Shown piece after piece: positions 1 through 64,000 of a DNA stretch of 64,000 nt (position 1 is its first letter; every line of letters starts with the position of its first letter). The stretch is from assembly GCF_000003605.2 (NCBI RefSeq), contig NW_003109083.1, forward strand, positions 20,976 through 84,975, given 5' to 3'. The DNA comes from Saccoglossus kowalevskii. Taxonomy: Eukaryota > Hemichordata > Enteropneusta > Harrimaniidae. Position numbers and translations under genes: made by a program. The notes beneath the pieces were generated by a model. That model ran no database searches. It saw only the letters and a list, made by a program, of their open reading frames with translations, and was not told where the DNA came from.

Positions 1-329
1 TTTTAAACTATTTATTATTGCCACACTATTTTGTATATGACCACATGAGACCTGACAGTCAGGTAAATGTTTTTAAGTCATATTGTGTTATTGCTGCTGT
101 GCTGCGCGAAACGATTTACGCTTAGACGGATGTACACACGTTCACAGTAATATTTATAAATTTGAATAACTTCATAAAGTATTCTGTGGATATATATATA
201 GTCGATTATTAAGGTTCCCATTTTAAAATTATACCACAAAACACAAACAAATCCAGTGTTTGGGATGTTCGCTCCTTCCGTCGATCGGGTTAATACAAGT
301 ACTTACACCAAATATCTCGTCGTTACAGT
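1..329. other. No gene seen
   Basis: AT-rich DNA without a coding stretch, splice-bounded exon or clear repeat that I can support. It lies left of a duplicated segment. Confidence 0.5.
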
Positions 330-1160
330 GATTTGTTATCATATAGTACAGTCAAGTTGAAGGGAAGAAAAGTAGAGACTTTCACCGGAACCAGGGTGAT
401 GAAGATATCTGTAATACCTGTCACATGCGGTCGACAATGGGGGACGCGTGAGGTGGATTGCTGCTTGTACATGAGTGAGAATACCAAATCTTTGGACATT
501 TCCTTTGGCTTAATACACAAAAATACTTTGCTGTCCATCATCAAATGTTACTTTTTTTGTTTTCAGTGTAATCAATACACCACCCTTTTCATCGGCCTTC
601 ATTGCTATCGTATCATCTGCAGCCAGAACCATGCGGGAGAGTTTTCAAGAGCTTTCGACGCGCATGAGATACTAAATACACATAATTGAGGAACACTAAT
701 TTGATATTTTACGTCCTGAAGAAATTACATTATTTACACTATCCAGCTGTTGTGTTTTCATGATCATCGTAAATTAGTACTAATTATAGAGTGAAAACAT
801 AAACTAACCCCAGTCACGTGACTGATATTTTCAGTTGGAACACTGTAGTAAAGCGTGACATTTTCTTCACCGGTAAAACAATGGAAATCAGCCGATAACA
901 CGCTTACATATATGAAAATACAAAATAACCATGGTTGAAAATCTAATGCCCAAACAATGTAGAGGGCGTGCTTATTATTCGATGCAATATGTGACTGTGA
1001 TTTGACATCTGATAACATATCAGACTCATGCTATTTCAAGTGTTGAATATTTACTTTGTCAATAACCTTTGATACTATACCAAGCCCGATGAACCTCCAG
1101 TGAGTAAATAACCTCAACACTTGACATACATACAATATCGACAATTGAAAATAACTGAGA
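330..1160 (+). repeat. Diverged duplicated segment, copy 1
   Basis: This stretch aligns in the same orientation with 5595-6270. Shared landmarks in order are a block reading atcatatagtac, then gtagagactttc/gtagagacttt, then catgcggtcgac/catgtggtcgac, then the region around tttacactatccagctgtt (copy 2 tttacactgcccagttgtt), then the last shared block acctcaacac. The open frames here in both strands are not preserved in the other copy, so I read it as non-coding. The copies differ by many substitutions and small indels, so the duplication is old. It could be an interspersed repeat family instead of a local segmental duplication. Confidence 0.6.
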
Positions 1161-1657
1161 ATCTTACTAACATGGCATGTGTTGAAGCACAATAAGAAGA
1201 TGCAACTGGTAATTAGATAATAAAAGTATGTTGAGTTATCAAAATGTTACCACCTTTATAATACATAAATCCAAAGCCGTTACAAGTACCATGTTTTAAT
1301 GTTTATATTGACAACGTACGTCCACCACAAAAAGTACGCCCCCAGTCGGATAATTTTAAATAACATTGTTTCCCAGAGCATTTTTGTTTCTAACACGATT
1401 ATGCAATACAATGTTGACTAACCAACTTATTACTGGAGACATTAATCATATTTATCGATCATGTGTTTTATTAGCAGACCGTTTAAGATTATGGTGGCGT
1501 ACATTTCAATCAATTTGGATGGACGACGTTTCTAATAACATTTTTTTCAATATTATAATTAATGAACTCCATCAATTCGAATTTAATGTATTCTCTATTA
1601 AATCAAAATAACATAATTAACCTTTTTTATTTAAACGTCTTTTTAGAACAAAGTATT
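1161..1657. other. No gene seen
   Basis: AT-rich spacer. Two short open frames (1366-1611 and 1562-1762, plus) overlap but show no family motif and no convincing splice context. Confidence 0.4.
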
Positions 1658-1773
1658 AAAGCGGGGGATGGGGGTCGTCACCTGCGCACGCGCGGTAACT
1701 TTGTCCCAAGCGACGACAATAACACAAACGCTCATGGGTGGACGCTTGTTTGTAAACAATGACACGCTATGAT
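1658..1773. repeat. Dispersed repeat, shared with 16955-17038
   Basis: Two blocks recur near 17 kb in a rearranged order. The block at about 1736-1773, with gacgcttgtttgtaaacaat, occurs in the same orientation at about 16959. The block at 1658-1692, a G-rich run followed by gtcgtcac and a CGCACGCG stretch, recurs in inverse orientation at about 17003-17038 as a C-rich run. This fits a small foldback or composite mobile element with rearranged arms. No protein is encoded. Confidence 0.5.
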
Positions 1774-1889
1774 ATCTGTCTTCGTCGGAAACGATCAATT
1801 CAGAGAGTTTATAGGCATTTGGTCCCGGTGTATATTACGACCACAGGGGCTTGACGATCTAATCGTGTAGTTCAGTCGGTAGCTGAAGT

Positions 1890-2397
1890 CAATACATGGA
1901 CGTCTATTGGGAAGGTACGACATGGGGGGCTACTTGCATAGAGGTGCAATACGGGTATGTGCCGCTCGACTGGGGTGTCATTTCAAGTTATTTTGTTTAG
2001 AAGTGGGTGGTCATTTATCAATGGATTGGTTAGAAGTGTGTGGCATTTATTTACTATTTCACAGGTTCTTGTATTCAAAGCCAAATACCGGAAAATGCTG
2101 AATAAAATGCAACGGCCGGATGGGCTCACTGGTTGTGAAAGTTGTGAGCTGTTTTTTTCTTCGCTAAAAACACCTTTGTTTAGAAGTGGGTATATACATA
2201 GAAAAAAAAATGGTTTAGTGAGTATGGTTTACGAGAGCTGGGATTCACACCCTTACCCATTCAATATGGAAGTACCCCCTCCCCCCGGTGGTACCACTAT
2301 TTATCGGTACATGATCTTATTGTTAATAAAAATAATAGAAATATGTCCTGTACTAGGACATAGTGGTTTCGTCTCATAGACGTCCATGTACTGACGC
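1890..2397. repeat. Inverted-repeat-bounded element
   Basis: About 21 bp near 1893 (tacatggacgtctat) recur inverted near 2378 (atagacgtccatgta), bounding about 500 bp. The interior holds a direct repeat, tttgtttagaagtgggt, near 1995 and 2176. Long inverted ends and no protein suggest a non-autonomous DNA transposon. I could not define a target-site duplication. Confidence 0.4.
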
Positions 2398-3614
2398 CAG
2401 AAACAACCCACCCGAATAGTTCGCCAGGTCCCTGTATCTCCGACGTTGCTGTATACACTGACAGACGAAGCCAAAGACTTATTCCGATTCAAAATAACGT
2501 GAAACCATGGCTAAAACCTGATGCCCCTGGAAATTGGGAAACCAGGATGCATCAGTTTTGTCGGTATTGTTGAATTCGCGTGTGTGTTGAATCGAAGTCA
2601 ATAACTAAAAGCGTCATCTGCGTTCACCATGTTGCATATGCATATGATTCTACGAACACAATTGAAGTTTAACGAATATAAATGGAGGCCAGTTTTACAA
2701 ATGCTCGGGTGGACATCCGGACATTTTCCCCGCATAGAAACCATCATGGTAAAAAACAAAGGCCGAAATCTCTCAGAAAACGGTACTCTTGGATGGTTGG
2801 TGAGACTCCCCTGGACAGTGTAACAAGATTACCTCTGCATGTGTAACGCATATCAATTTGATTGTTCAGGATTACTTCAAAGTTGAGTTCGTGTTGTTTT
2901 CTCGAATTTTCACCGGCTCGACCGGCGTACCACAGTAGCTCGCGCACAGCCCATATAAATACGTGGTACAGTGGTGCGCGTCTTAGCAACGTGGAACATT
3001 TGTGGCGTTGCTCCGCCTCAAGGATAGGAATACAGTTCTATCAAACTAGCGCCCTCTATGCTAATTTGAAATAAAATGAAATAGATGATTCATGATCATA
3101 AATGCAAATTTCACAATACCAAATGCAAATTTGTATTAGGAATACGAATTTAGAGTTTACAAATACAAATGGAGATCGATACAGATTTACGAATATTAAT
3201 ATGTCATTTATGAATATGACTCTAAATTCTTGCAACACTCAGCCTTCCAAATTGTTTTGTATTTTTCGGAGACCCTGTTTTTCTTTTCACATTGTCTGCA
3301 GTTCATGTGTCTAAGGAGGAATATTGAGCTAATCAAGTCAAAAGTTATATTTCGATATTTTCGATACCATTAAATATTTGCTTTGAATAATAATAAAAAA
3401 AAAACTGAAAACGAACAGTAATGTACATTCTACTATAAAATATGTTTAAATAAGCATCTTATTCAGGGCGTTTTTGTGTTGAAATTATTCAAGACACTGA
3501 GAACTCATGACATTTTGCAAGCAAAAACTGCTCAGTGAACCGAAAAAAGTAACTACAAACATGGCACATAGAGCATGGTAATTTGATATAAGTTTAGTCA
3601 AGTTGAAAAATCGA
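2398..3614. other. Non-coding, with AT-rich degenerate repeats at 3085-3230
   Basis: No gene supported. At 3085-3230 short units built around aaatgcaaattt and aatacgaatttag recur imperfectly, giving shadow open frames on both strands. The repetition explains those frames better than coding does. Confidence 0.4.
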
Positions 3615-3900
3615 NNNNNNNNNNNNNNNNNNNNNNNNNNNNNNNNNNNNNNNNNNNNNNNNNNNNNNNNNNNNNNNNNNNNNNNNNNNNNNNNNNNNNN
3701 NNNNNNNNNNNNNNNNNNNNNNNNNNNNNNNNNNNNNNNNNNNNNNNNNNNNNNNNNNNNNNNNNNNNNNNNNNNNNNNNNNNNNNNNNNNNNNNNNNNN
3801 NNNNNNNNNNNNNNNNNNNNNNNNNNNNNNNNNNNNNNNNNNNNNNNNNNNNNNNNNNNNNNNNNNNNNNNNNNNNNNNNNNNNNNNNNNNNNNNNNNNN
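3615..3900. other. Assembly gap (286 N)
   Basis: A run of unknown bases. Open frames crossing it are artefacts. Confidence 0.99.
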
Positions 3901-5594
3901 ACGTCAAAATGAATAATTAGATATTTCATGTATATTCAATAAGCCTAGTATTGGTAAACAAGATATATGGGCAGTCAAATATTCTGCCTCTAACGACTCT
4001 CCAACAGAGCATAATTGTGTATCCTATTGCTACACCGCCCCCTACAAACACAGTCATTACACCTTCTGATGTGACAATGGTGTACAGAATCTAAGTTTCA
4101 AACTTACAGTAGAAAAATAAAACAATGTGTATAATTTTGGCTAGTTAATTCAAGAAAAATACATAGATATACATGTGATCCTAACACGACTGTCTCAATA
4201 GCTACACTGTATGATTTTAATTCAATATTGACAGCTTATGTACTGAACTAGTAATACACATGCTAACGTTGAGGGCGCTTTCACGAGAAGCAATAAAATA
4301 TTGGATTTATTTTTAAGAATAAATTTATTTATTGAAACGCTTGCCGTAGTGCATTTGGTCGGGCGGGAAGAGCGGCATGAATTTATAAATAAAGTATACA
4401 GTTGTTCAATAGTAGCAAATAAATAATAGACAGCGAACAAAAATGCAGGGAGCTAACATTATGATATATTAGATATGGAAGAATCACTCCAATTGTAGAG
4501 ATGATAGGATGTATTGATTATATTCGCGATTTTGTGAAGCCTCTCTTCGTCTTCTTTGAGTTTAATATTATAAATCACTAGTTACATACACACTGCCGAA
4601 ATCAGCTTGAAGTCTGAATTCGATATTTTTTTATTTTTTGTATTTATTTGGAGCAGAACAATATCGTGTTTAATAATATCTTTTTGGCGATGAATAACCT
4701 ATTTATCATACTTGCAACAACTCACACAAAGCGTTGAAACTGAAATAAGGTTTAAGGATGTAGTAGACGTTATTGCTATTGCAATTGCATGGCACATTTC
4801 TGAAGTAACATTCTATGAATCTCATCAAGTTATATATTTTTAGAAAGCTTATTTTTAAAATAATATGAAATAAATATTCCAATAAAAAAATGAAATCGTA
4901 TAATCACATGATCACTGTGCAAATAGGTGTTGATTCCGAAGAAACCGAAATAAGGTCACATAAACTATGTTGGCGGTACTTAGAGATACTATAAAAGGTT
5001 CGAATTAAAAATCCCAGCAGTTCGTCTACCGTTGCGTGGGGTAGATTTTGACGTCATAACACATCGTGAAAAACATTGTCAACGTTGTTTTGAAATATAT
5101 TACCCCGTGCAGTGTTCACAAAGAGTAGAGTTGTGTCGTATTTTCTAAAGTCAAAGTGATAGACAAACTATCTTTGCCATATTTCATTAGCTGCTATCAG
5201 AGAATATCTTTGCTGGATTTCATTAGCAGCCATCGGAGAATACTTATGCCAAAACTCACGGACATGGAGCAGCTGGGAGTCAAGATCAACTCTCTTGACT
5301 AACCCCAAATACCGATGTTTTCTTATGCGTGAAAAATCACAAAAAAACGTAAAACACAATGTATCTCAGATTTACTCAAAATGTATTACCCTCTTAAACC
5401 ATCACTGCAATTTTTTTTCTAGTTGAATGCATACTTTATATATTCCTAGAATAGAATGTGAAAAAAGTGAATTTAAAAAAAAATCTCTACTACATCCTTA
5501 AATTCATGAAGGTTTTGACAAGCTGATTGATTGATAACGCACTTGACATTGCTGACATCGTAAACACGTCTTGAAATTTGATAGAATTTTTAAG
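3901..5594. other. No gene seen
   Basis: AT-rich DNA with many stops in all frames. The direct repeat gctgctatcagagaatatct / gcagccatcggagaatact near 5190 and 5228 makes a short minus-strand frame (5168-5359) that is internally repetitive and not convincing as a protein. Confidence 0.4.
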
Positions 5595-6270
5595 TCAAAG
5601 TGATTCGGTATCATATAGTACCGTTATATTGAAAATAGCAATGGAATTCTAAGGAGGAAAAGTAGAGACTTTTAACTGACCTCGGGGTGACACTGAAGTT
5701 AATAGAACTGCTGATGACATGTGGTCGACACTGGGAGGTTTGGAAGGTACATTGCTGCTCGTACGTGAGTTTTCGACGTATCCATTGGCTAAATCCAATA
5801 ACTCTCTTGCATATAATTTAGGAACAATAATTAAATATGTTTCGTTCTGAATGAATTACGTTTATTTACACTGCCCAGTTGTTCTGTTTTCATAGCAATC
5901 GTAAAGTAGTACCGGCCGTTATCGGTCATAAAATAACACCAATCAACTGATATTTTTACGTCATATTTTCATTTGAAACACGCCTAACATTTTTTCATTA
6001 GTAAAACCATGGAAATCATTGGATAACACACTTACATTCATAATACAAAATAACTACGGTTGAAAATATATTGCTCAAACAATAGAGGCGTACTTATTAT
6101 TCGGTGCAAGATGTTACTGTGGGATTTGACATCTGATAACTTGTCAGCAATCCTGCTATCCCAAGTGGTAAATATTTACTTTGTCAATAACCTCTTACAC
6201 TAAACAAGCTCGGCGAACCTCAAGTTGGTGATTGACCTCAACACATTGACTACAACACAGGCATAACATC
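5595..6270 (+). repeat. Diverged duplicated segment, copy 2
   Basis: Partner of 330-1160 in the same orientation. It keeps the landmarks atcatatagtac, gtagagactttt, catgtggtcgac and acctcaacac but is shorter, lacking parts of copy 1 around 500-660. It lies about 650 bp downstream of the 3' end of the minus-strand Ig-like gene remnant and shares no reading frame with copy 1. Confidence 0.6.
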
Positions 6271-6914
6271 AAAACAATTTGCTACATTTTGATGTTAAAG
6301 GGCAACTATACGACAAAAAAAAACAGTGCCTTAAAACTCTGCAAACGTGTTCCCTGTGCGACTCATCGTTGGCCGCAATATTGGAGCAAGCGATCAAAGG
6401 TCACGGTATGTATTTATATGTATGTTTAGTATTGAGATACAAGGAAAGTATCTGGGAATGTTAAAATTGAACACATGTTACTGATGTAACTGGCAGAACA
6501 TAACGATTGTTTGGAAACTCATGATGAAAGGTCAAGGGTCTATGTCAAACTTGACAGACACTCCCTATGTGAATCATAAAAGCTGTCGGTGTTTTTTAAG
6601 TGTACAGCACAAGATGCGAATGACTAGGATTCAATATACGCACACATGTTTCCTGCACGACTCTATGATTTGGTCACACTTTCGGGTCAAAGGTCAATGT
6701 TGATATTGATCAATCAACCAACACTTTAGCAAGGGTTGGCATTCTCCTTTGAGTGTTGTCAAATTATTTGTCATAATTACATGATTAACAGATGTTATTA
6801 CGACTGATATTGTTGCTGTGCAATCAAATAAGTGGAAATAAATAAAAGCATTTGACAGTCAAAATAATGATATATGGAACAATATGAAGATTACTATTGG
6901 GGTTCTACTGTTTA
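6271..6914. other. No gene seen
   Basis: Non-coding spacer with two short plus-strand frames (6279-6464 and 6521-6703) that share wording such as tgttccctgtgcgact and tgtttcctgcacgact. This suggests a weak internal repeat rather than exons. Confidence 0.35.
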
Positions 6915-8972
6915 TTATGTTAAGATAGAAACAATACCAACATTGTTCACGTGTGACCATGAGCGTATAATAAGTCCATTTTGTGACAGTGTTTTAATTG
7001 GAGTAATTCTTGTTGTTCGTTGTTGTCGTTCATTTTCTTCATAGTTTGTGACTTCAAACCTTTCTGCAATTGTTTTGTCCTGTGAGATTGTAGTGATTCT
7101 TGTTGTTTCGATCACTGGTTCTGATGGTTTCAGATAAACCTTTTGTGATTGAAAACTTCTATCACAGGTTGTTAGAATTTCACAGTGATATTCACCATAG
7201 TCTCCACTGCTCACAATCATGTGCAATGTTACATAATTCTAATGAAGTAAGAATATATTGTTTAAACGGATTCATATAGGCACAGAGACAAAACTAACGA
7301 ATACATGCACAATTTTGCTCGGTCAGTCATGTCACTGGTAAATACATATCGACGATGCAATCAAATATTCATATTAAAATGGAATAGGACACAATGTTTT
7401 TACTTTTCCAAACAACAATGTGTTATTGTGAAACCAGTTTGCTTTGTACGGTCTCTCTGAAGATGCAGCGCATTTCATTTCTATATAATCACCAACATCG
7501 ACATACTATATCCGAGGTGGACAGGCGTATAATATATATTATATCATATATTACATTTTATTGTCACAACTGTCGAACCTAGTCAACGCTAGAATAGTTT
7601 AATATTATAATACGAGAAATATATCACGAATTGTATTGTCGTGATTGAATTGTTCATATTTGTCCCATTATTTTGATGTATGCAGTCAACATAGTTTATT
7701 TAATATTTGTTTAACTTTACGTATACGTACTTTGCATATTCTCATATATAATAAATGTTGATCTAATTTAAATAATGCAACTGGTCTACATAATAATCTC
7801 TTGTTACACTCATTTGAACATTTCGATTCTCCCCCTGAAACTATTAAGTTCTGCTGTGGACTCTGTCACACAATAACCAGAGCCCGAGAGGGTGAATCCA
7901 CGTTTATGTGGCTTTATAGTTTGGAATGTCTTGACACTAATAATACTTAACTGTATAACCGTAATTTTAAATTGAGGAAAACAATAACAAATCAATACAA
8001 TTTATTGCTAATTCTTGCGCGTTAACCAACAGGGGAGGGGTAGAAGACTATGTATGTATACGAATTGTTTACTTACCGTTTAACTTTCCCGAAAATATAT
8101 GTTTTTCACTGCCTCGTGACCTATATACAGCTTCTCATGTTCAAATTGGAACGTGATTAGTATGCCCTCCTTGAGAAAAGACTCAACGCCATTAGAATAA
8201 ACTGCGCACGAGAGAGGTCCTGTAAACGGTTCACCGTGTTCATGGGGGAATGAAAATAAATCTACTGCAGTTCCGTTAATTTCTTTTCTGAATAATACAT
8301 TAGGAGAAACGTCTGTCTTCAGTCGAATGTTTAGAGACTTCGCATATCCAACTCTTTATAATTTAATACCTGCATAAATAGATGTTAGTGTATTCACAGA
8401 GTGTATTACATATTCAGTAAATAAAAAGTCAATCATATTATATACAAACATTCTATATCATTTTCGATTCCCTGAATAACGGCATTTTACCATTCCCATA
8501 AATAAGTATGACAATTTACATTATATCTAATGTTTTTAGGTAATTTAATATATCCCGTGAATCTTTGAATTAAATATTTTAGTAGTAGTTATGTATACCA
8601 ATGTATAATACTACCTGTAATTACCAGAACGTGTTCACTGAGTAATCTGTGTTCAGTGTCGTAAATGTTTTGCAGTCCACCATGATAGTACGACATACTT
8701 AGGATGTGATGGTGTTGCAACTCCCCCGTAGTTGAATCATGTTATCAATTAATAAAGATAGAGGATAATTTTGAGCAAACCAGTCAGTGTTTATTTAATA
8801 ATGGATATCGATCGATAGTCAGTTTGTCAATGACAACTAAATCACTTACCTGTCACACTAAATAACTCATAGCATGCAGTGGACATCGGAAGCTCGAATT
8901 GCACCGTGAGACCTGAGTCTACATAGGCATCAGGGTTTATTGGAATAAGAACAACATTTTTTACCAACATGT
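6915..8972 (-). pseudogene. Immunoglobulin-superfamily-like gene remnant, at least four exons
   Basis: Four minus-strand blocks read like Ig-domain exons. 8972-8850 is flanked by AG and GT and has phase 1 at both ends, typical of Ig exons, and reads PDAYVDSGLTVQFELP. About 8722-8615 reads ILSMSYYHGGLQNIYDTEH and ends at a donor in phase 1, but I see no good acceptor. About 8356-8077 contains FTGPLSCAVYSNG and ILITFQFEHE and ends at gtaagt, yet has a TAA just before the donor. 7238-6915 begins after AG and reads LHMIVSSGDYGEYHCEI, the classic end of an Ig fold (D-x-G-x-Y-x-C), followed by a Thr/Glu-rich tail and a stop. The missing acceptor and premature stop suggest decay, although sequencing error or a different exon structure could explain them. 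No transmembrane segment is visible. The function is unknown. Confidence 0.4.
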
Positions 8973-9855
8973 CTGGAAGCTATTTACATTTAGCTATTTA
9001 TTTGAAATTGCTGTACGTTTAATAATAACCTCATTCAATAAAACTCATTTCAGACCTCCTATTACAAGAATAAGTGAAGTGAATTATTAATTCAACCCCG
9101 AATAACAAACATGCAGTGTTAATTGTAGTGTTTCAGCAGCATGGTGTGTTTTATTGTATTTTTGTGCGTGTACGTATGTATGTGTGTGCGTGTGTGTGAG
9201 GGGTTGTATTTCATTGAACAATCTAGCAAAAATGATCACAGTGGTCATTATAGCTGCTAGGAATGTTGGTACACATCATTAGTTTAAAACTGTCATATCT
9301 ACAACTTTATATATAAAGTTACGTGATATGCTAAAAGAGGATAACGTACGTCAGTGAGCAGGTTGCATTTGAATGAGGGGATAGCTTTCAACATGTATTG
9401 TAGTTAATGTATATAATTGTTTCATCATGCCATATTTGTGAGTCTTGAAGAGGAACAAAGCCCAATCAGTAGTCGAACATTTTTCTTCCTATTTACTAAT
9501 TAACATTGGACTTTTCTATGAGTGGTGAGTCTATTTGTTTTCAGTACATCCAATATCGTATAATATATGTTAGTCTAGTAGATCTAATTGTTACCCCCCC
9601 AAGTCCCTCATTATTTGTTGCATCCATGACATTCAGACTAAATCTCTTCATGAATGAACCATTTTCTTATAATCTAGTTGCAGTCCCCCATTTCTAATAA
9701 TTATTTTGTTTTGTTCTGGTTAACTCTAATTTTGTATTTCTTAATGTATTATGAGTTGATTCTTTGTAGCTAAATATTACTGTTCACGAATAATAATTAA
9801 AAAAATATTTATCAATCGCAGTGAACATTTATCAACTCTTCATCTTAAGTTATAT
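8973..9855. other. No gene seen
   Basis: AT-rich spacer with a short GT-rich stretch near 9175-9200 and no supported exon. Confidence 0.4.
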
Positions 9856-10202
9856 CATCGAACACTACGATAAAGACTTCCCGGTTTTGACATTGTAAAA
9901 TTCTTTCGTTTTTTTTTGGGGGGGGATAAGCCTGAAGAAACTGATTTTGACAAGATAATTCAGAAATTTATATTAAGAATAATACATAACGAAATGTATT
10001 TCTTATGCACCTATAAATAATTTTCATAGTTACTGATTACACAAGAATATTACAGAAAAAAAGATATTTTTTTGTATTCTCTATATTCTATATATTTTTG
10101 CCATTTATTTGTTATGAATTGTGACTGAAAGCATCGAAACTGCATAAAAACGAAAGAATTTCACAATGTCGAAAACGGAGAGTCTTTATCGCAGTGTTGT
10201 CG
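9856..10202. mobile_element. MITE with about 50-bp terminal inverted repeats
   Basis: The left arm (about 9860-9915), running from aacactacgataaagact to attctttcgttttt, recurs inverted at about 10146-10200. The arms match over roughly 50 bp with a few mismatches. The interior is AT-rich with no open frame. Length of about 345 bp and long arms fit a non-autonomous DNA transposon. The exact ends and target duplication are unclear, so the superfamily is unassigned. Confidence 0.65.
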
Positions 10203-13200
10203 TAAATACCACCAAGAAAATAGGGAAATAATACAATCCAGAGTCAATAGAATATACATCCAACAACTTGTGCTTGTGTGTAGATGACTGTTAGCGCTTC
10301 GAATATTTTGCCATGGATCCCTGTTTTAGGTAGTTGACCCCCACCTTTCATGTCCAAACATTTTTGTATAAATGTGTGTAAAATGAAAATATTGTCAATA
10401 GTACTATATCATTTTCTGAATCTTTCTCTCCACGGAAATCAAAATAATGATATCACCACCAGGTGACCGTCAACTCGTGGGGATTATTGGTAATTCCTGT
10501 AGAATTTACAGTTTCATACTCACAATATTTCTGGGTAACCTCTGACCCGGAAGTTGATGCTTTTACGCCGATTCATATTCTGTGAAATGATCGAAGGAAA
10601 AGTGAAATTGACTTATTAGAGTGAATTCGGATACACATTGACTGCACTCATCAACTATCCGGGGACGTTATCACTACAGCATCTGTCAAATCCAAAGTTT
10701 TAGCATTCGTGTGTGGCACACTATTAGGAACCGGAAAAGTTGGACCTTGTCGATCGATATCTACAGCGAGGACATCATCGGTTGCATAAACGTCTTTCCA
10801 GGTGGATTATGAAATATATGGAAAAATGGAGTTGCCTTGCATCTTTCCAGGCGTGGTCGCAATATTGCGATTGAATTATGTGTGCTAGTGAGCTCAGCGA
10901 GGAGAACATTCGACTCTCACGTTGCAAAACGTCACGTTGTCTGCCTTTTTGCTGCTCATTTTGTGATGTTGACTGAGGACAAGGGCAAGTATAAAGAACT
11001 CGGCAACAAAACTTACCTGATCAATTGACCACTTACATGATATGCACAGTGCAGCAACATGTTCAAACTGAATAGACAACACCACACAGTCACACATCAC
11101 ACTTGACCTCGCATAGAAGTTGATGTAAATTTAAAAATAAATAAATGCTAAAAGTATGACACAGAATTTCTGACAATTCCTGACTTCCCGATGATTCACA
11201 AGAACGATATTCATAGTATGTCAACTAGTTTCACCATCCGATCAGCAGACTTCCATATAGTTTAGTCTTTTACAAACACATTATAAATGAGGACGCACTT
11301 TATAAACTAAAGTACATATTGCAAGACAATCTGAAAACAATGGGCGAAAAAAATAAACTAAATAAAATGAAGTGTTACAACTCATCTTTGCTTTGAAAAG
11401 TTCTATTTTGTTTATCCCTCTATTTTTGTGCACAAAATAAAAATAAATATTATTGCTGCTGTAGAAATTAATTCACACAAAATATTGGGTACGCAACCAA
11501 GGAGGGCCATGTTTTTTGAAAAGTGTCACGTTTATTTATTTTATTTTTTCGTATTTTATGCATTCATGATTTAGGTTTATATTGAAATTGATCGATACCA
11601 AACTTAAATGCACGAGTAAAAATGAAAATCACAAACTGAAATGCAATTTATATATGTTTAGCTTAATTTCACGTCAAAAATATATTTACATTCGCAATCT
11701 TTATGTGACCAAGGGATAATAAAGTATGAACGACGGTGGTAACTGGTACAACAAATACCCGTACTGAGCATATCGAATAGCATCCTACGTACATAGGAGA
11801 GTGACACTGTAAAGTTCACTACAAAATTACATGAACTTAAAACCTAAAACGATATGAAAATACAATCAATTATATTGAGAAAATAAACGAGAATTCAAAT
11901 CGAAAATACAATTCATACTAATGATACTAGAGTTAACATTTCAATGAAAGCACATGTCATAAACAATGATTACACGCACATCGCTAAAACAATAGCAAAA
12001 ATGTATCTAATCTACCTAAATAAAACAAAATCTCCCTTGTAGAAGTCACAAACTGTACTAGTGTTAAACACAGCAAGTTGAAACGAGCTGGACTAAAAAC
12101 ATCCACAAAACCAACTCTAGACTGAATGATTCAGTGGTCAGAGAGGTGAAAGAAAAGATGCTTCTCAGACGAGTCCAATGATGTTACTGACCGAAACTGA
12201 CTTCTCAGTACTGAGTCTCGTGGGAAATATGCAAATTGCATTCGTTGTTACTCATTGTGCATTCCTTTCGTGCTAATTTCATAATAATTAATAAGTTACG
12301 TTACTGAAAATACAGAAATCACATATTCTTAATAAATTCTGTTTAAATACATATCTACAATATCAAACAGTAGAAATCATCAAGAATATTACAGATTAAA
12401 TAGCGCCCTCAATGGTCAAACTTTACTTAGCTCACGTTACAATGCTTTTAAAAATGAATTCACATTTGAAAACTTCCTTTCATTTTTTTAAAAATAGATT
12501 TACATTTGTATTTTCAATTTACCTTTAACAATGTATTTAAAATTGCATTTTAACTTTATTTTGGTCTTTTTCATGTTGATTTTAAAAATGGTTTTGATTT
12601 GTTTTCGCTTTTTGCTCCTTGACCTTTTACTTTCGATCTCAACTGCATAGCTTAAATGCATAAATACTTTTAACATTCTAGCATTTAAATTAAATTCAAA
12701 CATATGATGTAATTGTACACAAATCAAACGAATGAGAGTTTTGATATTTGTTAAGGAAATTAAAATCATAATATAACAAACTGTCTCACATGTACACACA
12801 CAATGAAAATCAGTTCACGAGATATCATGATTTCAAAATTCGACGATTAATATGCAAATCAATTGTTGATTTAAAATTTGTATTGCTTTTTGTGGTATAG
12901 GTTGGTATTTGTACCTATGTAGCAGGGGTCTTGCATGATACGATTGACTGAAAAAGCCGTGCAGTGAAAGTTAATATTGACGAGCAATAAAAATATTTCA
13001 GTTAGACTGCGCCAGAATGCTTGCCGATATCCAGCAAGCTAGTTCGAATTCGAAAGGTAAAAAAAAAACTGCCGTAATTGTGTTTTTGAGACACGGTTTT
13101 TAATCAGTCCAAAGAAGTGTTGGGTCCTGAAAACTGTTTTTCCGTGATTATTACTAGTAAGAAATCACTGTATGTGTGCATTTGCAGTTTGAAATTGAAC

Positions 13201-13917
13201 AATTTTGATCGCAATACATTCACGCGTAGAACTCTCTTTTGCAAGAAACTATCGATGCGTGAAATTGGTTGTCGATTGCATATTTCTATGTAATGTAAAG
13301 TTTCGTTGATGATTCTTGTGTAAAGAAATTGCTGAAATGAGTTCATCTATTCGTAAATGTTGTGGACAATAACAAATACCTTTGACAGCGACAAACAGTC
13401 TATATATATTTATACAATAAGCTTATCATAGACAAATCGCAAACAAAGGTCAAATACTTCAGATTTTCAGTTACGTCAAAGGTGTACAACACACGATAAA
13501 GCAGCACCCAGCAACCGTTTTAAAATATCTACTCAAAGCACCGAACTGGCGTTGCCTTCCAGGGTCGAACTTTCGGCTACTATAAATCACCTCTAGCTAC
13601 ATAGATCACACACGTGTTGAGGACGAACTAACCAGGGGCGTAAGCAAAAGCAATGCGTAATTAAACAGGAGTAGGAGTCAGCGGCCCAAATTGCACTCGA
13701 ACTTATACTATTCCATTCATGGAAAACAATAAACATAACCTAATCGAAACAAAGTAAATTTATAAAGCTAATCGGCTGTATAATTGTAATAGAATAAAAT
13801 GAAATTCTTCTAGAAATGTCTTCTAGACAACAGATTTAACAACAGTCACATACCTATTCGTTTGCGTATCAGTGGTCACAAAGGTAATGCTGGATCGACA
13901 GGAATAATGTATTTATG
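10203..13917. other. Non-coding region
   Basis: No supported exon over about 3.7 kb. The stretch 12410-12800 is made of A/T-rich degenerate units (aaaat-t-catttgaaaa type), which explains the 99-codon lysine-rich minus-strand frame at 12500-12799. The frame at 13104-13346 (minus) has no recognisable motif. Confidence 0.4.
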
Positions 13918-14237
13918 TAAACGAGGCGATGTTGTGAATTACCGTAACAATTGTTTGGTGAATTAAATATTAATGACGAGACAATAGGACAATAGGTAAC
14001 AGTTGATGATTGGATCCGAGTTTAAATGAGGCGATGTTGTGAATTACCATAACAATTGTTTGGTGAATTAAATATTAATGACGAGACAATAGGACAATAG
14101 GTAACAGTTGATGATTGGATCCGAGTTTAAATGAGGCGATGTTGTGAATTACCATAACAATTGTTTGGTGGATTAAATATTAATGGGAGACAATAGAACA
14201 ATAGGTAACAGTTGATGATTGGCTACGCGTTTAAAGT
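13918..14237 (+). repeat. Tandem repeat, three copies of a 105-bp unit
   Basis: The landmark gcgatgttgtgaattacc occurs at 13926, 14031 and 14136, exactly 105 bp apart. Copies 1 and 2 are nearly identical. Copy 3 has a small deletion and ends in a diverged tgattggctacgcg instead of tgattggatccgag. No protein is encoded. The sharp period and high identity indicate recent expansion. Confidence 0.85.
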
Positions 14238-14454
14238 GTACACTGAACGATAAATTCGTCAAAGATATTATATTTCAATAAATAAATTGGTGACAGTACC
14301 GAACATTTCATCAAAATCCACGCACCATGAGCTTTGTTATGGGCGATCAATGTTAGCATTTTTACCGGTGCGTCGATGCTCATTTGTCTGTCAGGAACTC
14401 CGCGTCATTTATGGGCGTCAAATCTATGTGACCCAAAGATAACCCTAAGGAATA

Positions 14455-16193
14455 ATGGCGTCGCCAACTCATAGTGCTGAAAGTTCGTAAACTCCAAGTG
14501 ATGCGTCGCCGCAGAGTCGTGATTGCGAGCTTGAGTTGAATTACGTGTCTTCTGACTTCGATGTCGAGGGTTCATCACTTGATGGAGGTATACGGCCCTA
14601 TTAATTTGAGCCCGAATTGAACGACGATAGTCACAGTGCTTCTACTGAAGAAAACTACGATGCTTTGGTCGATCGCCTGAATACGACTGAGTGGTAAGTG
14701 GTCGAATCAGCTGGTTAACTTAGGAGTGCCGCATATTTTGAGGAAATATTATCTTGTATTTCGGATTAGTTTAAGTCCCAGAACGAAATGTTCCGATTAC
14801 GTTCAATCACGGAACTCAGACATGTATAGCCCAAATTTAATTTCATTTTCTGTACTGGCATCTGTTTACATTATATTTGTAAGTCATTATAATACGATCG
14901 GCGACAGTACAGCGTAGACACAACAGCCACACTTCATATTATTGCCCTAGTAGTTAATTATAATTTATGATTAAATTGTATGCATATGAGCTTATATTTG
15001 TTATGTATGTAATTATAAATTATAAGGTTGAGTTTAAGCAAGACATTTACTAATTAGCCAAATTGAAATGTACTAGTATATTGGACATCCAGCATTACAT
15101 TAGGCATATCATGACAACCACAACACATACAATTAAATTAAAGGGAACCAGAATGTTAGAATTTGTGATGTTTTTGTTTTTTTATTTGGGACTTTGGGGA
15201 TGGTGCTATATCATGGAGATAAGGTCTAATGGTTATTGAGATGGAGACCTGTATTTTCAAGTGTCAGGAATAAATATGCAAAATTAATCAATGTCAACAT
15301 CTTGACAACTTACCATTGATAGTTCTGATACGGTAATTATGTTTTTCTTACAAATGATTTTTTTTTAGAAGGTAAAGATAGTAAATTTTAATTTTTGCTG
15401 AGATACCTGCTTCAAGTATATGTTTTTTATATAATTTAGGTGTCAGTGTAACAGATGCCATGTTATGCCCTCTGCTGAGGAATGTAGATGCTGTTATGAA
15501 ATAATGCAGGTGAAAGCTGTATGTGATGAAGTTCCAAATACAGCATGCATCACAGAACATCCTGGATTTAAGTGTGTCTGGACAAGTATGTATTGCTAAC
15601 AGCTTATCATGTATATAGACAGTACCATGGAACTATTCCAGAATCCTCGGAGTAAGTATTAAAAGTTACACATACTGGTCTGGTGTAAAACGAAAATAGT
15701 TTAATAGTGATTTATTTTATTTGGCTAAAATATATCGTGGTTCTTGTTACACTGGTAGGTGTATCATGGTAGGTGTGCATAATGATTTAATAATTGACAG
15801 ACCAATTACCATTATGTTTTGCTAAAAGATTCTGAACTTTGTGAACTGAAAATGGTTGACACATAAATATAAGCAAAATTGGACAACCAGAACCACAGTA
15901 TTTTTTGAGGGCCTTACCAATAACATTACATTTGTAATTGTGTACTAACAGCATTATATTAGGCACAATATATATGCATTTCATTAGGTTGAAATAAACT
16001 GTGCGCAGTAGACAGAAATGGTACATTCAATTTATTTTCCTTGCAGGAGAGACAGGGAACTTGTCCGGTGGTGCTGGGGATATTTGGCAAAGATGTCAGA
16101 GTTCCACTCCCATCATGTGCAGTTCATCTCATCACAGAGACATATAGTTCACTGAATGGAGTGTTTCAGGGGTTTAATTATGTTGTTGATTAA
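14455..16193 (+). pseudogene. P2X7-type cysteine-rich intracellular-domain gene, broken
   Basis: Four exons reconstruct. 14455-14693 starts at ATG, is acidic/Ser-rich and ends NTTEW, with in-frame TAA after codon 10 and another just before FEP in the conserved PYxFEP motif. 15440-15571 continues W-CQCNRCHVMP, then EECRCCYE and CITEHPGF. 15619-15651 reads QYHGTIPESSE. 16047-16193 reads RDRELVRWCWGY and, after a 1-base frameshift, FGKDVRVPLPSCAVHLI, then TAA. The order DWCxCxxC, ECxCC, CITEHPGF, RWCWG, VxLPSC matches the zinc-binding P2X7 C-terminal ('ballast'-type) domain family that occurs as stand-alone multicopy genes in marine invertebrates. No channel domain is present. Exon phases at the third junction fit (2 to 2). 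Two stops and a frameshift indicate a dead copy, although errors are possible. The expected segment after CITEHPGF (AVCLN-like) is missing or skipped. Confidence 0.72.
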
Positions 16194-17756
16194 AAGAATC
16201 TTGACTGAAAGTCAGAAACTGCCATTTCTTTATTTGGTCTTTTAAACTCACTGCAGAGTGCAGGAGGTACTTTGTTCAGCACATCACCTTTTGCCTGTGA
16301 CATGGTACATTTTACCACTCTTGCAGTGGCATTAGTTGTCACATTCTGTACATAATCTGTAATAAAGAATATTTATTGTTTTAGTTATTGTTATTGTTTT
16401 ATTTGTTGAACTGAGCTGTGATTGTGATTTTAAGTAGCTTTAGTCATGCAAATATATAAAGCTGCTAGTGTACATGCATTTAGAACATTTTATACCGGTA
16501 ATTACTGAAGGTAGGTTCTGTCTCTACTTTACGCACTGTGTAACTGCCTTTTTAAAATGTTGGATAAGTTATTTTATACCAAGGATTTCCCTGCTTAGTA
16601 ACAGCAGCATTTCGCCCACCATTTTCATTATAATGCATTGCTGCCAAGACAAGCCTACAAAGGAAACAGCCATGCATTACAATACACTGTATTTTACCAC
16701 TAGCGTCATACATGCTTGTTACGTACTACATCAACTGTGATTGTTAACTTTTGAAATTAGAATAACTTGTGAATTACACATGTCTTCAAACCTGTTGTTT
16801 TGTAAACAATATGTTATTCTCTCCTTGGTTGTAGAATATAATGTGATAAAAATTATGATATTTGTACTGATTTAATCAACTAATTTTTTAGCCCCTTTTT
16901 TATGTTCAATGTTGATTAATATATAAACAACACACGCTAAATACGCAAAGGTTAATGGGTAGACGCTTGTTTGTAAACAATGGCACGCTATGACCATCTG
17001 ACGCATGCGCAAGTGACGACTCCCCCCCCCCCGCTTTAATTCTATCGCACAGATCAGCATTAACCAACCAAGTATTATTTGTTTCCTAGATGATGTCACG
17101 AACTTTCCAAGGTGCAAGGGGCTTTTTTCTTATTAGGTAAAGAAAAAGTTGATTGTGAAACAGTGGCTTATTAAGAACATCACCTAGGTTACTATCATTA
17201 AATTTATGGACTTTATCAACACTAAAGGAGTAAATGTAGTCAGTGAACAAACTTACAACAAAAATGGTCATGGTTGCTCTACAGCAGATGCGTATTGGCA
17301 TGTACATAACAAGTTGTCACTCTTTCCCAAAGGAAGGAACCAAATGTCGGCGGCCTTGCCAAACGAACTCAAGCAACATTATCGGCACTTTGAAAACTGA
17401 AAAGTTGTTAATGAAAAGATCGCGCCTGTTATACGACAAGCTATGAAAAGTGATTTCAGAAGTTGATTTTTTGTTCACTTTTGACACAAGTTCAGTCCAG
17501 TTCTGATAAGTATAGGTTTGGATGTTGCAAAGCTAAACATCCAATCATTTTAATATCAAGAAACGAGTAAGTGTTGTTGCACAAGCTACAAGCCCATAAA
17601 CATTCTGATTTTTGAAGATTTATATTGGAGTTTGATGCCTACTCATAAACTGGTGACGAGTGAACAAGTGAACTGAAATCATGTTTACTCTACAAATTTT
17701 AATTCTTCAGCATAAGAAGTAAGTATACAGTGGTGTAATAAATACATAATAAAGGA
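16194..17756. other. Mostly non-coding, unidentified short frames
   Basis: 3' flank of the P2X7-domain pseudogene. At 16955-17038 lies the dispersed repeat shared with 1658-1773. Overlapping plus frames at 17206-17446 lack any motif I recognise. Confidence 0.35.
16361..16366 (+). promoter_or_regulatory. Possible polyadenylation signal
   Basis: AATAAA lies about 170 bp after the stop of the P2X7-domain pseudogene, on the same strand. It is a short motif in AT-rich DNA, so it is weak evidence by itself. Confidence 0.35.
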
Positions 17757-18735
17757 CGTTTACAACTCTGAAAGGACAATTGAAATCTACCAGGTGTGCT
17801 TGTGATTTATATACCAAAGGATGTTTACGATCTACTGAGTTGCCTATGGGAGACATCGGACAGTTGGGACCCATCATTTCAACTGAGTACCCTGTTTGTT
17901 GCTGCTGCGATATTGTGGTAAGTGGTACAGGCTTCAACCATAATTGAACAATGGTGAAGATTTTATGGTTGGTGTCAGCATCCTTTATTCTATGTTTTTG
18001 TCATATTATATCAAAACCTGCAAATAGAAGTACACATGGAATTACGGGAAAAAAACGGCGTCAATTGCCGTGTGATAACTGTCAAAAAGGTGATTGACAG
18101 GTCATACTTGTTTACAACTCTGGAGGGACAATTGGAATCTACCAGGTGTGATTGTGATTTACATAACAATGGACGTTTACAACTCTGGAAGGACAATTGA
18201 AATCTGCCAGGTGTGCTGGTGATTTATATACCAAAGGATGTTTACGATCTACTGAGTTGCCTGTGGGAGACAGCTGCTGGCAAGACCACATTCTGATTGG
18301 CTCATGTGGAAACCCAGGTGGTGTTCCTGAATCTTGCCCATTTATGCCTATAAATAAGCTAGACAGAGGACAGTTGGGACCCATCATTTCAACTGAGTAC
18401 CCTGTGTGTTGCTGCTGCGATATTGTGAGACAAGAGATACAGACTTCAACCATAATTCTGTGAGACTGTATGAACTGCTCTGCGATCTCCTGCTATCAGC
18501 GGTGCCTTCCAGAATACCAGCGTTGCTCTGCAAGCAAGACCCCTGTATTTCTTCGCCGTTGTGTTGCAGAAGCCATTGACTGCCATAAATTTCCACACCC
18601 TGGAACTGTGAGTTATCACCAGTGCACACTTCCCTGAACAATCTCCTATTTTAGTGAATTAATTCATTGTATTTTTCCGTGCTTTGTTTCTTTGTAATTT
18701 GTGCTTTGTAATTATTAAAGCCAGGTGCTTTAAAC
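17757..18735 (+). repeat. Direct repeats with TATA box, LTR-like
   Basis: The block beginning gtttacaactctg occurs at about 17757, 18110 and 18174. The last two are adjacent copies of a 64-bp unit. The first and third continue into the same sequence: caaaggatgtttacgatcta, then gacagttgggacccatcatt and gttgctgctgcgatattgtg. The third also carries about 85 extra bases including a TATA-like cctataaataagc near 18349. Downstream an ATTAAA lies near 18713. A promoter-like TATA, a repeated body and a poly(A)-like signal resemble a retroelement LTR or promoter repeat. No gag or pol was found nearby. Confidence 0.4.
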
Positions 18736-19587
18736 TTGATATGTTGGTGTATGTGTATCTCATTTCATATGTATGTGTATCTCATGTCCTATTCTAGCAG
18801 TGAAAGAACCCCCTGTCCAGTGTGAGTTATGTGAATGTCTCTCTCAATGGCAATAAGCAGGCATTACACTGTGACAGTTGGTGACATCACCTTTCTTAGA
18901 AAGGAATGACTGCCCCGTACAAGATAAAGAGAACGCATTATCGGCAGCAGTAACAACTTCACACAAATCTCTCCTAATAATATGCCAAAACAGTTGGTAG
19001 ATTTTGTTTGGTATCCCATCAATTTCTGGAGCACACTAATGTGGGAGCAAGTGACAGTATAACTCATTGTGGTTGGTTAGCTTTGGTACGCCTTCAAATT
19101 CATTATTTTGAGCAGCATTGAAATTAAGTGTGTACAGGTATTGTGGCAATTTTGTATGATGTGAATTCCAGTTTGATTTTCAGTGAGTGTGTTATCTTGA
19201 CGTCTGGGTTAAAATATCGCCTATTTCTTGCAATTCTTTTTTTTAATTGGAAAATGATAGAGTTACACACATTTTATTTAGAAACTGATTTCGCGCACGC
19301 GTAGCAAGTGTTTGCTTGTTAAATAAGTCGTGCAAAAAGTTCCTTTATTCTAGTGTAGCTATTCAAGACCGATGTATTTTGGTTAGTTCAGCGTTTAATG
19401 ACTGGTCATTTTTTAAATGTTGTTTGTACTTGCTTTGTTTAAATGCACATTATTGCTGAATAATATTTTTATTCTTTCTGTGTAGGTAAATGCTGACCCC
19501 ACCAGCGCAACGCCGTAAGCAAAGTTCAACGTGTTACCTTGCATGCATTAGAGATTTTGAGATTTTCAGTTTTGAAGCGCAGGTCAA

Positions 19588-19860
19588 TCATTTAAAATTT
19601 ACAATTAAAATCTCCTGCTGCAATGGGTCGTTACTCAAATTATTGATCAATGTTTCGATCAATGTTTCAATCTTAAGAAAACATTCCAGGCGCTCAGTGC
19701 TGTTAATGGGTGCATACACAACTATGTGGAATGGGTTATTATTAATATGAACATAAGCGTACAAAACGTACCCAGCCGTGATTTCACAGAGTGAAACATT
19801 AATTGCAGTGGCTGCTGACAAAAAATAGCCACACCGTAGTATGTGAATGTGCACTTTGCC
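19588..19860 (-). pseudogene. LINE endonuclease fragment
   Basis: The minus-strand frame reads through GYVLYAYVHINN, PFHIVVYAPINS, then QEILIVNFK. This is the middle of an APE-type endonuclease of an L1/Tx1-like LINE: a hydrophobic strand, the YAP motif, a helix, and the position of the GDFN motif, which here has lost GD. The frame stops before the RT. Upstream minus-strand frames (19799-20189) may belong to the same element but carry shifts. It is a dead relic. Confidence 0.55.
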
Positions 19861-22800
19861 AGAAGTGTTGAACTTCTGCGAATTTCGGTAGGATACGCGG
19901 TGCCAGTATTTTGAGATTATGGTAAATGGAAATCGTTGTGGATCTACGAGAGTGCAGTGTGGACTCTAAAAACTCTATGATATTTTCATTTGATATGGTT
20001 GTTTTAACACACGTCTGTACACTTTGAAATTTCAGGGATCGTAGACCCTTCATTGTCACTATTTTCACTAACAGTTTCTTTTACTTCGACAATAATTTGA
20101 TCTGGTGGAGCCAGTGTGTTAAAAAGGTGTGGCTCATCAACGTAAGTAAAATTAGACTTCATAAAGTGGCGAGTAGCGCGGGAATACAACAGTGAAATCT
20201 AGTGATGAGAATGGTGGATACAAAGACAACTCAGTATCCTCGGACTGTGGTTTAAGATCACACACTGTTACTTTTGCATGTACGTTTATCAATTATTTAA
20301 TTTCTATTTCATTTCCATCTATTGCATGTCAACTCTCGTGTTGTCGTTATTTTGTTTTCTTCTGTTAACTGAATGCACCTCAGTTATATTATGCTGTACG
20401 TTTGACCCTGAAAAGTGATAGGCAATAAATCATTAATATTTATATTTATTATTTTTTATGAACATAAACCTGGCGGCAAAAAGACTGTACATGTTTTAGA
20501 GCTGTTTTTACACCCGAGTGGGGTCACTAATACCGTGTTCATAGCATTGGACTGACACGTGCAAATTCACACATACTTGCCCTGATCAAAATGCCCCCCC
20601 CCCCCGATATGTTTCAACTGGGTATCATCAATATTATCACACCGTGTTGCGTGGTTTGTTGTTAGATAACTCGTTGGCGTTGAAGGTGGTCTGGTGTGAG
20701 CAGAGGCAGAGGCGTATAACACTCCAAAAATAAGCTCATGTACAACAGAAAGTTGCTGACACAGTAACAAGAACAACTAAAACAGATCAATTGGAAGCAA
20801 GTCCCTTAAGAAACGGAGCGCTGAAAACCACGTATTCACTCGACCAGTTCTGTGTTGTGCTTTTAGTGTACAAACTTGCCTGCCACATTCCAGGAAAAAT
20901 TAAAATATATAAAATACAGAACAAGTAACATAAAACAAATGCGCGTGGGTGCAAAGATAACCAAGATTAAAAAAAAAAAAATACCAAGAAGATCAGTGTA
21001 GCCCTTGTTTTGCCTCATGTTATGACGCTGGTATGAATCCACCTTAGCAATGTTTGATAAGAAGCAAAATATGCCATTTGGTTAAAAGAAAGGTTTTTAG
21101 CGATTGGGTGGTAAAGTGATGAAGCATTTGTAGTTGCTGACCAAAGGGAGTGTGTTGCAAACAAATTCTGGATTGTTAAATGTAAAATCCAAATAACCAT
21201 GGCCAGTATGGTCTAGTCATGTTGTGGTAGTATCAGGGGGAAAATCTCTTCTCTCTGGGTTCTCCACACTTGCCAGGGGGGAAACTCGTCTCGTCTCTCT
21301 ATCTCGTCCCCTTGAGGTACGGGATCGGGGAAGTCACTTATACTTTACAGTCAAATAAGGCACACACAACGAAATACGTTTCAACTCTCGTCTTAGTCGA
21401 TCTTTTGGAGCACTCTATAAGACACAGCGCCCTGGGGAAAAGTCCCCAAGACTCTCACAAGGCTGAACCAAGACTCGCCCAAGACTGGACTGCCTCAAGG
21501 CTCGCCCCTGGACTGGACTCTCGACTCTCCAGGACTGCACTCTCTCTTCTGCGTCTATCGTGCTGTGCTCCCCAAGACCAACTCAAAACTCTCTTTATTC
21601 ATTTTCAAAACTCTAACCAATTACAAAACAGTAAAAGACTCTAGGGCGTAACCTTCAATCATAAAGCCAATCACACTAAGTACTGAATACGTCATATCTT
21701 TTGATTAATCGTTCACTACATTAATAACTATGGATACCAACTGTCAGAATCGCGACGGTTATCTGGTAATTAGTTCCAAATCACTGAGCCAAGTTCCGTC
21801 CAAAACTTCAAATAGGCCTGAACGATGACAGACATAACACAGCAATTCGGCTAATAATCAACTAATTAAGTCGGTCAACAGATACGCGTAAACAAATTCA
21901 TGACAGTAGATAAATCGTTACTCTTTTAGTCCTTGCAAAGTGTGTCTCTTTTTTGCTTGCACAGTGATTCGCTGTGCGTATTGAAACGATTCCTGGCCGT
22001 TACAAATGTACCCGAGACTTGCAGGGATCAATGGAACACGATCCTTAATGGTAATGACGTAAATGGCGGAGCAGACCAGAACCATTACTATTACTCGCAT
22101 TGTTCGCAGCAGCCAATTTGTGACCAGTGTTAGATTTCAATTGGTTTAGTGAAAAAATTAAAGAAGACCTTTTTAACATCGCAAAAGGAATTACCCCATA
22201 ATCGATTGTGTGATTCAACCAGACGAGTGACAGTGTCATGGTAGGTAGCTCTGTAAAAAATGTTAATTATACTGTGTTAACTTAATAAAAATGCCATGAA
22301 GAATTTGTAGTCTGCCATTGCGTTTCTGGATTTGAATACAACAGCTAGTGTCCTGGCAAGAATGTCTCCAATGTCAAGTCGCGAGTTGGCGGTCCTTTGT
22401 TTTTGCTAGACACAAAACATACAATAAAATGTGATGCTGCCAGCAGTATAAAAATGCAGAATGAACAAAATAAAACCGACCAGCGGGAAAATGGTAAAAT
22501 ACTACAAGATATAAAAAAGACAGTCGTTTCGAGTTCAACTCTATGTCAGTGTGTCAGTTAGTTTTTGCTGATGCCGTATAAAGTTAACAAAACGCCACTC
22601 TCCAGCATTGTAATGAGCTTGTTCATCGTGGAAAACTCTGTTAACACCAGCCAGAGATGCGAGTGGGTGTAGCTCATTTTCGAGTAATTTTGCACAAATC
22701 GCCAAGGTTAATACCGGCAATGACGCGGTTGTTGCTAGCTGCTGCGTCGACCGGAGATGCAGAGTGTTGAAATTCCCGTAGCCAGGATTTTACTAGAAGG

Positions 22801-23016
22801 GGGGGGGGGTCTGTTTACTCTCTGAGGGGCCAACAAATGCTGAACTGTAAACTGAAGGGTTCATCTTTCTTTATATGACGAGGTGGGCAATTTTTCTAGG
22901 ACTTCAAGTCCCGCTTGTGATACAAATTAGTCCGCAAATGACGTGCAGAGACTATTATTCATTTTGAAATGATTACACAATTACAATATTAAAATGTTAA
23001 GAATACCATTTACGTT

Positions 23017-23020
<4 letters not shown>
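19861..23020. other. Non-coding region with one GC-richer block
   Basis: No gene supported. 21270-21640 is richer in G+C than its surroundings and consists of imperfect words such as caagact, gactgga and ctctcgact. The 124-codon plus frame there probably reflects this composition. A poly-C run lies near 20590 and a poly-G run near 22800. Confidence 0.35.

Positions 23021-23085
<65 letters not shown>
23021..23085. repeat. TA microsatellite
   Basis: About 32 uninterrupted TA dinucleotides. It produces an artefactual Tyr-Ile frame on the minus strand. Confidence 0.98.
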
Positions 23086-23087
<2 letters not shown>

Positions 23088-23959
23088 TATATACGCATTC
23101 CATTTATACACTTAAAGATGAAGGAGTTCTTGATAGAATGAAGCAATCGATGTAAAGGTATATTGATAATGGTGCATAGTAGTTGTCTTTCATATAATGT
23201 ATTACTTAGCTGGTTTGAAAAAGTAGTCAGCAAAACTGATGTAGGCATAGTTATGGATGTTATACATATAGATTTGAACATAGCAATGTTGCTTGGTGCG
23301 TTGAAAGATGCACAACATTTTGTCCATCTCTTTTCAAGCTTAGCAAAAAGTAATCAAGCAACATTGTCTGAACCTTCAAGGCTATTAAAGCGACACATAA
23401 CAAGAGTGCACCCTCCTTAAGACGTGGTGTAGTTTGATGCAAGCCCGTAAAATGAAAACTGAAATCCGGTCCGGCTGTATACCGTTGATGTTTATATACT
23501 TGACAGACGAAGCAAAACAACATTCCGGACCCAAAACGACGGCTACCCGACAACCGGCACTTATCCATCGATCACACTTTTCAGACTGCGTTTTTAGTTC
23601 AGGGAATCAGATATAATATAATCTCTGTGCTGAAAGCGAGAATCGATCTTACATTCGCCATAAGTGCATCGCTTAACTCTCATTGTAGTTGCCAGTGACA
23701 TATGTTGTTTCCCGAAGATGTTTACAGCACGTAGGACACTGTCCTGCAGCCATATTGAAAACTTGACCTGCGTCACGTGACTCAACTAGTTGCTATAATG
23801 CGTGAATCGTGCTCACGCGTGACCTAGCAGCTTACGGAATGATGTAATTCTGTGTGAATATATGACCAACAGAAGCTTGCAACCAGTGTTATACAAATCC
23901 AAATGTGCACCACATATTAAAACATTGCCGGGGGAGTGAAAACATTTGAATCCTAGGTT
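23086..23959. other. No gene seen
   Basis: Short frames on both strands (23163-23420 plus, 23260-23568 minus) overlap each other and carry no known motif. Confidence 0.35.
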
Positions 23960-25010
23960 CATTTTAGGACAATCACATTTGAAGCTGCTATTTTAACAAC
24001 TTTTTTTAAAAAATAATTACTGTGTCACATCTATTAGGAATATTATTCGGCACGTACTAGTTATCTTGAACTCACGTAAAAAGTATAAAGTACGGCTGAG
24101 TGTGACGTGGTTTATGTCGCATTTGTTAAGGTGAAGGATTATGTTGGAATTTCTATCACAATTCACACTTTGGGTGGAACTGTCATCAATAAATTAAATC
24201 ATAAATTATTGCTAATATTTAAGAAAGAACAACAGCAATGAAGCAAGCTAAATCATAAAACATATTTTGTAAACACAGTTCATTAAATCCTCCCAGGTAA
24301 CGGCATTTGCCAGAATATAACACGTTAAAATATCAAAGTAATCCAGTAACTAATTAATTGAATGCTNNNNNNNNNNNNNNNNNNNNNNNNNNNNNNNNNN
24401 NNNNNNNNNNNNNNNNTGCTATTAAATATTCATAAATGCACATATTATAATGAGGTGGGCGCAGAAATACGTGCATAATGAGGTCAGCATGGTAAAGGTC
24501 ACACTGCAGACCCAACATGGCGGCACGTTGAAATTCGAGTTTGTTGTAGTCGTCGTTTCTTATTCATCACAATGTGTAAAAAAGTAACTCGTACTAGTCG
24601 TAGAATTAAAACAAAAATCGGCTGCTACAATCAGCCGACGTCTTCTCGGTCAGAGGTCAGTTGAAGGGACGTTGTGAACGGGTTCCTGCAGTGTCGATAG
24701 AGGGTCATGCAGAATAAACCAGTCGGGGTGATTTCGCAGTTACAGGGGATTTTGCGCTAACACCTCCATTTCGCGATTTTTTTTATTTTATTTAAACTAC
24801 AAAAACAAATTAATTGCCCGACTGCGCCAGTCTAGGGATTCTACTGTATGAAGTACCAAGGGGATCAGAAGCAGGAGGGACAACGTATGACAGAGATCAA
24901 CATGACAGAGAAAGAGCCAGGTGTACTGCATATCGAAGATAGATAGTACTGCCTATCTATGCACTACCTGGCACAGACACCACGTGCTGAACTAGTAACA
25001 CGGGTCTATG
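23960..25010 (+). repeat. Segmental duplication, upstream copy (distal part)
   Basis: Direct copy of pieces at 46812-46860 and 48300-48800. Shared landmarks are ttttaggacaatcacatttg at about 23962 (46815 has one change), tactgtgtcacatctatta then gaatattattc at about 24020 (48310), aattgaatgct just before the gap (48650), and at about 24838 the run gattctactgtatgaagta followed by gacagagatcaacatgac and aggtgtact (48685 onward). It lies on the same strand as, and upstream of, the pseudoprotease gene. The copies are diverged and each has inserted DNA. Confidence 0.65.
24367..24416. other. Assembly gap (50 N)
   Basis: Exactly 50 unknown bases, probably a gap of arbitrary length, inside the duplicated block. 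Confidence 0.99.
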
Positions 25011-27608
25011 ATATAAATTACTTATTATGTATTTATTAATTGATGACATTTGATATTAGGAGCATAGAAAACCATATGGTAAATTAGTAAAGTTGCTAGT
25101 GCCAGTATCTAACCATAACCCAGGCATTATTATTGTATCAAAATTTTACTGAATTGTGATTTATATCAGAAGACACTGAAACACAATGAAGATGTTCAAT
25201 GAATTTGGGAGATAGTCACAAACAAACCTATCATTCACTCAGACATCCAGACAAATTCTGGCTCTACGAACAGCAAATTTACCCTGAATAACAATGAATA
25301 CATTTAGCAGGTTCAATATTGATCATTATATTCCTTTAATCAACAATAACTGGCGGAGTTTGGTCAGCTAGTCACACAAAATGGAGTATTGAATAAGTGA
25401 GCCCATGTGTTCCAAATATTACTGTACATTTTGTTCCAGTTTTTTTAATATAAAAAATACTTATTCCATAAATGTTTTCTATACATTATATATAATGTAC
25501 TTGCTCTCAGGCGCACTAACACTCATTAGACATCGCTGTTGTCAATCTTAGGCACAAACAGCTGCAAAAATTTCGAAATTATTCTGACACCCAATATTGC
25601 AAATGTATGCAATGACTGACCCGATTGGAACACTATACAAAAGAAAAAAAACAAGTCTTATGGCACTCATTCTCTCGAATAGGGTTTTTTTCAGGACATT
25701 TACAGGTGCAACTGAATTTATGATTAAATAACATGTGTTAGCATCTGATATTATTATCGTCTCATTAATATATATTATCGTCTCATCTTTCTATCCGACA
25801 GCTCTACAAATAATTACACAATCCGTATCGTTGGGAAATCATCTATCCACACCAGACGTCACTGACAATAAAAGCACGTCGCCTTTTGGGCACATTACAG
25901 TGGTCCACAGATACACCCTGGAATCATCACCTGGTATGTAAGCTCTCATTTTCGTGTTTTTTCTATTCACAGTCCATAGGAGTACGTATATTCCGATGTG
26001 CTGGTCGAATGTGTAGACTATCCACGACTGTTTTAGTGTATACGTTACTCGGATATATATTGCTTCCATATCACATGCGACAAAAACCTAATTGACCTTA
26101 CAGTGTGAAGTAAAATATTTGACATTCTCCTGATCAAAAATTACCGTTGCACAGCTTTTAAGGAAGCACAATTTGCGAGTTCGTACCTAATACATCTTAG
26201 GGCATCCTGTCATTTGCATAAATCTTCATCAATCACTAACACAGATTTTTATCGTCCAATTGTGAAATGTGGTTATTTTGGGTTTCAAATCCTACTGTTG
26301 CCTCGCGTGTATGTTACTTTTACATAACATTCATATTTTTAACCGATATTAAAAACTGACCGAAATATTCAAATAAATACAGTTCCGATCAATCCATCAA
26401 TTAAGAACTACCATCAGGATAATAATCGGTTCTAATCGGATTACTAAAATTTGTAATTTTTTATCACCCTGAACGATTCATGCGTGGGTACAAAATCCTC
26501 AATCATAATCATTAGTTTGATTGCGGATTCTTAACAATACAATAATACAGTGGTAATTTTGATTGATGGACAAAAATACAGTTAAATACAATTTTACGCA
26601 TATATAGATTGAGACAATAATGCTTACGTTCAATCGTACACGTGGGACGCCACGTGTGAATAATTTTAAACTTTACTTTATTAGGTTTAATAAACAATTC
26701 TGCTTGGTATGTCAATATCGCCGCAACCTTGCAATAGTTTAGTACTAAACACGGCATTCAACACGCACCAAAATATATACCCAGTTTGTGATAGGTAAAG
26801 GCGATAAAAACATGCAATACACATACCACAGCAAGGTCGGTAGTGATGTTATCGGGATCGGGGTCAGCTATGGTAGTACACGGATCCGCGCACCGTGTCG
26901 ATTTAAACGTGGACCCTTCCCGTCTGTGAAAATAGTGTGTAGGAATGCCACGCGGTTGAACCTCAAGTATTAGCCAGGATGTCACACAGTCTATTCAGTC
27001 AATCGTTATTTCGATTGCATCACCTGTACATTCATCATCCTCATACTCGTCCAATAACCGGGAAGACTATTATGCCATTAGGTGACGACTTCTGGGTCAC
27101 GGAGTACGATTTATTTTCGGACATTTGTAAATGTTTTGTTAAATCTTTGGACTACAAATCCCACCTCTCAGTATTGTTATTAGTTTACATCTCTCGTGTA
27201 CAATTATATGGCTACTAACAATTAGTTATTACAATAATTTCAAAGCAAACATATTCACAGTCAGCTGCACGACAGACAGCCTGGGTTAGTGCGTCTGTGT
27301 GTATGTATGTGTGTGTGTCTTTTCCACTGATGTCTTAAAATTTACATATCAGATTTGAATGGAACTTGGTAAATAGATGCTCTGTGATAATGTTCAGAAC
27401 AGAATTCAAAGAAAGTGGGTACACAGGGGCAATTCACAAATCTGATGTCGGTGATTGAAATCCATAATTATAATAACATAATAAAAATATTAATTTGCCG
27501 TTTTTGTAGATTGTCTACCTATATATCAACTACTCACCAGGTTTCAATTTTAATGGAACTTGGTACATAGGTGCAATATTCATTTTTAATTTGAGTACCA
27601 TTCATCGC
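25011..27608. other. Insertion relative to the downstream duplicate; no gene seen
   Basis: Except for a short shared block near 25384 (gtattgaataagtgagccc versus 48812), this stretch has no counterpart in the downstream copy at 48.8-48.9 kb. It therefore looks inserted here or deleted there. The short frames at 25839-26069 and 26512-27218 have no recognisable motif. Confidence 0.4.
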
Positions 27609-27888
27609 AGAGGCGGCGGTACGAAATGTTTCAGGGGGGCGAGATATGCTCATCAACATTGCGCCGCGACCATACTAGGGGGTTTGGGGGCATGCTCCAC
27701 CTTTTTGACATTTTCATAATTTTTTTGAAAACTTCATAATCCCCAATTTTAAAATATATAGCCCCTCTGAATCGTTATTTTCTGCATTTTGATGGGCAAA
27801 TTTTGCTGACACAAAGGGTTTTTGTTTAATTTTGGAAGGGTGACGCCCTTCAAAATTTTTTTTCGAGCCCCCTTGTGCCGCCGCCACT
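27609..27888. mobile_element. MITE with GGCGGCGG termini
   Basis: It begins AGAGGCGGCGGTAC and ends GTGCCGCCGCCACT, imperfect inverted ends of about 14 bp bounding 280 bp. G-rich just inside the left end and C-rich just inside the right. I see no matching target duplication. The ends resemble hAT-type termini (CAGTGGCGG-like), but this is inference. Confidence 0.5.
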
Positions 27889-27949
27889 ACATCAACTTTC
27901 AATGAAATTTGGTACAGATGTGATTACTTCAGGGTTAAAATCCTTGTAT

Positions 27950-28285
27950 ATTAATTAGCCACATTGTGTAAATAATTTTATGTGATAAAGACATACGACC
28001 AGTGGAGAAATTTGATCAAATATATAACTAGCATACCACATGTTCATATATGTGACCTAATTACCATGTCATAACTGTATATTTCAGATAAAGGCAAGCA
28101 TGTGGTCAAAGTGAGACTTCATAATATTTTGCGCGCAATACAAATTTAAATTTATGTGAATTAGAGTGTCTCTAATATAGTACATTTTTATTTGTACTCA
28201 TTTGCCTCCAACACACTTAGCACAATGTTCTTTCGCAGCTTTCTTTGATTGAAATATTCTTTTAAAATCATACATTTTCAGGAAA
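27950..28285 (+). promoter_or_regulatory. 5' flank of pseudoprotease gene, also duplicated at 48.9-49.2 kb
   Basis: The last 330 bases before the start codon align with 48905-49176: accacatgt, gtgacctaatta, aactgtat, gtggtca, gacttcataata, tttgcctccaacacactta and ctttctttgattgaaatatt. A polypyrimidine-poor AG (ttttcag) sits 5 bases before ATG, so a 5'UTR intron may end there. No clear TATA box could be assigned. The conservation of this flank between copies reflects the duplication, not necessarily function. Confidence 0.4.
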
Positions 28286-28436
28286 ATGCGTCTTGTTATC
28301 TTAATAACGTTGGCAACAGTCGCCACCGCATATGAATTCGTGGAAGGCGAGGTTACATGGAATCTTGATCGTATCGATCAATCAAAAGCTGTATGGCCAA
28401 AGTGGAATCCCGAAGTTGCAGAATATGACCCAATAG
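28286..28436 (+). CDS. Pseudoprotease exon 1
   Basis: Encodes the signal peptide and residues to Ile50, then one base of Gly51. Start ATG chosen because a hydrophobic leader (MRLVILITLATVATA) follows directly. The donor is g|gtgcgt. A dead copy of this exon lies at 49177-49316. Confidence 0.85.
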
Positions 28437-31400
28437 GTGCGTAAATATGTTTTAAATGGAGAATAATTACAGTCACCCAGGAATGCGAAATCAGAACCCA
28501 CACATGTTATATTACGACACACATTTCACCAACATGGGTAAAACTATGTGAGTGACAGAATATTTTTTCAAACTGAAAGATAACATTTTTTTATCTTGTC
28601 TCATTTGTATTTCTATTATTTGATTCGGCACTGTTTTCAACACTACTACTGCTGTTTTTTTTTTCAACTTTTGACCTATTATCATTATATAGAATTATAT
28701 TACAGTATTAACAAACCCAGTGATTTGTATATGCCATAATTGTAAATTATTCGACAAAATGAATTCTGGTCAACTGCAATTAGGCCTGGAATGAGCACGG
28801 CTCTGACAGTAACCAAATGCATGACAAGCAAATGCACGAGAACTAAAGTTAACCGGGTAAAATTAATCAACTCGAGAAAGAACCGAGTTGGCATTGGTCA
28901 AGAACAGTGGGGGTGGGGGGGGCATGCCACCCCAAACGCATGACGATTCATTTCATCTGGATTACGCATAGCTTCTCTGCGATTTACGCTCCGTATATTT
29001 TAAGCGAAGCTTGGGCTCCCTCAATACATTTTGCTGGACCCGCCACTGGTCAAGAATCACGTGATTAAATATTTAACAAGACAATATGTTACATGGTTCA
29101 GTCTTTGTCATCTGCTCTCGCGTACACTTTGCAGTGTGCATGATTTTGCGACTGACGTGCCTGTAATATTAAGCTGTCAATTCGATGGAATTAAAACGAG
29201 AAAACAATTGAAGTTCATGATATAAGATCAGTGGTCCGTAAGTATTTCGAGTCCGAGCACGAGGACAAGATTGAACTCCCCGGATGATCAAACATACATC
29301 ATATATCTTGGAATACATATGTACGTCATGTTAAAGCCAACTTATAATTATGATAATTAACTTCAACTTTTTCAAAAAAATATATAAAACGTTACCGATA
29401 TACCAATTCGATTTGAGCAAATGCTTATAAGCGTTTTTTTTTTTTTCATCGTCACAACTTCGGAACTATTTCTTAGATTAAATGATTTGAACACTCATAT
29501 GACATTGACGAATATATACTCATGCAGGCAAATCTAACAACTAATTGATCCCTAAAATATCTAAAACATAAACTGACATTGGGAGCGGGAGTTCATCGTG
29601 ACTGCCTGTTTACCACGTCACTGCTATAATAAAGCAATCTGATGTTGAAGGTGTTTGGTTAGCAAACGTCTTTCATGAAATGTTAGCCAACAAATTAGGT
29701 AATTAATCTGTAACTCAGTAAACAGAAGACAAAATGTAAACAATTCAGTGATCAGATTGTATAGCTTAATGACCAAGTTGGCCATTCTGTGCTTGCTTGT
29801 CATATTCTGTTATTAACAAATATTTACACAGGCATCGCCAACTATCATTTACGTGGTCTAAACTTATTGAAACTAAAGTTATTTTGGATGGAAGTTGATT
29901 AGCTACCTTTGAAATTATAATGAAAACCAAACACAAACACATATTTCCTTGTGTGTTTAGTTGTAATTATACATATTTTGATAATATTGTGGTCTCGTCT
30001 GCGTTTTCTTGTAGGTACCGGGACCGGCAGTGTTGTTTACATTCTCAGTACTGGAATACAGGGCACACATAATAACTTTGGACCAGGAATTGTACGCCAG
30101 ACGGTGATATATGATTTCGACCCAAACAATGTGGTATGTCACAAGCAGAAAATAGTTTTGCAAATTAGTATTTCCATTAGTATTTTACAAGTATAACAGA
30201 GTCACAGTCATGGGAAGAAGTCGCTCGTGACGTATATATTTAAAAAATAAAACGTTGACGACAATGGCCTCCGCGATCTCGTTGTCCATTAATTAATGTT
30301 CCAGTGTTCCAAACCGATAATGATAACAATAACCCGCGTGCAGTTCAAAATCTAATGCAGTCGATCTGATGTACCGCATTTATAATTAATGCAAGATTGC
30401 AAACTTTGTTGCAGCCTTCAGGTTCCGATACAGATGGTCGTGGTACAGCGTTGACTGGCGTGATTGGTGGGTTATATACAGGAGTTGCCACTGATATTGA
30501 AATTGCTACTGTGAGAGTTTCTGCAGATCCGGCTTCTGCAAATATAACATATGTTCTGGAAGGTAAATACTTACATACATATGTAGGTATAGTTTATTTC
30601 ATTCCATGACACGGTTTATACTACATTCGTTCACAATTGACTCATAACTCAATTAAATTGAAATCATCATGACGTAAATGAGTAAAAGGAATGTCTATAA
30701 AATTGGCAGTGACATTATTTTCATATAATGCTACTGTTAATCGGAGAATGAATATTGATGCACTGATCAATAGTTATAACAAAGCAAGAAAGAAGGTGAG
30801 CGCAATAGCGGACAGTACAGTGTATTTAAATTGCACATGATTAACTATGTGCTTCAGAAAAAGTAATTATACCTTTTGTTAGCTCGTCAATAAACATTGG
30901 AGCTAATCTGCACTGGCTCGGAAGGTTGTAAATGATTAGCTAGTTTGAATTTGCATAACAATACTGACAATGAACGTGCATTCAACGCCACAAGTTTTTT
31001 TGTTTTTTTAGCCAATCAGAATTCATCTTCCGAGCCAGTGCAGATCAGCCGAAACATTGATTTCAGTTATTATTATGTTACCTCCATGTATGACTCTGAT
31101 TTGGACTATCGTGTTGAAAGGTGCAATCGAAGCTTTGTATAATGTACAACACTCTGTTTGAACAATTTATGTTCTACCTTTATTCCAGGGATGCAAGCAG
31201 TTCTTGATGACTATGTTATGAGGAAAACGGCCAATCCTACAAATTATCAGCGTGGTGTCGCTATCGGCAGTGTATCTCTTGATGTATCAGTCGACCCAGC
31301 AGGTGCAGCTGCTTTGGAGGACCTTGTGGCTCAAATGGTAGCTGAAGACCTAGTAATTATTGGCAGTGTTGGAGAGAGTTTTCAAGCAGATTGCATGAAC

Positions 31401-34400
31401 TTGACACCAGCCAGATTGTATGCAGATAATAGTGTGAGTCATTAAATCCACATTATATATATTTGCTGCGAATTCTTCCACTGCATTTGATACAATAAGA
31501 CAACTGAGATTATTTTCACAGTTACTTTCAATGGTATGGCGGCACACTTTAATGTAGTGTCCTTTGTTAGATACATCTATAGTCAATCGAGTTTAAAGAT
31601 TGAAAAATGAAGATTTATCAGGTGGTGGTAATTTAGCAAAAGTTCCAACGATGCTTTATCTTTAAACATTATTTTACATAGTTTTATCCTAATTGACCTG
31701 AATATGATGCTATCAACCACAACTGCAACAAAAAAACTGCTCATGCCATCAAAATCGATCTTTAAAAATAGTGTAAAATTGAAGATTAAATTCTACATTC
31801 TTAAAATGTTGCTATTATAACTCATTTGTTTGATTTTTATTACATGGATGGTCATACTTTAAAAACAATACTTAGTAGTGATTGTGCAATCAAATATAAT
31901 AGAAATAACAATGATATCAATGTAACATCCAAATCATATGTCTAAAAGGGGAAAATGCTAGTCCGTGGACAAAACACGCTGTACAAGAGAAACAAACTAC
32001 ATAACGCAAATGCAGACAAGTTCATTACTTATGGACCCCAATGCATACAGCCATGAAATTATGTAAGGTGTTTCGAAAAGTGTAAGCACATCCTGCTCCA
32101 CATGTGGTACCCGCCACATATCAGTCTGAGTTATATTCAGGTAGTGGTCTACTTCCTACATAGGACAAATGACATCAGAGACCATCTGTTTAACAGTACG
32201 ACTATATTTTCTCACAAGCTCCTGATATCTGCCAAAAAAACTCTTGAATGTTCTGGCAACATGCTCTCTTGAGAAGCCTCGCTTTAATCTATGGCGCCTG
32301 GTAAATTCAGTATATGTGCCACACGCTCTAGCATGGCAAACATATTGTGAAATGTATGCACCATAGGCTGGAGCACGGGGAATGTTACTGGAAATATGTG
32401 GAAAATTAATAATGGCGAAATGGAAATCATCTTTTTTCGTCACATAGTCTAGTAGACATAGAGATTAATTGCAGATAAATGTCTGTTTGTGCTTTTTTTA
32501 TCTTTTAACAAGTTTTGAAGAATGTCTGCGTCATATGAGTAAATAACTAAATCTGGCAGTAAGGGAACACAATTAGTTCTCATTGGAATGCCGATGGTTT
32601 ATTGAAAGAGGTGTCCTTCAAACCCAATGAATATGTTGTAGATTAAGAATTCAAGCATACTAACAATGTCGTCCTCTGTACAGAATATCTTTGCATCAGT
32701 TTTGTTGACATTTGTAGCCTAATACAATGTATTTATATCTATGTAAACCATTTTTTAAAGAAAGCTTTATAAGGTTAGCCAATGACTTTCAGGAATTGTT
32801 TGTAAAATAGCTGATATATAATGAAAACTGCTGCCTTTATAGATAGTTTGAAATGTACATTATAACATTCATCAATTATGTATTAAAACTCAGAAGTGTC
32901 CAGGTTGTGCTTGTGAATTACTATCAAATTTAAAATAATGACAAATAAAATCGGCGTCATGGGCCAATTTTATTTTCATCAAACAGTAATTTTCACATGT
33001 ATTCACAAATATCTAAATTGCAATAAATTGTTTCACCCACAAAGATGGACATCATAATTATTCGTTCAGTGACACCTGATGTATTATTTTAAAATATTAT
33101 TTCTAATTTAATGTAATCTTATTTCAGATCATTATTGCCGGGGGAATAGACGGATTGGACTATAAAGACCCTGTGTCAAATGCTGGCGAATGTGCTGAAG
33201 TATGGGGACCTATGCAAGAGATTTGGAGTTCGGCAATTGATCCAAATGACAATTCTAGGGTTGATTACTACGCGCTTACTGATCATAGACTGATATTTGC
33301 TACTGCTCATGTGGCAGGTATTTTTTTTTTATTTGTTGATTTGTTTGATAGTGCCTTAATGATAGTTCATTGCAATAAAAGACAGTCTTCAATTCAAGTA
33401 CTTTGGTACGCAGCTAATTAAATACAACACAATAAATTTGAAGTGAAAACTAATAAGGGTAGCATTAGATAAAGGGATGCAATATATAATTGTAATTGCT
33501 TTTAAAAATCGGCAGCCCAAAATAGAATGTAGTACTCACCTACATGCTCTATACACATATTGCAGAATTTGAATCAATACAGGCAAAATATTTCAAGAGC
33601 GAAATGTGAAATGAATATTAATATTTATATATCAATACGTCCAGTAATTCCATGATTGGTTCAAACACAAAATGAATATTGTTTATATATACATGACTGT
33701 GTATAAGGCAGAAACCCACTCATATGCATATTTGTGAAAAATGACGAGTTCAAATCTGAACACGTATTTTCAATCCATGAGCAGATTTATACACTAACAA
33801 GGACTACAGAATAATATTACTATCACATAATCAACATGCGTTTACGTCTTAGCCATTCATCTCAATGTATCAAACATCTGTACAATGTCAGACATGGAAA
33901 ATAATTATTCAAATCCTTCATATAAAATGCATTGTGAAGATAGAAATACATTTTCTGATTACATAAGTTAAATCATGGAACACTATCATAGAACATGCCG
34001 AGCATTGGATGGTGTTAACATTTTTTGTGTTGTGATATTACATGCGACAGATCAGTGTATGCAAATAAATCTACTACCACACTCTTGTTTGTATATACAG
34101 GCGTTGCAGCTGTCATACGTAGCTACTGCCCAAATACTCCGAGCAACCTCGTAGGAACAATGGTTATAGAGTATGCCTTAGCAAATGGTGGGACAGCACT
34201 TATGCCTGGTACCGAAGAAGAGTTAGGTCCAGTTATTCGTATTGCGTATGTATATTTTATTTGTCTCGTTTTAAATATTAAAACTTAAACTTCGGTGACA
34301 GCTTACAGTTTGATCAATATATTTTGTATAATGCAATTACATGTTAATCAGAACAGTATGTGCTTAGCAGTTGTTTAGTAACGCATCTCATCTCAAGAAA

Positions 34401-34537
34401 CTTATATTTAATAAATTTAATATTATTATTGCTAATTGTGAAAACGTTGATAATGAATTAATGTTGATAAGTGTAAAATTTCTATTTTTTTCTCTGTATT
34501 TCACAGGACCTCCAAAGAAACTCCCGTTTGCTACTAA
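28286..34537 (+). CDS. Secreted subtilisin/proteinase K-fold protein lacking the catalytic triad (pseudoprotease), seven exons
   Basis: Exons 28286-28436, 30015-30133, 30415-30562, 31189-31433, 33128-33317, 34101-34245 and 34507-34537 have GT-AG borders and compatible phases (1,0,1,0,1,2), giving 342 residues with no stop. Residues 1-15 form a signal peptide (cleavage after ATA). The mature part starts like proteinase K, with no I9 inhibitor propeptide. The S8 fold is recognisable in order: VVYILSTGI (residues 57-65; family VxDTGI), DGRGTALTGVIGG (97-109; family GHGTHVAG), GVAIGSVSL then VIIGSVGES (family AAGN) and FATAHVAGVAA (278-288; family SMATPHVAG). Catalytic Asp, His and Ser align with S62, R99 and I277, and the oxyanion Asn with about E202. 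It is thus probably secreted and non-proteolytic: a binding, inhibitory or structural role is possible but unknown. Open frame and intact splicing argue against a pseudogene. Confidence 0.85.
28905..29048. mobile_element. hAT-type MITE in intron 1
   Basis: The element runs from CAGTGG to CCACTG, with ends CAGTGGGGGTGG and GGACCCGCCACTG. It is flanked by a perfect 8-bp direct repeat GTCAAGAA (28897-28904 and 29049-29056). CAGTGG-type ends plus an 8-bp target duplication are typical of hAT transposons. At 144 bp it is non-autonomous. Confidence 0.8.
30015..30133 (+). CDS. Pseudoprotease exon 2
   Basis: Carries residues 51-90, including the strand that in active S8 enzymes bears the catalytic Asp. 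Here ILSTGI has Ser62 at that position. Acceptor cttgtag, donor gtg|gtatgt. Confidence 0.85.
30415..30562 (+). CDS. Pseudoprotease exon 3
   Basis: Residues 91-139 with the helix that normally holds the catalytic His. The motif reads DGRGTALTG: Arg99 replaces His and the following His is Ala102. Acceptor ttgcag, donor g|gtaaat. Confidence 0.87.
30900..31051. mobile_element. Foldback MITE in intron 3
   Basis: Arms of about 23 bp (around ctgatctgcactggctcgga) face each other at 30900-30923 and 31028-31051. A perfect 8-bp direct repeat AAACATTG flanks the element at 30892-30899 and 31052-31059. The 152-bp length, long arms and 8-bp duplication indicate a non-autonomous DNA transposon of a superfamily with 8-bp targets. 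Confidence 0.8.
31189..31433 (+). CDS. Pseudoprotease exon 4
   Basis: Residues 140-221, the core strands and helix of the S8 fold, with VIIGSVGES where active enzymes have AAGN. The oxyanion Asn is replaced, probably by Glu202. Donor agt|gtgagt. Confidence 0.85.
32156..32470 (-). pseudogene. Retroelement polyprotein fragment, antisense in intron 4
   Basis: The minus frame contains KKDDFHFAIINFPHISSNIP, then APAYGAYISQYV, ARACGTY and a basic helix with FFGRYQELVRKYSRTV. This pattern (DDFxFxIVNFP, YGVYISQLxRxARAC, FYxRYxxLVxKY) is the conserved C-terminal part of reverse-transcriptase polyproteins common in marine invertebrate genomes. The RT catalytic core is absent and a stop lies just upstream. 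It is a dead fragment. I do not assign the retroelement clade. Confidence 0.6.
33128..33317 (+). CDS. Pseudoprotease exon 5
   Basis: Residues 222-284. It ends in FATAHVA, matching the MATPHVA that follows the catalytic Ser. The Ser position holds Ile277. Acceptor atttcag, donor g|gtattt. Confidence 0.86.
34101..34245 (+). CDS. Pseudoprotease exon 6
   Basis: Residues 285-332, starting GVAAVIRSYCPNTP, the buried helix after the active-site loop, then the C-terminal EYALANGGTALMPG segment. Acceptor atatacag, donor gc|gtatgt. Confidence 0.85.
34507..34537 (+). CDS. Pseudoprotease exon 7 (terminal)
   Basis: Completes Ala333 and adds TSKETPVCY, then TAA. Acceptor tttcacag fits the phase. It is very short, so an alternative last exon is possible. 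Confidence 0.65.
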
Positions 34538-34577
34538 CCTTAATTCTAATTAATTCAGTAATGTAAATGTGAATTCA

Positions 34578-34583
34578 AATAAA
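34578..34583 (+). promoter_or_regulatory. Polyadenylation signal of pseudoprotease gene
   Basis: AATAAA lies 40 bases after the stop codon on the same strand, followed by a T-rich stretch (ttttgtttac) about 20 bases on. The spacing fits a poly(A) site. Confidence 0.55.
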
Positions 34584-34599
34584 TCTATGTATGCATAAT

Positions 34600-36119
34600 A
34601 TTTTTGTTTACAATTATACAAACATTCATCTCTGTGCAGCACAACAATGTTGCATACGTCGCATATTATTCATATAAAAAAATACGCTTATATAAGTTAT
34701 AACTCACGAGAAGGGAAAAAATACCCTTAGCATGAAATAGTGGCATTATATTTGTTTTAGGTTTAAGGTTACACAAGCTACCCAATCAATCGTCCTTCGA
34801 TTTTGAAACAGGATAGTTGCTAGTTGATTTCGTTTTTTGATTAGTGAACAAATGGTAGCAAGAATTCTACTGTTGGTAAACGTTACTAACAGCAGTGTGA
34901 ATCAATAAATTTATCAATTATACAATTATTGAATTAAGAACTTATCAAACGCAAATTATTTCACTACTCGCAAGATAAAAATGTCAGAATGGAAGTGGTT
35001 GCTATGACTCTCTCACGAACGTGCCGTACATTCTATCTGCGAACACAAATCACTAAGCTTAGAGCGTTCTCGACGAGCGTCGGCGTGGCACGCCTAGAAC
35101 CGTTTAGAATCCTCACAGCGTAGAACGTGCCGGAGCGATCCAGATGCGACGTTTCAGTGGCAGTGACAATAATGAAGTGAAACTGACACTATTGTTGTGA
35201 ACAATAGCGTTGTGTTTGGGGATCAGGGAACTTCATCTCGCTTGGCTGATGTCACTTACACGTAGAGGTACCAGATTCGACCCAAATAAATGCACATAAG
35301 TTCATTACAGATAGTCCTGCTTTATTCACACAAGCAGACAGCACATGCACGTTGTTGATTCAAAACAATAGTCTAACAGCGTGGGACGGAATATGCAAGC
35401 GTGGAGTCGCTATCATAACACTATACCCAAACGATAACGTTTCCTTGTAGCCATTAAATGACAAATTATACCACAATTATTCAGGAAACTGACAGGTCAC
35501 TGGTAAACCACTAGTAAACAATACTAGTAAACCACAGTACATCAATTCAATAGAAGAAATATATATGGACCTCATGTTAAATGTCACTTGCAAGGGAATG
35601 TTGTAACTGTGAATATAATACATATTAGTGGCAAATGAAAGGCAACAGGAAACATTAAAATGAATCGAAGTAATCAATGACAGGCCAATACATTGAAATC
35701 AAAGTTGATGTCCCCATAAAAACTACTAATGTACCTAAATAGCCGACAACATTTAAATAAATCTAATTTTTTAATTTAAAATTGAAATGGAAACTAATTT
35801 TCCACAAATACAATGTTTCGTGTTTCTGCCAATTTGTCGACAAAAACGTCATAATGAAGATGCTGTTGTGATTTATGTTGTAGTGACCTTTTCGTCCTCC
35901 TGGTTAAAGTATATTTTTGAAGTTACATTTACAGATTGACTCAACGTTTTTCAAATTCTGAAAATTGAATTGGCTTATACAAGCTTAAGTAGGTGTCTCG
36001 TTCATTCATGCACATCATGATGTGGGCGGAAAATGTGGGGTAGAATCGGGTCAACCAAGATGCATACATATTAACAGCCTCATTCACTATACTATTACAC
36101 TGTAAATTTATGTGTTTTA
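34600..36119. other. No gene seen
   Basis: Spacer downstream of the pseudoprotease gene. A GC-richer stretch at 35040-35180 has repeated gagcgt/gcgtagaacgtgcc-like words but no reading frame I can support. Confidence 0.4.
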
Positions 36120-36680
36120 AAATATAACATTTTTGTCCCCACTTTAAAATTACTTTAAGTGATTTATATTTAAACACATTAAATATTTTTCTTAAAATCG
36201 CAAATGAGTTATTGTACAACACTTCTGTTTTAAAATAAAACATTTTTACCGTTTTGTGATAAAGCATCTAAAGTGTTTATAAATTTGTCCCCACTTTAAA
36301 AATACTTAAAGTGCATAATTGCGAAAAGTGTTTATTATGAAAACACTTTTATTTCGTGATGTTTTTGCTCATAACAATTATGTAAAGTGATACTATTAGA
36401 AACACGTTTTTAAAAGTGTTTCCACCAGAAACATGTATAAAAAGTGCTTATTATCACAATACTTTTAAAAGTGTTTTTACTAGTCACACATTTTGTAAAG
36501 TGTTTATCATCACGGCACTTTTAAATGTGAAACACAAACTGAATATTGACAAGTGCTCGAAACAGAGACACATTTTAAAATGTATTTGCACTGATAACAT
36601 GTTAACAAATCACTAACATTAACATGTTTGAGAACAAAATATATCAAATAATGTGTTTCATGATGAGGCACTTTGCATTA
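36120..36680. repeat. Degenerate array of AAAGTGTTT units
   Basis: The word AAAGTG or its complement CACTTT recurs many times at roughly 25-30 bp spacing, e.g. ttttaaaagtgtttccacc, aaaaagtgcttattatcac, ttttaaaagtgttttta and gtaaagtgtttatcatcac. Two longer copies of gtccccactttaaaa lie at about 36137 and 36286. No protein is encoded. Old minisatellite decay is the simplest reading. Confidence 0.6.
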
Positions 36681-37539
36681 TTGTACAGTAATCATAACAA
36701 ACAATAAACAAATCACATAATAAGTAAGAATGTATTTCTAAATATGTACATTAATAGGGTATGTTCAAATGTAACATTTAAAAAAAAACAGACATGTATA
36801 GTTGTTGTAAACGATATCACGTGAATAAGTGTGTTTACTGAAATTCAAACCTTTTGTGAAATTGTAGATACAATACCGCATATTTGTGAACATTGACACT
36901 TCAAAACAGATTGGGAATTAGCTGAAATGAACAATAACATCTATTTAAACCCTTTTCTCAATGGCAAAAATCTCTTTAGTGTGGTATTGTTGTCTCGGAA
37001 GCAGTCCCTCCGAGAATATCAAATTCCTAGGGAAAAATAGTGGAACATAAAAAAACATTAAATTCACCAACTGTGAATACATGCACTACATCTATAATTC
37101 TATTTGCTTTCATCGTTTACTTTTCTATCTGTCCAATGGGTTGATTGCTTATTTTTGTCACTTTTAAAATCACCCCTAAAACGGACGGTATCTTGAAACT
37201 ATAGTTAACTAATAAACAACAGTTCTTCTCGCATAGAAGACGAAGGCACTGAACTAACAATAACCCATATTAACAGGACAAAATTAATTCCGATTATTAG
37301 CAGTATCATCTTGTCCGCTCTGATCGTTTATCTGAAAAGCATAATGCAGTGATTAATGTTTAATTAATTATCATTATTGTTCCATCGTTTGTGCAGACAG
37401 GTGGTGAAGCGGCGCAAGTTATAAAAAGGCCTCACAGAAATTTGTGGGAAATTATTAGAAGACATGTCATCTGAGGATAAATTGAATTATATCATTTGAA
37501 TGCTCTTGCCGTTATCGACGAAAGTGAATGCAATTGACA
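36681..37539. other. No gene seen
   Basis: AT-rich spacer without exon-like or repeat structure that I could support. Confidence 0.4.
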
Positions 37540-37867
37540 CGTCACTGTGTAGCATAGTGGTTGTTGTACCAGACTCATGATCGGTAGTCCAAAGTTCAAA
37601 TCCTACCTTAGGCTGAACATCAAAGGGTCGACCCCTACCCTGGGCGAGTGTGCCACAGACTCAATGGGCAGGCCAACTCCACTGGCCGAGATTCATTTCA
37701 CTAACGAATGCGACTTGTGGGGAACCTTGGTCAAGGTCCGTAGGTGCTCGTGTTCGACCGGGCCTGGTTGACACCAGGATAGCGCATTACAAATTGCCAT
37801 GTGACAGAGAGATGACCACACAGGCCTGTCATGTATTTAATATTCCTCAACTAGTTTGTCTGATTTT
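37540..37867 (+). repeat. tRNA-derived SINE-like element
   Basis: A Pol III A-box match (tagcatagtgg, 37550-37560) and B-box match (gttcaaatcc, 37594-37603) are spaced as in tRNA. Between them is an anticodon-loop-like ctcatga. Stem pairing is imperfect, so it is not a tRNA gene. A non-tRNA body follows (caatgggcaggccaactcca, gaccgggcctggttgacacc) and ends where LINE ORF1 sequence begins. Confidence 0.5.
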
Positions 37868-39718
37868 TTACGAAGTTTTTGGTACTTGATGTCGACATCG
37901 AAGAGGCTAACAATTGGTTAATTGAACGAGCGCACCGTACTCCAACAGGTCCACCTCGAGGTGGGGGCAGACCAAGACCGATTCACTTAAAGTTTTTAAG
38001 ATTTCCGAATAGAGTTTTGATGTTGAAAACCGTTTCACGTAAATTGACATGGTCAATAATCTGAAAGGTCAAAATGTGAACCGTGCTGTATCGGATGACG
38101 TGACTGCCAAAGGAAATTATTTTTGACAAAGAAAAATGACTTCAAGCTCAAATTCCCGAAGAAGAAAGCGTTTATTCCACTACAAATACCAGCCATGTTA
38201 CTTTATGAAGACGGCAATTGGAAATTAAAACGTTTCCTTTATGACGAGGAAGTGCCACAGTAAGAATTTGGTATGTGTTACACAGCTGTCACATTTGCGG
38301 ATATGTTTACTCCTATTGGACTGTAATTGTTTTGTTTTTGTTTTATCTGGGACTATTTAACTGAAACTATTTATTATTATTTTGTTAGCAACATTACGTG
38401 TCTTTTTTTTTGTCTTGTGTTTTCGGCCAACTACCATTTTATCTTCTTGGTTATTCAAGTCATGAGTGTTTTTTTATGATCTGGTGTACGAGCGTGTGGT
38501 ATATTTTAGTTGATAATGAATACGTTATCATTCAGCCTACTCTCATTAAATGTGAGGGGCATCCGCAATAATTTAAAAAAAAAAAATTGCCTGGGTGAAA
38601 TAAAATGCCAATGATATAATTTTTCTTACAGGAAACGTTTAGCTCACAAGAAATTGAAAATCAGTGGATGAAAAAGTGGAAAGTAAAACATGATTTTTCC
38701 TATGATACAAACCATAGCCGTGGGGTCTGTATTATTATCCGTGACTCTATTGATTACAATATTCATAATATATAAACACACACCATTGCTCGGTTCATCT
38801 GTTTAGACCTCACTATTCAGAAGGTTGATATTATTTTATGCAATAGTTATGCCCCAACAGGTTGCCATAGCTCAGACTAAATACACTTTTTTGATAATGT
38901 TAACACAAAAATTTGAGAATTTAATTCAGAAGGAGACAAACAGGTGATTTGTGGAGGGATCTTAATATATGTATGGATTGACCGTCAGGGTGGAAATTTG
39001 AGACACGGTCAACATTTACTGAATACTGTTATTGATATTTGGACGGTGAGAAACCTCTTAAAAACACTTTACTTGGCGTCAAAGAAACCCACTGATTTAA
39101 AATCGTTTGGACTATTTGTTAGTTTCGAATCTTCTCCAGGATAGTGTCTCAATTTTGACATCAATCTCCTCAGATCATTCAGCAATTTGTAAATATTTTG
39201 ATTGTGATGTGTGGGGAAAGCATGGTAGATCCTATTTGAAATTTAACAATACCTTATGAACTGATCAGGGTTATACTACCCAATTAACTCAGCATATAAA
39301 TGAATGGCTACACGAATTTAAAGAGATAGATGCAAGAGAATTGTAGGTGTTACTGAAATACAAAATAAGAAATTTTTCAAGTTCTACTCAAGCCCATACA
39401 AAACATGAAAAATTATCCAATTAGAGAAACAAATGTCAGATTTTGAGTTAGACCCCAATTAAACATATTTACAAGCAAAATCTCAATTGGAAAGTTTTTG
39501 GAATGAAAAAAACATGTGGAATTATTATTCGCTCAAGGTGTGATTGGTATGAGTTGGAAGAAAACAAATACTAATTATTTTCTAGGTTTAGAGAAACTCA
39601 CAAAGCTAATACAACAGTAAAGCGTTTAACCAACAATGTAAAAGAAATAACCAATTCTCATCAGATACAGACTGAAATTAAACACTGTTATTCAAAATTG
39701 TATGCTGCTAACAAGATA
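37868..39718 (+). mobile_element. L1/Tx1-like LINE, 5' part (ORF1 tail and endonuclease)
   Basis: At 37879 a frame carries IERAHRTPTGPPRGGGRP followed by IHLKFLRFPNRVLMLKTV, typical of L1-type ORF1 RNA-binding proteins. Frames after it are broken. ORF2 begins at ATG 38516 with FSLLSLNVRGIRNN, the start of an APE endonuclease. Further pieces are FLQETFSSQEIENQW, GVCIIIRDSID, CNSYAPTG and SSDHSAI near 39170. The GGDLN motif near 38960 is destroyed by a missing base. Many stops show the element is dead. A Tc1 element interrupts it at a TA; the 3' part resumes at 41965. Confidence 0.75.
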
Positions 39719-39989
39719 CAGACCCGCCAGAAAGTATTTACGCACCACACTACACGCAGCTACTACCTACGATATCATACAATAAAATAAACTCAATAAC
39801 GGTTTGAATAAATATATTTATATATCTAATAAAATATGCGTTTTTACACACATTAAAAACAACAAAATTGTCATTGTCATGCAGGATTGAATAAAAACGG
39901 CAGTCTGAACGAAACAGTGAAAAAACGTTCGAATTCTCTATGGAGAATACCGTGTAAATATTCATGAAGACATAGAACGCGGTGATTGT

Positions 39990-41000
39990 CAATAATGCGT
40001 GTGTCCACCTCTTCGCTGGATGACTTCTCTGAGCCGTTTTGGCATGGTATCGACGAGTTTCCGACACCTGGAACTGTCCCCAAGCTTCCATTATACTCGC
40101 GTATAAATCCTCGATGTTAGCAACTGGTCGAGAATGCACCTCTAAATCGATCAACTCCCAAAGGTTCTCTATAGTTTTCAAATCTGGAGAATGTGCAGGC
40201 CAATTCAAAGTGGTAAAGTTGTCGAAAAGATATCCGTACTCTTGTGGATTATTTAGAAAATCCCTCACTGCCAATGCCGTGTGAACGGGGGCATTATCCT
40301 GTTGGAAAGGAAAATTGGGTCTAACGAGTCTTAGTGCCAACGGTATCATTTCGTTTTGCAGGATATCTAAATATTTCCATCGATTCATGGTCGTCGGTAT
40401 ACGGACTAGCGACCCTAAGCCGGTACCCGAAAAACATCCCCACACCATGACGCTACCACCACCACATTTTATTGTAGGTTTAATGCATTTCAGCTCGTAC
40501 TCTTCACCTGGTCTCCGACGTACAATCAATCTTCCATGGCTACGAAACACCGTAAACTTTGATTCGTCCGACCAGATAACTTGAGCCCACTGCGCCGGAG
40601 TCCAATCGATGTGTTGTCTGGCAATTGCAACCGCGCTGCGATGTGTCGAGGTTGTAGTTTTGGTTTCGTTTTAGCAACACAGCCGCGAAGATTACCATCC
40701 TCATATAGTCATGATTTGATAGTGCTCAAACTCAATCTTTTCCCAGTGAGTTGATTAAAATTGTCACGCAAATCACGGGCGGTGTGAAACCGATTCTTCG
40801 TGTTGCGTTGTACGCCTTGGTCGACCTGATCGACGACGATTGCCCATACTACCTCGCACACGAAGTTTTCGCAGGTTGAAACGTATGGAGCCTTCAGAAA
40901 TTCCCAGTCGTCTTCCTATTTCCCTATTAGAAACTCCTTCTGTATACAGTGCTTCAATGTTCCCTTTAGTAAATTCTGACAATTCCCTAACTTTCGGCAT
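39990..41000 (-). pseudogene. Tc1 transposase, frameshifted
   Basis: Starts at ATG 41000 with FTKGNIEALYTEGVSNREIG, a paired-type helix-turn-helix, and continues to RRRSGRPRRT, where the frame breaks at about 40780. The catalytic part resumes: WSDESKF (first Asp) near 40570, the GGGSVMVWGCFS motif, FQQDNAPVHTA (second Asp) and SPDLKTIENLWELI (Glu, DD34E spacing). Near 40050 another shift occurs, since the family ending with PKR-x-x-E-V-I is in a different frame. At least one stop lies between the two halves. All three acidic residues remain, but the protein cannot be made intact. Confidence 0.85.
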
Positions 41001-41078
41001 GGCTCAATGTTTGTAAATAAAAATTACGTATCTGACACTATGACCTCGATAGGAATATTCATGAACTACAACTGACAG

Positions 41079-41606
41079 NNNNNNNNNNNNNNNNNNNNNN
41101 NNNNNNNNNNNNNNNNNNNNNNNNNNNNNNNNNNNNNNNNNNNNNNNNNNNNNNNNNNNNNNNNNNNNNNNNNNNNNNNNNNNNNNNNNNNNNNNNNNNN
41201 NNNNNNNNNNNNNNNNNNNNNNNNNNNNNNNNNNNNNNNNNNNNNNNNNNNNNNNNNNNNNNNNNNNNNNNNNNNNNNNNNNNNNNNNNNNNNNNNNNNN
41301 NNNNNNNNNNNNNNNNNNNNNNNNNNNNNNNNNNNNNNNNNNNNNNNNNNNNNNNNNNNNNNNNNNNNNNNNNNNNNNNNNNNNNNNNNNNNNNNNNNNN
41401 NNNNNNNNNNNNNNNNNNNNNNNNNNNNNNNNNNNNNNNNNNNNNNNNNNNNNNNNNNNNNNNNNNNNNNNNNNNNNNNNNNNNNNNNNNNNNNNNNNNN
41501 NNNNNNNNNNNNNNNNNNNNNNNNNNNNNNNNNNNNNNNNNNNNNNNNNNNNNNNNNNNNNNNNNNNNNNNNNNNNNNNNNNNNNNNNNNNNNNNNNNNN
41601 NNNNNN
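41079..41606. other. Assembly gap (528 N)
   Basis: Unknown bases inside the Tc1 element, between the transposase start and the right terminal repeat. Confidence 0.99.
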
Positions 41607-41964
41607 TTTCCGCCCAGAAGCGCGTGTTGAAATAATTTCAGCTTCCCAATTGGTTCAAATTTGCATGAGAAAGGAGACGACTATCGCACATGTTTCATGG
41701 CGCGAAGTTTTAATGAGATGCAAATTATATGCAAATGAGCGCGCTCCCATAGAGTTAACCATGGGGATTTTCGCTCACTGAAAAAACGTCTACATACAAA
41801 AAAAAAACTAAACACAAATCAACCATTTTATTTTGACTAAAATGCACTAGTTCTTCTTAAATTTAGTATATTTTAAAGTCAACACATCATGTTACCCGGA
41901 CTTGTTATTTTTAGTTACGAAAACGATCAAATGATAGATGCGTAAATACTTTCTGGTGGGTCTG

Positions 41965-44104
41965 TAGATTTAAATAGTAAAAATGCAGTTTTTTAGATAA
42001 CAACATTATCGACCTTTTACCTTAATAAATGTTGATTTTAAAATCGCATCCAAGGCAATTGCAAAAAAATTCAAATGTCTTGCCAAAAATAATAAATCCA
42101 GATCAGTGTGTATATGTGAAGGGTCTTTACTTTGGAGATGCAGTGCGTACAGTGCTAGATATAATGTGGTTAACAAGACAACCAGAATAAACCAGGAGTC
42201 TTGTTATCACCAGACTTTCAAAAGGCATTTGACAGTTAACCATAGTTTTATCATAGCAACGTTAAAAGCAATCAATTTTGGTAATGATTTCATTAATTGG
42301 CTATCAGTATTTTACAAAAATATTACGTCTTGTGTTATGAATCACGGTAGGTCAATTGGTTACTTCCCAGTAGCTAGAGGGGTTCGCCAAGGTGACCCTT
42401 GTTAGCCATAGCAATTAGAGAAAACCCAACTATTTAAACTTGTAATGTACGCAGACGATATATCATGTTTAGTTCATCCATCCTCAATACAAAGTATTTT
42501 TTTATAATCAATAATTTTTGTAAATGCATTGGGTTAAGATTAAATAGGGACAAAAAAGAAGCACTTTTGATGGGTTATGGCCACAAATCGAAAGATAGAA
42601 AGGATATAAAAATGTCCGATGGGTTAAGGGTTCTGAGTATTTTTGTAACTTATAATGAGAAGCTATTCATTTCTGAGAATTTCAATTTAATATTGACAAA
42701 ATTGAAACAGTTATGTGGCTCGTGGTCTCTGAGAGGGTTATCAGTTATTGGCAAAATTCAGATTTTAAAAACACTTGGTATCCCAAAATGTGTGTATGTT
42801 TCGACAATGATCTCAACCCCTAAAGTAATTGTAAAGGCAATTAAACAATTTTCATTTAATTTCATTTGGAAAGGTCGCTACTGGGTTAAAATAAGCTCTT
42901 TAATTGCGGGTATAGAGGATGGAGGCATGAACATGGTAGAAATTGAATATTTTCTAAAAGCACAAAGAATGAAATGGGTTCTACGACTGTTTTCGTCTGA
43001 ACCAGCTGGTTGGAGAAACATTATAGAACCATTATTAAATATTAAATATATTAAATATTAAAGGGGTTAGACGTGTATTATTTTGTAATTTTTATGTAGA
43101 AAGTTTGGTAGATAATTTACCACCATCAAGCGTTGTGGAACAACTGCTTTATTAAAATTCCAAACAAACCAGTTTCTTTTAAATCTCTGGAAAATCGAGG
43201 CATTGGTCGCATTATTGACTTAATTGATAAGAATGGGACTTTTCATAATTGGCAGTACTGGAATATGAAGGATATTACACAGATTGAATTCATTCAAATA
43301 AAAGGTCTTATATCAGCTACACCTAAAGATTGAAAGGAAATTATTTTTAACTGAAGACATACCTGGTTTGAATCTCATTATAATAGTATTTGTTGGGAAG
43401 AAGAATACATTAATGTTAAATTCTTAACAACTAAACTAATTTACAGAAAAATATGTAAACAAATAATTGAGCCACCCTCGATAGTGCAAACATTTGGGAA
43501 CGCTTATGATATCTCTGCGGAAAATGTTTCCGTTATCTTTAAATTGCCATTCATAACTACTATACCAAGTGCTCTGAGAGCATTCCAGTACTAAATTCAT
43601 TACAGTTATCTTGTTATAAACAGTAAATTTGTCGTGTTAATGACGAAACCTTACATCACTTGTTTGTAGGTTGTCGTTTTGTGCACGAATTATGGGAATT
43701 GTTGCAAGAACAGTTTGAAGTAATTAGACATATAAGCTGTAACTACAAAAATATCCCAAATTGGAATATACAACTCACCAAAAAACCAAATGTTAAACCA
43801 TACCATAATTTTATTCAAATGGCTTATTTATTTAAGTATTACAAAAAATCGAAAGGTTATCATATTATGCGTTTAAGATGTTTGTTCTTTCCAATAGACA
43901 AGTTGAATATGAAATTGCAAAAAGAAATAATAAGGTCAACTTACATTTGGAAAAATGGGAGAAAGCTGAAAACTGGTTTAATAATTAAATGCTGTATTCG
44001 TACACCAGATCATCTTTTGTTTTTGCATTTCCTTTTGTAATTTTGTTTTTGTGTATGTGTATGTAAATCCTTTATTCGTATAATAAAAAAATAAAAAATA
44101 AATA
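41965..44104 (+). mobile_element. L1/Tx1-like LINE, 3' part (reverse transcriptase)
   Basis: Continuation of the LINE. CVYVKGLYFGDAVRTVLDI (42105) is the first RT motif, DFQKAFDS at 42207 holds a catalytic Asp, RGVRQGDP at 42380 and YADD at 42448-42459 complete the RT core. Then LRLNRDKKEALLMGYG, WSLRGLSVIGKIQILKT and the C-terminal thumb follow in a 198-codon open stretch (42465-43061). More distal frames (43133-43333, 43660-44040) continue to a CFFPIDKLN-like tail. Several stops and shifts separate the blocks. It ends in an A-rich tail (ataataaaaaaataaaaaat), consistent with target-primed insertion. Confidence 0.82.
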
Positions 44105-44979
44105 TTGTTCTATGCAATGCAATGTTTGAATCAATAAATTCATGAACTTCAGTTTAATCAGTCATCCAGCACATACAGAAATGAGTGGAGGCCGCTTCAA
44201 ATATCCAACTGCCGGAACTGGCTCTATCAATTACACTTGCCACAACCTTTCGATACAGAGTAACAATATAATCATACCTTCAAGTTTGTTTAGGATAAGC
44301 GGTTCCCCTCTTTCCTCTTCTTCAACGAGTATGCCACCTGTCCACACACTCACGGTAGTATAATTCAACCATGAAACAAGTTACCAGTTACTTGAACGGG
44401 CAACATACATTAATGACCACCATCGTTTACGAAAGGTATCTAAAAATATTTGCAAAGAAGTAGCAAACTTATTTATTGTTCAATAATTGTTTTGATATTG
44501 TATTAATTAAATTTCAAAATATAAATTGAATGGTTATGTATTATTAGAGGCTTAGAGGGGCTCGTTTAAATTATGCGCAAATTCGCACAGGTGCGTGGTA
44601 ATGCCTATGTTAGAATTCAACACCGAGGCTCCGCCAATAGAATAAGAGCTGTAAAGAAATTGAATCTAATGATAAGATCACAGGGAATTAATGCCTGTTT
44701 AGCGCAGCATCATCCAGCTTACTAACTCAAACATTGATAACAACACTGTTTATGTGTAATTCCATCGGTTATTATTAAACGTGTGACAGGTACATGGTAT
44801 GCACACTCGCAAAATACTAAAATCGATAAATTTATCGCTACATGCACAGTATGACTTGCTGACAAATGTGACTTGTGTGAGCATTTTTTAAAATAATTAT
44901 GCTGCATACAGTCGATAAGAAGTTTTGTGTATATTATAAATGCATACCGTAGAATGGCATACTAAAGTGTTCTGTATAT
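44105..44979. other. No gene seen
   Basis: Spacer without supported coding sequence. Confidence 0.4.
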
Positions 44980-45350
44980 AATCGGATGTTTTAGGTTGAA
45001 ACAATGTATGTGTGTTTGTTTTCTGATGTGCTTCAAAATAAAGTGCATTAGTTACTCTTATGAACGTTTTTACATGTCATATATGTAAACACAATATGCA
45101 TAGTCACGTATTTTCCCTTGAAACATTACATGTGTGTTTGTTTTAGGAAGTGCTTCAAGATAAAACAATTTGTAAGAACATTGTTTTTGTTACACTGATG
45201 AAATTATGAACATGTCGTGTACATAAGCACTTATAAAACATGCATAGTCGAATGTTTTACCTTGAAACATTACATGTGTGTTTGTTTTTGGAAGTGCTTC
45301 ATGATAAAACAACTTGAAAGAAAAGTGATTTACTCGCATGAACACAAATG
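44980..45350 (+). repeat. Tandem repeat, three diverged units
   Basis: The core ttgaaacattacatgtgtgt followed by ttgtttt-ggaagtgcttca occurs at about 44996, 45119 and 45263, giving spacings of 123 and 144 bp. The first copy is the most diverged. Between cores lie acatgcatagtc blocks, also repeated. No protein is encoded. Confidence 0.75.
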
Positions 45351-46811
45351 AGTCTTATACATTAACAATTTGCTAAACATTTATAGTCTGGATTATTTCT
45401 TGTCGAACTTTAGAACGGGGGTAACCCAATTTACCCGAGTCAATGCGAAGCTGTTTCCAAGATTGTGCCTGATTGACTGTCTAACGCTAACAATAACATC
45501 GAATAGTCGGACCAATCTGAGAGCAACTTGTTTGTCGACAAGGTTTCCTTTGTATATATGTAAAATTCCCGATATTAATACCTAGTCATTGTCTTATCGA
45601 GTTTATTGCGTCATAAGCATGGCGAATTTATCGTGTTGAAAATCATTTAGTTATATTAGGCTATATGAAAATACATGAAATGCACGTCACCCGTCAATAA
45701 TAAATAAACCAATGTTTAAAGTCCATGCTTTGCCGGTTTGTACCAGAGGTGAATAAATCTAGGTTAATTCACATGGTAGTTTGTCAATGAGTAGGTACAT
45801 TTAGTATAAGTGACATCCACATAAACCACAAACAGAGTGTCTCAGTTATTAAGATTGCCGTGATTACATGTGACATACATTTAAATGACAGCTGACCTTG
45901 ATTGCAAAACCAAGTTATTTCTAACTTAAGAAAATATTAGCATTCGCCCAATTGTTTGTAACGATATTTAGAAGTATTGTATTTACATATTCGTATTTCC
46001 TGCACAGTTCATTTGAACAAAGGGGATACTACAAAAAATAAGTCGGTAAATTCTGCTAATACTAGTATATGAAGCATATGTAGCCACGGACTGTTTGACA
46101 ATCCCTCAAAAATGTGACTTGAGTTAGGATTGTAATTAAAGTTACATGAAAGCAATATACTAAAGTATATTTCATCTCTCTCCTTGGCGTTGAAGTTGGG
46201 CAGAAATCGAGACATATTTCTCCTATACAACTCATTTCAATAACTATTTTCAAGTTTTCCTAATACACCAGTGTTTATGTAGCAAACTTTCCAATTCATC
46301 GACAAATGACAATTGGCGATTATTCAGTGAAGAAAACCGTTAAAATAATGTATATGACAATGCAGTGTAATTGGTTACGCATTCAGAAATTTTCTGGAAT
46401 CTTTTATCACTTTATTGCTGAGATTTTCATGTGTAAATTGCAGATGCAGATACTAATATTTCAACAGAAACCTCATTACATGTTTTAAACTTCATTCCTC
46501 GACATTGCAAATACATTTCTATAATATTTTATTTTGGGAATTAAACGCGCCAAATTGGTGTCAAACAGACCTAGTAAGAAGCAGTTCATGTGAATGCTAA
46601 CCTTGATACCCGAATATAATGTATAGAATTGCCATCAAGTCTGTGACACTCTCACTAAAAGTTGTGTTTTTTTTTGTTTAATCCAGATATGACGTGAGTT
46701 TTTGTAATCAAAATTCACCTGGCATTGTAAATGGCTCTTTAAACATTTGTCTTTTATGTTTAATTGTTGTTTGTTTACCTGAAGACTGAAACATATTTGC
46801 CATCTAACAAT
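45351..46811. other. No gene seen
   Basis: Short frames on both strands (46009-46253 minus in two overlapping frames, 46306-46488 plus) without family motifs. Confidence 0.4.
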
Positions 46812-46966
46812 CATTTTAGGACAACCACATTTGATGTTGCTATTTTAATAGCTTGTCTTTATTATACAAGACATGTCATGAAACAGGTATACAGACTAAG
46901 TTTAAATAAAATAGAACAAGGCGTGTCCCAGAAATTGTTTTTTTGAGACAATAAATGACTTATGAA

Positions 46967-46994
46967 GTACCAACTTTCAAAAAAAAGTTGGTAC
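46967..46994. repeat. Perfect short hairpin
   Basis: gtaccaacttt and aaagttggtac form an 11-bp stem around a 6-base loop. It lies in the insertion within the duplicate and may mark a transposon end or be chance. Confidence 0.5.
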
Positions 46995-47799
46995 ACGCAA
47001 GCACAAGAAATGATGAACAGAAAGATGCTTGTGTCAGTCAAAAGTCATCAATTTTTTTATAAACTTGCAAAACTGGTGTGCAGCAGTTGTGCATCAGATG
47101 CTATGTTAATATGCTCAGTAGACGTACTTGAGAAATTATAAAGAGAAACAGCAACCTTTTGGAAAACAAAATTGGTTAAAACTTGGCTAAAGGCTGTTGA
47201 ACATGGATGTGAATATGCTCAACATTTCAATGAATCATTTTAGTACAAGGTCCGAAACTTGGTCATGGCATATTAGAGAAAAGGTACTGACAGACAATAC
47301 CCTGAACACAAGTTCACATTCCATTGTTCAATCAAATAGTTATAAAGGCTACATCCATGTACTTGCATTCACAATGCATTGCATCTATCGACTACATTTC
47401 ACACAAAACCTAATAAATGAGCAGGAGCAACTTTTTCTCTTTACATTTAGGGAGGCAGGCAGAGTTCAACTAAAGGCAATTTTCGGTCATGCTTATCAAT
47501 ATGAAGGGACTGTTGTAAGATATTAACTTAAATTTGTTGGTAAATTAAGTACAGCTGCTTTTTATAGGAATTGATGATCTTTACTTGTATGCATAATTAC
47601 AGCAATGAAGATAAACGAGGGAAAGTGTTTATTAGTAATACCATTACATCTCAACAAATCCATACCAACTTCAGTTACATGTTATTAAGATTCATAAAGC
47701 ATAGCTGAATGACAGGAAATGCTTATCGGATAAGTGTAATCAAAACGAACAATACTGAAAAACTATAAAGACTATAACTATCAGCGTTATTGAGAGCAC

Positions 47800-48300
47800 A
47801 TGGCATCATCAAGTCAACATTACTTTCACTGATCATGCACACTGGTGCTATAAAGTTCACATTACTTTCACTTTTTGTTTAATTAGAATTCAACAGACAC
47901 AATGCTTGATCAATAATCAACATGCAATCTATGGTGCCATCAAGTCTACATTACTTTCACTGATTGGTTAATTAACATTCATAGAACACTACTACTTGAT
48001 CAACATGCACACTCGTAAAAAAACAGTTTGAATGAAAGTTTGAATGAAATCGGTCAATGCAACTCCGAGAAACGGTTGATATGACCAAATTGTTTGTGTT
48101 TCGACGGACAAAAATGGCCGCCAGTCGGTCAAAGGTCAAATAAAACCAAATCAAAAATAAATTGACGTGGACGTGTCCCCTATAATGACTTGTCTTTGTA
48201 CAAGCTTTGAAGAAAATCTGTCCAAGCGTTTCTGAAAAATCGGACGCACGGATGTTCGGACGCACGCTCAGACGGAACCAAAAACTTCGTCCAATGGGGA
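47800..48300. repeat. Interspersed repeat sequence
   Basis: At 47805-48015 the words catcaagtc-acattactttcactgat and cttgatca--catgca recur about 135 bp apart. At 48110-48300 follows ggccgccagtcggtcaaagg, gaagaaaatctgtccaagcg and tcggacgcacggatgttcgg, wording that I recognise as a type of dispersed repeat in marine invertebrate genomes (from memory, unverified). All of it is within the insertion relative to the upstream copy. Confidence 0.45.
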
Positions 48301-49176
48301 ATAATACATTATTGTGTCACATCTGTGAAGAATATTATTCAACACATACTAATTATTGAGTGTGTTATATAAGTTAAGTTTATTGTTCGGACGGTACCGG
48401 CTACCTTAAATCACAAATATAAAATGAAGATTTATTGTTAGAGTTTCTTTCACAAATAACATTTTGGGCGATACTGTCGTCAATTAATTATCGGTAATGT
48501 TTGCTAAAGAAGAACATATTTCAACTAACATCAATTATACCAATCAAGTCAACTTTACTTATATTGTAAATATACTTGAATAAGTCCTTGCAGGAAGTGC
48601 TATTTGCCGTAAATTTGTGAAAATATTAAACGTTATCCAGAAACCAATCAATTGAATGCTAGTTGAGAAGAACTACCAGCGGAATCTACTATACGAAGTA
48701 ATAAGTGAAACAGGAAAAAGATGGACCAACAACGACAGAGGTCAAACACTCCAGGTGTACTTAATTTGAAAAATAGACAGTACTGTCTTTCTCTGACACA
48801 CGAACTGGTGTATTGAGTAAGTGAGCCATTTTTCCTAATCATATGCATAACTACAATGAATTAAGAACTGTTATAAATAATGACATGCAGCCAATGTTGT
48901 AATAAAGACCTTTGACTGACATACCACATGTGTCATTCCATGTGACCTCATTAATATGAATAACTGTATTATGCCAAAAAGACAAGTGTGTGGTCAGACT
49001 TCATAATACATAATACTTATAAAATTAGTTTTATGTGAATGGAGTTGTGCCTCTAATATAGTAAGTACAGTATTCCTTAATTGTACTTATTTGCGTCCAA
49101 TACACTTACCACATTGGAGTTGTTCCTAAGCTTTCTTTAATTGAAATATTCTTTTAAAACATGCATTTTCAAGAAA

Positions 49177-49316
49177 ATTCCTAGTAATGTTGGTAACAGT
49201 TGCCAGCACATACGAATTTATGAAAGGCGATGTTACATCGAATCTTGATCGTATCGATCAATCAAAAGCTGTATGATCAAACTGGAATCCGAAAGTTGTA
49301 GATTATAACCCAACAG
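49177..49316 (+). pseudogene. Dead copy of pseudoprotease exon 1
   Basis: Aligns with 28286-28436: the run cttgatcgtatcgatcaatc is identical in both. The start codon is ATT, about 7 bases are deleted in the leader (frameshift), Trp37 is TGA, the preceding AG is AA and the donor GT is AC. It therefore cannot be translated or spliced. The rest of the gene is absent, so this is a truncated duplicate, not a processed copy, because promoter-side sequence was duplicated with it. Confidence 0.85.
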
Positions 49317-49330
49317 ACGCGTGAATATAC

Positions 49331-50524
49331 CTGGATATTGAGGAGAGATCGCATGAATCGGCCTTGCACTGCACTTCCACTTGGAAATCCTCCACCCTTC
49401 TTCTTTTGAAGGAACGTGCCAGGTATATGTATCTGTTTACTCAGCCAATTCCTCAGTTTTCGTTTTGTCCTCTGTGTTTTTTTTATGGCGCCGTAAAGGG
49501 CATTTAAACTATGTACCTTTCTAGACACTGATCATCATAAAGCAGTTCTGCTGGGATGATGTTTGTCTTTGTCATCACTATATGGACGTGGTTATTTAGC
49601 AGGCACATAGACAGTGAGTACATTTGATGAACAAAAGAAAAGTGGGACAACAGGGAACCATCACGCCCGCCTGTATAGAAGTGAGAGGGGTGGCGTGATG
49701 ATGGGATATTTTCTTAGCAAAATGTTGCAATGCGTTCCTCAGATTCTTAAAAGGAAAATTTATTTCATGTTGAGACTGGTGGTTCTCGATTGCCTGTCCT
49801 GATAAAATCAATATCACTTACAGCTTTTAATATGAAACCCCTATGTAAAGAACTGGGCAATCTAATGGCAGAACCTAGGAAGGCAATCACCTTTTAGCAA
49901 GGGCGATTATTCTGCTTGTATCTGCTTATTAATTAATTCAACAATTCTGCATAGGCCGGGTGATACTCACAGAAGTACCAATATATGATATCTGGCGTGA
50001 GGCTGTAACATTGTTCTAATATCAGGTGTTTCAAACCTGCATCTATAATAATAAGACCTTACTTTTTATCACGCTTCCTTTTACGTTATTCAATGTACTT
50101 TCTCAGCATTCAGTTCAAAACAAATTAAGGCAGCACACCTACGCTGAAATATGTGAGTGTTAAGGTTAAGTCAATGTTGGCAAAGCCCATATTTATGTGA
50201 AATTCAAATAGATGAATGTACCATTGACTTCATTCTATTTATATTTTAGGCACCGTTTAAAAGTGTACAGTAATCTTGTATGACCCATTCGTCATTCACA
50301 AAATTTCAACCTTTTCTCTGAATATTAATTATGCCTCTCTTACACGTTATTTTCCAAGGTTCTTCGACATGTAAAATTTCACTTCTCTCGTGATTCATAG
50401 AATCACAATTGTTTCTCTCATCAGATCCCCAAATAATCACCTATCGGTTGATTCTCTTGGAGTGTTTAATTACAAGACTTTGTTGCTTAATTTGTAGTAT
50501 CCGTCAACAATTATAACAGTGTGG
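49331..50524. other. No supported gene
   Basis: A minus frame at 49277-49528 with a basic KKTQRTKRKLRNW stretch overlaps the dead exon. I cannot assign it. The remainder is AT-rich spacer. Confidence 0.3.
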
Positions 50525-52560
50525 CAACCATATCATTTCCATGTGTGTGATGAAATGATTTATTCAGGCAGTATTCTATGCAAGTACTAACGACGACTGA
50601 CTTAGCTTAACTTTAGCCATTGGTTGCCCACTTTACCACACTGCAGTATGAATAATTTGGTTATCATCATAATTAGCGGAAGTGTTTATGAAGTTTAGAA
50701 TGTTTAGAAGTGTTTTAGTGTTACCGGCCTAAAAGGACTACTTACCGATAGCATAAACAACTTTTTTATTAAAAATTGGAGAGAATTTAAAAAAAAATTG
50801 TCTATGAATTTAAATAATACAAAAATCTCCACGACTAATTACCATTAATGATTGACATCTTGGTAAGAAAAAAATGCACCGAAACTTTCACACATCTTTT
50901 CCATGAGTGGTAAAACGAAAAAAAATCCACAAGCTGATTTACTCAGGAAGCATCCCATGCAAGTACTACCGATATACATTAACTTTAGCCATTGGTCGAT
51001 CACCTTACAACACTGCGTTATGAATAATTTGAATTTTATCCGAATTGGCGGCTGTTTCATGTTTAGAAATGTTTGAAAATCGACATGGTATAATTTGTTT
51101 ATAAATGGGTTGGCTTGACAATGACTTAGGTCAAACATATAAGCAACTTCGCCAACTTTGCAATCGCATTTTCCAACGTTGCATACTGTAATTTAACATT
51201 TTACACTCAGATCATGTGACAACGCGCTAATATAGGCTGCTTTCATCTGGTTTTCATATTTCTTTCGACTTCATAACGGCGGGGTTCTGTATGCCAACGA
51301 CTTAGGACAAATATACAAATACATATACCAACTCTAAAATCACTTTTCACAACTTTGCACCCTGTGTTACCGTCCTAAATCCACTACTTGCCGATAGCAT
51401 AAACAACTTTTTCATAGAGAAGTAGAGCAAATTTGAAAATTGTTAATGAATTTAAATAATACAAAAATCTCCACGACTAATTACTATAGCTGCATCATGG
51501 TAAGAACAAAATGCACGGACATTTCCACACATCTTTTCCATAGGTGGTAAAACGAAAAAAAAAATCACAAGCTGATTTACTCAGGCAGTATCCCATGCAA
51601 GTACTAACCACGGCCGATTTAGCTTAACTTTAGCCATCGATCGTTCACCTTACCACACTACTTTATGAATAATTGGAATTTAATCCGAACTGGCGGCTGT
51701 TTCATGTTTAGAAATGTTTTAAAATCGAAATAATATAATTTGCTTATAAAAGAGCATTTTTTGTACATTCAGGTAATGTTTTCGCAATTTAACAGCTGGG
51801 TTGGCTTGACAATGACTTATGTCAAACATTTGCATTTGCCAACTTTGCAATCGCATTTTCCAACTTTGCATACTGCATTTATACATTTTACACTCAGATC
51901 ATGTGACAACGTGCTAATATAGGCTGCTTTTATCTGGTTTTCATTCATTTGTTCGACTTTATAATTGCGGAGTTCTGTATTCCAACGACTTAGGGCAAAT
52001 GTACAAATACATCTACCAACTCTAAAATCACTTTGCACAACTTTTCACAACTTGCGTCGTGTGTTACCGGCCTAAAGCCACTACTTGCCGATAACATAAA
52101 CAACTTTTTTATTAAAAATTAGAGAGAATTTGAAAATTGTCTATGAATTTAAAGAATACAAAAATCTCCACGACTAATTACTATAAATAATTGACATCAT
52201 GGTAAGAAAAAAAAATGCAAAGACATTTCGACATATCTTTTCCATGTGTGTGATAAAAAAACGAAAAAAAAAATCCGCAAGCTGATTTACTCCTGCAGTA
52301 TCACATGCAAGTACTAACCACGACCGATTTAGCTGAACTTTAGCCATCGGCCGTTTATCTTACAACACTGCTTGATGTATAATTAGGATTTTATTCGAAT
52401 TGGCGGCTATTTCATGTTTAGAAATGTTTTAAAATCGATGTAGTATAATTTGCTTATAAATTGAAATTGTCTGTACATTCAGATAATGTTGTTGTATTTT
52501 GATGCGTGTATGGCTTGATAATGACTTAGCTCAAACACACAACTTTGACCTAGCGTTCCT
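50525..52560 (+). repeat. Long-period tandem array (about 645-700 bp units)
   Basis: The landmark gttaccggcctaaa (with variants) followed by cgata-cataaacaactttt occurs at about 50722, 51366 and 52063. Each unit then has aatacaaaaatctccacgac, aagctgatttactc, atgcaagtacta, an aatcgcattttccaac block and tgctaatataggctgcttt. A partial unit precedes the first landmark, and the last is truncated near 52560. No open frame is conserved between units. Confidence 0.85.
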
Positions 52561-53399
52561 AAGAACGAGTTGAGAGACTGAAAGCTATATTGCTTCTTCC
52601 CAGGGCGATATCTTCCATTTCATTCCTCTTTGGATGTACCTTTGGATGTTTGAACTATATGTTGCAAGTTCAAGTAATTTGTAACATATGTTGTGCGAAC
52701 GCTGATTCAAAAATGTAATTATAATATCACGAGTATGTGAACAGATGGCGTTGTCGTTAAAGAACAATTTGAACCGAATGATGTCTTTTAGATTTTCTAA
52801 GCAAAGAAGTAACCGATTTTTCAAAATAAACCAGAAAGTATGAAGATATTGTGACTTCGTTACGAAATGCGTGGAAGGCTTAATTGAGCCAGAGTCGACA
52901 GTTATGTACTGTAATGTTATTTGCAGTGGGCCCAATTCCTTTCGTTGTATGCGGGTTATTACGTTAACTGTTTAAACTCAAGCTCATGTATCTGCAGAAA
53001 CAGATAATTCCATACTGCATGGACATAATCTATATTCCCAAATGAAATGATAGAAATGTTAATAGTGTGTGATAATATTTTCTTTTTAACATTACATGTG
53101 CGTTAAATTACTTTATAACCACTATTATATTTTTCAATATTCAACATTACTCACTGGATTGTGATAATATTATACTTTTCGGACTTTGAGAGAAACGATC
53201 GAAGTGGACTAGCTGATATTGCTAATACTGGGAAATACGTTTGTTCAATTACTGTTGGTTCAGTGTCTTTGTCCCCTGTGCCAGAATACCACGCTTTCCG
53301 TTTCTGTAAGTTAAATGAAGTCGAATGGGTGTAGTGCATATATACAGATTCAACCATTGAGTGAAAATTGGATTGCAATAATGTAAATGTATTTTATAG
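52561..53399. other. No gene seen
   Basis: The 116-codon minus frame at 52585-52935 has no recognisable motif and no flanking splice logic. Confidence 0.35.
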
Positions 53400-53535
53400 G
53401 GAGCAAGTTTCTTTGAAATTAATGATGTTCTACTATTTTTTTTGTTTTACCCAGAAATTTCAGGTGATCAGAGAAACTTAATGCAACACAACTTTTATTT
53501 ATGTCAATGAAGAAAAAAGATGTTTTAGTTGATAC

Positions 53536-53572
<37 letters not shown>

Positions 53573-53870
53573 TTTACAACATCTATATATGTCTTTTAAA
53601 TGTTATACTCAAACTTACATTAATGATGTTCATATTAAGGAAAAACTGCTAACTTATTTATACTTTATGCTTATTTATACTTATTTATGCTTGATCATGA
53701 AACGTTAACATTTGATATATTTTGCTCATTAATAATTTTCCAAAATATTAATGATATTGATATTTTTCTATTTGCACCGTGGAAATACATTTTAAATTAT
53801 GTTACAAACACGTTTGAATATTCAAATTGCTTGAAAACACTTTTCAAAATGTTGTGATGATTATTACTTT
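53400..53870 (+). repeat. Diverged duplicated segment, copy 1
   Basis: Aligns with 55880-56250: atatgtcttttaa, catattaaggaa, acatttgatatatt-tgctca, ccaaaat-at-aatgat, ggaaatacattttaaa. It contains the TTA microsatellite at 53536. A mariner sits between the two copies. Confidence 0.5.
53536..53572. repeat. TTA microsatellite
   Basis: About twelve TTA/ATT triplets in a row. Confidence 0.95.
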
Positions 53871-54749
53871 TCAATGTACAGGAGTCTATAAATTTGATTG
53901 TCAGTGTAGTTGAACCTCACATTGGCACGTACATATAAAACAATGTTAACTATGTAGCCCTGGTGCCAGTTTATTACTAAAATAATGTTTCAGTGAGTAT
54001 ATAATAATAATTTACTTCGTTATGTAAAACAAAATAGCGCTAAACACCGTACATTTATTATAGTGAATGGGGGGATGTGTGCTTCACAGTCCACGTGATG
54101 AATATATCGGGTATTACATCTCCCTGATAAAAATATAGGTAGTTTTCAATAATTGTGACGTCACACTTCTTATAGGTGTAATACCAGGTATGACGTCATA
54201 ATTTATTCGTGGCGTCACGTCTATTCAAAATTACATATAATGTTCCGTGAACCGCTTGCACGAAATCCATTGGGGGAGATTTTCACCATTAAAATTACTT
54301 ATTTTGGCCATAGACTTGACATTGAGCGCATGTGCATCAAATAAGTAAAATACAGTATATGGAAATATAACCACAATCAGTAATCTCTGCCCGATAACAT
54401 CATTACACTATTGGTTTGAACGCAGGTTTATCTTGCTCCTTTTGCAAATTAGAGGCTAGCTTATGCAGAAGATTATTCAGTATCACACATGTTTGCATCA
54501 GTATATTGCTCGGATAAAATTTACGTTTTAGCTGGGCGCTCTTGATACACATATATACAGTCATTGATGTCAGTATCTCAATTTTAAGATCGTCCTCTAT
54601 GAAAAATATTAAAATAAATAGTCAGCCAATTTCCTTTTTCATTCAAACAATACGCACCCTAAGTAACCCGATGTCAAGTTTGATTGAGTCAATATATATC
54701 ACACTTATTAGCCGAAATAGTCACCATAAATGTGATATATATATATATA
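53871..54749. other. No gene seen
   Basis: Spacer. A short palindromic-style repeat of TGACGTCA/TGACGTCATA words occurs at 54157-54200 (gtgacgtcacac, tatgacgtcataa), resembling CRE half-sites. No gene start follows nearby. Confidence 0.35.
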
Positions 54750-55760
54750 CGAGGGGCGTTCAATAAGTTATGCCCCTGAACCACTTCCAGTTGTCTGATC
54801 TAGATGACATTTTGAATGTGTAATTATTTACATCTCTATGGATTATGTTGCAAAACACTAAAGAGCTAATTGTGGTTTCAGGTGAGTCAGGTGTGCAATG
54901 CAGCCAGTTGAGTGTCGCGCAGTAATCCGGTTTTTGTATTTGAAAGGACGCACACCAAATAAGACTTTTGATGAAATGAAAGAAACTTATAGTGATTATG
55001 CTCCATCATATGACCTTGTAAAACGCTGGTATCGTCAATTTAAACATGGCCGGAGGTATGTGGAAACAGCTCCCAGACCTGACCGTCCCTCTTCTGTTAT
55101 TGATGAGGCATCTGTCCGTCAAGTTGAGGCATACATTTTGAAAGATCGATGCATTACTGCTCGCCAAATAGCCCAAGAGGTCAAGATTGCTACAGGTTCT
55201 GTGGAAACTATCATTCATGGCCATTTGCATATACATAAGGTGTCTGCCAGATGGATTCCCAGGTTGCTCACACCTTCCAGAAGAAGGAACGCATTTAGTG
55301 CTCGAGGATGAATTTGTTGATGTCCCAAGACGATAAGTCAAAAGTTTTTTTTCAAAATCAGGATTCGGGCAAAATCAGCAAAAGTATCCTCCTACTGCAG
55401 GTCAACGGTCCGGTCCACAACTCGCATGTCACCAGATCAAAAGCACGGGCGTGTGGCTATGAAATCTTCCCTATCCGTCTTACTCTTCTGACCTTGCACT
55501 CTCTGCCTTTCATCTCTTCCCAGCCATGCAGTTGTTTTTGAAAGAAAAGCGTTTCCCAGATGATACAGCCTTGCTTTTTTAAGGTACGACTGGGGTGTTC
55601 TACAAACAGATGGGATTTGTTTCCATACTTGAAGTATATGGAAAGGCGCCACTATATTCACCTCCATTTTAACAGTCGAGTCGATCTTTTTGGTTTCGCT
55701 TTATGTGAATTTGATGTTCCGGGCAGACTGCATTCGAGACAACAATAGCAGAAGGAAGAG
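54750..55760 (+). mobile_element. mariner element, copy 1 (dead, 3' end missing)
   Basis: Follows a TA in a TA-rich run. The left end reads cgaggggcgttcaataagtt, the common mariner terminal repeat. Transposase starts at 54898 (MQPVECRAVIRFLYLKGRTP), with an intact N-terminal helix-turn-helix half through SARWIPRLLTP to about 55311. Then the frame breaks, and a deletion removes the segment holding the first catalytic Asp. The second catalytic motif reads LLQVNGPVHNS, where the family has LLQDNAPVHNS, so Asp is Val. I found no right terminal repeat. Confidence 0.85.
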
Positions 55761-55879
55761 ATCGGCACTTTTATTTATGTAGATTGAAGGAAGGGTTTGA
55801 AGATGTCATTGTTTAAGTTTATAACTCATCTTATTTGAAGTGTTAATGTTCACAATATTAGGTATTGTATCTACAGTTT

Positions 55880-56250
55880 CAAGAAAGTTTTGAATTTCAG
55901 TGAACACACTGCACATAAGTTGAGGTCACTTCTTCATGCGATTGTTATTTTTCTTTAGAACAATAATATGTCTTTTGTTCAAATATTATATCCAAATTTA
56001 ACTACTTAATGTTTATATTAAGGAATAATTACTTACCTAATTAAGTAATTTGCGTATTGTGTGTCATGATTACTGTACACGATCATACAACGCATCATTT
56101 GATATATATTGCTCACTTTCCAAAATGATAATAATAATAATGATTTTTATCACTGTTTTGAGTGGCAATACATTTTAAAATCAGTCATATACATCATTAA
56201 CAATTTTATGAAAAACACTATATGTGTTGAATTACTAAACACGTACACAC
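55880..56250 (+). repeat. Diverged duplicated segment, copy 2
   Basis: Partner of 53400-53870 in the same orientation. Similarity is patchy and relies on several words of 10-14 bases in the same order. It lies just beyond the mariner remnant. Confidence 0.45.
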
Positions 56251-57696
56251 ACAAATTGTGCCTATGAAGCATAATAAACAAATTATTGTTTTTGATATTG
56301 CTAAATATTCAATATTTAGAGAAACATAGAAATGAAGGAATTAAAAATTAATTACAAATTAATACATTTTGCACTAAAGAAATAAAAACAACTTGAAAGA
56401 CATAGTCTGACCTTGTATGATTTCAAAAAATAAGCTAAATAAGTTCAGTTATACGAGTATGTGACTACCATAACGAATATATTGTTTGCATAATACTACC
56501 CACCCATATCACTTACACGTAATTCATAAATTTAAAATAGCAGCCTTATCGAACTCATACTGACCTCGAACCAACGTTTTGTATTACGTCAGAAACCATA
56601 AAGCGGATTTAAATATGGCATTTATACTATTTCATGCTGAATTGTCACACTCTATTTCATAAACCAGCTTGGAACTGTTCATAATAAACTTAGATATGTC
56701 TGTGATTTATAAATCTGAATGTTTTTGCAAATGATGGCGTTCGAACGAGGACTATAAGCAGCGCTACTCTAGTTAAATGATTGCTATTATAAACAGGGGA
56801 AGCATCATGTATTCCGTTTATAGAGACTACGTAGACCATAGATATAAAAGATTATGCTACGCGAGAATTCCACGTGTACTGCAGCACAACATATTAATCA
56901 ACTGTGACAGCATACATTGTTTGGCATATCCAACAAATTTATCTGAACATGCGAAATCGTAATGTCACCTTAGCTCCAAAAACTGTTTGAGGCAATAGTC
57001 AAAGTATTTCTTATTTCACACTATAGAATTACATGTCAGTATCTGTGTGAGATATGATTTTTAAAGATATCGATGAAGGTACTGCGTTAAGGTAAATAAG
57101 GAAGTGCACATAATTATTCAAAATTGTGAAATGCACGGTCACAGGGTAAATATAATACCACAACTACTTGATAATTGTTTATATGCAACTGTCAACAAAT
57201 CAACAAATTTAGGTTCCACAAAAAACAGATGAACAGTGATATCATACTGACTGTAGAATTGTACAGTGTGACTTAAGAAAACATGCAAAGTTGAAACATT
57301 TTTTCGAACACAATCGACGAAGTTAAATAATGTTAGACAAAGTTGCGTCGATCAATTGCTACCCTCGTAAAGTGCATGAATCTCGTATTCTATTAGATGT
57401 GTCCTACAGTAACTACAGAGAAAAGATAATGCGTTTAAATACGTTTTGCTATAAAGAATAATGAGGGATGTTATGTCAATATATTGAACGGAAGAGAAGG
57501 AGGAGATCACACTCGGTGTTAAAACAAAATAAATATACATAATAATAATGATATATTCATCCTGCTCCTGGTTCCTGTTATATTATCTATCTGAAACATT
57601 GTGTGAAAGCTTTTGTTCAAAATACATTTGAAGACATCACAAATATTTGCACATTTATTATGTTGTATTCATCTAAATTGAGCTAATCGTGGCAAT
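56251..57696. other. No gene seen
   Basis: AT-rich spacer without coding evidence. Confidence 0.4.
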
Positions 57697-57927
57697 TTAC
57701 TTCCCGAACAAAAAAATATTCTCTATGAGTGACTGTCGGATTTCGTTAAAACTTTCTTGATTTATATTTTTGTCTACATGAATACTTGACTTCCCAATCG
57801 GTTTCACAATTCTCTTCTGTCGGAAATTATCAACATCAGTCTTTATAGTTGCTCCTTTATATGTCAGAATTCTGCAATAACCATCGTGCGACGTAAACAT
57901 CACTACCACTCTAAGAAGAGACTTCAC
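57697..57927 (-). other. Possible terminal exon, unidentified
   Basis: A minus frame reads VVMFTSHDGYCRILTYKG and then a charged tail to a stop at 57697. The SHDGYCRIL stretch resembles the end of an Ig-like strand pattern, and a pyrimidine-rich cttcttag precedes it. No partner exon was found. It may be chance. Confidence 0.2.
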
Positions 57928-58496
57928 ACAAATTGACGACCACGTGTTTGATGAAAAACTCTATCATGTGAAAAATTACAGCAAGAATTACTTGTTAATT
58001 TTGAATTGTAACATATTTTTAGATACTATCACTAGGACAACCGAGAATCTCAATCTTTGTAAAAAGTCCATTTAAACAAAAGATGACTGATATTGATAAT
58101 TTGTCACTGGGTGTAAAATTAAAATAATATTTTTTTACAGGCGTGTACAGTTCTCAGGTCCAATTGATTGGGGTACACTGGGTGTAATATAAGTATATTG
58201 TGCTATGTAAACTTCTCTATTGATCATTATCATTGAGCAAAGCATCTTAACCAATAGAAAAAATAACAGTCCACGCCACATGGTGTGAAGATTTTATTTT
58301 ATTTACCGCCATTATTGGGTACAGACTTCATATATCATTGTAGCTTGTAAGTGTTGAACAAAAACTGTTATCAATAGAAACGGTTTTAATATACTGTGTC
58401 AAATACCGAAAATTGCACAGTAACAGTGAAAGTCAGCATCATTCTTCGTTCACGAGTCGTAACAATGATATAACATAGTTGCTGGTTTATCTTACA

Positions 58497-60561
58497 CTAA
58501 TCTCTGAGAATGATTAAATCTTTTTTGTTCGCATTGAGCAATAAAATATTACTGTCTTTCTTGCAACACTCGTCACGCAAATAATTCAATAATTGCTCTT
58601 TAATTTCGGGTTTGCAAGTTTCCCGAAATTTATAGATTTGTGTGAAGAAATCTAACTTGTATGAACCGCTTTGGGATTCTTCATCAAAACAATTTGTTAC
58701 GTCAATCCAATATTCCCTACATTTTGTTTGATATTTGACATACGGAAGCCTACGTTTAAATATGTCTTCGATGGCCTGAATTCCAATAAAGTTAAGATTT
58801 GAACTACAGTAGTACTCCCCGACCTTTACAGATAACTTTGTCCATCCGCCTATGAAAGAAAAAAGAGCATTTGTCAATCCCTCAAGACCACACATATCAA
58901 CATAATATTAACTTTGACTGAAATAACTTTTTAAGCTTCATATTAAAACACTTTTGCTTACACAGTCTGAAAACAGGGACTTATGGATTGAATTCAGTGC
59001 GTCCGTGTGTGCATCTGGACCTATATCTTAGACATGCATGAACCAATTACATTCATTTTTTTCAGATCTGATTTAAAATGGCCGACTGGCGGATATTTAG
59101 TTTTAATAAATGCAGTTTTCGTCCCATATCCGTGCCATGCTTTGACTAAATATTTTCAAATTATATATATTCATTATACATCATGGTTTGAGTGTCTGAT
59201 TAAACTGGTCAAATGGCGGACACGTTTGTTCTACAAGATCATCAAAAAAATTATGGATGGATTCTGTTCTGACTTGGTACTTGGTACATTAGACATTATG
59301 GGTCTCTGATTTTTTCAGATTGGATTCCAAATGACTGACAGGCGGCCATTTTGTTTTAATTAATGCGGTTGTAGCGCCATATTTTTGGCTTGACTGTTAA
59401 TGCTCAAATTGATATATTCGTTATACATCAGGTTATATATATATATAGATGTATTTAAAATGACGGATCGGTGGCCATTTAATTTTAATTAATGTTGTTA
59501 CTGAGCATTTTATCTCAATATGGACATGTACTCGTTTGACGATCATATACAAGATGTCAATCATTTTAATGTTAACAAATCATCATAATCAAGCATCAGC
59601 CTCTGGATTTATACTTGATGTCCCAACTATATTACTATCAACAAAAGTATATATTTAAGTTTGAAAACTAACGGAGACTGTTCCCCTTGCATGTCTTGTT
59701 TTCAATAAATCGTGCGCATTTGGCTATTATATGTTTTGAATGACTGTTAGCCGAGATAATAGACTAAATAGTCAATGACAATAGAGTAGAGAGACACATG
59801 GAATTAGTAGTGGAAAATCAAATTAGTTACATGTGTGTCTTTAACGCATGTTTTTTTTTTTTTTTTTTTTTTTGCTTCACTATTTTTGACTCAAAAGCCT
59901 GAAAACAAAATATTACATGTAATAACGTAAATAATGGGTTGTTACGTTCTATCCGTGTTGGATGTTCTTTTTTCTGGGTACCTATATAACAGTTGCTGTT
60001 GTACTTAACAAATGAGCCAAGCAATAAATGTTTATACGTTTATTGTTGGCTTGAAATGGGTTTTAGATTGTGATTCAATCCAAATCTGTCCTAGGAGAGT
60101 TGTAAATAAACACTTACATAAGTGAAACCTGGAGTGATGCATTTGATTCCACAAAACAAGTGGTGATATACTTGAAATAAAAGCATAACAGTATTTTCAA
60201 TTAAAGAAATTAATAATTAATTGAGTTGCCAAAAAGTACATACCATCACCCATTGTGAAATACAGCATTCCTCCTTTAACTAGACAATTGTATAATTTCA
60301 TCGTGGTATCCTCAAGGTGTTTGAAATGATAAGCCGAATTTGAGACAACTACCATACCAAATTGTTTCTCACCATTCTTCTCCAAGTACTTTTCAATCGT
60401 AATTTTTTGGAAGTCAAATGTGACGTTGCACCATTTGTCGGATTTATATTCCACCAAATCTTTAAATTTTGATAGTTCCTCAGCAGCAGGTTCAACAGCT
60501 ATGTACGTAATATTTGCGTATTTAGCTATCAAGTTGTCTATGATTAGCTCATCTACTTGTC
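58497..60561 (-). CDS. Histamine N-methyltransferase-like enzyme, last two exons
   Basis: Exons 60561-60244 and 58849-58497 are joined in phase 1 with good AG and GT borders and no stops (about 222 residues). The first begins GQVDELIIDNLIAKY, directly after where the family has its glycine-rich SAM motif (on an earlier exon, not found here). It includes YIAVEPAAEELSKFKDLV (SAM-binding Glu of motif II) and MVVVSNSAYHFKHLED. The second begins GGWTKLS and contains YWIDVTNCFDEE and FFTQIYKFRETCKPEIKEQL, the C-terminal lid of HNMT, ending at TAA. In human HNMT the Gln that contacts histamine (Q143) aligns with Ser here, while the C-terminal Asn (N283) appears kept. The substrate may therefore be a different small amine; this is inference. 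Family role: SAM-dependent N-methylation in the cytosol. The 5' exons lie beyond 60561, perhaps outside the window. Confidence 0.8.
59060..59510 (+). repeat. Repeats with ATGGC..GGCGG...CATTT core, in HNMT-like intron
   Basis: The sequence ttttttcagat-tgattt-aaaatg followed by g-cgactggcgg-catttagttttaat-aatg occurs at about 59060 and 59310, and part again near 59460. Spacing is about 250 bp. It lies antisense in the intron between the two HNMT-like exons. The shared core suggests an interspersed repeat or decayed tandem array. Confidence 0.6.
59851..59873. repeat. Homopolymer T run (23)
   Basis: Uninterrupted T tract. On the minus strand it is an A tract, possibly the tail of an old retroposed insertion. 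No body was identified. Confidence 0.9.
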
Positions 60562-60919
60562 CTGAAACAAAATGTATCGTTGTCTAATTTTATGAGATTT
60601 TCTGAAAATAAAAGTAGAATGTTATATTCGGGTTTCGAAAAAGAGTTTTGTCTTGTTAATTCGTGTTTAATCTTGTAAATTACAATGTGACAGTATTGGT
60701 GTTGAATTAATAAATTTCCTGTTTGTTGAATATTTTTGCATTATAATTTTTATCTATTTATTTTATGTTAAAAATTACTAAATACAATGTTTTGATGAAA
60801 TTCACATATGTTTCAACATATAATACAGGCTATTACCAATAAAACATTGTAGTCCAAATAATTCAATATGCGTATATGAAAGTAGGATTGCTGTATACGG
60901 ACGCCATGCATGTGGCATA
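60562..60919. other. Intron or 5' flank of HNMT-like gene
   Basis: No exon with the expected glycine-rich SAM motif was seen on the minus strand here. Confidence 0.4.
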
Positions 60920-61960
60920 CGAGGGTCGTTCAATAAGTATTGCCCCTGACCCACTTCCAGTTGTCTGATCTAGATGAAATTTTGGATGTGTAATGATTTA
61001 CATCTCTGTGAGTTATGTTACAAAAACAGCTCTGAACTGATTGTGGTTTCTGATTTACAGGTGTTTGAACTGAGTCAGGTGGAAATGGAGCCAGTTGAGT
61101 GTCGCGCAGTAATCTGTTTTTTGTATTTGAATGACGCACACCAATTTAGAAGACTTTTGATAAATGGAAAAAAACAAACTGGTGGAGATAATGCTCCATC
61201 TTATGGCCTTGCAAAACGCTGGTATTGTGAATTAAAACATGGCCGGAAATCTGTGAAAATGGCTCCCAAACATAGTCGTCTCTCTTCTGCCATTGATGAA
61301 GCATCTGCACGTCACATGGAGCAGCCATTTTGGAAGATCGACACAATACTGTTCACCAAATCAAGATCGAGGTCAAGACTTGTACATGTTCTTTGGAAAC
61401 TATCATTCATGACCATTTGCATATGTATAATGTGTCTGGCAGATGGCTACCCTGGTTGCTGACACCTTTCCTGTAGCAAGAACGTGCTCGAGAATTAATT
61501 TGGAGATGTGCCAAGAAGATGAGTAAAGTTTTTCAAAAGACAGGATTACACATAATGAAACTTGGGTCCATCACTATCATCCAGAGACCAAAGCCCAGTC
61601 AATGAAATGGAAGCACTTGGACTCACCACCTCCAAAGAAGGCAAAGGTGCAGCCCTCCACTGGCAAGGTCATGCTCACATTCTTCTGGGACCAGGACGGA
61701 GAAGTGGTGACAGATTTCCTGGCAAAGGGTACCACAATGACAGGAGCATATTACGCTTTAATTTTGACGAAATTAAGAAAAGCTATCATAATCAAGAGGC
61801 GGGGCAAGATCAGCAAAATTAACCTCCTCCTGCAGGACACCGGTCAGTTTCACAACTCGCATGTCGCAAGCATGGGCGTGTGGCTATTAAATCCTCCCCT
61901 CATCCATTTACTCTCCTGACCGTGCACCCTATATTCTGCATCATCGGAATAGTGTCTTAA
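60920..61960 (+). mobile_element. mariner element, copy 2 (dead, 3' end missing)
   Basis: Starts after a TA with cgagggtcgttcaataagta, matching copy 1. Transposase begins at 61086 (MEPVECRAVICFLYLN), frameshifts near 61330 and 61470, then continues with HNETWVHHY, where the family has QDETWVHHY (first catalytic Asp is Asn), followed by the FWDQDGEVVTDFLAKG region and LLQDTGQFHNS, where the family has LLQDNAPVHNS. It ends near LNPPLIHLLS without the final Asp (mariner DD34D) or right terminal repeat. It lies upstream of the HNMT-like exons on the opposite strand. Confidence 0.85.
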
Positions 61961-62166
61961 GTTGAAGTCTCTGCTCACAGTCCCTCTATCACCGGTCTGG
62001 CAACAACAACTGTCTCTATCCGCGTACGGGTAAACAGATTATTCACACCAACGATAAGCAGCGATGGTTTGCGGAAAGTTGTTGAATATTCATAAGGGTC
62101 AGAAAAATCCCAGCATGCAGAGCGTTATGCAGATTTGCGCTTGCGCAGTTAGTTTTGTTTGAAGCC

Positions 62167-62577
62167 ATGTGGAAGTCTTACGAAGATTACATCGAGTTCA
62201 ACGATGTTAACGGTGACTGGGATTTTGTTTTGGAAGATGTCCGCTTTTCTGAAGACGATCTGACACAACATACCACTGCCAATATTGTTTCTTACATTCA
62301 AGGTCAAGATGTCCCGATCGCACATTCGTCTTGTGAAACCACCCACTCAGGAAATCCAAGACCGAATAACAGAAATGATCAACGAGTGTTTTATTCATGC
62401 CCGTCATGCGATAAAACTTTCAAAAGTGCTAGCGGATTTAGAGGACATACTAATGTTATCTATGGTCAAAATCTAAAAAGTATTTTTGATTCGTTCTTAT
62501 ATTTTCAATTGTTGGATATATGCGGGATTGTTGTTTGCGTCACAGTGCTATTTGATATAGGAAGCATGTCGTTACGT
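62167..62577 (+). CDS. Unidentified acidic protein or exon with one degenerate C2H2 finger
   Basis: Frame from ATG 62167 to TAA. The first 60 residues are acidic (WKSYEDYIEFNDVNGDWDFV, then SEDDLTQH). Near residue 75-95 lies FYSCPSCDKTFKSASGFRGH, a C2H2 finger with C-x2-C-x12-H. The second zinc His is missing: at H+5 there is Tyr (TAT, one change from CAT). After this the frame turns hydrophobic (FLYFQLLDICGIVVCVTVLF), probably intron read-through. I cannot name the family. An acidic region plus one finger of this wording could belong to a transposon-derived protein. It lies between a mariner and a P-element-like remnant on the opposite strand. Confidence 0.4.
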
Positions 62578-62830
62578 TAATGTCCGATGCGATGATAACA
62601 TAAATATATTTAAAATGTTAAATTGACAATTACCAGTTTTTATTAGATGTCGACACTAAAAATCTCTTGGTTGAATACACATTTATATAGAATAGACTTA
62701 TTTCTACAGTATGTGCAAGTAGTGAACGCGAGGAAGTAGCTTAGACGTGCGAGACACGAACTGCTGTCAATATTGATCAATGTTTATTATTTCTCAACCC
62801 AACCACAACATTATTTTGCATTGACCTTAC

Positions 62831-63960
62831 CTGTCATTTTCAGCCCTTCAATGGTCTATCTGCTTATGCACATTGCATTTCTTGCACTTTTGGAGAAATT
62901 GCCTTCTCTGCTCAGGATGGACATCTCCCAGTTATCAAAGTATTTGAGAAAGTCGGTCAGCATCCACTGATTGATAAATATAAAAAGTGATGAGTGCACA
63001 ACAAAGACAATTTAATAAGGGGTTGACCATTAAGAACTTTGGGGTGGTGGCAGAAAAAATATGCAAAATATTTTTTTCCATTTAGTTTTGTGCTATTTTT
63101 TTATTTTCTCTGTTTTTCCCTGTAGAATTTTTTTCTGTTATTGATTCCTGTAGTATTTTTGTTCGTGATTTATTCCTGACTAATTCAACCACCCCAGAGT
63201 TGCCCACCCCTATTTTGTTTACTTGATAATTCATTTAAAAGAAGCTTCTCTGGTATAGTTTCATTATAAGTTGGCAACACTTGCTATAGATCATTATATA
63301 CCTCAAATCTTGGATCATTTTGATCTTCATATGGTTTTCAGTTTGGCTTCCTTTTACGTTAATGCTCATCGTAATTCCTTACATTTAGACAATCAAAAAA
63401 ACGATCCATAAGCCTGATAAACTTGGCCGTCTCACTGGCTTCAGGAGGCCCAAACAATTCCATGGCATTAGCCACTGATTCACTGAGTACCTAGTAAATA
63501 AAAGAAAGAGTATTATATTAGATCAAAGAAAATGTTATGCTTTTCATTGTTGTGCATATCAGTTTGAAAGGTTTCAGAGGATGTTTTATCAATCCTATAA
63601 CACTTTCAAGGTACATGCTCAAAAGCACTGTTTGGCAGGGACAATGACAGTTTTTTAGGCAGGGACAATGACAAACTGGGGTTGCCTGTATTTACACAAT
63701 TACGGTACCCACAATAAATTACTGAGGTAGAGGGACTGTGGTCCATGCCAAACCTCTCAGTGAACCACGTCCCAACAATCTCTATTAAAACTTACCTGTG
63801 CTGCAAGGTTGACTCGCATGATAGAAAAGAAAGTCAACTCTATATGCTCATAGCCAATTTTGTGGAGCAAATGGATTAACCACATATTACGACTAAGAGT
63901 TCCAATAAAAATTGGCACTAATGAGACACACATGAGCTTTGTTCATAACGGTCATTAAAT
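62831..63960 (-). pseudogene. P-element/THAP9-like transposase, three exons, internal stop
   Basis: Exons in order: about 63920-63796 (MWLIHLLHKIGYEHIELTFF, then SIMRVNLAAQ), 63490-63383 (VLSESVANAMELFGPPEASE, then KFIRLMDRFFDCLN) and 62966-62831 (WMLTDFLKYFDNWE, then AMCISR-stop-TIEGLKMTG). All junctions are GT-AG and in phase. These match the conserved middle of P-element-type transposases (MRVxLAAQVLSxSVAxAL, ETxxFIxLMDxFFDxLN, FLxYFxxWE, LSxxTxEGLKxT). The TAG at 62858-62856 replaces an expected residue by a single change. The N-terminal THAP finger would lie beyond the right edge, and I see no downstream exons below 62831. Either a dead transposase or a domesticated gene with one error; I favour dead. 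Confidence 0.75.
62967..63382. other. Intron of the P-element-like remnant
   Basis: T-rich non-coding DNA between the second and third exons. Confidence 0.5.
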
Positions 63961-64000
63961 AAGTACCGAATCTTTCATAAAATTTTAATTAGAATTATAT

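Follow-up and report, generated by a model that had tools for sequence, protein, structure and literature searches.

What could an apparently secreted proteinase K-type protein do once every one of its catalytic positions has been replaced? The question is raised by a gene at 28286-34537 on the forward strand of the window, by which we mean the whole 64,000-nucleotide stretch of Saccoglossus kowalevskii DNA that was analyzed. An earlier note on this DNA had joined seven exons without a stop into 342 residues, and our model likewise joins seven exons into 342 residues, with all six introns of the GT-AG type in phases 1,0,1,0,1,2 and a TAA stop after the last codon. Exon 1 (28286..28436) carries the start codon, a signal-like peptide (MRLVILITLATVATA) and, directly after it, the start of the mature domain without any propeptide. 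The column of the catalytic Asp falls in exon 2 (30015..30133; Ser62, in YILSTGI) and that of the catalytic His in exon 3 (30415..30562; Arg99, in DGRGTAL), while exon 4 (31189..31433) encodes a family-specific NPxNYxRGV stretch, Glu202 in the oxyanion Asn column, and Cys208. Exon 5 (33128..33317) contributes Cys243 and Ile277 in the catalytic Ser column (HRLIFATAHVAG), exon 6 (34101..34245) runs from GVAAVIRSYC into a C-terminal extension, and exon 7 (34507..34537) supplies the final residues, including Cys341. All seven lie on the forward strand, as does a polyadenylation signal (AATAAA, 34578..34583) about 40 bases 3' of the stop. At the other end, an acceptor-like AG immediately 5' of GAAAATG, noted by eye, points to a 5' UTR intron. 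Because the same structure recurs in three more intact paralogues, it is not a product of chance. A pseudogene by broken frame was rejected, the gene having no stops, frameshifts or splice-site defects; an in-frame stop can be seen in an exon-1 remnant at 49178. The neighborhood gave no functional context among the 10 of 245 open frames of at least 60 amino acids in the window that were scanned with Pfam: a DDE transposase (39753-40670, minus strand) scored above the cut-off, a reverse transcriptase fragment (42001-42402, plus strand) just under it, and a zinc-finger match also under it. The Pfam matches of a methyltransferase-like open frame (60200-60583, minus strand) were likewise below the cut-off; by eye, this frame recalls histamine N-methyltransferase. 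The mitochondrial contig of the assembly fits S. kowalevskii in gene order and code, and the window is most likely from Saccoglossus or a close relative. Its genes, named by eye, run atp6, cox3, nad3, nad4L, nad4, nad5, cob and -nad6; a stretch without annotation, which presumably contains the rRNA genes, comes next, followed by nad2, nad1 and cox1 inverted. In COX1, ATA occurs at two sites where other animals have Ile, and AAA occurs once, at a Lys. Reading AUA as Ile is characteristic of Ambulacraria, AAA encodes Lys in Saccoglossus, and S. kowalevskii is set apart from Balanoglossus by an inverted COX1 and a transposed ND1 or ND2 (PMC2697986 and PMC3121625).

We compared the window protein with the PDB by phmmer and obtained 38 chains at E <=0.01, the top five of which were all of the proteinase K type: 2b6n (1.1e-15), 1s2n (1.7e-15), 4dzt (aqualysin-1; 6e-15), and 5wsl and 8c4z (both 2.4e-14). 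The Pfam model PF00082 matched at 27.8 bits, over a cut-off of 21.8. Membership in the S8 family is assigned by sequence similarity in the catalytic domain, and both sets of matches place the window protein there. The PDB alignment starts at the N-terminal end of the mature enzymes (VTWNLDRIDQ in the window protein against TWGIDRIDQ), right after the hydrophobic signal-like stretch. The description of the product as a secreted proteinase K-type protein is borne out by these matches and, as regards secretion, by the appearance of the signal peptide, which was judged by eye and makes the protein probably a secreted one. The sequence alignment extends over the domain, and the S8 fold may be retained.

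We searched the 572 Mb assembly with the window protein and found four full genes of this kind, hereafter the dead family: the window gene, paralogues A and B on contig C1595, and paralogue C on contig C3172. When the window protein, B and C were each used as queries against the genome, no further full members appeared; the searches yielded the four genes, one exon remnant and weak active-type matches at E 0.02-0.46. Modelled by hand, A, B and C had open frames, GT-AG introns throughout and six intron phases identical to those of the window gene, and the proteins were 72%, 58% and 34% identical to the window protein, respectively. Paralogue A was the only one of the four without a Pfam match. 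In a tree of 10 sequences, which is small and in which C forms a long branch, the branch separating the four dead proteins from the enzymes had a support of 100/100. All four copies have the NPxNYxRGV stretch and a C-terminal extension. We also observed a C-terminus of the form SPxxLLYCD repeated in several active paralogues on contig C4556, its Cys being aligned with Cys341 of the dead family. The dead proteins are acidic (pI 4.1-4.4), which is no special mark of the family since the modelled active proteins are acidic too, if slightly less so (4.6 and 5.0). The exon remnant (49178..49312, plus strand) is a degenerate copy of exon 1 that contains an in-frame stop and lies about 20 kb 3' of the window gene; the region around it, 48920-49328, is 75% identical to 28032-28448, which spans exon 1 and its upstream region, and no further exons were found beside it.

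We then examined the catalytic positions in a joint alignment of the four dead paralogues, two active paralogues (act1 and act2) and four PDB chains. The window protein has none of the triad residues, Asp, His and Ser being aligned with Ser62, Arg99 and Ile277, and the oxyanion Asn is replaced by Glu202; these are the very residues that had been proposed from the sequence before. In the order window, A, B and C, the Asp column reads S, S, G and G, the His column R, R, R and L, the Asn column E, D, M and D, and the Ser column I, A, S and P. All four sites are therefore changed in three of the four paralogues, with B retaining the Ser alone, while D, H, N and S are present in all six active sequences. 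Taken together, the tree and this site table suggest at least two losses of the catalytic Ser, or else its recovery in B. A search of the window with four queries of the active type gave no alternative exon whose catalytic motif was intact.

The active relatives pointed to a second loss. Both act1 and act2, which lie on C4556, carry D, H, N and S. Each has a signal-like peptide and a propeptide that is divided among portions of exons 1 to 3. Their intron phases are 0,0,1,0,1,0,1, the last five of which, in the mature domain, equal the first five of the dead family. Given these common phases, propeptide-bearing secreted proteases are the most likely ancestors of the dead genes. The I9 propeptide of active S8 enzymes is lacking in all four dead proteins: the Pfam I9 model matched act1 and act2 at E 0.002 and 0.004, which is under the curated cut-off, and matched 0/4 dead proteins, whose genes join signal peptide and mature domain in one exon. 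With the four active-type queries, the search for a hidden propeptide exon in the window gave one 22-residue match on the opposite strand at E 0.59, which we took as chance. A genome-wide search with the I9 model at E 0.001 gave nothing anywhere and cannot alone show absence; it is not very informative, as the propeptide is divided among exons and even the spliced active proteins reach just the E values given above. The residues YEFVEGE that precede VTWNLDR in the window protein resemble the end of the active propeptide, FEYIEEDG, and from this likeness the signal peptide and the propeptide end may have become fused in the dead genes. The earlier note had missed the propeptide loss, the four-gene family and the presence of active relatives in the same genome.

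Other S8 exons were found in the genome, with at least 33 matches to PF00082 and at least 102 to one active query, its own exons included. Among 20 stretches from the PF00082 list, a list that is biased toward active members since a model of active enzymes was used to compile it, GTS was present in 16/16 Ser-exon alignments, and the other 4 had no Ser-exon alignment. Secreted S8 genes of the proteinase K type whose Ser exons have GTS appear to have expanded greatly, on contigs C4556, C3060, C2117, C2747, C131 and C2347. Another S8 paralogue (C3701:79600-87120) keeps its Asp, His and Ser motifs (GTSSSTAHVAG), and its oxyanion Asn is apparently Gly (SAGGAATNAC), which makes a second, partial loss of activity possible. 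Used as a query against prokaryote genomes, the family alignment gave 11 bacterial loci at 24-27% identity. Bacterial dead relatives were rejected as a candidate, as Asp, His and Ser were kept in 11/11 of these loci and Asn in 10/11, the remaining one, at a contig end, aligning Ala.

We consider it fairly probable that the four genes form a lineage-specific family of secreted, catalytically dead scaffold or binding proteins built on the proteinase K-type S8 domain. Such a protein would fold without a propeptide, be secreted, and act outside the cell with no enzymatic activity, binding by parts of its surface away from the former active site; the NPxNYxRG block, and the new Cys294 with Cys341, are the candidate surfaces. 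More tentatively, it is possible that the family represents a proteinase K fold freed from its folding chaperone, in which the loss of catalysis allowed the propeptide to be dropped as well and an unaided fold gave a secreted scaffold that binds via the NPxNYxRGV stretch and the C-terminal extension. The substrate side of the protein bears on what it might bind. The GSG loop of the enzymes reads ADPAS, ADPTS, ADPSY and DEPSY in the window protein, A, B and C, and their SLGGG reads AIGS, ALGS, ALGG and VLLC, followed by an insertion, while GxGT is retained throughout the family. We take the GSG-loop and SLGGG segments to be the lining of the substrate cleft. With these segments altered and the former catalytic positions differing among the paralogues, a scaffold or ligand role appears likelier than a substrate trap or decoy, bearing in mind that four columns alone give no statistical proof. 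Of the binding, decoy or matrix roles suggested in the earlier note, the decoy is thus weakened, and a binding or matrix role may still apply.

The main rival to the scaffold or binding role is regulation of active sister S8 proteases, which the dead proteins might pair with, chaperone or compete with by analogy with CspC and CspA in Clostridioides difficile spore germination. The many active-type S8 exons (the at least 102 matches above) speak for it, as do the precedents of CspC and CspA (PMC6636752) and of PIMMS2 (PMC5520436). Linkage was not seen, however, the dead genes being on C346, C1595 and C3172, contigs absent among the PF00082 and active-query matches listed, and the former cleft is altered in the dead family; we therefore regard a regulatory role as unlikely, though it is the strongest of the alternatives.

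A further question was whether the open frames are being maintained. Pairwise codon maximum likelihood gave omega values of 0.50 (window-A), 0.32 (window-B) and 0.28 (A-B), with 2dlnL against an omega of 1 of 16.2, 52.1 and 61.2, respectively; these are the three usable pairs, window-C being saturated with no usable value. Simple counting gave 0.48, 0.37 and 0.38 for the same pairs. By exon, omega for window-A was 0.23-0.74, and 2.2 for exon 7, which has nine codons. Purifying selection on the dead frames is significant yet weak, their omega being ~3.5-6 times that of the active pair (act1-act2, 0.079 at t 4.2, near saturation). The claim that the frame is kept under constraint agreed with these values, omega being below 1 in all three usable pairs, and part of the constraint could be older than the loss of catalysis. 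The window gene combines lost catalytic residues with an intact, constrained frame, as expected of S8 pseudoproteases in general. That these are recently relaxed genes heading for pseudogenes, with frames open only transiently, would fit the omega of up to 0.50 and the decayed exon-1 copy ~20 kb 3'; we give this little credence in view of the four open frames and their undamaged splice sites, dS values of 0.37-2.0 in five pairs with the sixth saturated, an omega significantly below 1 in the usable pairs, and 91/334 gap-free columns that are invariant.

Across the four dead paralogues, 19 Asp/His/Ser/Cys/Glu/Lys columns are invariant, most of them common to the enzymes. Cys208, Cys243, several structural Asp and Ser, and His69 are preserved, and the invariant residues new to the dead family are Asp193, Asp262, Lys152 and Cys294; no new invariant His or Ser was found in the joint alignment. 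We rejected a relocated triad as unlikely on this alignment: the sole invariant His, His69, is also present in all six active sequences, in addition to the catalytic one. Intact Asp, His and Ser at other positions, which the earlier note had named as a possible objection, have no counterpart at the sequence level. That the dead proteins are still enzymes through a relocated or new active site, as the Ser of paralogue B, the acidic residue that three of the four copies have where the enzymes have the oxyanion Asn, and the new Asp193, Asp262 and Cys294 might suggest, is very improbable given that His69 is their only invariant His and that they have no propeptide to cleave.

We searched the open-access literature (titles and abstract openings, with hemichordate and Saccoglossus terms included) and found no propeptide-less animal S8 pseudoprotease family among the papers listed; the pseudoprotease literature otherwise gave S1 or Plasmodium cases. 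S8 pseudoproteases are already known in CspC and PIMMS2, and what is new here is a four-gene animal family without the propeptide. Folding of S8 enzymes is generally considered to depend on the propeptide. An animal family without both propeptide and catalysis would allow a direct test of whether self-cleavage is the reason that the fold needs a chaperone, and the Ser-bearing paralogue B and the many active relatives in the same genome add to the usefulness of that test. The dead family would also show a route from a secreted protease to a non-enzymatic extracellular protein. CspB, for its part, needs its propeptide to fold, according to PMC6636752.

When compared with the proteinase K-type S8 enzymes (2b6n, 1s2n, 4dzt and 5wsl, and act1 and act2), the mature domain of the dead family is alignable, the columns of the structural Asp, Ser and His and of Cys208 and Cys243 are common to both, and the intron phases are shared with act1 and act2. 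The dead family differs in having lost the catalytic Asp, His and oxyanion Asn (4/4) and the Ser (3/4), in having no I9 propeptide, and in its C-terminal extension and insertions, which relative to act1 are of 1-7 residues within the domain and 12 near the C-terminus. In C. difficile, CspA and CspC are S8 pseudoproteases with two triad residues changed (PMC6636752), and CspC retains its prodomain uncleaved and has a jelly-roll insertion. Lost catalytic residues are thus common to these proteins and the dead family, and the role of CspC and CspA is non-enzymatic; unlike CspC, the dead family has neither a prodomain nor the jelly-roll insertion, which is of ~130 amino acids in CspC, the whole window protein being of 342. 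PIMMS2 of Plasmodium (PMC5520436) is a potential pseudoenzyme of the subtilisin type that is found at the surface and has a signal peptide; its sites vary among orthologues, the P. berghei protein retaining the D, H, S and N residues. PIMMS2 has a transmembrane domain and a long C-terminal extension of its own, whereas the dead family is without a membrane anchor; a subtilisin-like domain, an apparent signal peptide and varying catalytic sites are common to both.
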